This document shows, piece after piece, positions 1-64,000 of a stretch of DNA of 64,000 nt (position 1 is its first letter; each line of letters begins with the position of its first letter). The notes below the pieces were generated by a model. It did no database searches. It saw nothing but the letters and a program-made list of their open reading frames with translations, and was not told the origin of the DNA. Both the position numbers and the translations under genes were made by a program. The DNA is from Auricularia sp. M13 (taxonomy: Eukaryota > Basidiomycota > Agaricomycetes > Auriculariales > Auriculariaceae): assembly GCA_037042915.1 (NCBI GenBank), contig CM073199.1, positions 3,162,001 to 3,226,000 on the forward strand, given 5' to 3'.

Positions 1-2454
1 TGTATTATATGCCACTAAGGTGCCATCCGTATCGCAACGGGATGGCTTGCTCTGTTGACTATCGTCGTGCTGCTTCCTTGACATCCTGTGCACGATATAT
101 TTCGTGTGGGAAACGAGTCTTGAACGGATCAGACTGACAGTGAACGCTGGACCTCTGCGTGTGTCGATCGATTCGTGGGTTCCCTAGTCTCCTTTGTATC
201 CTCTATTGGAAAATAGTAGTTCCAACCTGGGGAATTATTCGTCGTATCGGAATTCTTTCAAGTCGGCAAGCGTTAGATGAAAGCGCCTTGCCGATCGGCT
301 ATTGATGTCCGCTCAGACATCCAATAATATGCAGTTGCACTTGCAGTGCAGTTGTCATGTGTCTGTCCACCCGGCGATTTCCCTTCCCTGGACAATTTTG
401 GGCGACGTTCATCTTTCCGTGCAGGGCTCCCTGGATGCCTGGACGTCCAAGCACAGGATTCCCCGCATCGTCAGGATTCGGGGATGTTGCCCAGCGTTTG
501 CGGAGGTGTGGCTTTCCGAATACTCGGACTCCTAGAAGAGCCAGGCCTTCAATCAATGGGCGATATTGAGCGCTGATGATACGTGCGAATTCTTCTGTCT
601 GCCTCCGTGGTGTTGTTGAACTCGGTCCCCTGCTCGGAAGAAGGTTCGCATATCCTCGGAACCCTGAATACGACGGCGTAAATCTCCCGATATGCATAAC
701 TTACGACATCATGATATGTGACGTCGAATGCGCGTTACATACCTGCGTGGGTGATATTTCGAGGTACAATTTTCGTTTGAGAGCATGATTACTGAGCAAG
801 GCGGCGGATGTCATCGAATGTGAATAATCTTAATATGATGATGGTCTGCTGACCATGCAGCCTGCTAATTCCTCCTCATTGTCAAGAGCTTCTTGGAGTC
901 CGTAGTCGAGGTAGCACACTGTTTCCGTACAAACTAGAAGTCGAGCCGCGGACATGACATGCAGACTGCGAGATCCACCTGCGCAGCACTTCCGCATGCG
1001 CTCGAAGAATCTCAGGCACAATTGATGGAAAAGTAAGCGAATTAAATTGGATTACTGATAATTCGAACTGAATCAGTTGTCTGGTCAAGAATACGGGCTG
1101 GAACTCTGAACGTATGGCAAGTAGCAGGGTCATTCCAGGCGTCCAAGGACGTCGCAGCGTCGCCTGAGAGTCAAATCGATGATCCGTTCTCAATCGCAGC
1201 GCTCCGCAGTTCGGGATCCACTCCGTTCCGAGTTGGCTGCCTGCGCAGATCATGCGCGATGCTGGTACTACGGGCTGCGGGTGCGATAGCGTTACGTTTC
1301 GACCCCGAGCGTGCTCGGGCGACCAGGTTGCTGACGCTGCGGGCTGCCTTCGCCTGGATGCCGGCTGTGCACGTGCACCGCAGATATCGACGTCGTGGAC
1401 TGAGATCTGAGTGGAGAAGCAACCTCAGCAGTCATATGAGAAGAAGACTGCAATGTACAACGGGGGGGGGGGGGGGGGGGTTGCAATGGCGTGTTGCGTC
1501 GAGACCTGATAGAGACCCTGGAACGTTGTTCTTGATGGATCGCGCTCCCGACCTCGGAGTCGGCGTTCACGGGAGAAGAACACGCAAGGTACGTACATTC
1601 CGACCACTGGGTTCCAGCTGTACGTGTTGACAGCGGCGATCATATGCGGTTATATGCCTTCCATGGTTCCCGACATGGTTCCCGGTCGCGACGTTGACTA
1701 CCATTTACTATAACAGAAGCAGACTGTCAGCTTGCCCAATAAGAAGGATGGGATTAGAGTCAGTATCTCCAAAACCAAGAGGGCCCGCGCCGATGTAGCG
1801 GGGCCTTTGTTTGCTCTGTACCCCATGACACCCCTAGAATGTGCCGAGGGCCAGCTTGCGGCTTGTTGAGAGCGTGACGGCGCACGCAAATAGTCACCAG
1901 TATCAGCATTGTAGCTGCAAGTTCATTAAAGCAGGGTAGACGGCGAGTCGTTTGTTCAAGGGCTCCAATCATTCGAGGACCAAAGTTAGAAAATTAAGCG
2001 AGTCCACCGCTTCCGACGTTGCCTATTCCGGATCTGCAACGTAATGAGTCAGTATCCTGCAGTTATCCAGATGTGAATCAGACCCGTTTCTGGGTCCGTC
2101 ATGCCTGTGCTGCGGCCACTTGGCTGTGCGCAGCGTTGAACCGCGGTCGATGCGTGAGACGTGTATTTGCACAGTATGAGAGCGAGTAATTCTCTTTTTG
2201 CCAGGGCTGGATCCTGCGAGAGCGGCCGGGAAGAGCGTTGACATCGCACAACGGGCATCGGGATAGATAACGGAGCTGAATGCAGCACCGCCGACCGCTC
2301 GGCGCGGACCGATGTTTGTCGATCCTTGTCCGATTTTGCTTCACAGCCGCGCATGGGTGATTGGCGCCAGGTGGGGAGAGAAGAACGGCTGCGCCCTTAC
2401 AAAAGACGCGCCCTGCCTGATTGCATCCACACCTTTCCTCGCTCTCACCTCCAA
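1..2454. other. Non-coding stretch, no supported gene
   Basis: Open frames here are short, lack recognisable motifs and do not join through plausible splice sites. The only striking structure is a run of 19 guanines near 1.47 kb. The last few hundred bases should hold the promoter of the regulator starting at 2455. Confidence 0.6.
1462..1480 (+). repeat. G19 homopolymer
   Basis: An uninterrupted run of 19 guanines lies in otherwise mixed-composition intergenic DNA. Such a run can fold into stacked G-quartets and is prone to length error in replication and sequencing. Confidence 0.95.
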
Positions 2455-3351
2455 ATGGACAGACTCGCGACCCCCTTCTACGACTCCCTCTTCAGCTTCG
2501 ACGCCGGCGCCATGCCACCGCCCGAGGACACGCTGGACACGCGCTTCATGCTCCCCGGCGACGTGCCGCGCGTCGCGTTTGGCCCCAGTGCCTACACAAC
2601 TGGAGCCGGGACAGGCTTCGATCTCCTCGGACATCCCCAGCAGCGCCAGTCCCCCACCCCGTCGGCCGCATCCTCGTCCTCCTCGTCGTACTACCCCCAG
2701 CACTACGACCCCCAGCCCCTGTACCATCAGTATCAGCAGGCGCCCCAACACGACGACCACTCGCGCTCGCCGTTCCAGCATTACGTCCCCCGGCAGAATG
2801 TCACTTGGATGGAGTATAACCCGCCCGTCCCCTCCGTCGAGCCTGAGCCACTCTCGGCGACGCCGCCGAAGGCACAAGCTGCACGCGATGGTCGTACGTT
2901 AGTCAGCACTCTCTTTGATTTAGGGCACAAGACGGGTAAACCGTGCGTTCCATTTCCAATCCAATGATTAAGCTGATTTCTGACGCGTTGATTATGCAGA
3001 TCTGGCGCGTGCACACGATGCAAGAGACTGAAAATGAAGTGCGAAGTACGCAGCGGGCAGACGAAGTGCCAGCGCTGTAAGGGCGGGGACTACGACTGCG
3101 TCCCTGCCATCCGACGCCCGCGCCAACGGAAAACGGAGGTCTCCCCACTTCTCGCGCCGCACCAGATAAAACGCGCACGCTCGCAGACGTCCCCTCGCAC
3201 ACCACCTTCTCAAGTAACTACTCCCGGGGATGCGTCATTATGCACGCCGCTTCCTTCACCCCCGCTTAATTTCGTATTGCCGCTCGTATACCCCGAACCT
3301 GGCACGTGTACACCAGGCGTATCCGACTACATGTATGCTCCGTGTCACTGA
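2455..3351 (+). CDS. Truncated Zn2Cys6 transcription factor paralogue
   Basis: Two exons (2455-2942, 3000-3351) join to give 279 aa. The N-terminal part shares LPGDVPRV and a VTW-type motif with the regulator at 9205-13540. The Zn2Cys6 binuclear cluster spans about residues 167-196 (SGACTRCKRLKMKC, then two further Cys pairs). Fungal binuclear-cluster proteins bind DNA in the nucleus. Full-length relatives in this window continue for 360-740 residues after the cluster through a fungal middle homology region. This copy ends about 80 residues after it with a Pro/Ser/Thr-rich tail and a stop. It is therefore a DNA-binding-only form, either a decaying copy or a possible competitor of its paralogues. 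The start was chosen because it opens the region matching the paralogue; a longer in-frame start at 2326 exists but that part looks non-coding. Confidence 0.72.
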
Positions 3352-5043
3352 GGCCTTTTCCACTGCTTCTGTATCGTTGTAACTGACTAGTATGGGTTCT
3401 TCGGCTTCTAATATGACATCAAACACGCCTTGTAAATGAAAGTCCTTTACTCTCAGCACTGACGAACCGTGTCTCTGAATGCACCATAGGCGCAGACCAG
3501 AATGAACAGTGCAGTGCAGTCTTGGCATTTGACTCAGTTGACGCCTGAGTCGCTGCGTGTGTATCGGCTTAGGTTAAGCGTTCGTCAGAGCTCAGGTAAC
3601 GGCCACCGCAAGTTCGAAAGAGGCTAATCATTCTTAATTTAGCTACCTATGATGGTTCCCTAGCACAGTCACACACCGTCGCCGCAGGAGAAGGCACATC
3701 TCTCTGAGAGAACAGCCTTGAAAGACCCAATCAGTCCGTGCAGGTCGTTTGTTAGTTGTGCTTTCTGTGCTCATAATGAGACGCAGGTAGTATTGGTGAG
3801 CGCACAGGAGAAGAAACTACAAGGAGCGCCATAGGGATGTCGATGGGTATCCGCGATTCTGAGCGAAGCGCTCAAGGACCTGTCAAAGGAAGGAGGGTCC
3901 ATAGGCCAAAAGCGATTCCATGGAAAAATAGTTCCTGTGGGTGACTGCGGAGGTTCATGGGCCAGCCAGGAAGCCTAGAGACATAGCGAGCTGCCGAAAA
4001 GCTACGGTGCCTAAAGCGGGAGTGGGGCAAGTCATAAGACAAGCAGCACTCGACTCGAGAAATACGATAGCGCCAGTAATAGTACCAGACTCACAGCGCA
4101 TTATAAGAGGGTATTTGTCGAAACCAGGACCTTGGCTGGGGGTGAAAGCATGCAATCGAAGCAGACCTGGGAGTGTTCAAGCAGCGAGAGAATCTGAATT
4201 AGATAGCGCATGTGCATGAACGCGGACATGCTCAGCAGCTCGAGATGAATTTTCGGCTTTCCAGCGCTCACGCGAGTCAGCTAGGCTGCTACGGTACTGA
4301 ATAGACCCGGGGCGTTCAAATGCGTAGCAAGTGCCCAGCAGAAAGACATACTTTCACCTTCAAGTTTGCTATGTTCGAAAAGACACTGCTTGTTGGAGCA
4401 TACAGCATGGCCTTGGTAGACCAAAGCTTTGCCAGAACTGAAGAGGAGGAAAAACGGGATGTCGAAGTTGAGTCGGCACGGGCCGACGTTCGATTTTTTC
4501 CCCTGTGACCACGTGTCCAAAAATTTAAACCAGACGACGCTACGACTCCAACTCGTAGCCCGACCTGCACAAGCGTTGCCTATGTGAGCGGACAAATATA
4601 TACTGGCGAGCTGGCATACATAGGATGAACATCAATTTGACATCAATCCTAGGGCTCGATTGGGTGTTGGTAACCGCCCTCGCAGCGTGGTGCAAGTCTG
4701 TAAATCTGGGCATCTAGATCACCCATCAGATTCATAGCGGTAGGCCAAGTATCGCATCTGTCGAGCGGCCATGGCAGCACATGCACCAAGCATCGGGTAT
4801 TACGGCCGTGGGCAAACTTAAAGGTTCGGTCACTGAAATGACTTGGGGTTGTTGCAGGCTCATACTGGTCTTCCTTCAGATGTCTTTCAGTCGCCGATGG
4901 CCTGAATTGCGCGGTAAATCATACATGGTACTTGCAATGTCAACCGCGATGGCTATAGAAGATGCCGGATCCGTCCCACAAGACGCTGAGGAATCAGTTC
5001 GATGGTTCCCCGCGTTTACGCCATCTAGACCGTCTCAACCCAC
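3352..5043. other. Non-coding stretch, no supported gene
   Basis: No frame here shows family motifs or a convincing exon series. It could include 3' sequence lost from the truncated regulator upstream, but no middle-homology-region match could be read. The right end contains the promoter of the SDR gene at 5044. Confidence 0.55.
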
Positions 5044-6060
5044 ATGAACGCTGCTGCATCGGTCGTTTTCGTCACTGGCGCGTCAAGGCAAGCCTCCCAC
5101 TGGGTTCTGCGTCGATATACTGAGCATGTTCGTCTTACAGAGGCGTTGGCCTCGCTGTGGCCCAGGCTCTGCTTGACCAGGGGCACCTCATTGCGACGTT
5201 CTCTCGAAGTGTGACCCCCGAGCTGAAGGCGCTGGAAGAGCGCTATACAAACTCGCTGCTTCTTATCCAAGGCGACCTGTACGCATGTCTTCTTGAAGCC
5301 ATGCGGATGTTCTAACCTCCTCCCAAGAGCCGACAGTGACGCTGCAGAAGACGCAGTCGAGAAGACATGTGCCCACTTCGGAAGACTGGACGCCGTTGTT
5401 CTGAACGGGGCGGTAGAAGTGCTCGGCAGAGTCCAAGGCGGCAAGCTCAGTGACTGGCGCTATACGTTCGAAGTGAACCTCTTCAGCATGGTCGCACAAC
5501 TTCAAGTTGCCATCCCGTATTTGCGTGACAGCGCTGAGAGGGGCACTGGGGGAGAATTATCCTAGTCAGCTCTGTTGGCGGCCATGTGCCGGGCGTCGGC
5601 CTCGCTGCGTACTGTGCCAGTAAAGCAGCAGTCAATAGTCTTGCTCGGTATGTATATGCGACACCCAATTATCATGCTCGCGCACGCGAGCTGACCGAAA
5701 TCTTACGTAGGTCCCTCCAAATGGAAGAACCAACCATTCCGACTGTGGCCATCCATGTGCGTTCTCAACCGATCGCCGAACCTGTTCAATGCGTATTGAT
5801 ATGTCACCTATCAGCCTGGCTTGGTCGACACCTTCATGGTTCGCCAGGTCATCAACGATACCCAAGGTATCTGCTCCAACGAGATCGTCGATATCTTTAA
5901 ACGCGGCGTGAGCGCCCCGCCAGGAGCAGAGGGCCCAGTGATCGCCGTCCCAGCTGAGCGGCCAGGAGGACGCTTAGCGTGGCTTGCGCTTCATTGTCCT
6001 CTTTCGCTCTCAGGTCGATACTTCGACTGGAACGCGCCAGAGATCGAGGCGCTGCTATAA
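5044..6060 (+). CDS. Short-chain dehydrogenase/reductase, one apparent frame break
   Basis: Exons are 5044-5087, 5141-5278, 5328-5647, 5711-5756 and 5815-6060. The product is a classical SDR of about 260 aa, an NAD(P)-dependent soluble oxidoreductase. Visible motifs are the cofactor glycine motif TGASRGVG (residues 11-18), NGA in place of the NAG motif, a VSSVGG strand with the catalytic Ser, the active-site YCASK, and HPGLVDT after it. The layout resembles small fungal benzil-reductase-like SDRs. Intron 1 (5088-5140) uses a GC donor (AG/GCAAGC) with a normal acceptor. Exon 3 is one base short of its expected phase: the frame changes in a run of five Gs near 5548-5552 and then continues with perfect SDR sequence. 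All splice sites and catalytic residues are otherwise intact, so this is either a sequence error in the G run or a very young pseudogene. Confidence 0.8.
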
Positions 6061-9000
6061 CTAATTCGATATCGGCGAACAGGATCCAATGACTATCTGC
6101 ATCCACAGCCACCTCCGGTGTCGGGCTCTCACAAGGTTCCCGGACGGTCTGTTTGTGCGCTTGGACCTTCGGTTCATGGGAATACGCCGAGAGGGCGTTG
6201 TACATGTGGCAGGGGCGATTGTATACGTTTGATCCTGATTGATGTGAGCACCGTTGCGCCCGGTTTGAACTTGCAGCATCAACTTCAGGACATCCGCTCA
6301 ATTTCTACTCACCGCCAATGCACTGAAACGCAGCTCGCTTCACTTTTAATGACAAGCTGCCAGCGGCACTCACACTGGCCGCAGTAGGCGGGGACTGTGG
6401 ACCGTCACGGTGGCACCTAGACATCAAAGTTCTCACTGAGTCTCAGCAGCTCACTACGCAATTGGAAGCAGTTCCTCGATCACTATGTTCGCGATAGCTT
6501 ACTATCAGTTGAGAGCTACTAGGAAACGTGTGGAGTGCGAAAAAGAACTGGCGACATGAGACCGAACACCCGAATGAGAATTAAGACCGGTTCGCGTGCC
6601 CCTGACCTGTTTCCAATTGCGTTGCTCTATACTCTGCTCTACCGTTCCCGGACCATATCAGCTCCTCCCAGATATCGGCTTCGGGAGAAGCCAGCGTAGT
6701 ATGAACCGGCGAAATACCATATTGGGAATTGCAGAACTTGTCATAGTCAAGGCTCTCCTCCAGACCAGGCTTTGAATGCCTGGTGGAAGATATGGTACCA
6801 TATCTATTTATATTGTTAGGGACATACTGCGTCAATTATTCAAGTATAATTACTCTACCATTTTTCTCCCGACTTGCAAGTTGCCACGTCATATGTAGGC
6901 GCGCGCCTTTGCCACAGTTCCTTCAATTGGTCTCAGCTACTCAGTATGCTGTGTATATCCTTCTTGCTTCTCTCAATTCATTCAAACCTTTACCCCTCTT
7001 GCTGGAGCCTTGCGAGAGTCCAAACATGGTTCGGCATGAGGCCGACATGTCCAAATGCCTGCTGACGCATGCCACGTCTGGGGGCCTCGAACACTCCTGC
7101 AGCGTCTTCATCAGGGCATTTCCCACAATGAGAACGCCTTCTTGAAACGCGGAGAGCCATACTTGGACAGATGAAGAACTGTTGGAGCGACTACAAACAC
7201 TGCGAGTCCTTCGCTATTGCATCTGGGATCATGATCTACAGGGTATCCATGTCCCATTGTGCTCCTCCACCGACGCGCGCATCACGGTATGGCGCGCAAG
7301 CCCGGTGTCCGCGATCGAGAGCGCTCGAGACAACAAGGGGTACACAGATTGTGTTCCCATGTGCGCCAGTGTCAATCAGTCAATCAGGCACGCCTGAAGC
7401 TGCAATTTTCGAAGCAAATAAAGGTTACAGGGGCAACGGGACTGAAAGAAAGCTGTAAACCGTGCGGGATGCGTCAGGCGTTGTCCCGAGATGATTTGCC
7501 GGCTCGTCGCATAAATCATTCCTGAAGTGTACGACTCGCGGGCATTGTGGAGCCAACGCGGCGACTCCATGACCGACTTGAAGAGTCCCCGACGGAAGGT
7601 GCTCTGACATCAGTCAGCTCCGATCTCTTGTGCGCCGCATGATTGAAAGTCACCACGCGTCCTCAAAGTATACCCACATGCCCGTGGCCGAGTTACAATT
7701 CTGCTGCTGGGGAGAAGCCATGATAACGCGCTCCACGACCGCGGATTGGCATACGCGTGCTGTTTGGCGGGCAGAAGTCCGAGGGATAGAGACCGTTGCC
7801 CAGCTGCGTTGCTCAAGCACGAAACACCGTCGTCGAGCGGCCGGGGCTGCAGTCGCTGTGTGATAGACATTGGCAGCGGATGGATGCTCTGAGAGCCAGC
7901 TGTGAAGGCGATTTACGCGCGCATGATTCACATGCACACACCCCGAAGTGGCCCAGCGGATTCCGAGAGGCTGAGGCTGACTGAGACCCGAGATGCATGG
8001 CGCGTCTCCGGCTTATGCAATCCCGTCATCTGACGCAGGCGGTCACTCCGACGCATGACTTCAGCACGATTCGTGAACCTGGCCGCCGGAGCCGCAGCAG
8101 TGAACGCCCAACCATGCTGCCAGAGCACGACTGCACCCTGCGCAGTATGGACAAGTTCCTTTCTGTCAAACACGCGGCCAGCTCCCAGCGGGAATATCGC
8201 ACGATATTAGCGGCGGAGGTCTCTATCGCGCAGGACGGCGGACTCCGAGGATCAGTGTTTGCCTGGGAGAATCCTAAATTTTCACACGGAAGAGTGCTTG
8301 CACACACCCACAGACGGCGCTCTACGGACGGATCTTGGCCATGACCTGGACAACTATGCAAGTCAACATGAGAGATTACTCGTTCATAACAGGACGTTCG
8401 GTGGGGGCGCTCAGGCTTTTGTTCAAAAGGTCACCAAACTACAAGCTGCGCAGCGCTTTCATGATCAGAGGCAGAATAACACTTTCACGTTGCCGCTGAG
8501 ACCTACTCTCTGCTCACGACGGCCGAAACTCTGCGAAGCGCGGGAGTCGTTTGCTGCGCGAACGTCGGTTCCAGAGGATCTCCAGTGAAAGCTCCAATCC
8601 GATCGCAATACCACTCGCAGATAGGCTGATATGATGCCTGCCAATCGAGCGACTGTTCTGAAACCTTCCAACGTCTACTCTGTATCCGTGTCTAAAAGTA
8701 ACTGAAAGGGCATCATCATGCATACAAGTACACCATAACACCAGTCTGCAAACAAATATGTATCTCCATACGAAGGAACGCAGCACCACTCCGAGTCGAC
8801 CGATCCACTGTTATGCAAGGAAAGAACCATTGGCGAAGAGGCGTGAAAAGGCAGAGAATATAATCATACGGTAAGCGAAGTAGGAAAGCGGAAAATGCAG
8901 TAAGCGGAATCATGGGTCGAGGACGAGGTGTGCCTTTTAGTGTGAGAGGTATGCTTTTAGTATGAGAAGTGGCGAGGACGTGCGAGATGAAGGGGACGGA

Positions 9001-9204
9001 TGGGGACAGCGACGATTATGAAAGAGGGCTAGCGCTACAAACAGGGCGGACACGACGAAGACGAAAGCGAAAGCGAAAGCCAAAGCCAGAGGTACCCGGC
9101 GCGAGCGCGCAGAAAGAGCAGAGCGGACAGCAGCGGGCGCGGGTGGGTGAGACAGCGAAAAGCAGCGGGACCAGACAAAGCGGCAAGACAGACAGCCAGA
9201 CGGA
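6061..9204. other. Non-coding stretch, no supported gene
   Basis: About 3.1 kb between the SDR stop and the convergent regulator's stop. Frames over 60 codons exist on both strands but none carries a recognisable domain or exon pattern. Nothing repetitive was seen by eye. Confidence 0.5.
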
Positions 9205-9289
9205 CTATTGCATGCTGAACATCGGGCCCTGGTCCTGCATCGCAAAGTCCAGCGTGCCAGCCAGCTGCTGCTGGTGGTCCATCTGCATA

Positions 9290-9321
<32 letters not shown>

Positions 9322-12300
9322 CATCTGCATATTGCCGAACCAACCGGGCATGTGGAACTGCTGCCACCAGTCCTCGCTCACGAGCTCGCTGACCATCGGG
9401 AACTCCTGCTGCTGCCCTTGCAAAAACGGCGCGGGCTCCAGACCCCACTGCGGCTGTGGCTGCGGCTGCTGTTGCGGTTGTTGCTGTGGCACATACGCCC
9501 AGTCCATAGCAGTGGGAATTGAATTCGGCGACGGCGTGAGGTGCGTCTGCGACGGCACGGTAGTCCCCGCGAACGGCTGCACATGCACCGTCCACGGCGG
9601 CGGGCTCTCTCCCTGCGCATCCCGCAAGAACGAGCCGGTCGGCAGAGCCATCGCGTGCTCAATGGGACCAGCAACTGGAGCGGCGGCAGCAACAGCATTC
9701 TGGGGAGGCTTCGCAGCAACAGCCCTCCTCGGGCGCTTCGTCGTCCCGGCCGTCGGGCTTTTCGACGACGCCTTGGTCGAGGTCGCGGTCGAGGTCGCGC
9801 TGGCCGGGACGTACCGCGCGAGGACGTTCTTGAGGAAGCGTGCGTAGTGCTTGGACGCGTGGCCCTCGTCGACCGCGACGTCCGGGTGCGAGAATGTGTC
9901 GATGACGCTCTGCACAAGCCGCACGATCTTCTCGCGCTGGCCAGGCTGCAGGACTTTCTCGAACGACGGCCGCAGCAGCTGCGCGCAGGATGAGCACACT
10001 GTCCCGCATGTATCCAGTAAGAGACATGCCCGAGACGACATACCTTCAGTAAGAATGCCGCAGCGAATGTCACGTAGACATAATGCGAGTGGAACGCATA
10101 CTTGTAATCTACAACGTCGTCAGCCCGCATCCTGCGCACACACAACCAATAGCACGGAGTACTACTGGGCACCCAACAGCACTCTTCTGGATACCCAATA
10201 GCATCCCGTACCACCGCGCGCGAAATCCGAAGAAAAAAAAAGACGACTCACAAGTCCCATGCGCCAAATGCTCGACCATAACACTAATAATCTCGCTTGC
10301 AGCAGCGAAACACTCCCTGAACCACACGTCCTCCGCGCTCGCGATCGCGCCGCGCGCGAACGCCTCCTGGAAGCCGAACGAGAACATCACAAGCCGCGAG
10401 TACGACGTGCAGAACGGCCACAGCCGCGCGCGGTACTCGCACCCGGGGTCTGCGAGGCGGGCCTGAGCGTCAGCGAGCGTAAAAGCAGGAAGGACAAGGC
10501 GCGGCGAGGGGGGAAGGGCCGTCGGCGGAGAAAGCGGCGAGAGCAAAAGAAGGACTGGCACGTACAGTCCTGCATATGATCGTTCAGGAGCGGCTGCCAG
10601 TACGCCTCGATGTCCTTCAGCTTCGCGTCGTACTCGAGCGTCACGGCCTCCAGGTCGACAGTCTGCACCAAGCGAGCGTCAGCGAGCGAACATGTGGAGC
10701 GCGGGCGGCCAGCGACATCCAGAGCAGCAAGCATGCGTCCAGAGGCAGCAGCGAGCGTGCATCCAGACGCAGCAGCGAGCATGCATCCCGGGCGCGTAGA
10801 GTAGAGAAAAGACCAACACACCTTATCGAGCACGCCATCGCTGAACACGCGCTGCTGGAAGGCGGTCATGACGATCATGACCTCCGCGAACGCGCAGCTG
10901 TTCGCGTCGTACGGGTCGTTCCAGCTGCCGTTCTCTGCGATGTGCGGGCGCGTTAGCAGGGTTCGCAGACGTAGCGGGGAAAGCGAAGCAGCGAGCGCGC
11001 ATCGCATATGGCCTAGTCTTCGCCGCACAATGCGCGTCGAAGCGTGAACGCGAAGCTTTGGCAACAGCGACTAGAAGGAGCAGCGAAACGGCGATCACCA
11101 CCGCAGGCGCGCACTGACAGACGATTTCGCGACACCGGGCCAGCTCATGCCCCGGCGCACGAATCGACGATGGCGTCGCGCGCGCGAGTCCGCGCTGCCG
11201 AGCCACTGACACCTTCCCGGCGCCGTGACACTCGGGACCCCACGCATGACTGCCAGGGGCAGGACAAGCCCCAGGTCCAGCATCGCCGCCGGGAGGTAAC
11301 GCGAGCACCGCGAAGACGACTCGCGACCTAGCGTGAACGATGCAGCGCGAACTCGAATATCTCGCGACGATACCTCCCGCACTCTCCATCCCCGTCCAAA
11401 ATAAAACAAAATAAAATCACGTGGACTCACCCCCCGCACTCCGCCACCAGCCCCGCACGCCCGGAAAGTCGTTCAAGATTGTCGGCGGCCGCCCGAACTG
11501 CGTGCTGAAGGAGCGGTCCAGGTTGAAGCACACGAGCCACACGCGCGCGCGGTTCAGCGTCTCGCGCTCTGCGCGCTCCGTGCGCCTGGGCTGCGAATGC
11601 GGCTGCGCGATGCGGTGCAGGTTCAGGTCCGTTGCCATCCTGTGTGGGGACGGGGGAGAGGGAGTCAGCATGCGTACGATGGAGAACAAACGGGCGGGAG
11701 CGAGGAGAGTGACGCGAGCGGGTGCGCGAGGGGGTGAAGCGGGATCGGGCGAAGGAAAGGGGATGTGGATGCGAGCGCACGCATACTGCAAGCCGTCGAA
11801 TAGCAAGACATGTACACCAGACTCACCGAATCGCCAAGCCCGAATACAGCCACCCGCGGTCCTCCTCCCACCGCTTCGTCGGGCGGCCGTACAGCGCGAG
11901 CAATATATACGCCTGGCACGCCTCGACGCTTTTGCCCGAGCTGACGAGGGAGAGCGCCGCCGCGCGCCGCGCGCGGTCCATCGCGGGCAGGTACACGTCC
12001 GGCCGCGTCGTCAGGTGCCGCGAGGCCACGGCTGTCACTGTGAGCGAGGGGGCGTCAGCTTTTGCGAGTAAAGAGGAGCTGGGACCGGGGAGGAGCGAGG
12101 GCATGGCGGGAAGGCAGTTATTCTGCAGCTGGCCGCAGGAAGCTAGGACAAGCTTCCTGAAGCAAGCCAAGACCAACACCAAGCAGCCAGTCTTTTTTGA
12201 CCCGTTTTCCACGCTGGAAAATCGGTTGAAAATGCTCTGGACGGATATTCAACCTATTTCCAAGGTGTTTTCCGCTTTTTAGCATTTTCAACTCATTTTC

Positions 12301-13540
12301 CACACTTGAAATCGAGTTGAAAAGGAGTGGCTGCGGGGTGTGCAACGACCAACGCAATGCTTTCCACTGCGCAATAGGAATGGCGTCGCGACTCACCAAC
12401 AGTCATGAGGAACAGGCTCTTCTTGCGCACGGAGTCGTAGGTGTGAAGCTTGGGGTCGAGCAAAGCAGCGCACGGGTTGATCTTGGCCATGTAGAGCTCG
12501 AACAGCGAGCGCTCCTCCTCCGGGGTGATGAGAGTTGGCACGAGCGAGGTCGACGACGTGTCGTCCCACTGCTGCTGCTGCACGTGCGGCGGGGGGCCGG
12601 GTTGCGGGGACTTGTCTGTGAAGCAGTAAGCATGCGGGGTGGCTGGGGGACGCGGGTGGCGGGGGGATCGACGGGGGAGCAGCAACGCGTGACGCGCGGA
12701 CGAAGGACGAAGGCGCCCGGCGGCAGTTGACGGCATGCACCAGACGCGCGCGAAGGCGACGGACTCACTATGGCTCTGGAAGTACACGGGATTGGCCACG
12801 CCGACGCCGGGGTCGGCATCGCGGTCGCGGTCGTCGACGGCGGTCGTCGTCTCGCTCCCGGCGTCCTCGCGCGCGCCGCCCTGGTTCGCCATGCGCGCGA
12901 TCATCCCGATCGGGCTCGTCTTGGCGGGCAGCTTCGGCTCGTCCTCGTCGTCGCCGTCGCTGTCGCCCTCGTCGCCGCTCTCGCCGTCCTCGCCGCCGCC
13001 CGCCGAAACTCCGCCTTTGACGGCATTCGCCTGCGCCCGCTTCAGCTGACCCGGCGTGAGCGACCCCAACAACCTGGGGCGGCGCGGGCGGCGGCGCGCA
13101 GGGATGCAGTCGTAGTCGCCGCCCTTGCAGCGCTGGCACTTGGCCTCGCCGCTGCGCAGCTCGCACTTCATCTTGAGCTTCTTGCACCTTGTGCACGCGC
13201 CGCTCGGCTTGCCCAGCTTCTGGCTGTGCTCGAAGTTGGCGGAAATAAAGTCGCGGTTGCCGTGCGTCTGGACGCCGCGCGCCGGGCCCGCCAGCAGCGC
13301 CTCGGCGCCCGCCGGCTGGGGCGCGTAGGTGTGCTCGATCCACGTGACCTGCGTCGGCGCAAAGTGCAGCGGCGGCGGGGGCAAGTCCATCGCGCTGTGG
13401 ATGAACGGCAGGAAGGTGCTGCTCCCGGGCCCCGCCGGCGACGCGGACGCGGTCGGGCTCGAACTCGCCCTGCTGCTGCCTGCCCTGTCTCCAAATTGCA
13501 CCCGCGGTACGTCTCCTGGCAGCATATCGCGTGCGTCCAT
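9205..13540 (-). CDS. Zn2Cys6 fungal transcription factor, full length
   Basis: Nine exons give 885 aa: 13540-12769, 12615-12397, 12037-11827, 11639-11431, 10934-10822, 10662-10566, 10449-10252, 10108-10044 and 9978-9205. The binuclear zinc cluster has Cys at 116, 119, 126, 135, 138 and 145, followed by a basic Arg/Pro stretch. A Gly/Asp/Glu-rich acidic linker follows. The middle homology region starts near the motif INPCAALLDPKLHT and continues with CQAYILLA, RWEEDRGWLY and DLNLHR, all shared with the regulators at 31.9 and 36.5 kb. The last 120 residues are glutamine-rich, with a run of about 13 Gln near the end, and probably activate transcription. The protein should act in the nucleus. 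Two introns are unusually long: 12038-12396 (359 nt, holding a palindrome) and 10935-11430 (496 nt). The donor of exon 6 was chosen for phase and is the least certain junction. No target genes can be named. Confidence 0.85.
10711..10790 (-). repeat. Intronic short tandem repeat, 21-24 bp units
   Basis: Inside the 159-nt intron at 10663-10821 the motif GCATCCAGA-GCAGCAGCGAGC recurs about three to four times with small changes. The array is GC-rich and lies wholly within the intron of the regulator. Confidence 0.7.
12203..12314. repeat. 112-bp imperfect palindrome inside an intron
   Basis: Two 33-bp arms (12203-12235 and 12282-12314) are inverted copies of each other with roughly 80% identity, including an exact 12-bp core (GTTGAAAATGCT and its complement). 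The arms are separated by about 46 bp. The structure sits in the abnormally long second intron of the regulator and looks like a small foldback or MITE-type insertion. Confidence 0.7.
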
Positions 13541-13920
13541 TCTCGAGGTCAAGGGGGTCAAAAGGAGAAAACGCTCAAGGCGCGCTTTTCTATTAGTATT
13601 TATTGCTTCGGGCAGTCTGATGATCTCAATCACCATCTCGTATCCCACAAACCGCTCCCGCTCCCGGGATCGACACCTCGCAAGGCCACTGCATAGCCTC
13701 CGACTCCGAGACCGCGCACCGACGCAGCTGCCAGCTGCTAGCTCGCAGCTCGCACTGCGCAGGCATCCGCAGCCTCAACCGTGCGATAGATAGGATTCCA
13801 CATGTCGCCTAATGCCCAATACAGCTGAGATTACACCACAGCCCGCTGCGACCTCCTCTCAACCCTCGACCCTGCTGGCATCATCCATCGAGCTCCTCAG
13901 ACTCAGACCTGTGCACTACC

Positions 13921-14218
13921 AGGACCCCCGAATATGTCTTTGGATGTTAAATTTGGATTTCCGGACATCGTGATACTGGCGAGCCGAAAATTTTCGGACA
14001 TTTAAGGGGGTCTGGGGGCCGCAAGATGCACAAATTTGACAATTCTGAGACATCGGCAGGGGCTGTACCTACCATACTTGGTGGCTGTCAAGGCACATGT
14101 AGTGCGCATGTTTTTGCCATTCACGGTATTTGCCAAATGTTCTGGGTCGCTCCCAGTCACGCCGACAAGGATCCAGTATCTAAAAAATTTAACATCTGAT
14201 GACATATTCGGGGGTCCT
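13921..14218. mobile_element. 298-bp hAT-like MITE with 8-bp target duplication
   Basis: Terminal inverted repeats of 34 bp (13921-13954 and 14185-14218) match at 31 of 34 positions and begin AGGACCCCCGAATATGTC. The flanks carry a perfect 8-bp direct repeat GCACTACC (13913-13920 and 14219-14226), the target-site length of hAT and some related superfamilies. There is no coding capacity, so it is a non-autonomous element. The near-intact ends suggest fairly recent insertion. It lies about 380 bp upstream of the start of the regulator at 13540. Confidence 0.88.
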
Positions 14219-14226
14219 GCACTACC

Positions 14227-16664
14227 CCACAATGTATACGCAGCAGGAGCCTACAGCACCCGCACATCGGCCTCCGACACCCAGCGATCAGTGTCATTCC
14301 AACGAAGAAGCCAAAAAATTCCAGGGCACAGGGCACTGCAGCAGTTCATTTCCCAATTGACAGGACGCCTTGGCGGGAGTGATCCCAGGACGTAATGGGA
14401 TCACTTGCCTTCTTGACAATGACAATCGACATTCTTCCGATGCAGGGTGGGGTGGGACGCTCCGACGCCTCTCCCGCTGGCCGATCAATTCTTTCACAGC
14501 TGACTGGAACGGCGGAGCTGCGGGCGTCGCCTATGTACGCGATACGTGATAGGATCCACACACAAATGCGTGTGGAATGACCGTTGGTAACGAAAGCTTA
14601 CGGTGATGCGCCCTTGCATTTCTAATCTGAATCACTGTCAGCACAAACAATTACTCATCGGGGAGGCCTTCTCCGAGTCGGTTCTCCACCGCGACAAAAA
14701 CAGAAGAGCACTCGAGCTGGAGTCGAGCGTGGAGGCTCGGGAGGATCTCATCCAGCTTGCTACGGACAATATCAATGGTGTCATTGTTGAGGAGTGCCCA
14801 CACTCCCGCTCCCGCTGCGCAAACAGCAACCCATTCAAGCATGCATAGTCGCAGCGTCCACGTCTGAACTTGATCCCAGAGCTGCAAATAGCAACGCGGA
14901 GTACGCGGACGCGGGGAGGACGGCATCAGCAGCCATTTGCACACGTGACTGGAGCTTCTCAGTGTCAGACTGTGTGGGCAGACGGTGCCGCCCAGGCTGA
15001 GGTATTCACATGCACTCTACAGTAACACTGGAAGAAGCTCACCAAACATTTGGCGCGGGAGTCTCCTCATTCACATGCACGAGCTTTCGAGTCCCGATTC
15101 CCACGGCCTTCCAATTCGATGCATGCTTATATAAAGCATATATCCGTGACTTCACGGGTACCGATGTAAGCACAGTAAACGAAAGTGAATCCCTGCTGCC
15201 AGTGATCTCATTACCTACTAGTATCGTCTCTGCACCAGGTCCACTTGCCTCGGAAGCCTCGCCGCCGCCATCACCAAGTGGCTCGCGGAGCCGTTTACTG
15301 GCCATGGCAGCTTCCTCCCCCATCGAAGTCTCGAGTCGCTTTCCTCTTTATTAGGCAGGTATTCGCAGCGGACAGCAGCGGAAGGCTGCAACAGGCAGTG
15401 ATGCTGCACGCGCCTCCGTCCTCATCGCAATAGCGCATGCAGTTTGCCGTTTGGTCTGATATCGATGTAACGGCAACGACAACCTCTCCCGCAACGTCTG
15501 TCTATACCAGTAGCAATGATGCCACACGCGCCTCTGGAGTCTGCATGCGGCCCTGCTTATATATAAACATATCCTGCAGCAATAAGTAGCCGAAACAGGC
15601 AGTGATGCTACATCGTGACACGGGCTCGGAGCCGGCTGCCGTCCACCTTGACTTCCGTCGCGCCCGTTGAGGCAGGTGTTCGCAATAGATTCAAACTGCA
15701 ACGACAAATGACCAGTAACGGCTCCTCGAGCTTCGAATTCTCGGCGGTCCCCAGCTTTACCGCGGACACTCTCCGCGGTGGGCTTCTCCGAGTCTCAGTC
15801 TCAGGCGAACATGATGATCGGGCGCCCCCTCCAACACCACTCCATGTCAGATTGACGCTGCGATGCCGCATTCGACTCTCGACCCCCGAGGCCTGGGTCG
15901 TCTCACCTCATCCCAAGGCCAGATTCGTCTCACCTCAGCCAGCCCGGACATCCCCATTTCCCGGGACCTCTGCCAGTCGAGCGTGCCGAGCTCAGCTTCT
16001 GGCGGCGTATGTCCGGCGGGGCCACGCGTCGTAAGCATGGTATTTCCTTTCCCGAATAGCCTGGGTCCCACTGGTGTCAGCTCGGTGCCGCGGACACTTC
16101 CCCCGCTCGATGAAACACCCGACGCCTCGTGGTATTTCGAACTCGGGGCAAGTTCTATCCGCTCAGAGTCATCAACTGCGTCACGGCGGTTTATCGTGCG
16201 AATGAGCCACCTCTGTGTGCGTGTGAATCCCACGGAGACGTATTACGGTATTTGTATGTTGACAGGAAAATAGCCGATCGAATATCAGACGAGATCTGCT
16301 CCGATACCCCCAGACCAGGTCGTGTCTGTGCATCCGCTCCATATGAGCGGTTCAGGATAACGTCCTGCATGATATACCGCCCAAATGCCTGGCGCGGCGG
16401 CGCAGTCGGGATCGGCCGGGATCGGCCAGATGCGGCAGGTCAGGCCTGCTCGGGCCTGCTCAGGCCAGATACGCTCTCCCAGGTTGAGCAGGCCTGATAT
16501 TGCCGCTCAGGGGGGATTCGGATGACCATCGAATACTGTCAGATATATAAAAATGTTCAAAATGTTAACTCACTTTCTTCTCTCGCTTGCACCTGTATTA
16601 CCTCGCAGTTTACTTGTGCGTCGTATTCATGTTCACACTGCCCTACTACCCGAACGATCTAAGC
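14227..16664. other. Non-coding, repeat-bearing stretch
   Basis: No supported gene. A minus-strand frame at 14651-14944 reads somewhat protein-like (ALLNNDTIDIV) but has no recognised domain. A GGCC/GATC-rich repeat occupies about 16407-16480. Confidence 0.5.
16407..16480 (+). repeat. GGCC/GATC-rich repeat, copy 1
   Basis: Sequence of the pattern GGCCGGGATCGGCCAGATG, then GGTCAGGCC and CTCAGGCCAGATACGCTCTC, recurs in diverged form at 20903-20995. The two copies lie in the same orientation on either side of the 3.6-kb transposon-like unit. Confidence 0.65.
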
Positions 16665-16690
16665 GTGTACTATACTATCAAATTAACTAG
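16665..16690 (+). repeat. 26-bp direct repeat, left copy
   Basis: Begins GTGTACTATACTATC and ends AATTAACTAG. It differs from the right copy at a single base (position 16, A here and T there). Confidence 0.92.
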
Positions 16691-16892
16691 CAGGTGTATG
16701 GTGATGGGCAATGCCAGCCAAGCGATTCTGCCCGGCGATAGCCGATTTTGCACGCCGCCGCTGAGCATCGCTCATCTCAGCCGCAGTGTTTTTTATTGCG
16801 CCATGTAATCTATTTTGTGTTAATGCTAAGATATGTAAAACTACTGATACGGTGTTATAAACCTAGTGCTACAGTATATGTCCGGGAAATAT

Positions 16893-19774
16893 TCATACAC
16901 TCTCCTCAAAGAACTCCATAGGCTCCTCTATGATTCCCTGCACACCTGAGCCCCTCTCCGGCACTCTCTTGTATTCAAAGCCTGATTTTAAGTCTCCTGA
17001 TGCGCTGGGATCGAACGCATGCTCCAGAATTGCGTACAGAAGTGCCCGCTTACCCGCAACCTTTGTCGGCTTTGGTGTCGTCTTTTTGAGCTTGGCCATG
17101 ACGCTAGGATGACCGCGGTAACGATGCCAGAAAATATTGGAGTCCAGGATCTTGCCAGGGATGCTCTTGCGCTCTTCGAAGCTGAACATAGCCCCCAGCG
17201 AGAGGAAGCGGGTCGGAGCAGCCAGGTCAAGATCCCGCTCCCGCTTCATACGTTTCTCCTCCTTCCGAGCCTCTGCAGCTTGACCTTCTGCTGCCTTTCT
17301 CCGCTCAAACTCCATCTGACGCTTTTTTTCGAGCTTTGGTAGACCAAGGGCATCGCGCCGGCGGTGATCTTGCCGGATGTGTGTGCGACGGGTTGGAGCC
17401 AGACCCTTCAGAAACGGCGAGGTGCCGTTGCGCCGGAACATCGTCTTTGCGTTGAAGAATGGTGTACACATTGATGGTGCTCGTCGCTGCTCGACGCACC
17501 AGTAGCCTACGAGACTCTCGCATGTGTCGTTCGTTGCCGGAATGATCGTTGCGGCTCGTTGTGCGGGCGTCGCGTTCGCAATCGAGCCTCCCGGCAGGAA
17601 TTCCCGGGAGAATTGAATCCAGCCGTCTCTGGACCCGGCAAAGAACGCCCGGACGGGGACATCGATATGAGGGAGGAGGGATTGCCCCCGGAGGGTGTCG
17701 AGCACGGAAAAAAGCTCGGGATCGTCAAGCGGTTCTCCCAATACCGACGCTGGTATAGAGCCATCGCACTGCGGGCCCGCAGTCACTATCTCTGGACACT
17801 GAGAGATCAGGTCACACTGTGAGATGACGGCCATATGCAGTGGCCCGAGCTCCGTCATGTTGACAAGGCCAGTAGCGCGGACACGAGACATATACGGCCG
17901 TCCGATGGTTGTGCCATAGATAGCAAGTGCAGCAAGCTCGGACAGAGTTGGCCCATCGTGTAGAGCGCTCCAAAGGTTCTGCTCGAGGTGGTTGAAGGTG
18001 CGGGAGGTTTTCTTGAGCCGCTGCTGCGTCAGAAAATCGAGAGAAGCTGGGCGGTGATGCAGCATGAAGCGCGCCATTTCGTAGTTGGACTGGAAGCGGC
18101 TAGACTGGGTGTTTGGTATCTGAGGGCAGGCACCGTACCGCTCGCACAAAAAGTCGCGATAGAGCTGTCCGTATCCCTTCTTCTCGTCGGGATGGTTGAA
18201 CAGCATGCCAAAAAGCTCAGCAGCCTTTACACCACCTGCCTGGGAGACCTCTGCAGCTCTAGCCTGGGCGTCTGATGTCCCAGAAGCGGCGGCGGCGGCG
18301 TTGTCGCGATTGTAGAGCTTCATGGGGCCCGTAAGTCCAGCTGCTACCCAGGAAGCCATCATCCGCTTGTTTCCATAGACAACGGCATTCAGGTCTTTGT
18401 GCATGCAGCAGCCAGACCGAATGAAGAATGTCACGAACGCCTGCTCGCTTGGGCTTAGCTCGTCAAAGGCCGCTTTGCCCAACCGAATTCGGAGGGATTC
18501 GAGCATCTCCCGCTCATGTTCCCGGTGCTTCCCTGCTGTGAGACTGAGCCAGGCTTCCATTCCTCCAGCCGAAGCTATCATCTTGTTCTGCTCACTGCAG
18601 AGAAGCGCCTGAAACTCGGGTGGACGCAATGCTTGCATCGCTCTGATTCCGCGAGCAGCAAACCCGACCTTCATCCGATGATCCTGCAAGCGATCTGTGA
18701 GAGCGACCTGATCCGCAGCGTGATCAGACGCCGTTGCCTGGATGTGCTCCCAGAGCGCAAAGTAGGCCCAAGCTTCGGTATCGTCCATATCACTGGCAAG
18801 TCGGTCATCGTTGTAGAGCTCCTCAAGGCCCTTCAATTCTTCGAGCCACCCGTGGAACGTGGTCTCTGTAGCATGGTCGACAGGGCGGGTGACGCCTAGA
18901 CAGAGGCTCTCGCCGGCTCCATTCGTTGTAACGGTGGCATGTCGGCCCATGACGTTCAGATTGCGGTATGTCGTACCATCTCCGCTGAGACAAATGCCCG
19001 TAACTGCAGATAAATATTAGACAAGCAAGGGTAACCACATTTCTGCTCACCACTAGCATTGTTCAGCTTCTCAGCCACCTGTAACTTCGAAGCAAGCCCG
19101 GCCTCCCCGACACAGCGTGCCACTGTGCGGCGCATGTCGGCTCCGGGACCGGGTACGACCGTCAAGCCTGCACACTCCAGGGCAGCTCGTATGACAAAAT
19201 CCACGTGGCCAGTTGCCACACGCCCAGTGGAGACCAAGTCGGCAATGAGAGCTCGAACAGAATCAGTGTATACACCTGATTTCTTGAGCTGAAATGTTGT
19301 TGCCAGTTTTAGTGCCTTATTCACCTCCCGAGTGCAAAATCGGTCGCGCTCGGTGAGATGGTACGTGAGACGCTGCTCAGAAGCCTTCAGATCAGCACGA
19401 AGTCTGTCGACAATGATGGTCGTCGAGTATAGATGGGATTCCAGGTCGGAAATGCGCTCCGAGGCGGCGTCAAGGGCAGCAGTGTGTTCTGCATCCTTTG
19501 TTGCCAGTGCAGAAACAGCAGACTCCCGTAGGCGGTGAACAGTCTGGTATTGCGCACCACGCTGCTGTTTCATAGTATTTGTGCGGTCGGAGAGGGCGCT
19601 ACTGCGTGCGCGCTCATCATCGAGGTCGGTACGCAGCTTTTTCACTGTGCGCGGTGAGACGCGCGGTGCGCCGTTCTCGTCATCCGATCGAGCAACCTGA
19701 GCATGTTTGCGCTTCTTGTCCATGCCCTCACAGGCCCTTTTTGCGGCCTGCTGACGAGGCGTGAGCTCTGGCAT
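16893..19774 (-). CDS. Transposase-like protein of a multicopy basidiomycete family
   Basis: Two exons (19774-19051, 19003-16893) separated by a 47-nt intron give an intact 944-aa protein. Residues 1-240 are basic and coiled-coil-like (Lys/Arg-rich, heptad Leu/Ala). The core carries SGDGTTYRNLN (around 248-258), SGCCMHKDLN (around 439-448) and NHLEQNLW (around 579-586). Spaced acidic residues near 250, 445 and 582 fit an RNase-H-fold DDE/DDD transposase, but that reading is inference. The C-terminal 200 residues include a charged KRxxEFERRKAAE helix. The family with SGCCMHKDLN is, as I recall it, repeated many times in mushroom genomes as unannotated proteins. The gene is the only one between the inverted repeats. 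Being uninterrupted over 944 codons, it may be recently active. Confidence 0.82.
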
Positions 19775-20220
19775 CCCGGAGACGGTCCGATGGAAGCTGA
19801 GAGCGCGGTTGCAGAAGGAGAGTCGCGGCTTAGATAAGCCGGCTCGGGCTCAAATAGAGGTAAAGCACAAATTATACGAAGCTCCATCAGTGTTCAATGG
19901 AATACTATGATAAATTCAGAAAATCCTTGGTTATACTGTAGTACTCGTTGTACAAAACAGAAACATGCGGCGGCGAATTCCCTCTCGGCTGGATACAAAC
20001 CGGTCTCACCGGTGGCACTGGCAGGACACTAGCAATAAAACTACTAAACGGATCGAGATTCTGTTTAGTAAATATCCTTATAACTATTTTCGGATGCTTT
20101 TTATCTAGATATAGTGTGGATAGCTAGAAAAAAAATGTCTTCTAAACAATCTGACAGGGTTGTCCATACGGAGGAAGCCGATCACGGATAACCGTTTGGC
20201 GCACGTTGCCCATCACCAAG

Positions 20221-20246
20221 GTGTACTATACTATCTAATTAACTAG
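20221..20246 (+). repeat. 26-bp direct repeat, right copy
   Basis: Matches the left copy at 25 of 26 bases and abuts the right inverted repeat with a 2-bp spacer, compared with an 8-bp spacer on the left. Confidence 0.92.
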
Positions 20247-20320
20247 AAGTCCGTTCTGAAGTCCGTGTACACATCACAAGCTCAGCTAGGAAGTACACTA
20301 CTACATCTTTTTACAAAAGG

Positions 20321-20395
20321 CCTGTGCTGGGAATCGAACTCGCGACATAAGACTTATGCCGCGCGCACACTAACAGCTAGACTAAAGTGTCCAAT
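20321..20395 (-). other. tRNA-like relic with A-box and B-box
   Basis: Read on the minus strand, an A-box-like TAGTCTAGCTGTTAG is followed by a hairpin (GGCAT and ATGTC around a 7-base loop) and a good B-box AGTTCGATTCC. The T-stem and acceptor stem do not pair well and position 33 is not U, so it is not a convincing functional tRNA. A degraded tRNA or the head of a tRNA-derived SINE fits best. Confidence 0.35.
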
Positions 20396-20902
20396 GAATC
20401 TGACTGGAACTTGTGCAATATCATCATGATACAAATGCCGAACAAATAACACCTCACACACTCACCGGCTACACTGAGGTTCAGAACTGTGCTCTCTGGG
20501 CCTAGCGTCAACAGCGCCGCACGCCATAAAGAGCTGTGCGTGTATTAAGTCGCGCTGTCCAAGAGTTGGCCTCAGCCTGTAGCATTGGTTTATGACGTCA
20601 TGCTCCACTCCGGGAATTGCGCTTCGCGTTGGTGGTCAGCACCGCGCCTTCAACAAACGTTACAGGGCAGCATATTCAAGCCGGCATTGAGCTCAAAGAT
20701 CCCAGCTGCACCTGGCCGCAGCATGCAAAATAAACACTGTGTGCTGCCGGTACGCTGTAATGCACGGCATTTGACACCAAAACACCTAACCTTAGTGCCA
20801 CAACAGTCTAAGGTTGTTCGAGCTTGCTCCATGGGCGCAGGCCGAAGCAGGTCAGATCATTGAAACATGCCTGACGCTGAGGCTTCGACAGAACGAGTCT
20901 GC

Positions 20903-20995
20903 TCCGGCCGGATCCGGCAGATGCGCCAGATCAGGCCGGATCAAGTAGTGTATGGGCGCCGGGTCAGGCCTGATCAGGCCAAATACACTCCCATA
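20903..20995 (+). repeat. GGCC/GATC-rich repeat, copy 2
   Basis: A diverged direct copy of 16407-16480: both contain CAGATGCG followed by TCAGGCC, then GATCAGGCC or CTCAGGCC and a conserved AAATACACTC / AGATACGCTC end. An extra segment of about 25 bp lies in the middle of this copy. Confidence 0.65.
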
Positions 20996-21483
20996 AGGCC
21001 GGACCACATCTGAGACCTTCAAAATGGCTGAACTGTCTTGATACTTCATTGGCTATTTTCCTGTCAGTACTTCTCCGAGTCGAGCTCATCCCGGAATGGA
21101 AGATTGAAAAATAGAGCAGGCTGAGAATGTATGCATCCCACAGGTTGCATCTCGAGGCACGATCCATCGCGCACGCACACCCGTCCACCGCGCCGGGCAC
21201 TCTCCACGGAGGAGACGGCGACCGCCGCTGGAGCGCTTCCGCATATTCAATGAACGGCGCCATCGGCGCGGCGCAGATCCCCTGCAGCCGTCGCCCGCGG
21301 CGTTTACCCTATTGCCAGCGTCGCGTTTTTTTGTGGATCCGTCAGCATGCCAGGGGCAGTGTCGCTTCGTTCATTCAATTGGCGAGCGGTGTCCGGAGTC
21401 TGCTGGATGCAAGCCCGTCATTATCGAATACTTATGACAGTTGGGCCAGCAGAAATTGGGCTATAGCAAAGGTACGCACAGTA

Positions 21484-21658
21484 CAGTACACTTCCTCATA
21501 ATTCATACAGTTGGGGACTGCCCAAATCCAATGAATTATGGGATTTATGAATTATGAGGTAGTGAAATGGCTGGTACAGGGTCTGATGGGGAAGGTTTTT
21601 CTAGTTGTCAAATATGAATTATGAGTTTTGAGGTCATGAATTATGAGGACTTCTACTG
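21484..21658. mobile_element. 175-bp mariner/pogo-like MITE
   Basis: Ends are inverted repeats: CAGTACACTTCCTCATAATT on the left (21484 onward) against the complement of AATTATGAGGACTTCTACTG on the right, with about 20 of 23 bases matching. TA dinucleotides flank both ends (21482-21483, 21659-21660), the target duplication of the Tc1/mariner superfamily, and the CAGT termini agree. Internally the motif GAATTATGAGG recurs. There is no coding capacity. Confidence 0.85.
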
Positions 21659-23094
21659 TACTGTATGTTTGCGGTAGCTCCAGTATTGGAAACGGGGACA
21701 ACAGTCACCCAGCGCGCTCTGTGCCTGGCTAGTGTTCCAGCGCTCGCGGAAGGCACGAGACACGCTTGCAGTATGTATTGAATCGGATCCAATAGAACGG
21801 TCCCCGCGGCTTTTATTGTTACCAGCGCCTTCAGACAGGTCTCGTCCGTCCGATGCACCGCGTGCGATTTGTTGAACGTCTCCTCAGCGCTGCTGCACCT
21901 TGAGGCATTGCGACTCTTGCTTGAGCGCAGGCTGGTTTCAGACGCGACTGAAGCAGCGCATCTACTCTCAGCGACGCCAATTGAGGAAATGATTTTTCCT
22001 CGACAAGATGGATTGCGACCAGGAAGACCGAACTACTTGCGAGTTGCCTGAGTCTCGAAGATCTGCGTACCAGTGAAAACTCCAGACTCAGCGCGACTGG
22101 GTAGCCAGGCACCTCCTAGCGCAGCAAACACGAGTAGCCAGACCAGCAATAGGATGTGCGTTTGCTGTTACCAGCGCCTCCCGCCACGTGCCGTCGACGT
22201 CCGCTCATTGCCCAGGATGCACATGCAGTTTGTTAGACGTTTGTCGAGTGCAGGCGGTGCGCGTCCATGCCAGTGCCAGTGTCAGTGTCGGTGTCGGTGC
22301 AAATATGCAGGAGGAGTCCAGACGCACGTGGCAATGGCGCCGCTCAGGCCCCAGGCCTCCGATTTCCGTGACCGCCGCTGCCTGCAGTCGTTTCCAGCGC
22401 AACGCGTGCTCACTGCCAGAACCACCGACATCGGGCGATACGCCAGCAGTATCTGAGTACGTCCGCATCGCGCGGATTTGCGTCGCATCCAAAAGCAGCA
22501 ACTCGCATGCCCTGATCGGCTCGTCCCAGAGCATGCACCAAGATCCCGCGCGGGGCTTGGCCATCCGGGAGGCGCGCCTGAGGAGCCCCGAGATCCAGAT
22601 CGAGGTGCCGGCGATTTGCTGATTTCGAGGCCGTGGGAACGTCGATATTGCCGGGGTTTGGCGCTGAGGTGTGGCGGTCTGGCAGTGAATGAACGAATCC
22701 TCGCGAGTCGCGGGCCGTGTGGGGCGGACGGGGGCGATTAGGATGCCACGGCAGTGTTGTCGTTATCTGATTGAGAGAGACGCTCGAGCCTCGAGTTGGG
22801 TGGCTGCGACGAATGCGTCGTCATGCGTGCGCAAGAGTCAGTCCTGAAACTGAACTGAGTCAGCAGGCAGCGTGCGTTCGAATCGGATTATGAATGTTTT
22901 GTACTTAGAAAGCCAGGAAGCCAGCTACGCGCAGCGTGCCAGAGGATAAAATGACGTTCCAGCATAGATTCGTCAGAATATGGCGTTCGACGTTACCAAG
23001 AGTCTAACGCTCGGCGTCATCGAGGTCAAAGGTCATGGCCGGTATAATAGAGGTCGCATGTCTTCGCTCGAGAATATAGAATGCTTCGCCCGTC

Positions 23095-23699
23095 GACCGG
23101 AAGAAACTCGAGCACTTGTCCGACGCGCGTGTGTCGGACGTCGAGGTCATCTTCGCGGACGGGTACGACGGTGCCGCGGGCCACCCCGCGCGGAACAGCA
23201 GCATGTTCGGGCAGGGCTTCTTCACGCTCGTCGGCGCCGTCACGCACCCGCTCGCGCAGGGCAGCGTGCACATCAACGCCTCCGCGCCGCAGGCGCCACC
23301 AATTCTCGACCCGCGTTCCTCAGCAACCCGTACGACCGCGCGGCCGTCGTCGCGGCCGCCAAGTATATCCGGAAGGTCACCGCGACGCCGCCGCTCAGCG
23401 ACGTCTGGGCGGCCGAGTACGAGCCCGGCCCCGCAGTGCGCACGGACACGGAGTGGGAGGAGTATGCGCGCACGGCGGTGGCGAGCATGGACCACACTAC
23501 GGGGACATGCGCGATGATGGCGAGCGCGGAGGGCGGTGTTGTCGACGCACAGTTGCGGGTGCACGGTACGAGGAACCTGCGCGTTGTTGACGCCAGCATC
23601 ATGCCCGTCCAGCTGTCCGCGCACATCCAAACCGCCGTGTACAGTATTGCTGAGCGGGCGGCTGTGCTGATTTCGAAAGACTGGGCGAGTGCACCTTAG
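23095..23699 (+). pseudogene. GMC oxidoreductase C-terminal fragment
   Basis: The region encodes about 200 residues matching the C-terminal third of a glucose-methanol-choline family flavin oxidoreductase (aryl-alcohol-oxidase-like). Visible are DARVSDVEVIFADGYD, PLAQGSVHI, FLSNPYDRAAVVAAAKY, the active-site region HTTGTCAM and the terminal NLRVVDASIMP with HIQTAVYSIAERAA. The FAD-binding N-terminal two thirds, including the GxGxxG motif, are absent. Between PPILDPR and FLSNPYDR one base is missing, shifting the frame near 23316. The fragment is much richer in G+C than its surroundings. It is therefore a broken gene remnant that cannot make a working flavoenzyme, not a misannotated short gene. 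Confidence 0.85.
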
Positions 23700-24140
23700 G
23701 TTCCACTCCAGGCAAAGGAAGCACTTTGGCGCAGTTTTGAAGCGAACCTCCCAATAAAATTTCCGCGCAATAGCATCGCGAGCACCGCACTCCAGATCCA
23801 TGAAATTGTCAACGCTGAACATAAATGATCTGCTCTACTGAAGACGGCCGTACCTACCACGAGTGTAAACCTTGGATATGTTAAAAGAAGCATGAATACT
23901 CACCCTCCGAGCTCTGGTCCAAAGTTGAGACCGACAAGTGGAAGAGCCTGCGCTCCTGCCGCTGACTGCGCCAACAATAGCTCTGGGATGCTCGATCGCC
24001 CGGGACTTCGACCATTGGCAAAGTGCCCCTCGTCAATGTCAGTCTGCAGCGGCGGGCGCGCGGTGACGAATCCAGTTGAGAGTCGGTTCTGAACTCCGAA
24101 CTTACCTTCTACTTCTTCACATACGGTACCGTCCGCTATC

Positions 24141-24960
24141 ATGCCAGGCATCGCGCTGCTCCCCGAACAGCTGCTGTATGACATGCTTATTCTTGCCAGC
24201 ACCGCACATATCGAAGAAAGGTTTCATATGGCGCGGTAATGAGGTCGTTGGTCCCTTACGTCGCCCGCATCCGCATATTCGCGACGCACCGGCTCAGTGA
24301 CTCCTGCACACTCTCCCCGCTCCTCGACGGGAACTTGGACTTTCCCGCCCTGAGAATACTCAGGGTAGTATCGTCCATATCTCATACGTGGGACATTGAT
24401 GTGTGCTCTCCCTCGCCGCGAGACCCGACGATCCGCGCTGGGACTTTAAAGACGCCTGGCGCGTACTCTCCGAGCGCTATTCGGCTGCCGCGTCTATGCA
24501 AACCATCCAGATAAATCTCGCGCACTGGAACGAGCTCGCCGCGGCGCTGACTGAGCTCCCTCTCAGGCTGCAAACGGAGGCCGACATTGGGATCACGCTG
24601 CGTGTCATCGCCGACCAGGACGACCTGTGCCAGGGTGGGGATTTGCGCGCGTTGAACTCCCCCCTCACGCTCCCCGGGCCGCGCTGTGTCGAGCTGGAAA
24701 TCCGGGACCCTGCTGGCGGCCTGCCCGTTGCGACCGTGCTCGATGTATTGCAGTCGCTCCATTGCGACCCGCAGGCAGCACGTCCTTGCAAGCTTATTGT
24801 CCGTGGCGCAGCGCCGAAACCCGACAGCGTCGAATCGGACAACTTCCATGATCATGATGGTCACTGGCAAGTGGACCAGCTGGCCCTTGATTTCTCCATT
24901 TGGGAGCTGTCCTTTGACGAATTTTCGGTCGTGGGCACTTGTAATCCTGAGAGACCGTGA
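24141..24960 (+). pseudogene. Decayed F-box protein copy
   Basis: This is a degenerate paralogue of the F-box gene at 27023-28519 (opposite strand). The N-terminal motif LLPEQLLYDMLILAS corresponds to LLSDDLLEDILILS in the intact gene, but a stop follows about 30 codons later. The next matching block, PYVARIRIF then LDGNLDFPALRIL, begins immediately afterwards, so about 70 codons are missing. A later block (24403-24960) contains IQINLAHWNELAAAL and GITLRVIADQDD, matching IQVNTSSWNDLAAAL in the intact copy, and ends WELSFDE. The pieces are in different frames, so no functional product is expected. Confidence 0.75.
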
Positions 24961-25345
24961 ATCTATCACTGGAAAGAGAAGTTTGCAGACAGCACGTCAT
25001 GTTTGCGGGAATGGGCAGAAGTCGTGCAGGCGTGAGACGATTTGAAACACGACTTGGGACAGCGACCAGGAGTACTTGTGTCGCGCATGACGAGCTTGCG
25101 CTATTTCTTCCAACTCTGAGATATGTTGCAATGGTTATTGTCAGCTCACCCTCAGAGTATGTAAATGGGGCGAGGGCTGTGCTGGCAGGCGCTGAGACGA
25201 TTATAACTCATGTGCATATGAAGGGCGGTTTCGAACAACTAACATCATACTTACACCGGGTCAGTTCATGGGGATTGCTGGCCGTCAAGCCGGGGGATGG
25301 GGAAACGGGTAGCTGGAAGACTGTGTCAGAGTGATATATATCACC

Positions 25346-26761
25346 TCATAGGATGACTGCGGACCTCCAAGTCGAAAGGTCTTCATGCCGAACTTGGCAG
25401 AAGTGGGAGTGAAGGACGTCCCGTGGACCAACAAGCGTCACATTCTCAAGCACCAGGCTCAAGCGAGGCTCTTTCTCGTCATGAGGGAAGGGCAGAGCCA
25501 TCTCGGTGAATTTCGCGACTTCGTCGCAGGGCAGCGTCGCCATCGTGGAAGATCCACTGCGCAGTACCAGGGTACTCAGCGCGGGACATTCGATAGGTCT
25601 CGAAATCGTGGCGAGCATCATGAGGCGGGCCGGGCACTCGAGGATCAGCCGCAAGGTGTCCAGTTGGTTGAACGGCCGCTCCATTGCAGCTAGTTCAATC
25701 CACTCGCGCAAATTGGCTATGCTGAGGGAGAGAATTCGATCGCACGTGCCGAGGGTATCGAAGATGCAGCGTATTTGAAAGTCAAAATTTGGTGACCAGA
25801 GCCCAGTAAATGCACGCGATATGTGTGTGTTCCTGTCCGTAAGACAGACCTGGGAACGACCCAAGGTCGCCTGCCTGATCGCCATGTCCAGAGGACCCGG
25901 TATATGAGGCAGGGTCAGGAGTAATTTGGTATGATAGGGATATGACATCTCAATGACGGGAAAGGTTTGCAGGAACGGCATTTCAGAGAAGAGATTGCAT
26001 GCATTGATTCTGTGCAGAGCCAAGTGCAACTGTTTGATTCTGCGCCAGGTCTTGGGGTCCCGATGTATCGGATGCGACAAACCCGTCCTTCCCACGAGGG
26101 TGAGTATAGTGAGTGCGGGAAAATACCGCCACAGATATTCTGAAAGCTCGCGTCCATCAGAATCGGCGAAGCTGGGGATATATCCGATCTGAAGGTGAAG
26201 AACGCTGGATAACGGGCGCATTGTAAAGTCCGGGGGGAATTCCACGTTGGTAAGAGCCAGAAACGTGACATGGGGTGCGTCATTGGCCAACAGGTCGGAG
26301 GGCATGCTCGGCAACCAGGGATATGAACGCTCGTCGGGAATGAAGAACAGAGAAAGCCGACGCAGCTGCCCAGCAGGGCGTCGTAGGCAATCCATAACGT
26401 CCCGAGCGTGGACAGAGTGACATTTGACACTGAGACCTCCGATGTTCGATAGGTATTCCTCGATGGCTGGCATAATCGAGGTGGATAGCAGCTCGCATGG
26501 TTGCTCAAATGTGACCAAGAGCATCGGCTGCCGCGACGCTGTGCGCCCCAGACGCAGAAGGAAAAGCTCGACAGCCGAACGCGTTGGCGATATAAGCTCA
26601 ATCTCTGATGAATACGCGGCGCTTTCAATCGCAACGGCCCGCCAAAGGCCGCAAACTCTCATGACGATTAAGATCTGATCGAGAGCCATATTCTCGAATA
26701 TTTTGTGCCAGAGCTCGACGGGAAGACATTCGGGTACGCATGGACGAGATACGGAGGCCAT
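25346..26761 (-). CDS. F-box protein, single exon
   Basis: An uninterrupted 471-aa frame. The F-box lies at residues 11-46 (LPVELWHKIFENM, then VCGLWRAVAIES), the motif that binds Skp1 in SCF ubiquitin ligases. The rest has spaced leucine-rich stretches (LRRLSLFFIP, VTFLALTNVEF, ALTILTLVGR, LDTLRLILEC) suggesting a divergent leucine-rich-repeat substrate-recognition domain. Cytosolic or nuclear action in substrate recruitment is known for the family; the target is unknown. It belongs to the large, fast-evolving F-box sets of mushrooms and differs in sequence from the neighbouring F-box gene at 27-28.5 kb. Confidence 0.87.
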   Translation of the reverse strand: MASVSRPCVPECLPVELWHKIFENMALDQILIVMRVCGLWRAVAIESAAYSSEIELISPTRSAVELFLLRLGRTASRQPMLLVTFEQPCELLSTSIMPAIEEYLSNIGGLSVKCHSVHARDVMDCLRRPAGQLRRLSLFFIPDERSYPWLPSMPSDLLANDAPHVTFLALTNVEFPPDFTMRPLSSVLHLQIGYIPSFADSDGRELSEYLWRYFPALTILTLVGRTGLSHPIHRDPKTWRRIKQLHLALHRINACNLFSEMPFLQTFPVIEMSYPYHTKLLLTLPHIPGPLDMAIRQATLGRSQVCLTDRNTHISRAFTGLWSPNFDFQIRCIFDTLGTCDRILSLSIANLREWIELAAMERPFNQLDTLRLILECPARLMMLATISRPIECPALSTLVLRSGSSTMATLPCDEVAKFTEMALPFPHDEKEPRLSLVLENVTLVGPRDVLHSHFCQVRHEDLSTWRSAVIL

Positions 26762-27022
26762 CTAGGACGTTGGCGTTGAGTGGTGGAGCGGTTGAGGTTG
26801 CGACGGCAGTGACCGAACCAATCGGACCTTATTCGCCCTGGAGTTGAGAACATTCATCCGACGACTCAGAAAATGTACATCAATTCTCCTCCCCCCACTC
26901 ACAAACACCACCACCACCCACACGTACACACGCACATTTTTTATGCACGCAACTTCAATCGTGTGTCATAGCCACAAATTCGGGAATGGATATAATAACA
27001 TGCTCAACGAGCTTCTCAAGAA

Positions 27023-28519
27023 TCATTCAAAGGAGAGCTCCCATCTGCTAGCCCATGACGCGTACTCCAGCACATATCGAATTGACTTCTGCCAGTCGGC
27101 AAAGTATTTCAAGTCTCGTTCGACGTCGCCGCTTTCTTGCTGCTTGGGGGCGTGGATAACAACTCTGCAAGCTTGCGCACCGTCGCAGTAGTCGAACTGA
27201 AGACACTCGGGCCATAAAAGGTGGCGCACGATTTCGGAAGGAAGATTGCCATGCGGGCTTGTCAGCTCGAGATGGCAGAGTCTTGGGACCGAGATCTTGC
27301 GCAAGTAGAGAAAACCTGTGCGCTCATCCCACTCGTCGTCCCAGCTCGTGAAGATATGCATCGTGATCCCGGCCCCCTCGGGCGTCTGCAGCTGGTGCTC
27401 CTCCAGTGCAGCAGCCAGATCGTTCCAGGAAGATGTGTTCACCTGAATGTTTCTCACTGACGTAGTGATGGCATAGTGGGCAGCGAGGAAAGCCCAGAGA
27501 GCAGTGACATCCCAGTGCGAATCCTCACCCCACACGCCCATTGAGCGCTCGTGCCCGTTAGTATCTCGAAGCACGATCCAACAGTTGTCGTGCAGCTCAA
27601 ACGAGACGAGTGGACCTAGGCCGCGTAGCAGCGAGCCCACCAGGCGTGCTATATCCGATGCATTGTCCCCGTTGGAAATGGCCACCACAATATCAGGTAT
27701 AATAACGTCGGCGAAACCAGTATCGAGCACCTTGACAACGTCCCGTAGTGGGATACGCAAGCTCAGCGAGCGTAATTCAGGCGCCAGCGGCCGGCGTGTG
27801 ATGGTCGCTAGTCCAGGGAACGCGGTGTCCTCATCCACATCGACATTGCAAAAGCTTAGGTAGACGAGATGCGGGCAGCACTGCAAAATAGACAGCAGAT
27901 TCGATACCGGGCTGCAGTGCAGCAGCCGAACCATGGTGAGCGTCGGACACAGGAGAGCAGCTAAGTTGCGTATATCGACGGTGCCGAGCTCCAAAACGCG
28001 CAGGGCCGGTGCGCGGGCATGAACAACGGGTAATGGGTCGTCATCCGCCAAATTCTGCGTGAAAATCATCAAATCTTCCAGGATAGGGAAATCTAGGTTT
28101 CCATCGAGGCGCGGCGCGAACTCTTGGTCGGGGTCGACTACGTGAGCGTAGAAAGAACGGATGCGGGCGGCGTAGGGAGCCAACGCCTGCATTACTGGCC
28201 GCCAATCGTCGTCGCTCGACAGGTTGACTTTCAGCGGGGCTAAAAGCTCGACGTCCAGCGGGGCAGACGACCCGCTGCGTTCCAGAATGATGGGCAGGCG
28301 CGCGTAATCCATCTCCGTAGATAAGCAGAAGGACGACCAGAGCAGCGGGCTGCTCAGTGCGAGGCTACGCCAGCGACGCGAAACCCGCGCGATGGTGAAC
28401 TTTTCTTCGACAGATACGTTCGTGGATAAGATCAGGATGTCTTCCAGCAGGTCGTCCGAGAGCAGTGTGATATCGAACATGGTAGTTGTCGGTAGGAGGA
28501 CAAGGTTCGGAGTTCTCAT
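27023..28519 (-). CDS. F-box protein, single exon
   Basis: An intact 498-aa frame. The F-box-like region is residues 17-57 (ITLLSDDLLEDILIL, then ARVSRRWRSLALSSPLLWSS), giving likely Skp1 binding. LRR-like blocks follow (LDGNLDFPILEDLMIF, ALRVLELGTVDIRNLAALL, PELRSLSLRI). Two broken relatives lie in the window, at 24141-24960 and 48195-48540, so this is the only intact member here. The start at 28519 was taken; an internal Met at 28480 directly precedes the F-box and is equally possible. No intron is needed. Confidence 0.86.
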   Translation of the reverse strand: MRTPNLVLLPTTTMFDITLLSDDLLEDILILSTNVSVEEKFTIARVSRRWRSLALSSPLLWSSFCLSTEMDYARLPIILERSGSSAPLDVELLAPLKVNLSSDDDWRPVMQALAPYAARIRSFYAHVVDPDQEFAPRLDGNLDFPILEDLMIFTQNLADDDPLPVVHARAPALRVLELGTVDIRNLAALLCPTLTMVRLLHCSPVSNLLSILQCCPHLVYLSFCNVDVDEDTAFPGLATITRRPLAPELRSLSLRIPLRDVVKVLDTGFADVIIPDIVVAISNGDNASDIARLVGSLLRGLGPLVSFELHDNCWIVLRDTNGHERSMGVWGEDSHWDVTALWAFLAAHYAITTSVRNIQVNTSSWNDLAAALEEHQLQTPEGAGITMHIFTSWDDEWDERTGFLYLRKISVPRLCHLELTSPHGNLPSEIVRHLLWPECLQFDYCDGAQACRVVIHAPKQQESGDVERDLKYFADWQKSIRYVLEYASWASRWELSFE

Positions 28520-28785
28520 TTCATCATCTCATCAAGAACAGTTGAACCTGATGAGATCTGCTATTGTGCTATTGTGCACACTTCCGTCGAGCATGCAATA
28601 TCGTGGGGCAAGACTTGGACAGCACCCGTTATATCAGGCTGTCAATGAATTAAACTTGTGAGCCATATCACTCTCAAATTCTTGGTAAGGATGCAATGCA
28701 ATCGTGATTACAGCAAATGCAACTACTTGACCTCATCTCTGTTGCTTTACATGCAACAGATAATACAATGATAGAAACCATTGGA

Positions 28786-29956
28786 TTAAAATACAGGGCA
28801 CCAATCTGGATCTTGCATGTACTGGACTCTATACCAATACTCCATGTTGTCCAACTCCTCTCTCACCGACCTCGCACGCAGAGGCCCTCTGGCACTGCCC
28901 GTCCGCCAATTATTAGAAGTCTGGCATTGCTGCCAGTACGCCAGGTGGAGCTCTGCTACATTCTGCAGCCACTCCACCGCGCGCGGCTCGTTGGGACGGC
29001 GCGCACGGACTGGCACGGGGGCATATAGCTTCGACGTGCGTTCGGGCTCGGCGTTCACGTCCACGTCAACGTAGTGGTCGGAAACGCTCAACGGCAGACT
29101 GGCAGCGTCCGCCTCCGAGCCCGAGCCCGAGTCCGAGTCCGCGGCAGCCTCACATTGACAATCTCGAACTTGGTGCGCGATGCGGTACATCTGCGCCGCC
29201 TTCATGCGCATCTGCGCGGCGCGCGCGAACGCGACGTCCGACTGCGCCGCGGCCTTCGCGCTGGCGGCGGCCTCCAGGTATAGATCGCCCAGCTGGGACC
29301 AACCCGCGGCGGAGAGCGCATACGGGCGGCGCGGGACGAGGTCGTCGATGGCGCGCGCGTCGAGCCGCGCCTGGTCGAGCAGGTCTGCGGGGACGAGGCC
29401 GTCGGGCGTGATCCACTGCGTGTCGAAGAAGGACTCCTCCGAGTCTGACCCGTCGAGGGACTCCGAGCACGGCTCGGGAGACGGTGGCTGGTGCTGAGCG
29501 ATGGTGCAGGGTTTGCCGGTGATCGTGTTGTAGAATGCCTGCGTGAACACCAAGTTGTCGCCCCAGTCGTATTCCCCGGAGTTGTCCATCCCAAACGACG
29601 GGTCCGAATCCGACGGCGAGGAAGAGTACAAGTACGAGCGCAAGCTCTGCGGCGTCGAGGATTGTGGAGACGCCAACAAGGCGTCACATTCGGCAAGACA
29701 TTTGTTCAGAAGGTTGATGCGGCGCGCCTGGAGGATTAGAGCTTTGAGATCATTCTCGAGGGCGAGCGCGCTGGTATCCTATCCGGCAGCGTCAGTGGCA
29801 TCCATAGAGTATACGACACAGAGCTAAACGAACCTGTACCGCGACAGCAGGAGCTGCAAACCCAGGGTAGAAGAGCGCCGTAATGCGTTCTTCCGTATGC
29901 ATCGAGTCGGCCGGAGAGGAAAGTGCCTGAGCAGGATGAGAATAGTAGTGGCTCAT
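28786..29956 (-). CDS. Hypothetical protein, two-copy family (intact copy)
   Basis: Two exons (29956-29834, 29778-28786) give 371 aa. No known domain is recognised. Exon 1 ends VAVQ and exon 2 continues DTSALALENDLKALILQARR. A conserved core reads WITPDGLVPADLLDQARL, then IDDLVPRRPYALSAAGWSQ and AQMRMKAAQMYRIAH, and the C-terminus reads KLYAPVPVRAR then MEYWYRVQ. Ala-rich helical stretches and acidic Ser/Asp/Gly runs suggest a soluble, partly disordered protein. A paralogue with the same intron position and core lies at 46967-48036. A TATAAA box sits 67 bp upstream of the chosen ATG. Confidence 0.8.
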
Positions 29957-30022
29957 GGAGGACGAGCGGCTGCGTTCGAGTGGCGACAGTTGGTTATTCA
30001 ACCTGCGGCAACTCGCCCTTCA

Positions 30023-30028
30023 TTTATA
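30023..30028 (-). promoter_or_regulatory. TATA box
   Basis: TATAAA on the minus strand, 67 bp upstream of the ATG at 29956. The paralogue at 46967 has its TATAAA at the same distance. Confidence 0.7.
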
Positions 30029-31915
30029 GGCTAGGCTCCCGTGGTGGTGGTTGTGGGCATCGCCGTACGCTTCAGAAATGACCACGCCGCGGTGGGTACA
30101 CGCGCTGATGCGCCTCCCGGAACTTTTGTATGCTTTAGTGCCACCCTTGCATTCTTCCGCACAGTATCAGTCTTAACGGGTCAGAGAATGCAGACGGACC
30201 ATTGCTGCAAAGAATACTGTCCAACAACGTGCATTCGCGCCGGAGCGCTGATCAGTAATGGCGGAAATATGTTCGAATTCAGCATACGATCGATTGGCAG
30301 GACGAGCAACTACATACCAAGGTAGCAAAAGGCATAATATGCTGAAAAGTCCACGCAGCGGCTTCTGGTTCACATGGAAATGCTGAGCGAGCGTGGCGTT
30401 CGATGGACGGAACATCGTCGTGACACGCTTCCGCATCGAGCTTCCGCACGAAACCACTGTTCATACACAACATCTGCAGTGTGTCCCTGTGAGGTATGAG
30501 TTCAGGGCGTAAGGCTGCCAGCCGGCCTTGGTCCCGAAGACTCGCGCGCGCGTAGAAGAGAACTTTGGCTTTGCTCTGGGGTTTGCATTGATGCATAATA
30601 TGGCTGCAGCTGCGTGGTGGATATCAACTTAACATATTTGGAGGGCAAACGTAGTGATTCGGAGACAGAGGGAACTGGCAGCGGAGAGGCTCACTGAGCG
30701 GCGAGCGCGTGTCACGAGGCCAGGTCGAAGTTCAATCTCCGATTTTGTTCCGTAGCATTTCAACGCAAGCATCCCAATAAAGCTATAGGTATCTGAGAAT
30801 TCAATTACTTAAGCTCAAAGATGATGAATACCTATGTAATCAGCATTCAATAATGTTTTGATTCTCAGCAAGCGAAAAAGCACGTATTTCTAGTAACACA
30901 GCACGTGACACGTTCCTGAGAAGCCGTAAGGGCATTCAGACTGAGCAGTCTGAGTAGAAGATACTTGGTATGATGACTCGCGGTGTGAGCTGCTGGAAGA
31001 CTGGTCCTGCCAAGCTTGGCAACGGCTCCAATGAATGACTTTCTAGAATGTAGCGTTGAACTCAACATTTTAAGGATGCCCTTGCATGGTTATGCTGCAA
31101 TGAACATCCTCCAGGCTCAAAATGGAAGTGTTCGAGTGAGATTCTGGTGCTTCACAGCCTCGGAGCATATACCGCACCGTAAGCCCATCCGACTCTCAGC
31201 GGGCCTCCGGGACCGCTCGGAATCCGCTCCTCTTCTCAATACAGTTTCCCTTCAGCATGGCCTTCTAGTTACTTCGCACGTAGTCCTTAAGAGCACTCAT
31301 ACATTCAGCTTCGTCGGCTCTCGACCTGACGCGGCATGACGCTATGGCTGACCTCGTCGTCTGTGTCGGGAATAAGGAGGATATACGATTCTGACGAAGG
31401 AACTCACGCACTTTCCGCAGGGTTCGAGAGACCGTGGCGGCATGCCTTATTCCGGCAATCCGTCGCGTGCTGATAGACGAAGAAGTGATCCCGCGAAGCT
31501 TCCTGTGCGCCCAACACGGATGCCCAGTGAAGATTTCGACGAATCGACGGTTCAAAGACCCAGAACGGAGATTCATGAGGGTCGCGGTACATATATGGTT
31601 TATGTCGGACTTTGGAGCTCACAAAAGGCCCCGCGACAGCGTTTTGAGCGCACCCGTGTCGGCGAAATCAGCACCGGCGCACGGGTGATCCAATTCCGGA
31701 GGCAACCCGGTGGATTGTGCATAGACAAACGGGAGTCGGGGCACTGTGCCCTAGGCTCCGCATCAGCCCTCTCCGGCGTCCGCGCGCGCTGGATGATCCA
31801 GCGAAACGCCGGACAGGCCCTTGAAGGGCGCCGCGAGCGCCTATGTGGCCCTTGACCTCGTCCTTTCTCCTCTTCATCGCGACCTCGAGCCCCCCATCCC
31901 ATTCAGAGGCCCCGC
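30029..31915. other. Non-coding stretch, no supported gene
   Basis: About 1.9 kb with no recognisable domain or exon series on either strand. It separates the hypothetical gene from the regulator at 31916 and probably contains both promoters. Confidence 0.5.
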
Positions 31916-34449
31916 ATGGACTTCAGCTCGCTAGACGCCCCGCTCTCGTTCGACCAGCAGCTTGCGGCTGGCTCAATGTTTGCTCAGGATACGAGCGCGC
32001 GGGATTCCTTCTCGCCGTACGAAGCCAGCGATGACGGCTCTCAGCAGCGCGCCGCTAAGGTCGCTCGTCAAACGTACGCGTCTCCTCCGCTGATAGTACG
32101 TACGCGCTCACAGCTCCGTAGCCGTGGTGCCTGCCGGAGGTGCAAGAAACTCAAGGTACGCGCACTGAGATCCGCGATCGGCGCTCAACTAAACGATTCG
32201 TCTGCATTCCAGATGAAGTGCGAGTACACAGACGAGAGCGGGCCCTGCACTCGTTGTCGGACGAATGAGCACTCCTGCGAAGTCGAGCCGCGCAGGCACA
32301 CGTCGCAAAAGAAGTGCGCGGTCGGCTCTAACCAACTTGCGCTGTCGCTCAACATTACTTGCAGTGCACGATCGGCGTTGCTGCGCCAGGTTCAAAAGAA
32401 GGATGCTCTCATTGCTAGTCTGCTGCAGCATCTCTACACTACGATGGCCGTGGGAGAGCCTCAGACGCCTGATTCAGACGGGTCCATGACCTTGGAGGAC
32501 GACATGGAGACGTCGGCATCGCACGCAAAGCCAGAGCCGCAGCCAGAGCCTGCCCTACCGTCATCAGCTGCCGCTCAACAGCACCACATGCGGCCGATGT
32601 CTCCGGAGTCTTTTGCTCGCGCCTGCATGAATCTCGAATTCGTCCAGTCCACCGCCATTCGCGTAGAGGAGATAGACGGTCTATTCCATACGTGAGCACG
32701 ATTTCCTTTGCGAGATCCCACAAGTGGAGCTGACCTCCGCAAAAAGGTTCTTCACGAAAATCAATGTGTGCAGAGTATCCATTCATAAATTGTGATTTCC
32801 GTGTTGATCGTGCAACTCTCAGGCACAGATCAATCTGCTCGACCCTGCGCTGCACAGTCCCCGCCAATTGCTGCAGAGATGTCCCTTCCTCTTCACCACT
32901 GTTTGCGCCATTACCGCAAAACATCTCCCACGGTAGGCGTTCGCACTCCATTTTGGGGCCACATGTGGCCGTCCCTGACAAACTACTAAACGAACCTTCT
33001 ACAGACCCGGCGCTTACGCGCAAGCAATGGCCTGCGCGCGGAAGGCGGCAGCCGAAGCGCTCATCTCGAGCCGCAAGACCGTCGAGATGTGCCAGGCGTA
33101 CATCCTGCTCGGGGTAAGCTCCCATCTCATCTCATCTACATGACTGCCTGATCTCACCTTGATACTTCGATGCAAGCAGGAATTCACGCCGCTCGCGCCC
33201 AGCTGGGAAGAGGACCGCTCGTCGCTCTTCCAGGGGCTCGCGCTGCGGCTCGCACTCGACCTGAACCTCGGCGCGCGCGGCGGGCAGCAGCAGCCCGCGA
33301 ACGCGATCGAGCGCCGCAACCGCGAGCGCACATGGATCTGCTGTGCGTGGCTCGACTGGCTCGGCGCGATGCAGAGTGGGCGTGCGATCTCGTTCCCGGA
33401 CGACTCGGTGCTGCGCAACATCGCGACGTGGTACAGCGAGCCCGGCGCGCTGGCTGGCGATGTACATCTGTGTGCTGCCGTGGAGCTTCTGCGAGTTGTC
33501 AGGCGGTTCGCGGACCTGTTTACGAATGGCGATAGCGACTCTGGCGTCAATGGTGATGCGATGATTCGCGTGTTCGACGAGGCTGTCTCCTCGGTCATCG
33601 ATGAGTGGCATCGGCGAATTGAGCGCTCGCGGATTTCGGGTGTGTCGCTTCCAGACGCACATGCAGTGCTTAGATGCTGAGAGACTGTATAGATGCCCTG
33701 TCTAAGAGCAGGACGCACATTCTTAACTTGTACGTCTGCGCACATTGGGGTACTCCTTGCTTCTCCCATACTGATAGTTCATGCAGCTTGTATCACTATT
33801 GCAAGTAAGCCGATGATTCTGCTGAGCCTCGGAGCGCTGTGTACTGACGGTGGCTAAAGGCTGCGAATGCTCTCCATTCTGATTGAACGTTCGACTGTCA
33901 CGAATGAATCACCAAGCGAATCGTGCTATCTCAGGGTAAGACTGATCTTGCCACGCAATGACTGAACATGGTTCTCACCCTCTCAGTGCTGGCATACCGG
34001 CCTGGCCTCGTTATCTGAAGTCGTCGACAACATCGCGCCAACCGGGCTCCTCCAATACGCCCCTGACCCTTTCCTGAAATTCGCCGCTCTATCAGCTGCA
34101 TTCACGCTCAGGGTATGTATCGCTCAGTACTGGGAGCTGAAGTCAACAGCCTGGGACTCATTTCGATTGGCAGCTCCTCGCACCCCGGTTCGCACCGGTG
34201 ATCTCCCCAGACAGCAAGCTCGTCGCGACGGGGCACATAGATAAGCTCATCGCGGTGCTCGAGGTCGACTCGCCGCAGGGCGTCATGGCGCCCCAGGTGT
34301 ACGCTCAGGCGCTGCGCGGGCTCATGCTGCAATACGCACGCGAGGGCGACGCCGGTCCGACGCCCGCGTCGCAGGCGGGTCTCAACGCCACCATGGAGAG
34401 GCGGCTGTTCGAGGCGCTCGACTCGTCCGCCGTGGTATCGTTTGCATAG
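31916..34449 (+). CDS. Zn2Cys6 fungal transcription factor
   Basis: Twelve exons give 639 aa: 31916-32155, 32213-32313, 32365-32691, 32747-32765, 32823-32932, 33005-33113, 33180-33641, 33674-33729, 33787-33804, 33860-33935, 33987-34112 and 34174-34449. The zinc cluster Cys are 73, 76, 83, 92, 95 and 102; an intron splits it after CRRCKKLK, as in the regulator at 36.5 kb. A short coiled coil follows (ARSALLRQVQKKDALIASLL). Middle-homology-region motifs are INLLDPALHS, RCPFLFTTV, CQAYILLG, SWEEDRSSLF and TWICCAWLDWL. The exon of 19 nt is conserved with the paralogue. The junction at 33642-33673 is the weak point: only a 32-nt GT-AG intron restores phase and alignment, otherwise a frameshift must be assumed. 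Unlike its relatives it lacks a long Gln-rich tail. Predicted nuclear. Confidence 0.78.
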
Positions 34450-34606
34450 ACTTGCCTGCTTGTCATGATTTCTTTGCTTTTTTGGCGCTCCGAGTCTGAA
34501 CCGAATGTCAACTTCTGATGTGAAGTCGGACTCGGATGCATATTATGTGGATAGTTAGGATGATCAGCTTGTGTACATGGACTTTGATATACCTCCTGAT
34601 GAAATC

Positions 34607-35954
34607 TCATGCGACCGTATTGCTATCTCGTTCCGCCTCTGCCTCTTCCTTATACGCGGGAGGTGGTTCCTCGACGCGTTTGTGTTCGGGCTCCTGAAGC
34701 ACCGGCTCTGCCGCCTTCCTCTGTTGCACGTTTCGCTTTATCGAGCGTGTGAGGGGGAGGAAGACGAAGGTGAACGCGAGGAATAGTATGAATGCGAGTA
34801 GTGGCAAGATTCCGAAGAGCGCTGTGATAGCCCACTTCCAGGGAGTGAACTTCACGTTGAACAGGACCTAAGACGAAATGAGACAACGAGCTTCCACAGA
34901 AGCAAAAAATAGACAGAAGGATAAAGACGTACTTGGTCAAGGTTATGGGGGTTGTAGTAGCACGCCGAAACGCTGCCTTGTTGATGGTCGTCCAAGAAGT
35001 TTGTCGCGCCGTTCTCATTCTTCTTATAGTCGTGTCGATATGTCGTAGTGACGTTCTGCCCGCCATACGTCTTGTACGTGATGTTCAATACTGCGGCATA
35101 GCATGTCGAACAGGAGTATGTGCAGCGGCGATGTTGCGTGGAGTTGCAGCAGTAGCAATTGCACCTGCGGCAACGACAATCCGCAGTCAGTCTCAGTTAC
35201 TCCACTCGCAACACTCGCAACTTGGCGAGGTGCGCAAGCTGAAACGCACTGTCTCGTGGTGCAGGATTCGCTGCACGACGTTCCTCCGCTGCTCGAGGTG
35301 CTGCATCTGTACGGTGGTGCAAACAATGAGAAGCTCGTCCCTGCGCATCGCGATAGACGCCAAGGGTGCAGTTGCCACTCACGAAGTCGAACACGATTTG
35401 CATGTTTGGCAGCACTGCTTGCAGCACTTGTAGCTGCAGTTACCGCGTCAGAGAGATGCCACGGCCATGCAATAGAGACATACCCGCCATCGCAATCCCC
35501 CGATGAACTCTGCGGACATGCCGTACTGTTCGTTGCGCACGCCGTCGGGCTGAACTGGTTATTGATCTGGGACGTTATGGCGCCTGCGAGTGAACGAGAC
35601 CACATTCAGCCAGCGGAAACTTCGAAGCACGAGCATCGATAGACATAGACGCACTGCAAGTCGGCGTGCCGGACGGTGCGGATCCGCAGGTCATCTGGGA
35701 GCACTTGGACTCGCAGCAGTAGCGCTCGTCGATGTGCCCGTCCAGCACGCGGCAGCGCGTCACCGGCCATCCTCTGCGCCGACGTCCAGCGTGAGTGCCC
35801 CGGTGAAAATATGCTTCGCACGCAGGCGCTCGAGAAGCACAACGTCCACGCACTGTCGCACGATCTCGGGGTAATTGAGCCCGAAGAAGAGTCCAAAGAA
35901 AAGCGCCAGCGTGCCGACCGCGACCGCCGCGAGGTATGCCGGCCGAAAGCGCAT
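34607..35954 (-). CDS. Cysteine-rich two-span membrane protein with PPxY tail
   Basis: Seven exons (35954-35854, 35773-35655, 35583-35484, 35433-35383, 35306-35250, 35164-34933, 34867-34607) close in frame as 306 aa. Residues about 7-28 form a hydrophobic segment. A lumenal or extracellular domain of about 190 residues contains some 29 cysteines (ERYCCESKC, YKCCKQCCQTCKSC, CNCYCCN). A YNP motif preceded by Cys (CYYNP) comes just before the second membrane span (ITALFGILPLLAFILFLAF). The cytosolic tail is charged and carries PPAY (289-292), a PPxY ligand of Nedd4/Rsp5-type WW domains. I recognise this layout as a fungal membrane-protein family without an assigned function. Its sorting by ubiquitin through Rsp5 adaptors is an inference. 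It sits between two Zn2Cys6 genes. Confidence 0.8.
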
Positions 35955-36501
35955 TCCAGAGGCAGAGGGACGACGCTCGGGAACGTGACTTGCACGAGCA
36001 TTATAGACTTGTGGGATTAGATCGGCGCACTCATTCAATTTCCGACTAGCGCCAATGCGGACGAAAATTGCACCGCCAAACCTGTTCGCTTTTTTGTTCC
36101 GTGCGCTAGGGCAATGATCCCTATCTATGTACAGGCCGAGAAAGACACAGCTTACACTCACGATGCCGGGAAATGGAGGAGAGAAACTACGAAGAGGAAG
36201 ATATACGAAGTGGCAAGATAATCACCCAGGCGGGATCGAGAACTAGAGAAAAGAAACTATGGAGAGAAAAGAAACGAACTTGCAGGAAAGGAAACCACCC
36301 GGGACCGCGAGAGCATTGTCCATGTGTATGTACAATGCAAATTAGATACGTATGTGTCGAAATTGTGTGCCGTTGAGATTGTGAATGAGATTGCGCGAGC
36401 TGTGCCGTTTTTTGAGTGGGGATCGAGAAGAAGGAATCACCAGTTGGGATGGGACGAGGGGATCGTTGGTTGCCAGTTACAATCGGGAAGAGGAGACGGA
36501 A
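35955..36501. other. Promoter region with long pyrimidine tract
   Basis: This lies upstream of the membrane protein and downstream of the minus-strand regulator. From about 36170 to 36300 the plus strand is almost all purine, so the sense strand of the membrane-protein gene carries a CT-rich tract, a common fungal promoter feature. Confidence 0.55.
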
Positions 36502-39500
36502 TCATTGCCAGGCATGCTGATTCTGCTGTTGCTGCTGCTGATACTGTTGCGCAAGCAGCGAGCTGAAATCAGCAGGAGCCTGCTGCGCGGAGCCATCGGA
36601 AGACGACGTCGTTGACCCGCCGCCGTCGCGCGGCGACCAGCCAGGCATAAGCACGTGCGAGTTGAAGCTCTGGCTGGTGATGGCGCGCATGGGCAGCAGC
36701 ATCTGGTCGATGTCCATGTCCTGAGTGAACGCGCTCGGGTCGATGTATCCCTGGTGTTGCTGCTGCTGCTGTTGATACTGCGTGGGATAGTCCGTATAGA
36801 ACGAGTTCGGATCGAACTGCTGCTGCTGCTGCTGCTGCTGGGCGGACGGGTCCTGGTAGCCGAACTGCGATTGTTGTTGCTGTTGCTGCTGGTACTGCGC
36901 ATATTGCGCGAAGATATCCATCTGCGGGTCCGGCATGCTTGCAGGCATCGCGCTCCACGTCTGCGCCGAGGACGAGGACGCAGCGGGGTGCGCATATTGC
37001 ATGTCCTGGTATGAATACTGTTGCGGCTGTTGCTGTTGTTGCGGCTGATGGTGCTGGTGCTGGTGCTGTTGCTGGTGCTGTGGTTGATGCTGCTGGGGCG
37101 GCGGCGGAGGCGGCATCGAGCCCTGCGCGCGCGCCGAGCGCGACGACGTCGGCCGGCTCCCACTCGTACTACTCTGCGCCTGCTGCTGCGGCGCCTGCAA
37201 CGTAGAGGAAGTAGACGCAGCTGCGGCCGAGGACGAAGCAGCAGCGGGGGCCGGCTGCGCGGCGGGTTTACTCGCAGGCGGCGTCGTCGACGACGACTTC
37301 GCCGCACCAGCGGCCTCGACCTTCTCGCGCGCCCCAGGAGGGAGCTCGCCCGGGCCCGCATGCTTGCGCACGAGCCCGAACAAGAACCTCGCATACAACC
37401 TCGGCGCATGCGTGTCGTCGATGGCGTTCTGCTCGAACACGTCCGCGAGGCGCGCGACGAGCGCGAGGATGCTCCTCTTCTGCTCCGCGTCGACCATCGC
37501 CTTGAACTCGGGCCTGAGGAGCTTGAAGAGGAAGCCCGAGGCGAAGGTGCCGAAGACGAAGTGGCATTCGGCCGTGTAGCGCAGGAAGCCCGTCGGGCCC
37601 AGCACGTCCGCCATGCTGCGCACCACCGACGTCGCCGCGTTCCAGCACTGCGAACACGGTTGAGCTTTCTGCATTCCTGCTGAGTTACGTAGACTGCAGC
37701 CTGCACTCACCCGCAGGAAGAACGGGTCACCCCGTGTAAGGCCCTTCTCGAACGCGTGCTGGAAGCCGAAGCTGTACATGACGAGCTTGCAGTAGTTGAC
37801 GATGACGGGCATCAGGTGCACGCGGTACACCGCCGCGGGGTCTGTGTCGTCCGACGCCTGGCGGAAGCGCTCCGTCCACTCCTCCTTGAACGCCGTCAGC
37901 TGGTCGTCGTACAGCCGCGTCACCGACAGATAGTCGATATTCTACAATGCGTCAGTCAGCACGCCCGCGCAAAAAACGGAACGGAGGACGCGGACAGACC
38001 TTGTTCATGCTCATGGCGCCCTTGTCCTGCACGATATCGTGGAACTGCGTCATGAGGCGCAGCAGCTGGACGTACGCGCACAGGTGCACGTCGTACGGGT
38101 GGTTGTACGGCGAGGCCTGGTACCACTCCTTGCTCGCGCGCACCACGGGGTCCTCGCTCGGCAGCGTCGCGCATTTCCCGAACTGCGTCGACGCCGAGCG
38201 GTCGATGTTGAAGCAGATGAGCCACGTGCGCGTGCAGTTCAGGATCTCGCGCGCGTGCATCTCGTCCCGCGGCTTCTGGCGCGACGGCTGGTGCAGGTTG
38301 AGGTCCATCGCAATCCTGCCGTTCGACAACGCGTAAGCGGTTCATTCCATACACACAGAGACGGAGACGGAGACGGGGACGGGTAAAGGAGGGGTGGAGG
38401 GAAACAGGCAGGGAAGAGACGAACCGGATAGCGAGCCCCTTATAAAGGTACGACCGGTCCTCCTCCCAGCGTCTTGCGGACGGCGCGTAGTCGCCCATGA
38501 TGATGTACGCCTGGCAGAGCTCGACGGACTTCCAGCCGTCGATGAGCGACGCCGCGGCCTGCTTCTTCGCGAAGTGCATGAGCATCGGGTACAGCTCCGG
38601 CCGGCGCAGGTAGTAGCGCGACGCCGCCGCGCAGACGACCGTGAAGAGGAACGGGCACCGTTTGCGCGTCGCCGCGGGCGTGTGCAGGTGTTCGTCCAGG
38701 ATGGAGAGGGAGGGCTGCGCGCGCGGGGTCAGCAGCTATACTATACTGTACGCATGCACGGTGTGCGACGTACGTTGACCGTCTTGTAGAAACTGAGCGG
38801 GGGGAGGTCAGAACGCCAATCAGGATGAGCAAGACGACACGCACATGTCGAAAAGCGCATCGACCTCATCAAGCGTGACAACCCCATAATCCAGAATCTC
38901 AATGCTCATCTGCCGCTCAATAATAATCTTGCGCAAATCCAGATTCGCCGCAGGCCCAGGATGAAAATACCGCGGGTTCTCCAAGCCGATATTGCTGGGC
39001 GGGATGCGGGGGATGGGCGGGTTCTTGCCGGTGGCATCGTGCGGCTCGTTGGGGTCGACCTTCCCGACGGCATGCAGCAGGTCCGTCGGGGTGCCCCCGC
39101 CGTCCTCGAGCCGCGCGATGGCGGCCTCGAGCGGCGTCGGCTGCGCGTCCTGCAGCGAGATGCGCGCGAGCAGGCCGAGCGGGTACTGCTCGCCGGGGAT
39201 CGAGTGCAGCTTGCCCGGCCCCGCGCTCTCGCGCTCGGCCTTCGTCCTGGCATCCTCCTCCTCGCTCTCGGAATCATCGTCGGACTCGTCGCCCGAGTCC
39301 GACTCGAGCTCGAGCTTCCACGCCGGCGGCGCGCGCAGCGCCGCGCCCGCCTGCGAGACGAGCGAGAGCAGCGCGCTGGGCCCCGCCTTCGCATTTGAGC
39401 TGTGCTGCTCGAGACGCTCGATGCTCGACAGCGTGTCGCGGGTCGGCTGTTTGGCCGCGGGCAGGTGCTGGTGGTGCTCGTCCTCCGAAGCCGTTTCGGC

Positions 39501-40821
39501 CGGCGACGGCGGGAGGATGGTGCGCGCGAGCGAGGCGGGGTCGATGCGCGACGCGGCGAGCGCCAGCGGCGTGCCCATGTGCGGGTCGAAGATGTGCTTG
39601 AGCAGGCCCGCGATCAGTGCGTCCTTCTCCTTCATCTGCCGCAGCAGGATCTCGCGCGCGCTGCGAGTACCGTCAGAGTTAGCGATGGATTGCAAGAAAA
39701 AAGCAGGCTGCATGCGCACTTGGGCCCCTGTTTCTTCACGCGCCCCTCGACGCGGCATTCGGCGTGCCCTTTCTTGATACAGCGGTCGCAGAACGTGCTG
39801 GGCGGCGTGAAGTTGCATTTCATCTGCAATTACTGTCAGCGTGAGTGCTGCATGTAATTAGGCGACACCAGGGCTAAGCATGAGCGTATCGTTCCCAAAA
39901 TTCCCCAGTACTGGGCGGAGGCATGGGTCGAGTATTGTGCCGCAGAATATCTGAACACTCAGTTGGATGAGTGCCAGCGTTCGTCTGGCATTCCTCCTGT
40001 ATTCTGTGGCACAATAGTTGACCCATGTGCAAGCGCGGGCTTGACTGCCCGTCGCGCCCCATGTGGCTCGTCGGCTCGGCAGCGGCGAAGCTCGCGGCCA
40101 ACACGACCGCTAGAACAGTCCCTGCGCCCCGCTCGAGTGCCGTGCGCAACGAGCAGCGCGCCAGCGGCGCCGAGGAAGCCAACGGCGAATTCGCTCTGGC
40201 GCGCGTTACACCCTTCGCTAACGCGACGCGCTCGCTCACGGCGCCTTCAGGACCACCAGCGGCAGCGCTGAGCGCGCTTGCGGGAACGATCGCGGCGGGC
40301 AGCGAGCGCGCTCATGAGGTACCTCGGACCGGTACTCTATAACCAGCCCTGGTGGCCAGTGACACGCACCTTGAGCTTCTTGCAATGGGTGCATGCATGC
40401 TGCCTGGCGTCGGGAGATGAGCCACGGGCGCTCGGAAGCGCGAGGTCACGTACATCTTGCGCGGCTCGCGCTGTGACGGCGGCGGCTCCATTCCAGGCGT
40501 GTCTTCTAGCCCGCGGGCTCGCTTGCCCAGCCTCGGGGCTTGTTGTTGCTGTATTGGCTGCTGCTGGCCAATGGATAGCGAGGGCGGCGGCTGGTGCTGG
40601 TGCTGGTGCTGATACAGCTGCGCGGCCGAGTAGAACGCGGGCTCCGACACCGGCAGCGGCGGCGGCTGGAACGCAAAGGCATCGTGGGGACCAGCGGTCT
40701 CGTCGACGGACGACGGCGACGAGAGGCCGAACGGCGACGCGTTCGAGAGGCTGGCGGTCGTCGGCGACGGGAAGCTCGACGTCGGCGTCAGGCGGCCGGG
40801 CCGGCGCGGATGTTGTTGCAT
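36502..40821 (-). CDS. Zn2Cys6 fungal transcription factor with Gln-rich tail
   Basis: Nine exons give 1107 aa: 40821-40454, 40403-40370, 39823-39720, 39660-38845, 38792-38774, 38714-38425, 38315-38000, 37941-37711 and 37647-36502. Zinc-cluster Cys are 127, 130, 137, 146, 149 and 157, split by an intron after CTHCKKLK. A coiled coil (ILLRQMKEKDALIAGLLKH) suggests dimers. An acidic Asp/Glu/Ser linker is followed by the middle homology region (TVNPSLSILDEHLHT, RCPFLFTVV, CQAYIIMGDY, RWEEDRSYLY, MDLNLHQP). The last 250 residues are extremely rich in Gln and His, with many runs of 5-8 Gln, a probable activation domain. Intron 39824-40369 is 546 nt and holds a 106-bp palindrome. The start at 40821 opens a Gln/Pro-rich exon; an in-frame ATG at 41010 is the alternative. 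Nuclear location and paralogy to the other regulators here are clear; target genes are unknown. Confidence 0.84.
39922..40027. repeat. 106-bp imperfect palindrome inside an intron
   Basis: Outer arms CATGGGTCGAGTATTGTGCC and the complement of GGCACAATAGTTGACCCATG match at about 17 of 20 bases; inner sequence GTGCCAG/CTGGCAT continues the stem. It lies in the 546-nt intron that separates the two halves of the zinc cluster. Confidence 0.72.
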
Positions 40822-43800
40822 AGCGACAGTCGCGGCGGGAGCAAGGGAAACAGGGGCGGGGCGGTCGTTGTGCAGATGCTTCGTGAACGCAAACGGCTCG
40901 TCCGGCGCATAAAAGGGCTCGGAGGAGGCGGCGGCGTGCAAAATCCCAGCCAGTGGCTGGTCACCTTGAACTTGTAACCGGAGCGGCTCAAGCTGCGGGC
41001 AGGTGAGCACTATGACGCCTGCAGGGCTGGCACCGCCCGCTGTAACTGACCGCGGGCTGTCCGTCCATTATTGCGATCGTGTGGGGGAAGGGCAAGCCTT
41101 GCGAGGCGGTGATTCGGCTAGAGTCGAGATGGCGGTACACCCAGTCTCAGTCTGCACAGGCGCCCAGCACTCGCCTCAGCTCCCGTGCGCGCTCCCTCCA
41201 ACCCAACTTCGGATTCTCGCGCACTCCGAACGCAAAGAAGGTCGCATCTCCAACACGCTGCCCCTGGAGGGTCGGTAATTCTCGCTGGACGTCGGCCATC
41301 GCGGATTCTATCATATTATTCGTTTCGTCCTCAACAGGGCCTGGATTCCTGTCAGCCGTCCTGGAATCCCAGCTCTCAGTCTCAGCTCACTTGGCCCCTC
41401 CCTCCCCGATCCGACGGCGGACGCGACGACCACGAGGGATCGACAACTTGGAAGATCACAATCGCATCGCCCCATTCGTCAATTGACAATTGCAAAATCT
41501 CTGACCCAAGCCCGATCATCAGTGATATAATCTTGAGATCGACAACTGCAAGTCTGATTCCCGGATTAGTCAGCGGTCAGCCGTTCAGCTCGACTCCGCT
41601 GGCGCCTCGGTGACGCGTGCAGGGTCGCACTGACAGAGACTTCTGGCTCCTCGCTCCTTGCAGAACACATACCCATCGCATCTCACCTGAGTCCCATCGT
41701 GACGCAAAATCACCCTGAGGCTTCCAATGCCCTTGTGGTGAAATGGCATTCCAATCCCGGGCCCGACGATGCCACATAAGCAAGCTGAGGTACAGTACTT
41801 AATCTCCATACGGCGTGGACGGCCAATGGCCGACTGTCACTGACAGACGCGATCTCTCCTTCCTTCCTTTCTCAGTACTGTACTCTTAGAGCATCGGGGA
41901 CCTGATGAATCTCTGAGCCTGGCTCGGAGATGATTCAGCTACTCGCTACAGACTAATCAATATCACGAGGGACAGAAAGAATGCACAGATAGAACGACGG
42001 AGCCTTGTACATATTTGAATCGATCTCGAGGGCCTGCCAGGTGATAGACTGTGATATGGACAGGAACCGCAATCGCAGGTCTTGCTCAGGCAAGATTCTC
42101 TCGATCTCTTATCTAACTCATGATACAGTACTTAAGCTGCTGCACTTATTGATTAAGACAAACTTCGAGGAAGCAACACTGACAGCGCGCAGCGGTCTGT
42201 GATGCAGATGCCCGTGGATCATCATGGCATGTCGGTTCGGTGCATGTGGCGCCGAGAATCCCTCACTGGCAGGCTCACCTATGATAATGAATGTACACTG
42301 TATTGGCTAGGCAAGGTTCAAGTTGGTGGCATGAGCTCATCTACTGTAGTATGCGTGTTCGAGCCGCTGTACTAGAAGCAAGCGGCTAGCTTGAAGACGC
42401 CAGTGCCAAGTGGAACGACGTCGAGTCGAGGCGGAACACCCGCTTACATCGATTCCTAGCCTCCTTCTGAATCTGGATGCATCCCCCAGCGCACAGCATG
42501 AGGACACAAGCGGTGTACCGGGACGCGCTTCACAGCCTGGAGTATGAGCATGTGCAAGGTGCAAGCGACAAGCGGGCTGTGCACCGTCGCGTACCGTCCA
42601 GTGCCGATCTCATACATAAGAAGGCTGCAGGCATAGCTTCCAGGGGAGGAAGAGGCTCTCGTGACACACGAGCAGGTCCACTCAGTCGTAACTAACTGAC
42701 GTCTAGCTAACTTTCGTCACGGTCGAGTTCGAAGGGAAGGCGCGCGCTAGCGATGACTTTACTGCAGAGTATGGGTTCCGCACTCTAGAGTAAGAGTTTC
42801 ATCTGGTGCCAATGAATCTGCAGGTGCTGGCGATGGGAGTGCGAGCTAGGCAGCGATTCGACCTGAGGGTGCCGTGCAGTGTTTGCCAAACGCGATTCCG
42901 GGACTAGCTAAGCATCGGTATGCAGGATTAAGCCAGCAATTCCGCGTCTCAGCTCGTCCCCGCGAGGGATATATGAAGCTGGAATGCTGATTAGACTTAA
43001 TGACTGGTGCCCCGAAGACCCTTTTTCCGACCCAGTCATTAACATGGACATTCATCATGATGCTCCGGACGATGTGCAAGATTTATCTTTGTCTAACGCT
43101 ACATACCAAATCCTGAAGATTTTGCGCGCCCGGTTCAAGGTGAATTCCCTAACAATGCAAACGGACGCGTCGACACCGGGATTCAGATTGTGACAGCGGC
43201 GCTTGCTAGTATGCGAACCTGGCGAACCTTGCACCCGCATCTCAGTTGCACAACGATTGGCTCCCCAGTAGTACATCTAGTAAATTCACTGATTGGGACG
43301 TTTGGAATGCCTCTCCTTCAGGCATCCCGCTCGATGAAAGTGATTGTCAGTCTCGGTTCGATTCAATGAACTGTTGCGATGCAAACTTCTTGAAACCAGA
43401 AAAACTTGGTCTCGGAGAAATGATACGATATGAAGCCTGAGAATAGGGAGATGTGTATGAAGAGTCTACAGTAAGCGCGCATTGAACGCTCAGCGGGTCT
43501 AGGACGAGTCCGAGTGCCGACCCTGTGCTGAGATTACGACGCATGGAATGATTCTTGCAGCAATAACAAAAAAAAGACTGTTCCATGCCATCTACCAATA
43601 CGGGCGTCCGTCTCAGCCACTGGATTCGAACCCTGAGCAGTGTCCAGCGGAGGCATTTCGGCAGTCGCGCCCGAGGGCCGAAGATCGAAGATCGCTGTCA
43701 TCCGCCCGCGCTCGCTTCCCTTGCTTATCTTCGCGATTTCGCAGGCAAAGCGGCAACTTCAAGCCCAACCGTGACATTCATCGGCGAGCTCGCTCGTCTT

Positions 43801-43876
43801 CGCGCGCGATCCAGCTTACGTGGGTCACGTGCCTCGCGCATTTCTGCACCTGACCTGCTGTGAATTTTAGGCCGCT
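40822..43876. other. Non-coding stretch, no supported gene
   Basis: About 3 kb between divergently oriented genes (regulator on the minus strand, transporter on the plus strand). No domain-bearing frame or exon series was found. It must hold both promoters. Confidence 0.5.
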
Positions 43877-46378
43877 ATGAGTCAGACGGCCGCGGACGCA
43901 ACGGCCGATAAGGAACACATCGACGTCGCGGACGAGAAGGGGCTCGACGCGGCGGCCACACACCACGACGATGCCAATTTTGTCGTTAACGAGCGGCGGC
44001 TGATACGCAAAGTGCGCCCAGGCCCTGTCCTTCGCGTTCACCGCGGCCGGACTGACCCCGCGCAGATAGACCGCCACCTCGTCCCCATGGTTATGCTGCT
44101 CTATCTCACGAGTTTCCTCGACCGGTGCGCGCCCTGGTTCCTTGCATGCCTGTTTTGAAACAGACTTTTCAATCAGTGTAAATATTGGGCGAGTCGCCGA
44201 CGTCGGTGTTTAGCGTTTAGACCGCAACTGCTGAACTGCCGGTATGCTCTAGCAATGCGCGGCTGTATGGGCTTGAGGGCGACTTGCGCATGGAAGGGCA
44301 GATGTATCAAACGGTACGATGTTGCTTTGCCCAAACCCCCTTTGCATGTGCTGACAGAGCCTCGGCTTTCAGGCTGTGTCTGTACTCTTCGTTTCGTACC
44401 TTGTGAGTCGCCTCGGCATAAAGTGCATGCAATATTCACCCTTTCTTTCAGGCATTTGAAGTCCCGAGCAACCTCGTACGCTGTCGGCTTGACCGGCCAG
44501 ACCAGCACTGACATTGGATGAACTCTGTAGGTCCTTAAGAAGCTGAGACCGTCTCGTTATAGTACGCAGCATTCGCAGTAGGAAGACTACTTCTGATGCA
44601 CTTCTCTTCAGTCGCTGCTATCACGACGGCATGGGGAATCATTGCTACATGTACCGGCCTGATACAAACGTACGGCCAACTCCTCGCGCTCCGAGTCATC
44701 CTCGGCGTAGTAGAGGCCGGGCTATTGTAAGTGTGTTCTGCAGCAGTCTCCCTTAGCATCGGCTCACAGCTCAGTCCCGGGATGGCAGTGTACCTGACAT
44801 TTTGTGCGCATCACCTGCTTTGCGATTCCTGCTGCATTCTCAAAGTAACCTGCAGTCTACACGCGAAAGGAGCTCGCCGTACGCATCGGCTACCTTTTTG
44901 TCGCATCGGCGCTCGCAGGGGCTTGCGGAGTGCGTTCGCACAGTCTGCTCAGTGCTCAGGAACACGAATACTCACCCGATAGACAGGGATTGCTAGCTTT
45001 TGCCATAGGCAACATGGATGGCATCGCCGGCATGAAAGGGTACGCCGTGCCATCTGGGACACGACACATTCTTCACATACTGAGCCGACCGCAGTTGGAG
45101 GTGGATCCTCATCCTTGAGTATGTCGCGTCCGTCTGTCACATGACCAGCAGTCATCCTAACCAACGTTCACCTTCAGAGGAATCCCTTCGTTCTTCCTGG
45201 GAATAGCGACTTTCTTCCTGCTTCCCGACGATCCAGAGTCTGCGTACTTCCTCAATGCGGAGGAGAAAGCATTCATGCACAAGCGGCGCTTGCAACAGCA
45301 GGGCGAAACCCTGGACGCGCAGAAGTTCCACTGGCGCGATGTGCGAGCGTGCCTGAAGGACTGGAAAGTTTGGGGCTTGTGCGTTCTATCTACAACTTCT
45401 CGGGTGGCATTTGATTCACTACTCTCGTGCAGCTCGTTTGCGCAGTTCGGCGCCGATACCATGGTGGGTACACCGCTGCTCTCGCGTCGACTTCCATCTC
45501 ATATTCGTTGCAGCTTTATGGTCAGATTATTAATGCTCCGCGAAACGCCCGACGACGCTGACATGGTGTGTAGGTTTCAGTGTATTTTTACCCACTGTAT
45601 TGCAACAAATTGGAAAGTGGAGCGCGGCGGAGACGCAACTGGTAAATCTCATTTTCCTTACACGTCTGCGTGGGACTGACTTCCCACAGCTAACGATCCC
45701 TTGTTACTTTTTGGTTTGTCACCGCCAACCTCCTCGGGATTTGATTAACTAAGTCTTGGTATCAGGGTGCCGTGACGTATCTCACGATTGCGCGGGTCTC
45801 TGACCAGATGCAGCTGCGCGGAGTCTTTTGCACGATGTTCGGCGTCATATCCATCATCGGATACGCCGTCCTGCTGTCGCCTGTCTCACCAGGCGCCCAC
45901 TACCTCGGCACATTCTTGGTCGCCATGGGACTCTACGTTCTTGTTGGCATACCGCTAGCATGGCTTCCCAATAACATTCCGCGATACGGCAAGCGCACAA
46001 CTGCGACTGGGATGCAGCTTACGATCGGAAATGCATCGGTAAGCAGGACTTTCAGGGGATCCTAAAACCTTCATTGACTTTGACTCACAGGGCGTCATGG
46101 CGCCGTTTTTGTACGCAACAGCGGATAAGCCTCGGTACGTCCGCGGGCATGCGGTCAGCCTAGCCATGGTGGCTTTCGCTACAACAGTATATACATTCTT
46201 CTGGGTAAGCCATAGGCCAAACAATTGCTTAAAGTGATCCTCATTTCTGCAGTTCTGGTTCAGGAGGGCAAACGCGCGTCGAGCACGAGGAGAGGACGAC
46301 CATCTTGCCGCAGGCAAGAATGAGACGGAGGTCATTGCCATGGGCGATGACGCGCCGACATTTAAATACATCTATTAG
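43877..46378 (+). CDS. MFS transporter, allantoate permease (Dal5)-like
   Basis: Twenty exons give an in-frame 496-aa protein. Exon starts: 43877, 44066, 44177, 44253, 44373, 44452, 44531, 44612, 44775, 44856, 44987, 45095, 45178, 45433, 45514, 45574, 45690, 45766, 46091 and 46253. Family motifs are LVPMVMLLYLTSFLDRVNIG (TM1), NARLYGLEGDL, FEVPSNLVLKKLRPSR, GVVEAGLFPGMAVYL, YTRKEL, WRWILILEGIPS, LPDDPESAYFL, YGFSVFLPTVLQQIG and the C-terminal GHAVSLAMVAF. Twelve membrane spans are expected. Members carry allantoate, nicotinate-like or other organic anions across the plasma membrane by proton symport; the substrate here is unknown. Exon 3 is 12 nt (44177-44188) and ends in a GC donor; exon 15 is only 7 nt (45514-45520). 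Without these micro-exons the conserved DRVNIGNARLYG and MLYGFSVF motifs would be lost. No frame break is seen. Confidence 0.86.
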
Positions 46379-46893
46379 GATGGCTAGGGTCTTGGAGGTG
46401 CAATGCATAGACTTCATATTCGGATGCTCGACTGAGGAGGCATTCGGGCATAGGCTGCATCATGCTGTATCGGATCACACGGTCCGGACCGACAGCTTCC
46501 TCAACCACGACCAGGCAGCGCAAGCAATGGACCGCAAAACTGGAAGAACGTCCACGCCTCTCGTCGTCTTTGCACAGGGTCCCGTACATTATGGACCTTC
46601 ATCTGCGCAATGTAGGCGGGGCGTTGTACAGTAAGGATTTATCGTGGCGGTTATCATTGAGTAGCAGCACTGACGCTCTTTGCAGGATTTACAATGAACT
46701 ACGCCTGCGCGCAGTCTAGGGTTTCATGCTACAGCGCCCTCTACTGACTGCCGAAGTAGAATGCTAGGGTGGCACGAACGCCTCGCCGCCATACAAAAGG
46801 GCCGGAAGTGCACGGGAAGCGCTGACCACATCCCACCCGCAGCGTGGTGAGCTGTGGTTACTGAAGCGTACGGAACGACCACGCTTCTGCCCC

Positions 46894-46899
46894 TATAAA
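46894..46899 (+). promoter_or_regulatory. TATA box
   Basis: TATAAA 68 bp upstream of the ATG at 46967, mirroring the spacing seen in the paralogue at 29956. Confidence 0.7.
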
Positions 46900-46966
46900 T
46901 CCGTTACGCGTCTGTGGTACTGCGCCCCGCTCCAGGTTGGACTTCGTTCAGCTCTCCCCACTTGCC

Positions 46967-48036
46967 ATGAGTCATCACATTTCGTGTCTCGCGACTGCGC
47001 CAGCTGTGGATGGCGCTGAGAGGGTCTCTCGAAAGCTCGAAGCTGCAGATGTGCAGGTCTGTAGCATAAATCTGGCTTTTCCTGCGCAACTGCTGACATC
47101 GGGGGTCCAGGACACTACCATGCGAGCCTCGACACCTTCAATTGAGGACGACCTGCGCGATCTCATTCTCCAGGCGCGGCGCATGAGCCTCTTGCTCAAG
47201 TGCGTTGCTGATTGCCCGGCCGAGCCTGGGACACCCTCTCTCCCATTGTCGCGCTGGAGTTCTTCGTCGGGTTCGTCAGAAAGACTCTCCGCCGCGTCTT
47301 GCGGCGCGACGGGAGAGGTCTCGGAGACCTCTTGGGTCTTTGAGGGCACTGAAAGCTACGGGCTCTCTGGCAACATCGCGTCTGAACGGCCACCGTCCGC
47401 CTGCTCCCAGGCTAGCAGCTGCTCGTCATTCTACGATACTCGCTGGGTCACGCACGACGGCCTTGTAGACCCAGAGCTCCTCGATCGCGTCCGCCTGGGT
47501 ACTCTCACCATAGACGATCTCGTCCCAAACCGCCCGTACGCTCTCTCCGCCGACGGATGGCGCCAAATCGGTGATCTGTACATGGCAGTCGCTACGAGCA
47601 CAAAGGCCAAGGCACGGCGTGCGAGGTTTGCCTCCGAGGGCGAAAGCAACATCGCCTTTGCCCGCATCGCGCAGATGCGGATGAAGGCAACGAAGATGTA
47701 CAGGATTTCGCGCGAGGTCGACGGGCTCGCCAGCTCAGACTCGGAGGCTGATTCCCCGAGCCGGCGTCGTCGACGTCGTCCGAGGGCGAGTCGTGCGACG
47801 AGCCGAAGCTCTATACCCCAGTCCCCATCCGCGCACGCAGTCCTGATGAGCCCACGCCGGTGGAGTGGCTCACCGACATGGCTGAAATGCGCTTGGAGTA
47901 TTTTCAGCTATGCAAGAACACATCGGGGCCTGGAGGACCTCTTCGTGCGAGGCCGATTCAGGAGGAGCTGGATGCCATGGAATATTTGTATAGGCTGCAT
48001 TGGATTGGAGATTCCAGCTGGTCTCCTATCTTCTAA
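46967..48036 (+). pseudogene. Hypothetical protein, second copy, one frameshift
   Basis: Paralogue of the gene at 28786-29956. Exon 1 is 46967-47056 and exon 2 starts at 47111 at the same intron position (VQ then DT). The core reads WVTHDGLVDPELLDRVRL, TIDDLVPNRPYALSADGW and AQMRMKATKMYRISR. Within a run of four Cs near 47754-47757 the frame shifts by one base. Downstream, in the new frame, the C-terminus still matches (KLYTPVPIRARSPDEP, MEYLYRLHW) and ends at 48036 like its relative. In the unshifted frame translation would run to 48124 with an unrelated Arg-rich tail. The single event in a homopolymer means a sequence error or a very recent loss. The 54-nt intron has no stop and is a multiple of three. 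Confidence 0.72.
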
Positions 48037-48194
48037 TTTCTGCAACTGCACTGGCTGTAGTTCTAATAATGATAATCAAGACTTGAATCAAACCAATCGT
48101 AAATTTATGGAGGATACGATATAAAATTCCGTCCGTCGAGTACAAAGTGCAGATTTACTAGCCTCTGCAGCTACCGAGCGGCAAAGGCCGCATC

Positions 48195-48540
48195 TTGCTC
48201 AGTTCGACCCACGTTCGACCGCAATCGGGGACCGACATCACGCTGCTGCATGATGACCTGCTAGAGAACGTTCTAATACTTGCTGGTAAACGCTCCGTCG
48301 ATGACACACTCGCTGTGGCGGTCGTAGCACTCGCCGGGCATCGCGCGCTCACCATGCATTGCTTCGGTCGTCCTTCCGTCTGTGCATACGCCAGGCGCTC
48401 TTTTCCACTGTGCTGACTTCGGGTCGCCACTCCGTCATACGCATCATGGAGTTTCAGCCCGGTGCAGGCCATCCAATGCAATGGGACGCAACAATGAGTA
48501 CGTTCAAGTTGGTACCTTATGCTGCGCGTATACGCCCCTG
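48195..48540 (+). pseudogene. F-box gene fragment
   Basis: Residues DITLLHDDLLENVLILAG match the F-box start of the intact gene at 27023-28519 (DITLLSDDLLEDILILST). A later block, LVPYAARIRP, matches its LAPYAARIRS. Intervening sequence is out of frame and the rest of the gene is missing. Together with the copy at 24141 this shows repeated duplication and loss of one F-box lineage. Confidence 0.65.
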
Positions 48541-49046
48541 CCAGGCACCTAGATACCTGTGAATCCGCGGGTCGCCAACCTGGAATTTTCAGGCCTTCAT
48601 TCGCTGCGCGCTTGTTGAAAGACAAGCCCGAGTCGCTCGAGCGGCGCGCTGATTTCGGCTGTTACGCGCCGTCGATTGCAGGCGCAGCACTCCCGCCCAT
48701 TCTTGACCCAAGCGTGCTCGTTCCCTTCTTCTAATAGTGTCCGTTACGGTGCTGTTTATTTAGGATTATTTATCATTTTAATATTTGACAAAACATCTCA
48801 CAGATGCCACCATTATCCTTGTTGTGGCGTACTCGCTGGAATGTTCTCACCATCTGTCGCCGTGTACGATGAGAATTACAACAAAGAGGTACGTCTGGTA
48901 AATCAACGACATATGGTTGGACCGGGCGGTAGTTTGAAAACGGACTGGCCCAGAGATCCTTCGATCGCAAGATTTCAGTCTCGCCCACGTCGGCGCGGAA
49001 TGTGACCCCCTCAATCAGGCAACTGAGACTGATCTGTTCAGCGTCG

Positions 49047-49052
49047 TATAAA
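49047..49052 (+). promoter_or_regulatory. TATA box
   Basis: TATAAA 90 bp upstream of the ATG at 49142. Confidence 0.6.
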
Positions 49053-49141
49053 ATGCCCATCCACATCGCAGACTGAACTTCAACCCGACGCAGCACTCCA
49101 TCCAGCAGCCCTCTGAACCTGTACAAATTGCCACAATCGCG

Positions 49142-49767
49142 ATGTCGCTGGCTTTCCACAACACGATTCTAGCGGATGCCATTCTCAGGAGCGTCTATCT
49201 ACGAGCACAGGCACGGGTGAGTCTTCTCCTTTGTGATGATGCATTTGTCTTGACACTCGACAGCAGAATAAAAATCATTGTTGCCATCGCGGCACGAACA
49301 TGCATACCTCAATTGAGATCAACTCTAATCTCACCTTGCATGAGAGCTGGACCGACGAGGACCTTGTTCTCCCCGATGAACCTCGCTACGCGTCTTCCCA
49401 ATTCAATTCTGCAGCACCACTCGCAGGGCGAAAGAGCAGGGACTCTCCACGTTCTCAACCTCCAAGTCGGACACTTGGATCTTCTCGCAACGATCAGCCT
49501 TCAAAGTCTGAGATGATGCAACTGGTCGAAAACAATGATACGCCCGTGCTCGACCACCAGGCCTATGAATCTACCGCTTTCGTCTGCGAGGACTACATTT
49601 ATGGATTCCGTGTTGGAGGCTGTGAGTCTGGCCGCGTTGACGATGTAGCATCCTCCGATGAGGATGACGACCCCGAGTGGGATTTGCGGAGCATACTCGA
49701 TGCATTCCCCGTGCCTCCTTGCGAGATTCCATCCTGTGACATTGATTCGGACATCGATATAAATTAG
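49142..49767 (+). CDS. Hypothetical acidic protein, two exons
   Basis: Exons 49142-49216 and 49264-49767 join in phase to give 192 aa. No known domain is recognised. The N-terminus is MSLAFHNTILADAILRSVYL. The C-terminal half is strongly acidic (SSDEDDDPEWDLRSILDAFP) and ends in an Asp/Ile repeat. The product looks soluble and partly disordered. A TATA box and a canonical GTGAGT donor support a real gene. The short first exon and promoter spacing resemble the hypothetical genes at 29.9 and 47 kb, but sequence similarity to them was not convincing. Confidence 0.6.
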
Positions 49768-49849
49768 CTTAGCACATATATACGGGATAACACCCTTGAA
49801 TTATCAAGTACTAGCATTCAATGGACAGCGAGGAGCAGGACATGGTACG

Positions 49850-50520
49850 TACTCTTCTCAAACCCCGAGTTCTCATACATCTGAACAGAATAACCCTCCT
49901 CCGTCTTGCTGAGGTATGGTATGCAGTAGTCGAGATCCATGCCATACGCGCCGAGGATATCGCGGTCGCGCGCGAGGAAGAGCGTGGGCGACGTGGCGGT
50001 AGACGGTCTGCGTCTGGTGCTCGAAGTTGAGCTGCTACGCTCAGGAGAGCCGAAGAGCAGACTTGCGCTCGCCGCGCCATCCCAGTTGTAGCGTGCGTGA
50101 GGACGCAGGCAAGGTCGTCGGCGAGGTCGCGCATCTGGCCGCTCATCTGGTTGCCGCTCTTCTCGTCACTCGCGCCGAAGCAGCGCTGGTCGGGCAGTAT
50201 GAGCCTGTAACTACCCTTGAACGTGCGAATTCGACACGCCCAGTTCGACCAGAGCCCCAGCCACCTGTGCACGACGAGCAGCTTGTGCGCCGCGGTGGGG
50301 TCGATGTCGCGTGGCCAGCAGCGAGCGAGAGGCGAGTGCAATCCGTGGGTATTAGGCAATACTGACATTGGGCATATGCGGCGGAGTGTATGAATGTCGA
50401 CCTTGACGCCCTTGCCCGTCTCGCGGGTCCACGCATCGCATCGGGCGACCGTGCGCGGGTAGGACGCGGGGTCGCAGGCGAAGGCAAATGCACAGGCCGA
50501 CGGGCCGACATATTCCGGCG
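49850..50520 (-). pseudogene. Eroded epoxide hydrolase copy
   Basis: A degenerate paralogue of the epoxide hydrolase at 60594-62169. Preserved blocks are DPASYPRTVARCDAWTRETG, then AAHKLLVVHRWLGLWSNWA, SYRLILPDQRCFGASD and GQMRDLADDLACVL. The nucleophile segment GHDWGS is missing. After a gap, MDLDYCIPYLSKTEEGYS and MYENSGFEKS resume in another frame. The oxyanion-hole motif reads HRWLG instead of HGWPG. The signal peptide and the C-terminal acid and His segments are absent. It cannot encode an active hydrolase. Confidence 0.82.
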
Positions 50521-50744
50521 ACGATGGCGAGCGGAGTTCCAAGACGCGCAACCACGCGTCGGAAGGCGACCACCACGCCTCATAAGACAATAGAAAAACG
50601 TGTTGATGGCTGCGTCGGAGCTTCGCTTCGAGTTCCCGGGTTGGCTTTGTCCCTCTTTGGTCCGCCACCTTCGCCCGTATTAAAGCGCCACTGTGTGCTG
50701 CCGTGTGCCCCATCTTCCCACTCGCGCTCCCGTCTGCAACCAAC

Positions 50745-52076
50745 ATGGTCAGCCTTCCAGAGCGCGAAGCCTGCGCGAGTCCTCGTGACGAGCCCGCGGC
50801 CTACGACGGCGACCGCGACGAGATGTCTGCTGAACGTAAGTGACCTTGCCAATGCTAGACTCGAAAGGTTGCTGACTTACGGACAGCAGACGCTGACCAG
50901 CTTCTGCGGTCCACTGCGCCCGCGCCGTCGTCGCGTGCGAGCCCGTATCGCCGCTTATCGACGCCAGTGCCGACGACGGCGAGCCCGCTTCTCGAGCGCA
51001 TCCGCCAACCGAACCTTGTCGCCACCGCTGCCGCTACGTCCGACCCACCGCTGCAGTCAGCCACAAATACCAAAAACAACGACACAGTAAAGCCACCGAC
51101 ACCAGGCGCTTTCCTCGGCCAAGAAGCAGTCACGGCCAGCACTCGTGACGAGGCATCGCGTTGGGCGTCGCTGACATCGTTGCCGCCGCCCCGGACGTGG
51201 GCTAAGCCGACGAGCGTCAAGCGCGCTCAAGAGGACGAAGGCGACGATGCGATAGACCCACCGACTCCAGGCGCGCGCGTTGGCGGACAGGTCACTTGCG
51301 AGGATGTGTCGCGCTGGGCATCGTTGACGCCGACACCGCCGCCGCGGAACTTGCCCAAGCCAACCAGCATCAAGCGCACTCGAGAAGACAGCGACGAAGA
51401 GCTCCCTATGAGCGACTCGGATCTGCCGCGTGCAACGAAACGACGCCGAGTGCACATCGATACTGCGGCGGATTCGGCGTCGCAGACGCGCACGGAGTCT
51501 TCTACGACGGCGACGCGCGACACTGCATCGATTTACACCACAGCGGCATCTGCTGCCGTGGAATCTACCGAGGACGCCAATGGAAAATCCGACGAGGTAT
51601 GGTTAGCATGACTTGTCGAAGGTATCAGGACTGACGGGTCATAGGAGTATGCGCAGGCCGACGCCTCCATGCGTTCGGTCAAGGGCAGGGCCCCGACTCC
51701 AGGTTTGCGCCGCAGCAAGCGCGAGAGGAAGCCGCGCGCGCGGAGCGTCCAGGCGGTCTCCATCCACCCGACACCGCGGCGTCTTCAGCCCGTACCACGC
51801 CCGCGTCAACGCGGCAAGCCGCTCGCTGCGCTACCTCGCAGGGTGACGGTCTCATTCGAGCTTGGCCGTGACCCCATAGAGGTGAAGTGGGAGGAGGAGG
51901 AGGACAATGTGTTGCTCCTCCTCTCCGAGGACAGCGCCGCGCAGGGCTTGGCGGACGACGAAGCCGCCGTCGCTGGCCCATCTCCAGCGGCAGTCCGTAA
52001 AAAGTCCAAGGGGAGTGCGAATGGACGTACGGGGCGTGCTGGCAAGAAGGGAAAAGGAAAGCGCGGTGGCCGGTGA
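50745..52076 (+). CDS. Hypothetical nuclear-type protein with tandem 45-aa repeat
   Basis: Exons 50745-50835, 50887-51596 and 51645-52076 join in frame as 410 aa. No known domain is recognised. Two consecutive repeats of about 45 residues share PPTPGA, then EDVSRWASLT or DEASRWASLT, PPPR, KPTSVKR or KPTSIKR, and an acidic end. Basic clusters (ATKRRRVHI, RRSKRERKPRAR, KKGKGKRGGR) look like nuclear-localisation signals. The last exon has a SFELGRDPIEVKWEEEED stretch. Overall the protein is low-complexity, Pro/Ser/Arg-rich and probably disordered. The repeats indicate an internal duplication. It is divergent from the eroded hydrolase copy on its left. Confidence 0.72.
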
Positions 52077-53689
52077 TCGATGTGCAGTGACCATCGTTCT
52101 GCACTAGACGGTGAGTTGTATATCGCGGGAGTCAGCGATAAATACGAACTATACACACGAGGACTTTCAGTAGTCGATAATCCCGCTGTACGCTTGTTCT
52201 ATGAAGTTCGTCTGCTCGTTGATTCGCCGTCCTGTTGACTGTCGTGCATTTTTCAATTAAAATCGGTATCATCGGATTTTCTGCGGTTTCGAGCGAGATA
52301 TGACTGGAAATGCAAGCACAGTGGTGGTAGAAGCCATTCCCCGCGACGTTGGGACGCGCTGAGCCAGGATGGACATGGTTGCGGTCGTGAAAGGAGTTGC
52401 GAAGCGGAGTGTGATATCAGCCGCTCCTTCACTCCCGATTCAACCCACTGAAGCCCTGAGCCGGCTGCCAATGCGAGTCATCTCTCTGGTGCTTGACTGA
52501 GCTGGCATTGCAGAGCCGCGTCTGGTGTCCCACGTCTGCTCCGAATGGTGGTCCGTCGCTCGCTCGGCTCGCACTCGCTCTTTTGTCGTAACCTCCAGCC
52601 TGTGAGCTGTTTCTACAGCTATCCTGGACTTATTCAAAGCGCGGCTCATGCAACTGTGCGAAAACTGCACTGGTCGCTCTGTCCAGCTCACGGATGATCC
52701 TATTTCCAAAGACGTATAATTGTACGCTGTATGAGCAGAAGAAATACGTCGGTGTACTATCTCGTGGAGAGTCTATATCGATGATTATGGCTTGCCTCTC
52801 ACAACCGTGATTTCAACCAATGCGCTTCTAACGGTTGCGCGAGCACAGGGTCGACTCTAGGACGCTTCTGGGCATAGGACCGATGTGACTCGGTCAGGTC
52901 GAACTTCTACGCCACGGCTCATTTACTCGTTGGAATTTTGGACCATCCGTCAGTCGGACTGCAGGCAAAATCACTCGGAGTACACCCGTCCTGCTTGTCA
53001 TTCGTGTAGTCCGCTGCTGTCGCAGTAAAGTTTGTTGAATTGGATTCGCCGGTCACCTCAGCGGACGACCCGTACTGGCGACACTTTGGCGCCTCTCTAG
53101 CCAATCCAGGCGGTAATCAGCGGTGCTTGGCAGCTCGCGCGCAGCTGAAGTCGTCCAACTTGCCCTTCACGTCTTCGCCAACACGATTGCCGAGCAGGAC
53201 CATGGTGATCGCCTCGAAATGTGCAAAAGACTCGATGGGCGAGCGAACCATCCCTCCAAAAGCAGGCGCGCGAGGGCGATACGCCTGCACAATCCTTCGG
53301 CCTGCCCTCCGAGTGCCATTTTAGATTGGATCGGATCATATGCCATGGCTAGCTGCCTGGGCTCTTCCTCTGGCTGTCCTGGAAGTTACGCCGTATCTGC
53401 GAAAGCCGTCCCAATGTGCTACATGACACTGAGCCGCATACTGACCACTGTTCTTCATATTCAGAGTCTCAAACACTGCGATATGCATGTCTTGCAGCAG
53501 TTTCGGACTGGGCGGAAATTTCAGTTTCGACCGTGCTGTCCCGTGCGCTCCCGCCCTCCGCCTTTCTATCCAGACCGACCCCCACGCAGCTATATATTGG
53601 TGCGCTTCTTCTCGTACTCTCCACTCATCCAAGCTCATCTACCAGTACTTGTACCCCCTTCAGCACTCCCACTGGCAGCCTCGTACCAG
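52077..53689. other. Mostly non-coding stretch
   Basis: No gene is supported. On the minus strand near 53.13-53.33 kb short frames read protein-like (ESFAHFEAITMVLLGNRVGE) but change frame and have no recognised family, so they may be a gene relic. Confidence 0.45.
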
Positions 53690-54557
53690 ATGTTTGATAC
53701 ATTCAGGACTACGTCGGTTTCTTCCAGCAAGGTTTCTTCGGCGTCAGAGGTTGGTCAATGCAATATCATGCGTCTCTATATTACTTGAACTGACCGTTCT
53801 TTCCCCTCAGACGCGTAAAAACCTCCATAACTCGGACTTAATCACTTGCCGTGGCCTTCCAGCTACATGGTCTGACCCGATCGTCGAGCTCCCGCATTGT
53901 ACACGAAGCTTGCCCTTCCATCTCTGGACGGAGGTTCTTCCTGCCAATTCGCGTATGGCCGCCTCGGCCAGCGGGAAACCTCCAGCTCGCCCGACTATGA
54001 TTCCGATCGGGACGCGCCTCTCAGTTCTCGCTCAAAATGTCTCCGAGGACGACCTGCGCGGCGGTTACATCCCGTGGGCTCAGCTCAAGGCTGTCCACGC
54101 AGGATTACTTGAGCTCAAGGACGTACTGCCCACGACTGCCCGGGAACTGAAAACTGCAGCGTGGCAGCTGGCTGACACATTCGTCATGATGCGCGATCAT
54201 GCTACTGCCGAGTTCTGCATTCAGAACGCCGCACTTGCGACCTCCGCCGCGCGGCGCGCCATGGCGGGGTCGTACTTCCCGCCCGTCCCCGCCGTTTTTC
54301 CGCCCTCGATCGAGGCATGGCACGATGCCCATCTGCTTAAAGGTTCCAGTTGCCCGTCTACCAGTTTTACCCACTTTGAAGACTGGGCACTCATTGCGAT
54401 GCCCGCCGAACCCCCTCTCCCGCGGGCGGGAACCATGATCGAGATAGTGGATATTCTGCTGCCAATGGAGGAGGAAGAACCTGCTGTGCGCTTCCCGCGT
54501 CCTCAGCGCTTCATGTTCGACGTAGTCACGAGCACTGTTGAAGGACTGGTCCGTTAG
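53690..54557 (+). CDS. Hypothetical protein, two exons
   Basis: Exon 1 (53690-53749) encodes 20 residues and exon 2 (53811-54557) the remainder, 268 aa in all, joined in phase 0 across a 61-nt intron. No known domain is recognised. The middle is helical (WAQLKAVHAGLLELKDVLP, ELKTAAWQLADTFVMMRDHA). The C-terminus has an acidic MEEEEPAVRFPRP motif. No signal peptide or membrane span is evident. The frame of exon 2 remains open upstream, so an unspliced longer start cannot be excluded; the spliced model was preferred because its first exon begins after a TATA-like TATATA at 53591. Confidence 0.6.
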
Positions 54558-55476
54558 ACGAGAGCTGGTCGATTCACGGCAGCCGCAAAGACGACTCCTC
54601 TCGACACTCCGCGAGCATTATGATGCATCATTACATCCCGTTTTTATCTTAGAGACGTGCTCTTGTGGAAAAATATATTCTATGGCGTTGATAATATCAC
54701 AATTGAAAGTATTCATGTATCGTCGCAGCACAAGAACCCGAAGCGGACATGTTCTATTGTTCAAGCAGTTCGAGACATAGACGAACTCATACGCTGCTTA
54801 AGCAGATGGGCCGCCTTTGGGATGACGCTACGAGCAGTTGAATCTGCGAGCCAGGTCTTGAAGAAACGTTCGTTGATCAGAATATTGTTTTCGGCGTTCA
54901 CGGCTGTTGAATGCCAAAAGGACCTTTGGGAGAAGATAATGCAGTCATGGGGCCTGTCCAGGAACCAATGGGCCGGTCGTGCCGCGTGCGCAGCCCAAGA
55001 GCCACAAGATGGAATGTAATGTATCATGACAGCGTTTATGTTGGCAGGTTGCCGGGATAATTCATTATAACAAGCGTGGGGAGAACGCGGAGCGTAGCGA
55101 GCGTGCACGGAGGGGTCCACGTGAAGATATGTGGAGGGTGCGAAGTTGCAAACGCGGAGCTCGAATGCTTTCCCCGACCACCACCCTCACAGGAAACAAA
55201 GGTCGTATCTCAAAATCGCTGGAAATCGGTGCGCACAGGTATGTACAAGTCTTTTCAAACGAACAGGGAGTCTGGCAGGCGGTGGTGGTGTCGATATCGG
55301 GTCCGCTTGACGTTGCTTGCGGCAGCGTCGAGCAGTACGCAGCCTACAACGCCCACACCAGTGTTTGTGTATTCCGCTTTTTTATACGCTTAGAAGCGAT
55401 AGAAGTAGCTCATGTTGTATGCCGCCAGCGTGCCTATCGTCTCGCCGTCTTCGACATCGGGATTCTGGCCCATTGC
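54558..55476. other. Non-coding stretch, no supported gene
   Basis: About 0.9 kb between two convergent genes; no frame has a recognisable motif. Confidence 0.55.
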
Positions 55477-56351
55477 TCAGTCAAACGACAGGAAGATGCA
55501 GTACACAGAACGCACCTCGTCGGATCCTGTCCGCTCGAACGTCGCATTGTCCGCGTGTGTTGCGGTTTGGCATGAAATGGTTTGGAGGGCCGCTTCAGCG
55601 AACGATTCTGCGGTATCGTGGTGACGCTCGGGCGCCCCTGCGGCCAATTCAGGCCAAACTCGACGACGTTTGTCAGCGCCGCAGTCTTCGGAGGCGTCCC
55701 TCTTGCGCTTCCCGTTGGCGCCAGCGCACTCGCCGAGGAGCTTCGCCTTGTTGGCCTCGAACTGCTCGATCTGCTGCATTATCACAGCGCGTTCTGCATC
55801 CTTTTCCTCAAGAGCGACGGCCGAATCGACGCGGACCCAGTCTTGCAGGGATTGCCACTTTGCGTCGAGGTCGAGCTCACCCTCTACGAAGGCCTTGAAC
55901 GCCTCGGCGTCGTTCTCGTGGTGGGGAACGAGCGCGCCGTGGTACGCGGCGTCGCGGGTCTCTGCGTCGACGCCAGACACCTTCTCGGCACTAACATCGC
56001 CATCGGAATGCGTATCTGCGTGAAGAGCACCATTAGTCGATTCTGAAGGCGTCTCGTCGATCAATGCGGCGTACTGTAGTCCGACTGGCTATCGGACGCG
56101 TTTCCCCTCGGCGACGAGAACTCGCTCGACTCGCTACTACCCGCGGCTCTGGCACCGGCAGGCATAACGTTCTCCTTCTCCCAGTTCTGTATCCGCCTTG
56201 ATCTGGCAGACTCCCGAAGTCGTCGTCTTCGCTCCGCCTCGCCTTTGGCGATTGTCATCTCGTATGCCTTGATCACGCGGTCGGTGGCCTGCATTTTTGC
56301 GTTCAAACTCGAATCTGCCAAGATGGCACGCAAGCTCGGGGAGGACGACAT
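55477..56351 (-). CDS. Hypothetical charged coiled-coil protein
   Basis: Exons 56351-56075 and 56015-55477 join in frame across a 59-nt intron to give 271 aa. No known family is recognised. The N-terminal part is a basic helix (MTIAKGEAERRRRLRESARS) followed by Ser-rich sequence. The second half contains a likely coiled coil (EKDAERAVIMQQIEQFEANK) and a basic KRKRD / DKRRR cluster that resembles a bipartite nuclear signal. No membrane span or signal peptide is visible. The two frames overlap without the intron, and splicing with GTACGC/CGCAG is the simplest way to join them. Confidence 0.65.
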
Positions 56352-56663
56352 TGAGGGGACGAGGCAAGTTGGGTAGCACCTTTACAACTCCGCACGTCCA
56401 TTGTCGTCGCCGATGAATCCGGACGCAACCACCCCAAAACCACCCTCGGCCGGCAGCTCCGGCTGCGCCACCCACCAGAGCTTCAAGGATTGCCTGCTTC
56501 CCTTTCTTCAGATGAGGCGTATCTTCATCGTTTCGTCCCGCATACTGTACATATGTTCCTTTAACTGTAGATTCTGTGCTCAATTCATGTCTGATACTTA
56601 CAGATGTCAATCTGTCTGAACCATGACTCTGTCGTCCAATTCTGCCTGGAAAAAGACACAGTG

Positions 56664-58106
56664 TCACTCTTGCCGAAATTCAGCAGTGCGAGGAAATACA
56701 GGAGGCGGTCCATCAATAGGTATTCTTTTACGAGACGATGCCAAACTGCGAACGCCATAAATCATATCCCAAGCGACGCGTCCAAGGGACTTTCGATTAC
56801 GGTTGAATGACTCTCGTGAATCCCTCGGGTCAGCGCCGCGACGAAGGCGGTCAAGTTGCGTCAATGCCGCCGCCGCTGTCGGGCGTTCGAGTGGATTGTC
56901 CTGCATCAGGCCTTGGGCGAATTGCTGAAGGTAGAGTGGGCATGGATATACCTGCAGACGGTCATCAGAGCTGCACGGCTTCTGTGAAGTGCTCACCTCC
57001 AAGAACTCCTCCTTGATCAGGTTCCCGACGCACCATACATCCAACGCAAAGCCATCGCAGCGCGCGCCAGGGCTCGGAAGTAGCTCTGGTGCATGCTTGT
57101 AACGGCCCGTGCCCGTTCGCATTGGCTTCCTGCTCGAGAAGTCCTCGAAGGCGGTCGAGAGCCCGAAATCGATGAGGTAGTAGCGACAGAAGACCTTGTG
57201 GCGCGGGAAATGATGGGCGTCACGCACAAACCAGTTTCCGGTAGTGAGGCCAGGGTACAGATGGTGTGTGCCGCCGGGGAAAAGGTCAGGACTGTACATC
57301 ATGATATTCGGTGTAGCGATATCTCTGCCAGCTTGATTGAGCTTCTCGCAAAGAGATACACCGATCTACAGACCTGTGTGCTACGTTGAGCTCGTGCATA
57401 TATGACACACCCTGAATTCAAACACGGATGTGAGCACAATGGTAGCAAAAGGCGTAGTAGCGCTGTGCCATACCTCTAACACTTGATGAAGAAAGTCCAG
57501 GATTTCGCCCATGTTTTCGAACGGAACAACGTCGCAGGGGAGCAGATAAGGCATAATAATCAACACGGAATCTCGCATCTCTCTGTACCACTTGATGTCG
57601 AGCGCGCGCACGCAATGGTTTCGCGGATCGCTAGCGCGCTCCTCAGAAAAGATGAGCATAATCTGGCTCTCGCGGCAACGACGATTCCTCAGTTTGACCT
57701 CCTTGAGTACAACACGGAGATGGTCTGTAGTACGAATAGCATCCATGATTAAAGGCTGGAACGTTTTAGACACGGAGATGAAAGAAGAAGCTGCCCGACT
57801 CACGTACAGCATCCCCTCGGCGTTCTCACGGGGATTCCGCACTAGCCGCGGTCCCCAGCTTTCAGGCGCCCATTCAGGCATCGGAAAGAACTTTGGCGTC
57901 CAATCTGGGCTGTAGCGCTGTCGAAGAGCATATCCATCTGCCACAAGGCGAGGGTAGATGGTTACCCAGACCTGCTCGTAGGCGAGGAGGTCCCCGTCAA
58001 ATCTCCAATAGTGTTCATGCGGGTATACGACATCGCCGCGAGCGAGCTTTCTCTCCACCTCCCTGCGAAAGCGACTATCGACGCCTGGTTGGAAACTGCG
58101 CGACAT
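56664..58106 (-). CDS. FunK1-like protein kinase
   Basis: Five exons (58106-57804, 57755-57474, 57411-57374, 57324-56997, 56951-56664) give 412 aa. The catalytic loop reads VAHRDIATPN (205-214; catalytic Asp209, Asn214). The metal-binding motif is IDFG (259-262), followed by GTGRYKHAPELL as the activation-segment end and a DVWCVGNLI helix. The Lys in VVLKEVKL could be the ATP-anchoring residue. HCV(R)xLD and SVLIIMPYL match the hinge region of kinases expanded in Agaricomycetes (FunK1 type). Biological role is unknown. Two of its four introns (48 and 45 nt) are multiples of three with no stop, so retained forms would still be translated. It shares a 191-bp divergent promoter with the gene at 58298. 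Confidence 0.83.
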
Positions 58107-58297
58107 GAGCGGAGGAAGTAGGGCCAGTTAAACATTAGCAAACAACTGCGTTCCACTCCGTGGAGATAGTCGGAACGCACTATAAATACGTCTTCGCTGT
58201 TATGAGAGCTTGAATCTACCTCTCCCGAGTACCATACGCTCACTGGAAGTGTCAGGGCTGACTTACCTGATCCCAACAGAGTCTAAGCACCATCATC
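58107..58297. promoter_or_regulatory. Divergent promoter between kinase and small gene
   Basis: Only 191 bp separate the two start codons. TATAAA at 58181-58186 points to the plus-strand gene. Shared control of the two genes is possible. Confidence 0.6.
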
Positions 58298-58990
58298 ATG
58301 GCTAACTACCAACCCGCTACACCATCCCCCCTTCGCCAGTTGCTTGATGACTCCGCGGCGGACCTAGCCACAATCTCCCATTTGCCCGTCGCTCCCCGGC
58401 TACAAAGAGAACAGGACAAGTGCGTCATGTTTCTCGTATGTACCGGCCTCGTTTCACTAAACATCGCGCTTGTACTTGCACAAGGTTGGTGGAGAAATTG
58501 CCGGACTACGAGGCGAAGAAAGGGAAGTTTAACCCTGTGGTTAGCGTCCTCATGCTCGGCGCGCGCAAGGACTTCAAGGGGAAGGTCAAGAGACACAATG
58601 AATGGGTGCACGTGCGTCTTAACTGCTTGTGCCATTGTGTCGTACTTATCGCACTCTCAGAGCCTCTCCGAGACCTACGGTCAAGCAGTACAGCGCCCTA
58701 GCCAGGCCGGTACGTTTGCGACTACATCGTCTCTCACGGACCCACGCTCCCACTTGACTCGAGGTCAGCCTATTTCATCCTTTTGCTCATCGTGACGGTC
58801 AAACTTGAATCTCACCATCAGCACACTCGCAGAGCAGCTCAAAGGCCTCGGCTTCCAGCCCCTCGGACCTGAAAAAATGGAGCTCGTCCGTGGGCGTCTG
58901 GTGCCCGTCGTGCACAGTCTGGACGGGCGCAGGGCCATCCGCCAGGAGGATGGTACCTACCAAGTCGATCCGGGATCCGGCTCTGAGTGA
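58298..58990 (+). CDS. Small hypothetical protein, four exons
   Basis: Exons 58298-58419, 58485-58611, 58702-58763 and 58822-58990 close in frame as 159 aa. No domain is recognised. The sequence is charged (LVEKLPDYEAKKGKFNPVVS, then RKDFKGKVKRHNEWVH) and ends GLGFQPLGPEKMELV and a Gly/Asp-rich tail. The acceptor of exon 3 (CCCTAG) was chosen because it leads into YVCDYIVSHGPTLPL and keeps phase; an alternative exon SLSETYGQAVQ lies just upstream in another frame. It is transcribed away from the kinase at 58106. Confidence 0.6.
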
Positions 58991-60593
58991 CAACCCTAGG
59001 GAGAAGAATTCTGTGTCCCCCGAGATGCTGGTTGAATGTAACAATGCCGTAGTCGAGCTGTAACAATAGCACGTTTCCCTGAGAGTCACAATGTGTCGCT
59101 CCGTTTTTGAAGCAGCTACAGCCTTCCGCCGAAGTGCGGGAACAGGAACAAGACCGTCCAAGTGTCGCATGCTCGTATCGTGTCACCGCCAGGCTGCGAT
59201 GCTCCAGCTGCACTAGTAGCAGGGTGCCGCAAAGCGCAAAATCGCAGCGAGGATGGCAAAACAGGTCATTTGGGGCTGCTGTGATTTTCACCCGAGGAAC
59301 TGCCAGTACGAGGACCCGATGTCAAGTGCGGACGAATCACGAAAGTACCAGTGAAGTCCGAAGTCGTCGCTGCTACGCGTCTCTTGCTCATATACGAGAG
59401 AGGGAGGGCCAAGCCACGCAGGGCGCGTGAGCTCGGCCGCTGGCCTCGGTCTGTCGAGCAGAGGAGATGATCGTGCTATTGTACACAGCACTGCGCAGTT
59501 GACCGACACCGCACTAGAAGGCAGTCGTCAAAGAATTGCAGACCTTACTCCCCGTCTTCCCGTCTTGCCACGGTATACAGGACTTGCACCCACCGGCGGT
59601 GGTGGCAGCCTCGCATCGTTATCAGGACGGTTGACCGATGCGGCAAGTGGTTCGTATTTGGCTCGCACGGCGTGCACGGGATGCTCTCGAGACTCGGCTG
59701 CACAATAGTAAGCAGACGCAGCAAGCCATTGCGCGTCGGAAGCAGCGTAGAGCGTAGATGTGGGTATGCTACGCAACTTGCACGGCAGGATCTCAGAAGG
59801 GCTTGCTGTTCGCGCAAATAACTTGCGCGGACGCACCAAACATGGTGCGTAGTATCGAGCAGTTCAACAGCCGCCCAGAACATGGTTCGTAGGCGCACGA
59901 CGCGCAGGACGCAGCGCAGGTCACGAAGAAAAAGAGCAGGGCAACATAATATTGAACACGCAGCAGCAGCAGTATGAAACGCGCAACGCACAGAAGCTGG
60001 AATACAGAGCGCACGACGTAAAGCGAGTAAGGAAAGCCCAGCCATCGAAAGGCGCCATCAGCCCTACACGCAGCCCGTTCCTTTGCAAAAATAACAAGGT
60101 AAGGGTGCCGCCGAACGGGCGAGGTCATCGCGGGTCCCCCATGAAGGCGGTCCACGCTCGTCTCGCTGCGGCGAGAGGATCATCATGCGGCGGGTTTGAA
60201 ACTGGAAGAATCGAGAGAAAAAACTTGCGTTGCTCCCGCTGGCGGGGTTATATACTGCCCCGCCGCGTTTCGAAGTCCGACCGAGACCTGGCCGCGGGGG
60301 CAAAGTGCGAAGAGAAGGCGACCCAAGAGAATTTACCTGTCCCTGGGCAGTGATTCAGAGGATTTAGAAAAGGCGAAAGGAGTGAAATTTAAATATTCTT
60401 TAATAGATTATAATCTTATTGACTGCGTTTTGTGACTGCAGCCAACTTTAACCGGACAGCTTCGGACAGGCTGCTCGATGCTCTTCGCGACCTTCGATTC
60501 AAAGTCGTGCAATGGTCCAAGAATTGAATTCCTGCGTGGCATCCACCGCGATTACAGCAGGTCCTTCCGATTCTTAGTCTTAGGACTTTGATT
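58991..60593. other. Non-coding stretch, no supported gene
   Basis: About 1.6 kb between convergent genes. No recognisable frame; an AT-rich patch lies at about 60385-60425. Confidence 0.5.
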
Positions 60594-62169
60594 CTACAGC
60601 TCCTCGTGCAACAGCGGCTCAAACAGCGGATCCTCCGCGAGCGGCGCCACAGGCTTCTCGTCCTCCTTTCTCTTCGGCTCGACGACCGTCTCGAGCCACG
60701 TCTTGAGCGCGTCGTTGAATGCCTGTGGGTTCTCCAGCTGCGGCCAATGCGACGAGTGCACCTGTAAACAGCTGGTGTCAGCGGTGCGTAGGAGGAAAAA
60801 AGGATAGCGCAAGCGCCCGAGAGGAGGGAAGGGAGGAAGGAAGGGGAGAGCTCGAGAGGAAGGAAGGAGGAGTACAGCCTGCGTGTACGCACAGAGTATG
60901 TGCTCAAATTGGGAAGGAAGTCGCGCGTGTGCAGCAGCTCCATCGCTTGTTCGGCTTTCACGACGGGGTCCTAGGCAAGGCGCAGGTTGTGAGTTGCTAG
61001 AAAGGCATGAGGAGGAAGCAATGCGCACGGAATCAGGGTAGATGAGGGCGACGGGCTCGTCGATTATCTTGCGGCCTGTCTTGGACGCGTACTCGTGGCC
61101 GCCTTGCCTGTTCTGCACGGCTCCATAAGCCAGCTGTCGCGCCAAGCTTCCAAAATGGGACTTACGCCTTTAGTATAGAACTGCAACGCTGAGCAAAATG
61201 TCAACATGCGATGCACAGCAAGAAGTAAGGCATGGAACGCACTCTTCTCAAAGCCCGAGTGCTCATATGCGTCCACAAGGTAATCCTCCTCCTTCTGGTT
61301 GAGGTACGGTATACGCTCATCCAGGTCCATGCCGTCGTACGCGCCAAGGAAGTCGTCGTCGCTCGTCAGGAAGCCCTCAGGTACCGGGTTGGCAATGCCG
61401 CGGTAAACGGCGCGCAGGGTGCGACGCGGGGCCTTGGCGAGCTCGAGCGCGGCGATGGGCGTCTGGCGCTCGAAGTAGAGCTGGTACGTCAGGTGCTTCA
61501 TGTGCTGCGCCAGCGTCGCCATCGGGACGTACTCGCCCACCGCTGGAATATACTACATCACGTCTTCTAATCAGCAGGAAGTCGTAACCTGAGGGTGAAT
61601 AAGAGCAGACTTACGGGGATGGTGCCGCTGGCCGCGCCGATAAAGTCGGGATACATCCTGAGCGTCTCGAGGCAGACCTGGCTGCCCCAGTCGTGGCCGA
61701 CACATGTGGCCTTTGACTTGACGCCGGCGTGTTTGAGGACGCAGACGAGGTCGTCGGCGAGGTCGCGCATCTGGCCGCTGCTCTGCTCGTCGCCGGGGTG
61801 GCCGCTCGCGCCGAATCCGCGCTGGTCGGGCAGGATGAGCCTGTAGCTGTCCTTGAACGCGTGCACCTGGTTCGCCCAGTTCGACCAGAGCCCGGGCCAG
61901 CCGTGCACGAAGAGCAGCGTGTGCGCCGCGCTCGGGTTGATGTCGACGTAGTCTGCAGCGAGAGCGAAGCGTTAGCGCAACGCTTAAGCAATTGGGCATG
62001 GGCAGCGCAGCGTACGAATGTCGATTTTGACGGTCTTGCCCGTCTCGCGGTTCAGCGCGTCACACCGGGCGACTTTGCGCGGGTACGACGCGGGGTCGAA
62101 GTCCGGGTCAAGGATGGACGCCCAGGCCGCCGTGGCCAGCGCCAGCAGCGCGAGAGCTCTACGCGACAT
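60594..62169 (-). CDS. Epoxide hydrolase, alpha/beta-hydrolase fold, secretory signal
   Basis: Seven exons (62169-62016, 61952-61615, 61552-61243, 61188-61166, 61133-61029, 60970-60893, 60761-60594) give 391 aa. A signal peptide is likely (MSRRALALLALATAAWAS). The oxyanion-hole motif is HGWPG (68-72), the nucleophile is Asp139 in GHDWGS, the acid is probably Asp311 in YPDSDP, and the base is His341 in SSHW. Lid tyrosines occur in LTYQLYF. These enzymes open epoxides to diols by way of a covalent ester intermediate. Cytosolic and secreted fungal forms are known. Between exons 4 and 5 the frame is kept only by a 32-nt intron (61134-61165, GTAAGT...ACAG). The last intron (131 nt) has a long pyrimidine tract. 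An eroded copy lies 10 kb away at 49850. Substrate unknown. Confidence 0.86.
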
Positions 62170-63299
62170 GGTGGTAGGTGAAGAAGAGCAGGTCCCGGAG
62201 TTCAGTGTGAGTTGATTTCGGAGAATGACGCGCACCGGGTCGGACAGGCGCAAGACGGGCGCTTGTATGATCTTCACGTGTCATAGCAAACGGAAGCGCT
62301 CAGGGATCCCGAAAACGCCTATACCTGTGAGCGGGCAACAGAATATCTTTACAGCAATATACAGTAGTCTCATTCAACGTTGAAAGTTTGTGTGCCAAAG
62401 ATCTCATAGCAACATAAGCACTACAAAATCACCGCAGCGTCGTCCAAGACACCAGGTATAATAGGCAAGGGATATCCTTCTGTAGAGAAACCTTGACAAG
62501 CCCTCGTCCCCAGCAGTTGCCATTTCATAGCATTTCACAGCTTAATCACGCCAAGGACGCAGCGTTCGAGCTTAAAGAGCAAGGCACGCGAGCGCAAAAG
62601 ACTCGCAATGCGTAAGGAAGAATTTAGAGGTCAGAATTTTACCTGCAGTTGCCATCGGAAGCGTTGAAGCCGAGGATGCACGGGATGCATCAATATTGAG
62701 GCGCTTTGGTGCCGTTGGTCACACTGAGGCGCGTTCAATATTAGAGGTGGTTATTATCCTCGCTCAAGCATAATCCGAGTCATTGCATATGGCACATTCT
62801 GTGGCCAGTTCGAAGTACTACAAGAGCTTCGCGCCGGCGGGAAAAAGGGACGGAACAACAGCGGAGTCCGAATTGCATGCATTGTCTCACTCGCAGCACC
62901 AGTTGACTGATGTCCAGACAAGAGCAGCCATCGGATCAGCACCCCGCCTATTGTGACTCGCCTGTGGTAGCTCTCAGGGACGCCGTGATGCTCTGCTCGG
63001 ACGCTGCCCTGCTACGGAACGAAGTCATTGCTCTGCATCGAGACCAGAGGACAATGCTAGGACCATGGTCCAAGCATGGCGCGATGCTCCGAAGCTGAGA
63101 CCTCCGACTGTCTGGCCGGCTTGTGGGCTTGCTTCTTGAGACACCGACGCCGAAGCTTGGGCCCACATGATATATTATGAGGCGCTGTGGGCCTTGCTCT
63201 TGTTGCATAAAGCTGAACAGCTTGTCTCGCTCCTCCCACCACCATCCCTGCTCTCCCCCTCATCTGTGCACCCCACCCAGCCCCCAGCGCCCACTCGCA
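62170..63299. other. Divergent intergenic region
   Basis: About 1.1 kb between the hydrolase (minus) and the gene starting at 63300 (plus). No supported frame; it holds both promoters. Confidence 0.6.
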
Positions 63300-64000
63300 A
63301 TGTCAGCAGCAGCGCCCCCACCGCCGCCCCCGCCCCCGCACAACAACAACAATAACCATCTCGGCAACAACCATCCCGGCGCGCCGACGCAGCAGATGCA
63401 GCTCAAGCGGCACGGCGGCGTGATCTTCGTCGACGACGGCCACGGCAACCTGGTCAACTTGGACCCGACGCAGCCGCGCACGCACTCGAACGTGCCGCAG
63501 CACCGCGAGCCGTACGAGCCCGCGCCGCCCACCTGGGCGGAGATCGAGCGCGAGGAGCTGCTCGAGCGTAGAGAGAGGGCTGAGCGCCGCCAGGCGGAGG
63601 CCGACCGGCGCGCCGCGCAGCAGCGCCATGCGCCGCTGTTCGCGAATACGCAGGCGCTTCTGCAGCAGCGCCAGCAGCAGCAGGCGAACACGGGCAGCAG
63701 CTCGAACGCGAACACGAACGCGAACCGCGATGCGCCGCCGCCCATCGTGCCCTTCAACTTCCCGCCGCCCCCGCCCCAGCCGCCGTCGCGCAACGCGCCC
63801 TCGCCCTCGCCCTCGCGCAAGCGCGACGCCGGCGAGTCGCCCCCGCCGCTCCAGCCCAAGTCGAAGCGCGTCAAGAAGGAGGAGCCCGCGACGCCCGCCA
63901 ACTCGCCCACGCGCGCCACGCACCAGGTTCGTCTCTGTTTCGTCTTACTGCTGTCTGCGGAGCTCGATGCTCACTTCGTTCGCTCCTGCAGCCCCCGCCC
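63300..64000 (+). CDS. Start of a Pro/Gln-rich basic protein, runs off the window
   Basis: Exon 1 (63300-63926) has an open frame of 209 codons from MSAAAPPPPPPPPHNNNNN; a GTTCGT donor follows and a CTGCAG acceptor at 63989-63991 leads into the next exon, which is cut by the window edge. The sequence has VIFVDDGHGNLVNLDP, then a long charged helix (WAEIEREELLERRERAERR), a Gln-rich run (LLQQRQQQQ), and a Pro/Ser stretch ending in a bipartite-type basic motif (KSKRVKKEE). No domain is recognised; a nuclear or RNA/chromatin-associated disordered protein is the best guess. Strong GC3 bias matches the coding exons of the regulators. Reading frames on the opposite strand of this exon are shadows. 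Confidence 0.78.
   Translation, partial: MSAAAPPPPPPPPHNNNNNHLGNNHPGAPTQQMQLKRHGGVIFVDDGHGNLVNLDPTQPRTHSNVPQHREPYEPAPPTWAEIEREELLERRERAERRQAEADRRAAQQRHAPLFANTQALLQQRQQQQANTGSSSNANTNANRDAPPPIVPFNFPPPPPQPPSRNAPSPSPSRKRDAGESPPPLQPKSKRVKKEEPATPANSPTRATHQVRLCFVLLLSAELDAHFVRSCSPR

Follow-up and report, generated by a model that had tools for sequence, protein, structure and literature searches.

A probable cut-and-paste transposon of an unassigned family between pre-existing tandem 29-bp units of an older repeat in Auricularia sp. M13

Background

Transposons of the hAT superfamily usually produce target-site duplications (TSDs) of 8 bp, with 5, 6 and 7 bp given for hAT5, hAT6 and hAT7 in the relevant part of Kojima 2025 (PMC12730594), which reports the 7-bp form for hAT7 of rust fungi. 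The same part of that source describes Kyakuja, recorded from five orders of Agaricomycotina, with 7-bp TSDs and CA..TG ends without terminal inverted repeats (TIRs). Because 7 bp is reported there for both groups, a TSD of this length alone is not new. Dada-group transposons insert into multicopy targets, small RNA genes, according to the excerpts of PMC3706591 and PMC8869645, the latter excerpt using the term '7-bp target site duplication' once. According to the portion of PMC4763223 concerned, several transposase superfamilies, exemplified by Hermes and Kat1, share a conserved CxxH motif.

The element described here resembles hAT7, as characterized in that excerpt, in its 7-bp TSD, its inverted ends, its large transposase and a similar order of D, D, CxxH and E; among the hAT TSD lengths listed there, its own fits hAT7 only. 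In contrast to hAT, its protein shows a different CxxH spacing and about 200 residues after the last candidate Glu. The likeness to Kyakuja, within the published description covered, lies in TSD length, whereas the ends of the element are TG..CA with TIRs. The multicopy target recalls Dada as portrayed in the two excerpts and comes close to one idea of an earlier sequence-only reading of this DNA; several unrelated target sites are occupied, however, and neither ARAGORN nor Rfam detected a small-RNA-gene target around the copy in the window.

Organization of the element and its flanking repeats

The window, meaning the whole 64,000-nt stretch that was analysed, corresponds to C7:3162001-3226000 in a 52.1-Mb genome of 14 contigs. 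A short intron, F-box-like genes seen by eye and numerous KDZ transposases point to a probable basidiomycete. It contains a 3,520-bp element (Table 1) that we read, with a probability of roughly 0.94, as a cut-and-paste transposon with a 7-bp TSD which landed in an older repeat between tandem 29-bp units already present there. The sequence-only reading had described a transposon with an open transposase-like gene between inverted ends, flanked by 26-bp direct repeats, and these descriptive elements stand. The inverted ends around the gene are exact over 13 bp, and the direct repeats outside them extend to 29 nt each, with 27 of 29 bases identical. The core pattern of the direct repeats (at most 3 mismatches) occurs at two places only in the 64-kb window, namely the two units, and in 0 of 100 shuffled sequences. 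For TGGTGATGGGCAA with 2 mismatches allowed, one further match was found in the window, and three such matches were reached in 20 of 100 shuffles; since this is not rare by chance, what gives the inverted ends weight is where they lie and their presence in the other copies.

Table 1. Features of the element and its surroundings, in window coordinates
Feature	Position	Strand	Basis
Older host repeat, ends TGACAGGAAAATAGCC	16260..21066	.	Same ends in the C11 and C8 copies
First of the two pre-existing tandem host units, 29 bp	16665..16693	+	Head-to-tail pair in the empty sites on C11 and C8
TSD, left copy, AGGTGTA	16692..16698	.	Empty-site comparison
Transposon, 3,520 bp, gene on the minus strand	16699..20218	-	Ends common to the C3 copy; empty-site comparison
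TIR TGGTGATGGGCAA	16699..16711	+	Exact 13 bp; shared with other copies
Exon 2, catalytic-type core and charged C-terminal tail (by eye)	16893..19003	-	Alignment of 10 relatives
Candidate E737 codon	17519-17517	-	Exon 2
Candidate D335 codon	18725-18723	-	Exon 2
Candidate D250 codon	18980-18978	-	Exon 2
Predicted intron, 47 nt, GTGAGC...CTGCAG	19004..19050	-	Inferred; candidate introns in relatives
Exon 1, N-terminal part	19051..19774	-	Similar upstream frames in relatives
TIR, other end	20206..20218	-	Exact 13 bp; shared with other copies
TSD, right copy, AGGTGTA	20219..20225	.	Empty-site comparison
Second of the two pre-existing tandem host units, 29 bp	20221..20249	+	Repeat comparison and empty sites

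Empty sites and origin of the direct repeats

The left junction, used as a query against the whole genome, returned two further places that are identical to it over 34 bases, as far as the element's first base, and divergent beyond. At both of them (C11:2494958 and C8:3609580), the 29-bp units adjoin head to tail within a longer repeat, uninterrupted by the element; on C1, this repeat likewise carries tandem units, in a rearranged form, and lacks the element. The sequence-only reading had suggested looking for empty sites with one copy of the repeat; element-free sites exist on C11 and C8, holding two tandem units rather than one. When the two flanks of the window were fused, minus the element and one 7-bp copy, and aligned to the genome, 1,280 bases aligned across the junction on C11 at 97.1% identity with two gap openings, and the junction was likewise spanned on C8 and C1, at 82.7% and 89.9% identity; the empty sites compared are paralogous, not allelic. 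The junction reads GC-AGGTGTA-CTATAC on C11 and GC-AGGTGTA-(element)-AGGTGTA-CTATAC in the window, a net gain of 3,527 bp composed of the 3,520-bp element and a 7-bp target duplication. The unit-to-unit spacing, 3,556 in the window versus 29 on C11, agrees with this sum (3,556 - 29 = 3,527 = 3,520 + 7). The tandem pair without the element, together with the junction comparison, indicates that the long flanking repeats are host sequence and that the duplication made on insertion is an ordinary one of 7 bp, which is easily missed because AGGTGTA overlaps the start of the second 29-bp unit.

In the proposed sequence of events, a DDE-type transposase would most likely excise the element, which would then be joined to staggered target cuts 7 bp apart, giving the 7-bp TSDs. 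The insertion point would have been the boundary of the two tandem 29-bp units within the older dispersed repeat, and the insertion would have pushed the units apart, which gives them their present appearance of 26-bp direct repeats beyond the inverted ends.

Creation of the direct repeats by the insertion itself, whether as an unusually long TSD or through a recombination-type mechanism, would agree with their position close to the element on both sides and with their likeness at 27 of 29 bases. Yet the tandem pair is already present in element-free copies of the host repeat, the two differences between the units fall at the same positions with the same letters in the window and on C11, and the C3 copy of the element lacks the repeat; we consider this origin highly improbable. 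The sequence-only reading had rightly doubted that the flanking repeat is a TSD, the pair being present where the element is not, and its recombination-based mechanism is not needed for a footprint that is an ordinary 7-bp duplication. One of its three options, insertion into a repeat, is borne out inasmuch as the element sits in an older dispersed repeat, but no evidence marks the 26-bp repeat as a specific target. A preference for the 29-bp tandem repeat, in the way that Dada targets small RNA genes, would suit an insertion inside that repeat in a genome with several host-repeat copies. Against it, only one of the eight insertions with an exact TSD has this repeat as its flank, the other seven TSDs differ, the three other host-repeat copies found are all empty, and no tRNA gene (ARAGORN) or Rfam match was found around the insertion, so that specific targeting, too, carries very little probability. 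What the sequence-only reading had named as refuting evidence was observed: a second copy sits in a different flank and bears a short duplication of 7 bp, and further copies of an unrelated repeat contain the 26-29-bp sequence as two tandem units. Under the preferred reading, cut-and-paste insertion into an older repeat, the case shows that an exotic integration mechanism can be simulated when an element lands in a tandem repeat already in place; paralogous empty sites settle the matter here.

The older host repeat

Once the insertion and one 7-bp copy are removed, the host repeat measures 1,280 bp in the window, and its copies extend end to end over 1,294 bp on C11 and 1,740 bp on C8; the left flank in the window has copies that are 99% (C11), 97% (C1) and 86% (C8) identical. 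No coding gene of its own was seen in the host repeat, and its flanks, read by eye, suggest 2-bp duplications (GT, TG and TC). It looks like an older non-autonomous transposon, which makes the finding one transposon nested in another. Dispersed in the genome, about 1.3-1.7 kb long and with TGACAGGAAAATAGCC at its ends, the repeat occupies window positions 16260-21066 minus the element and is also present at L002, L003 and L059. A tRNA-like stretch inside it, at about 20317-20395 on the minus strand, was noted by eye and was not recognised by ARAGORN or Rfam.

Further copies and related loci

The two long pieces of the C3 copy of the element (C3:1918746-1929119) are 98.0% and 97.7% identical to the copy in the window. 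The C3 copy shares its ends, is bordered on either side by ATTACTG, a perfect 7-bp duplication, and lacks the 26-bp repeat; in the comparison of genomic copies that had been proposed, the inverted ends recur in this copy and the 26-bp repeat does not. Other insertions break this copy, one of them carrying what by eye is a gypsy-type pol frame. Immediately beyond the C3 copy starts a 177-nt inverted repeat, 98% complementary (L008, 5121-5297 and 5501-5677), possibly another small element. A short copy at C7:1781365 is 1,348 bp long with the TSD CTCAGAG, and a short relative on C4 (L056, C4:1614635-1615968) has both ends and unequal flanks. This relative carries one of its ends in duplicate, both occurrences running into TTTACAGG, and its opposite end has a different flank; the configuration could be a tandem end duplication or a rearranged insertion. 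For single ends at C11:1310775 and C1:6440667, no TSD partner was found.

With exon 2 as the query, the window was recovered along with two pieces of the broken copy, nine more long-frame loci at 30-35% identity and two short fragments of 60 and 41 residues; a second query taken from the family returned the same ten loci and the broken copy. A search for ends and TSDs over the ten related loci, made without knowledge of the end sequence, yielded an exact 7-bp TSD and ends in agreement at 11-12 of 12 bases for six of them (the window and relatives on C10, C3, C11, C9 and C7), where the elements are 3,504-3,796 bp long. Mismatched-flank controls, in which left and right flanks of different loci were paired, gave ends with an exact TSD in 0 of 90 cases. 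An exact TSD is absent at four of the ten: L030 has 18 of 18 end bases matching and a TSD of 6/7, L024 has ends with no adjacent TSD, and L027 and L032 have no convincing ends. Ends in the family start with TGGTG, TGGGG, TGGCC/TGACC or TGAGT. Exact 7-bp TSDs were recorded at eight insertions in all (the window, the C3 copy, five relatives and one short copy), the seven besides AGGTGTA being ATTACTG, CAAGGTC, CAGACAG, CGGTTCT, CTAATTG, CAAGTAG and CTCAGAG. Of the features of a TIR cut-and-paste transposon, inverted repeats around a transposase-type gene, a TSD of constant length and an empty site were found; the inverted ends, the tandem pair at element-free sites, the 7-bp duplications in two copies and the shared architecture of relatives are direct observations.

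Gene structure and conserved residues

The coding frame (19774-16893, minus strand) consists of two adjacent ORFs of 272 and 685 aa, which give 944 aa on removal of a predicted GT-AG intron (19050-19004); the open transposase-like gene of 944 aa in the sequence-only reading holds given this 47-nt removal. Candidate GT-AG introns of 44-54 nt lie at the same place before the core motif in L024, L025, L026, L031 and L032, and no candidate passed the filter in L028 and L029; the frames of L027 and L030 read through without an intron and were left out of this test. Exon 1 is coiled-coil-like by eye and has a conserved segment before the core, for which DNA binding would be a guess. A Pfam match of exon 1 to Rootletin (E=0.03, 14.8 bits versus a cut-off of 36) was taken as a coiled-coil chance match.

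The ten core sequences align over about 700 residues, with D250, D335, E582, D591, E597, E709, D734 and E737 as invariant acidic residues and with an invariant CxxH motif formed by C440 and H443. Together, D250, D335, CxxH at 440-443 and E737 suggest a DDE-type transposase. Of the triad first proposed near 250, 445 and 582, D250 and E582 are invariant in 10 of 10 sequences, whereas position 445 is D in five, E in four and A in one; this variation makes it unlikely to be catalytic, and D335 is the better second Asp. The most likely triad appears to be D250, D335 and E737, favoured because the order D, D, CxxH-LN, TNDxxE resembles hAT, with E582 as an alternative Glu. Single-sequence structure prediction gave a mean pLDDT of 37.3. 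The ratio dN/dS is near 0.08 (0.071/0.933) in one pair of relatives and near 0.09 (0.244/2.65, with dS saturated) in another, which fits selection for a working protein. DDE chemistry, the identity of the catalytic residues, the intron and any present activity are inferences.

Family assignment

Pfam gave no good match to the ten cores (five families in one member each, E 0.036 to 0.36), and hAT domains such as PF05699 and the KDZ transposase domain PF18758 were not among the matches of the ten members. PDB sequence searches returned chance-level matches only (best E 0.22 and 0.15), and among 23 pattern matches in viral and 20 in prokaryote collections, which may omit records of this or a very close genome, no relative was confirmed. 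A full-text literature search, with Repbase outside its scope, found no paper plainly describing the transposase family. By coordinates, none of the 21 places in the genome with PF05699 (28 of 28 candidates scored) and no PF18758 match (150 of 163 candidates scored) fall at the related loci. In hhalign, two four-member halves of the family matched each other with E=3e-136, while a hAT fragment and three KDZ fragments of the same genome gave probabilities of 0.5% and 0.1%, both weak tests because the templates are thin, the hAT one being single and short.

That the transposase is a strongly diverged hAT, of a 7-bp-TSD form like hAT7, rather than a separate superfamily, is a possibility to which we give somewhat less than even odds. 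The motif order is alike (D, a second Asp of the [STM]D type, CxxH then LN, P[AS]TNDxxE), one hAT locus of the same genome shows DNAS, CFAH and ATSxxxER motifs, rust-fungal hAT7 families with 7-bp TSDs are on record in the part of PMC12730594 covered, and CxxH, as the excerpt of PMC4763223 indicates with Hermes and Kat1, is conserved across several superfamilies. On the other side stand the lack of any hAT family among the Pfam matches of the ten members, the hhalign result with its single short template, and a D335-to-C440 distance of 105 residues versus 28 in the same-genome hAT fragment. Rather doubtful, and offered tentatively, is the reading of the ten loci as a fungal DDE transposon superfamily that is undescribed and without homology to any named one; its marks might be TSDs of 7 bp, short inverted ends, most of them of the TGGGG/TGGTG type, and a protein some 940 aa long with D, D, CxxH and a Glu of the TNDxxE type distributed across about 490 residues.

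The 'new family' of the sequence-only reading may still hold, the transposase matching no named family tested. The striking part of the observation is explained and the mechanism is ordinary, an insertion by a transposon of an unassigned, perhaps undescribed, family; the unusual part of the element is only its enzyme. What remains of modest interest is this conserved transposase family, whose core frames are long and open at ten loci within a single genome and which shows signs of purifying selection in the two pairs tested. Since Pfam does not recognise the family, automatic annotation would probably leave its members as hypothetical proteins.

KDZ elements are abundant in this genome, the KDZ transposase model having at least 149 matches, many of them in pieces or with stops.
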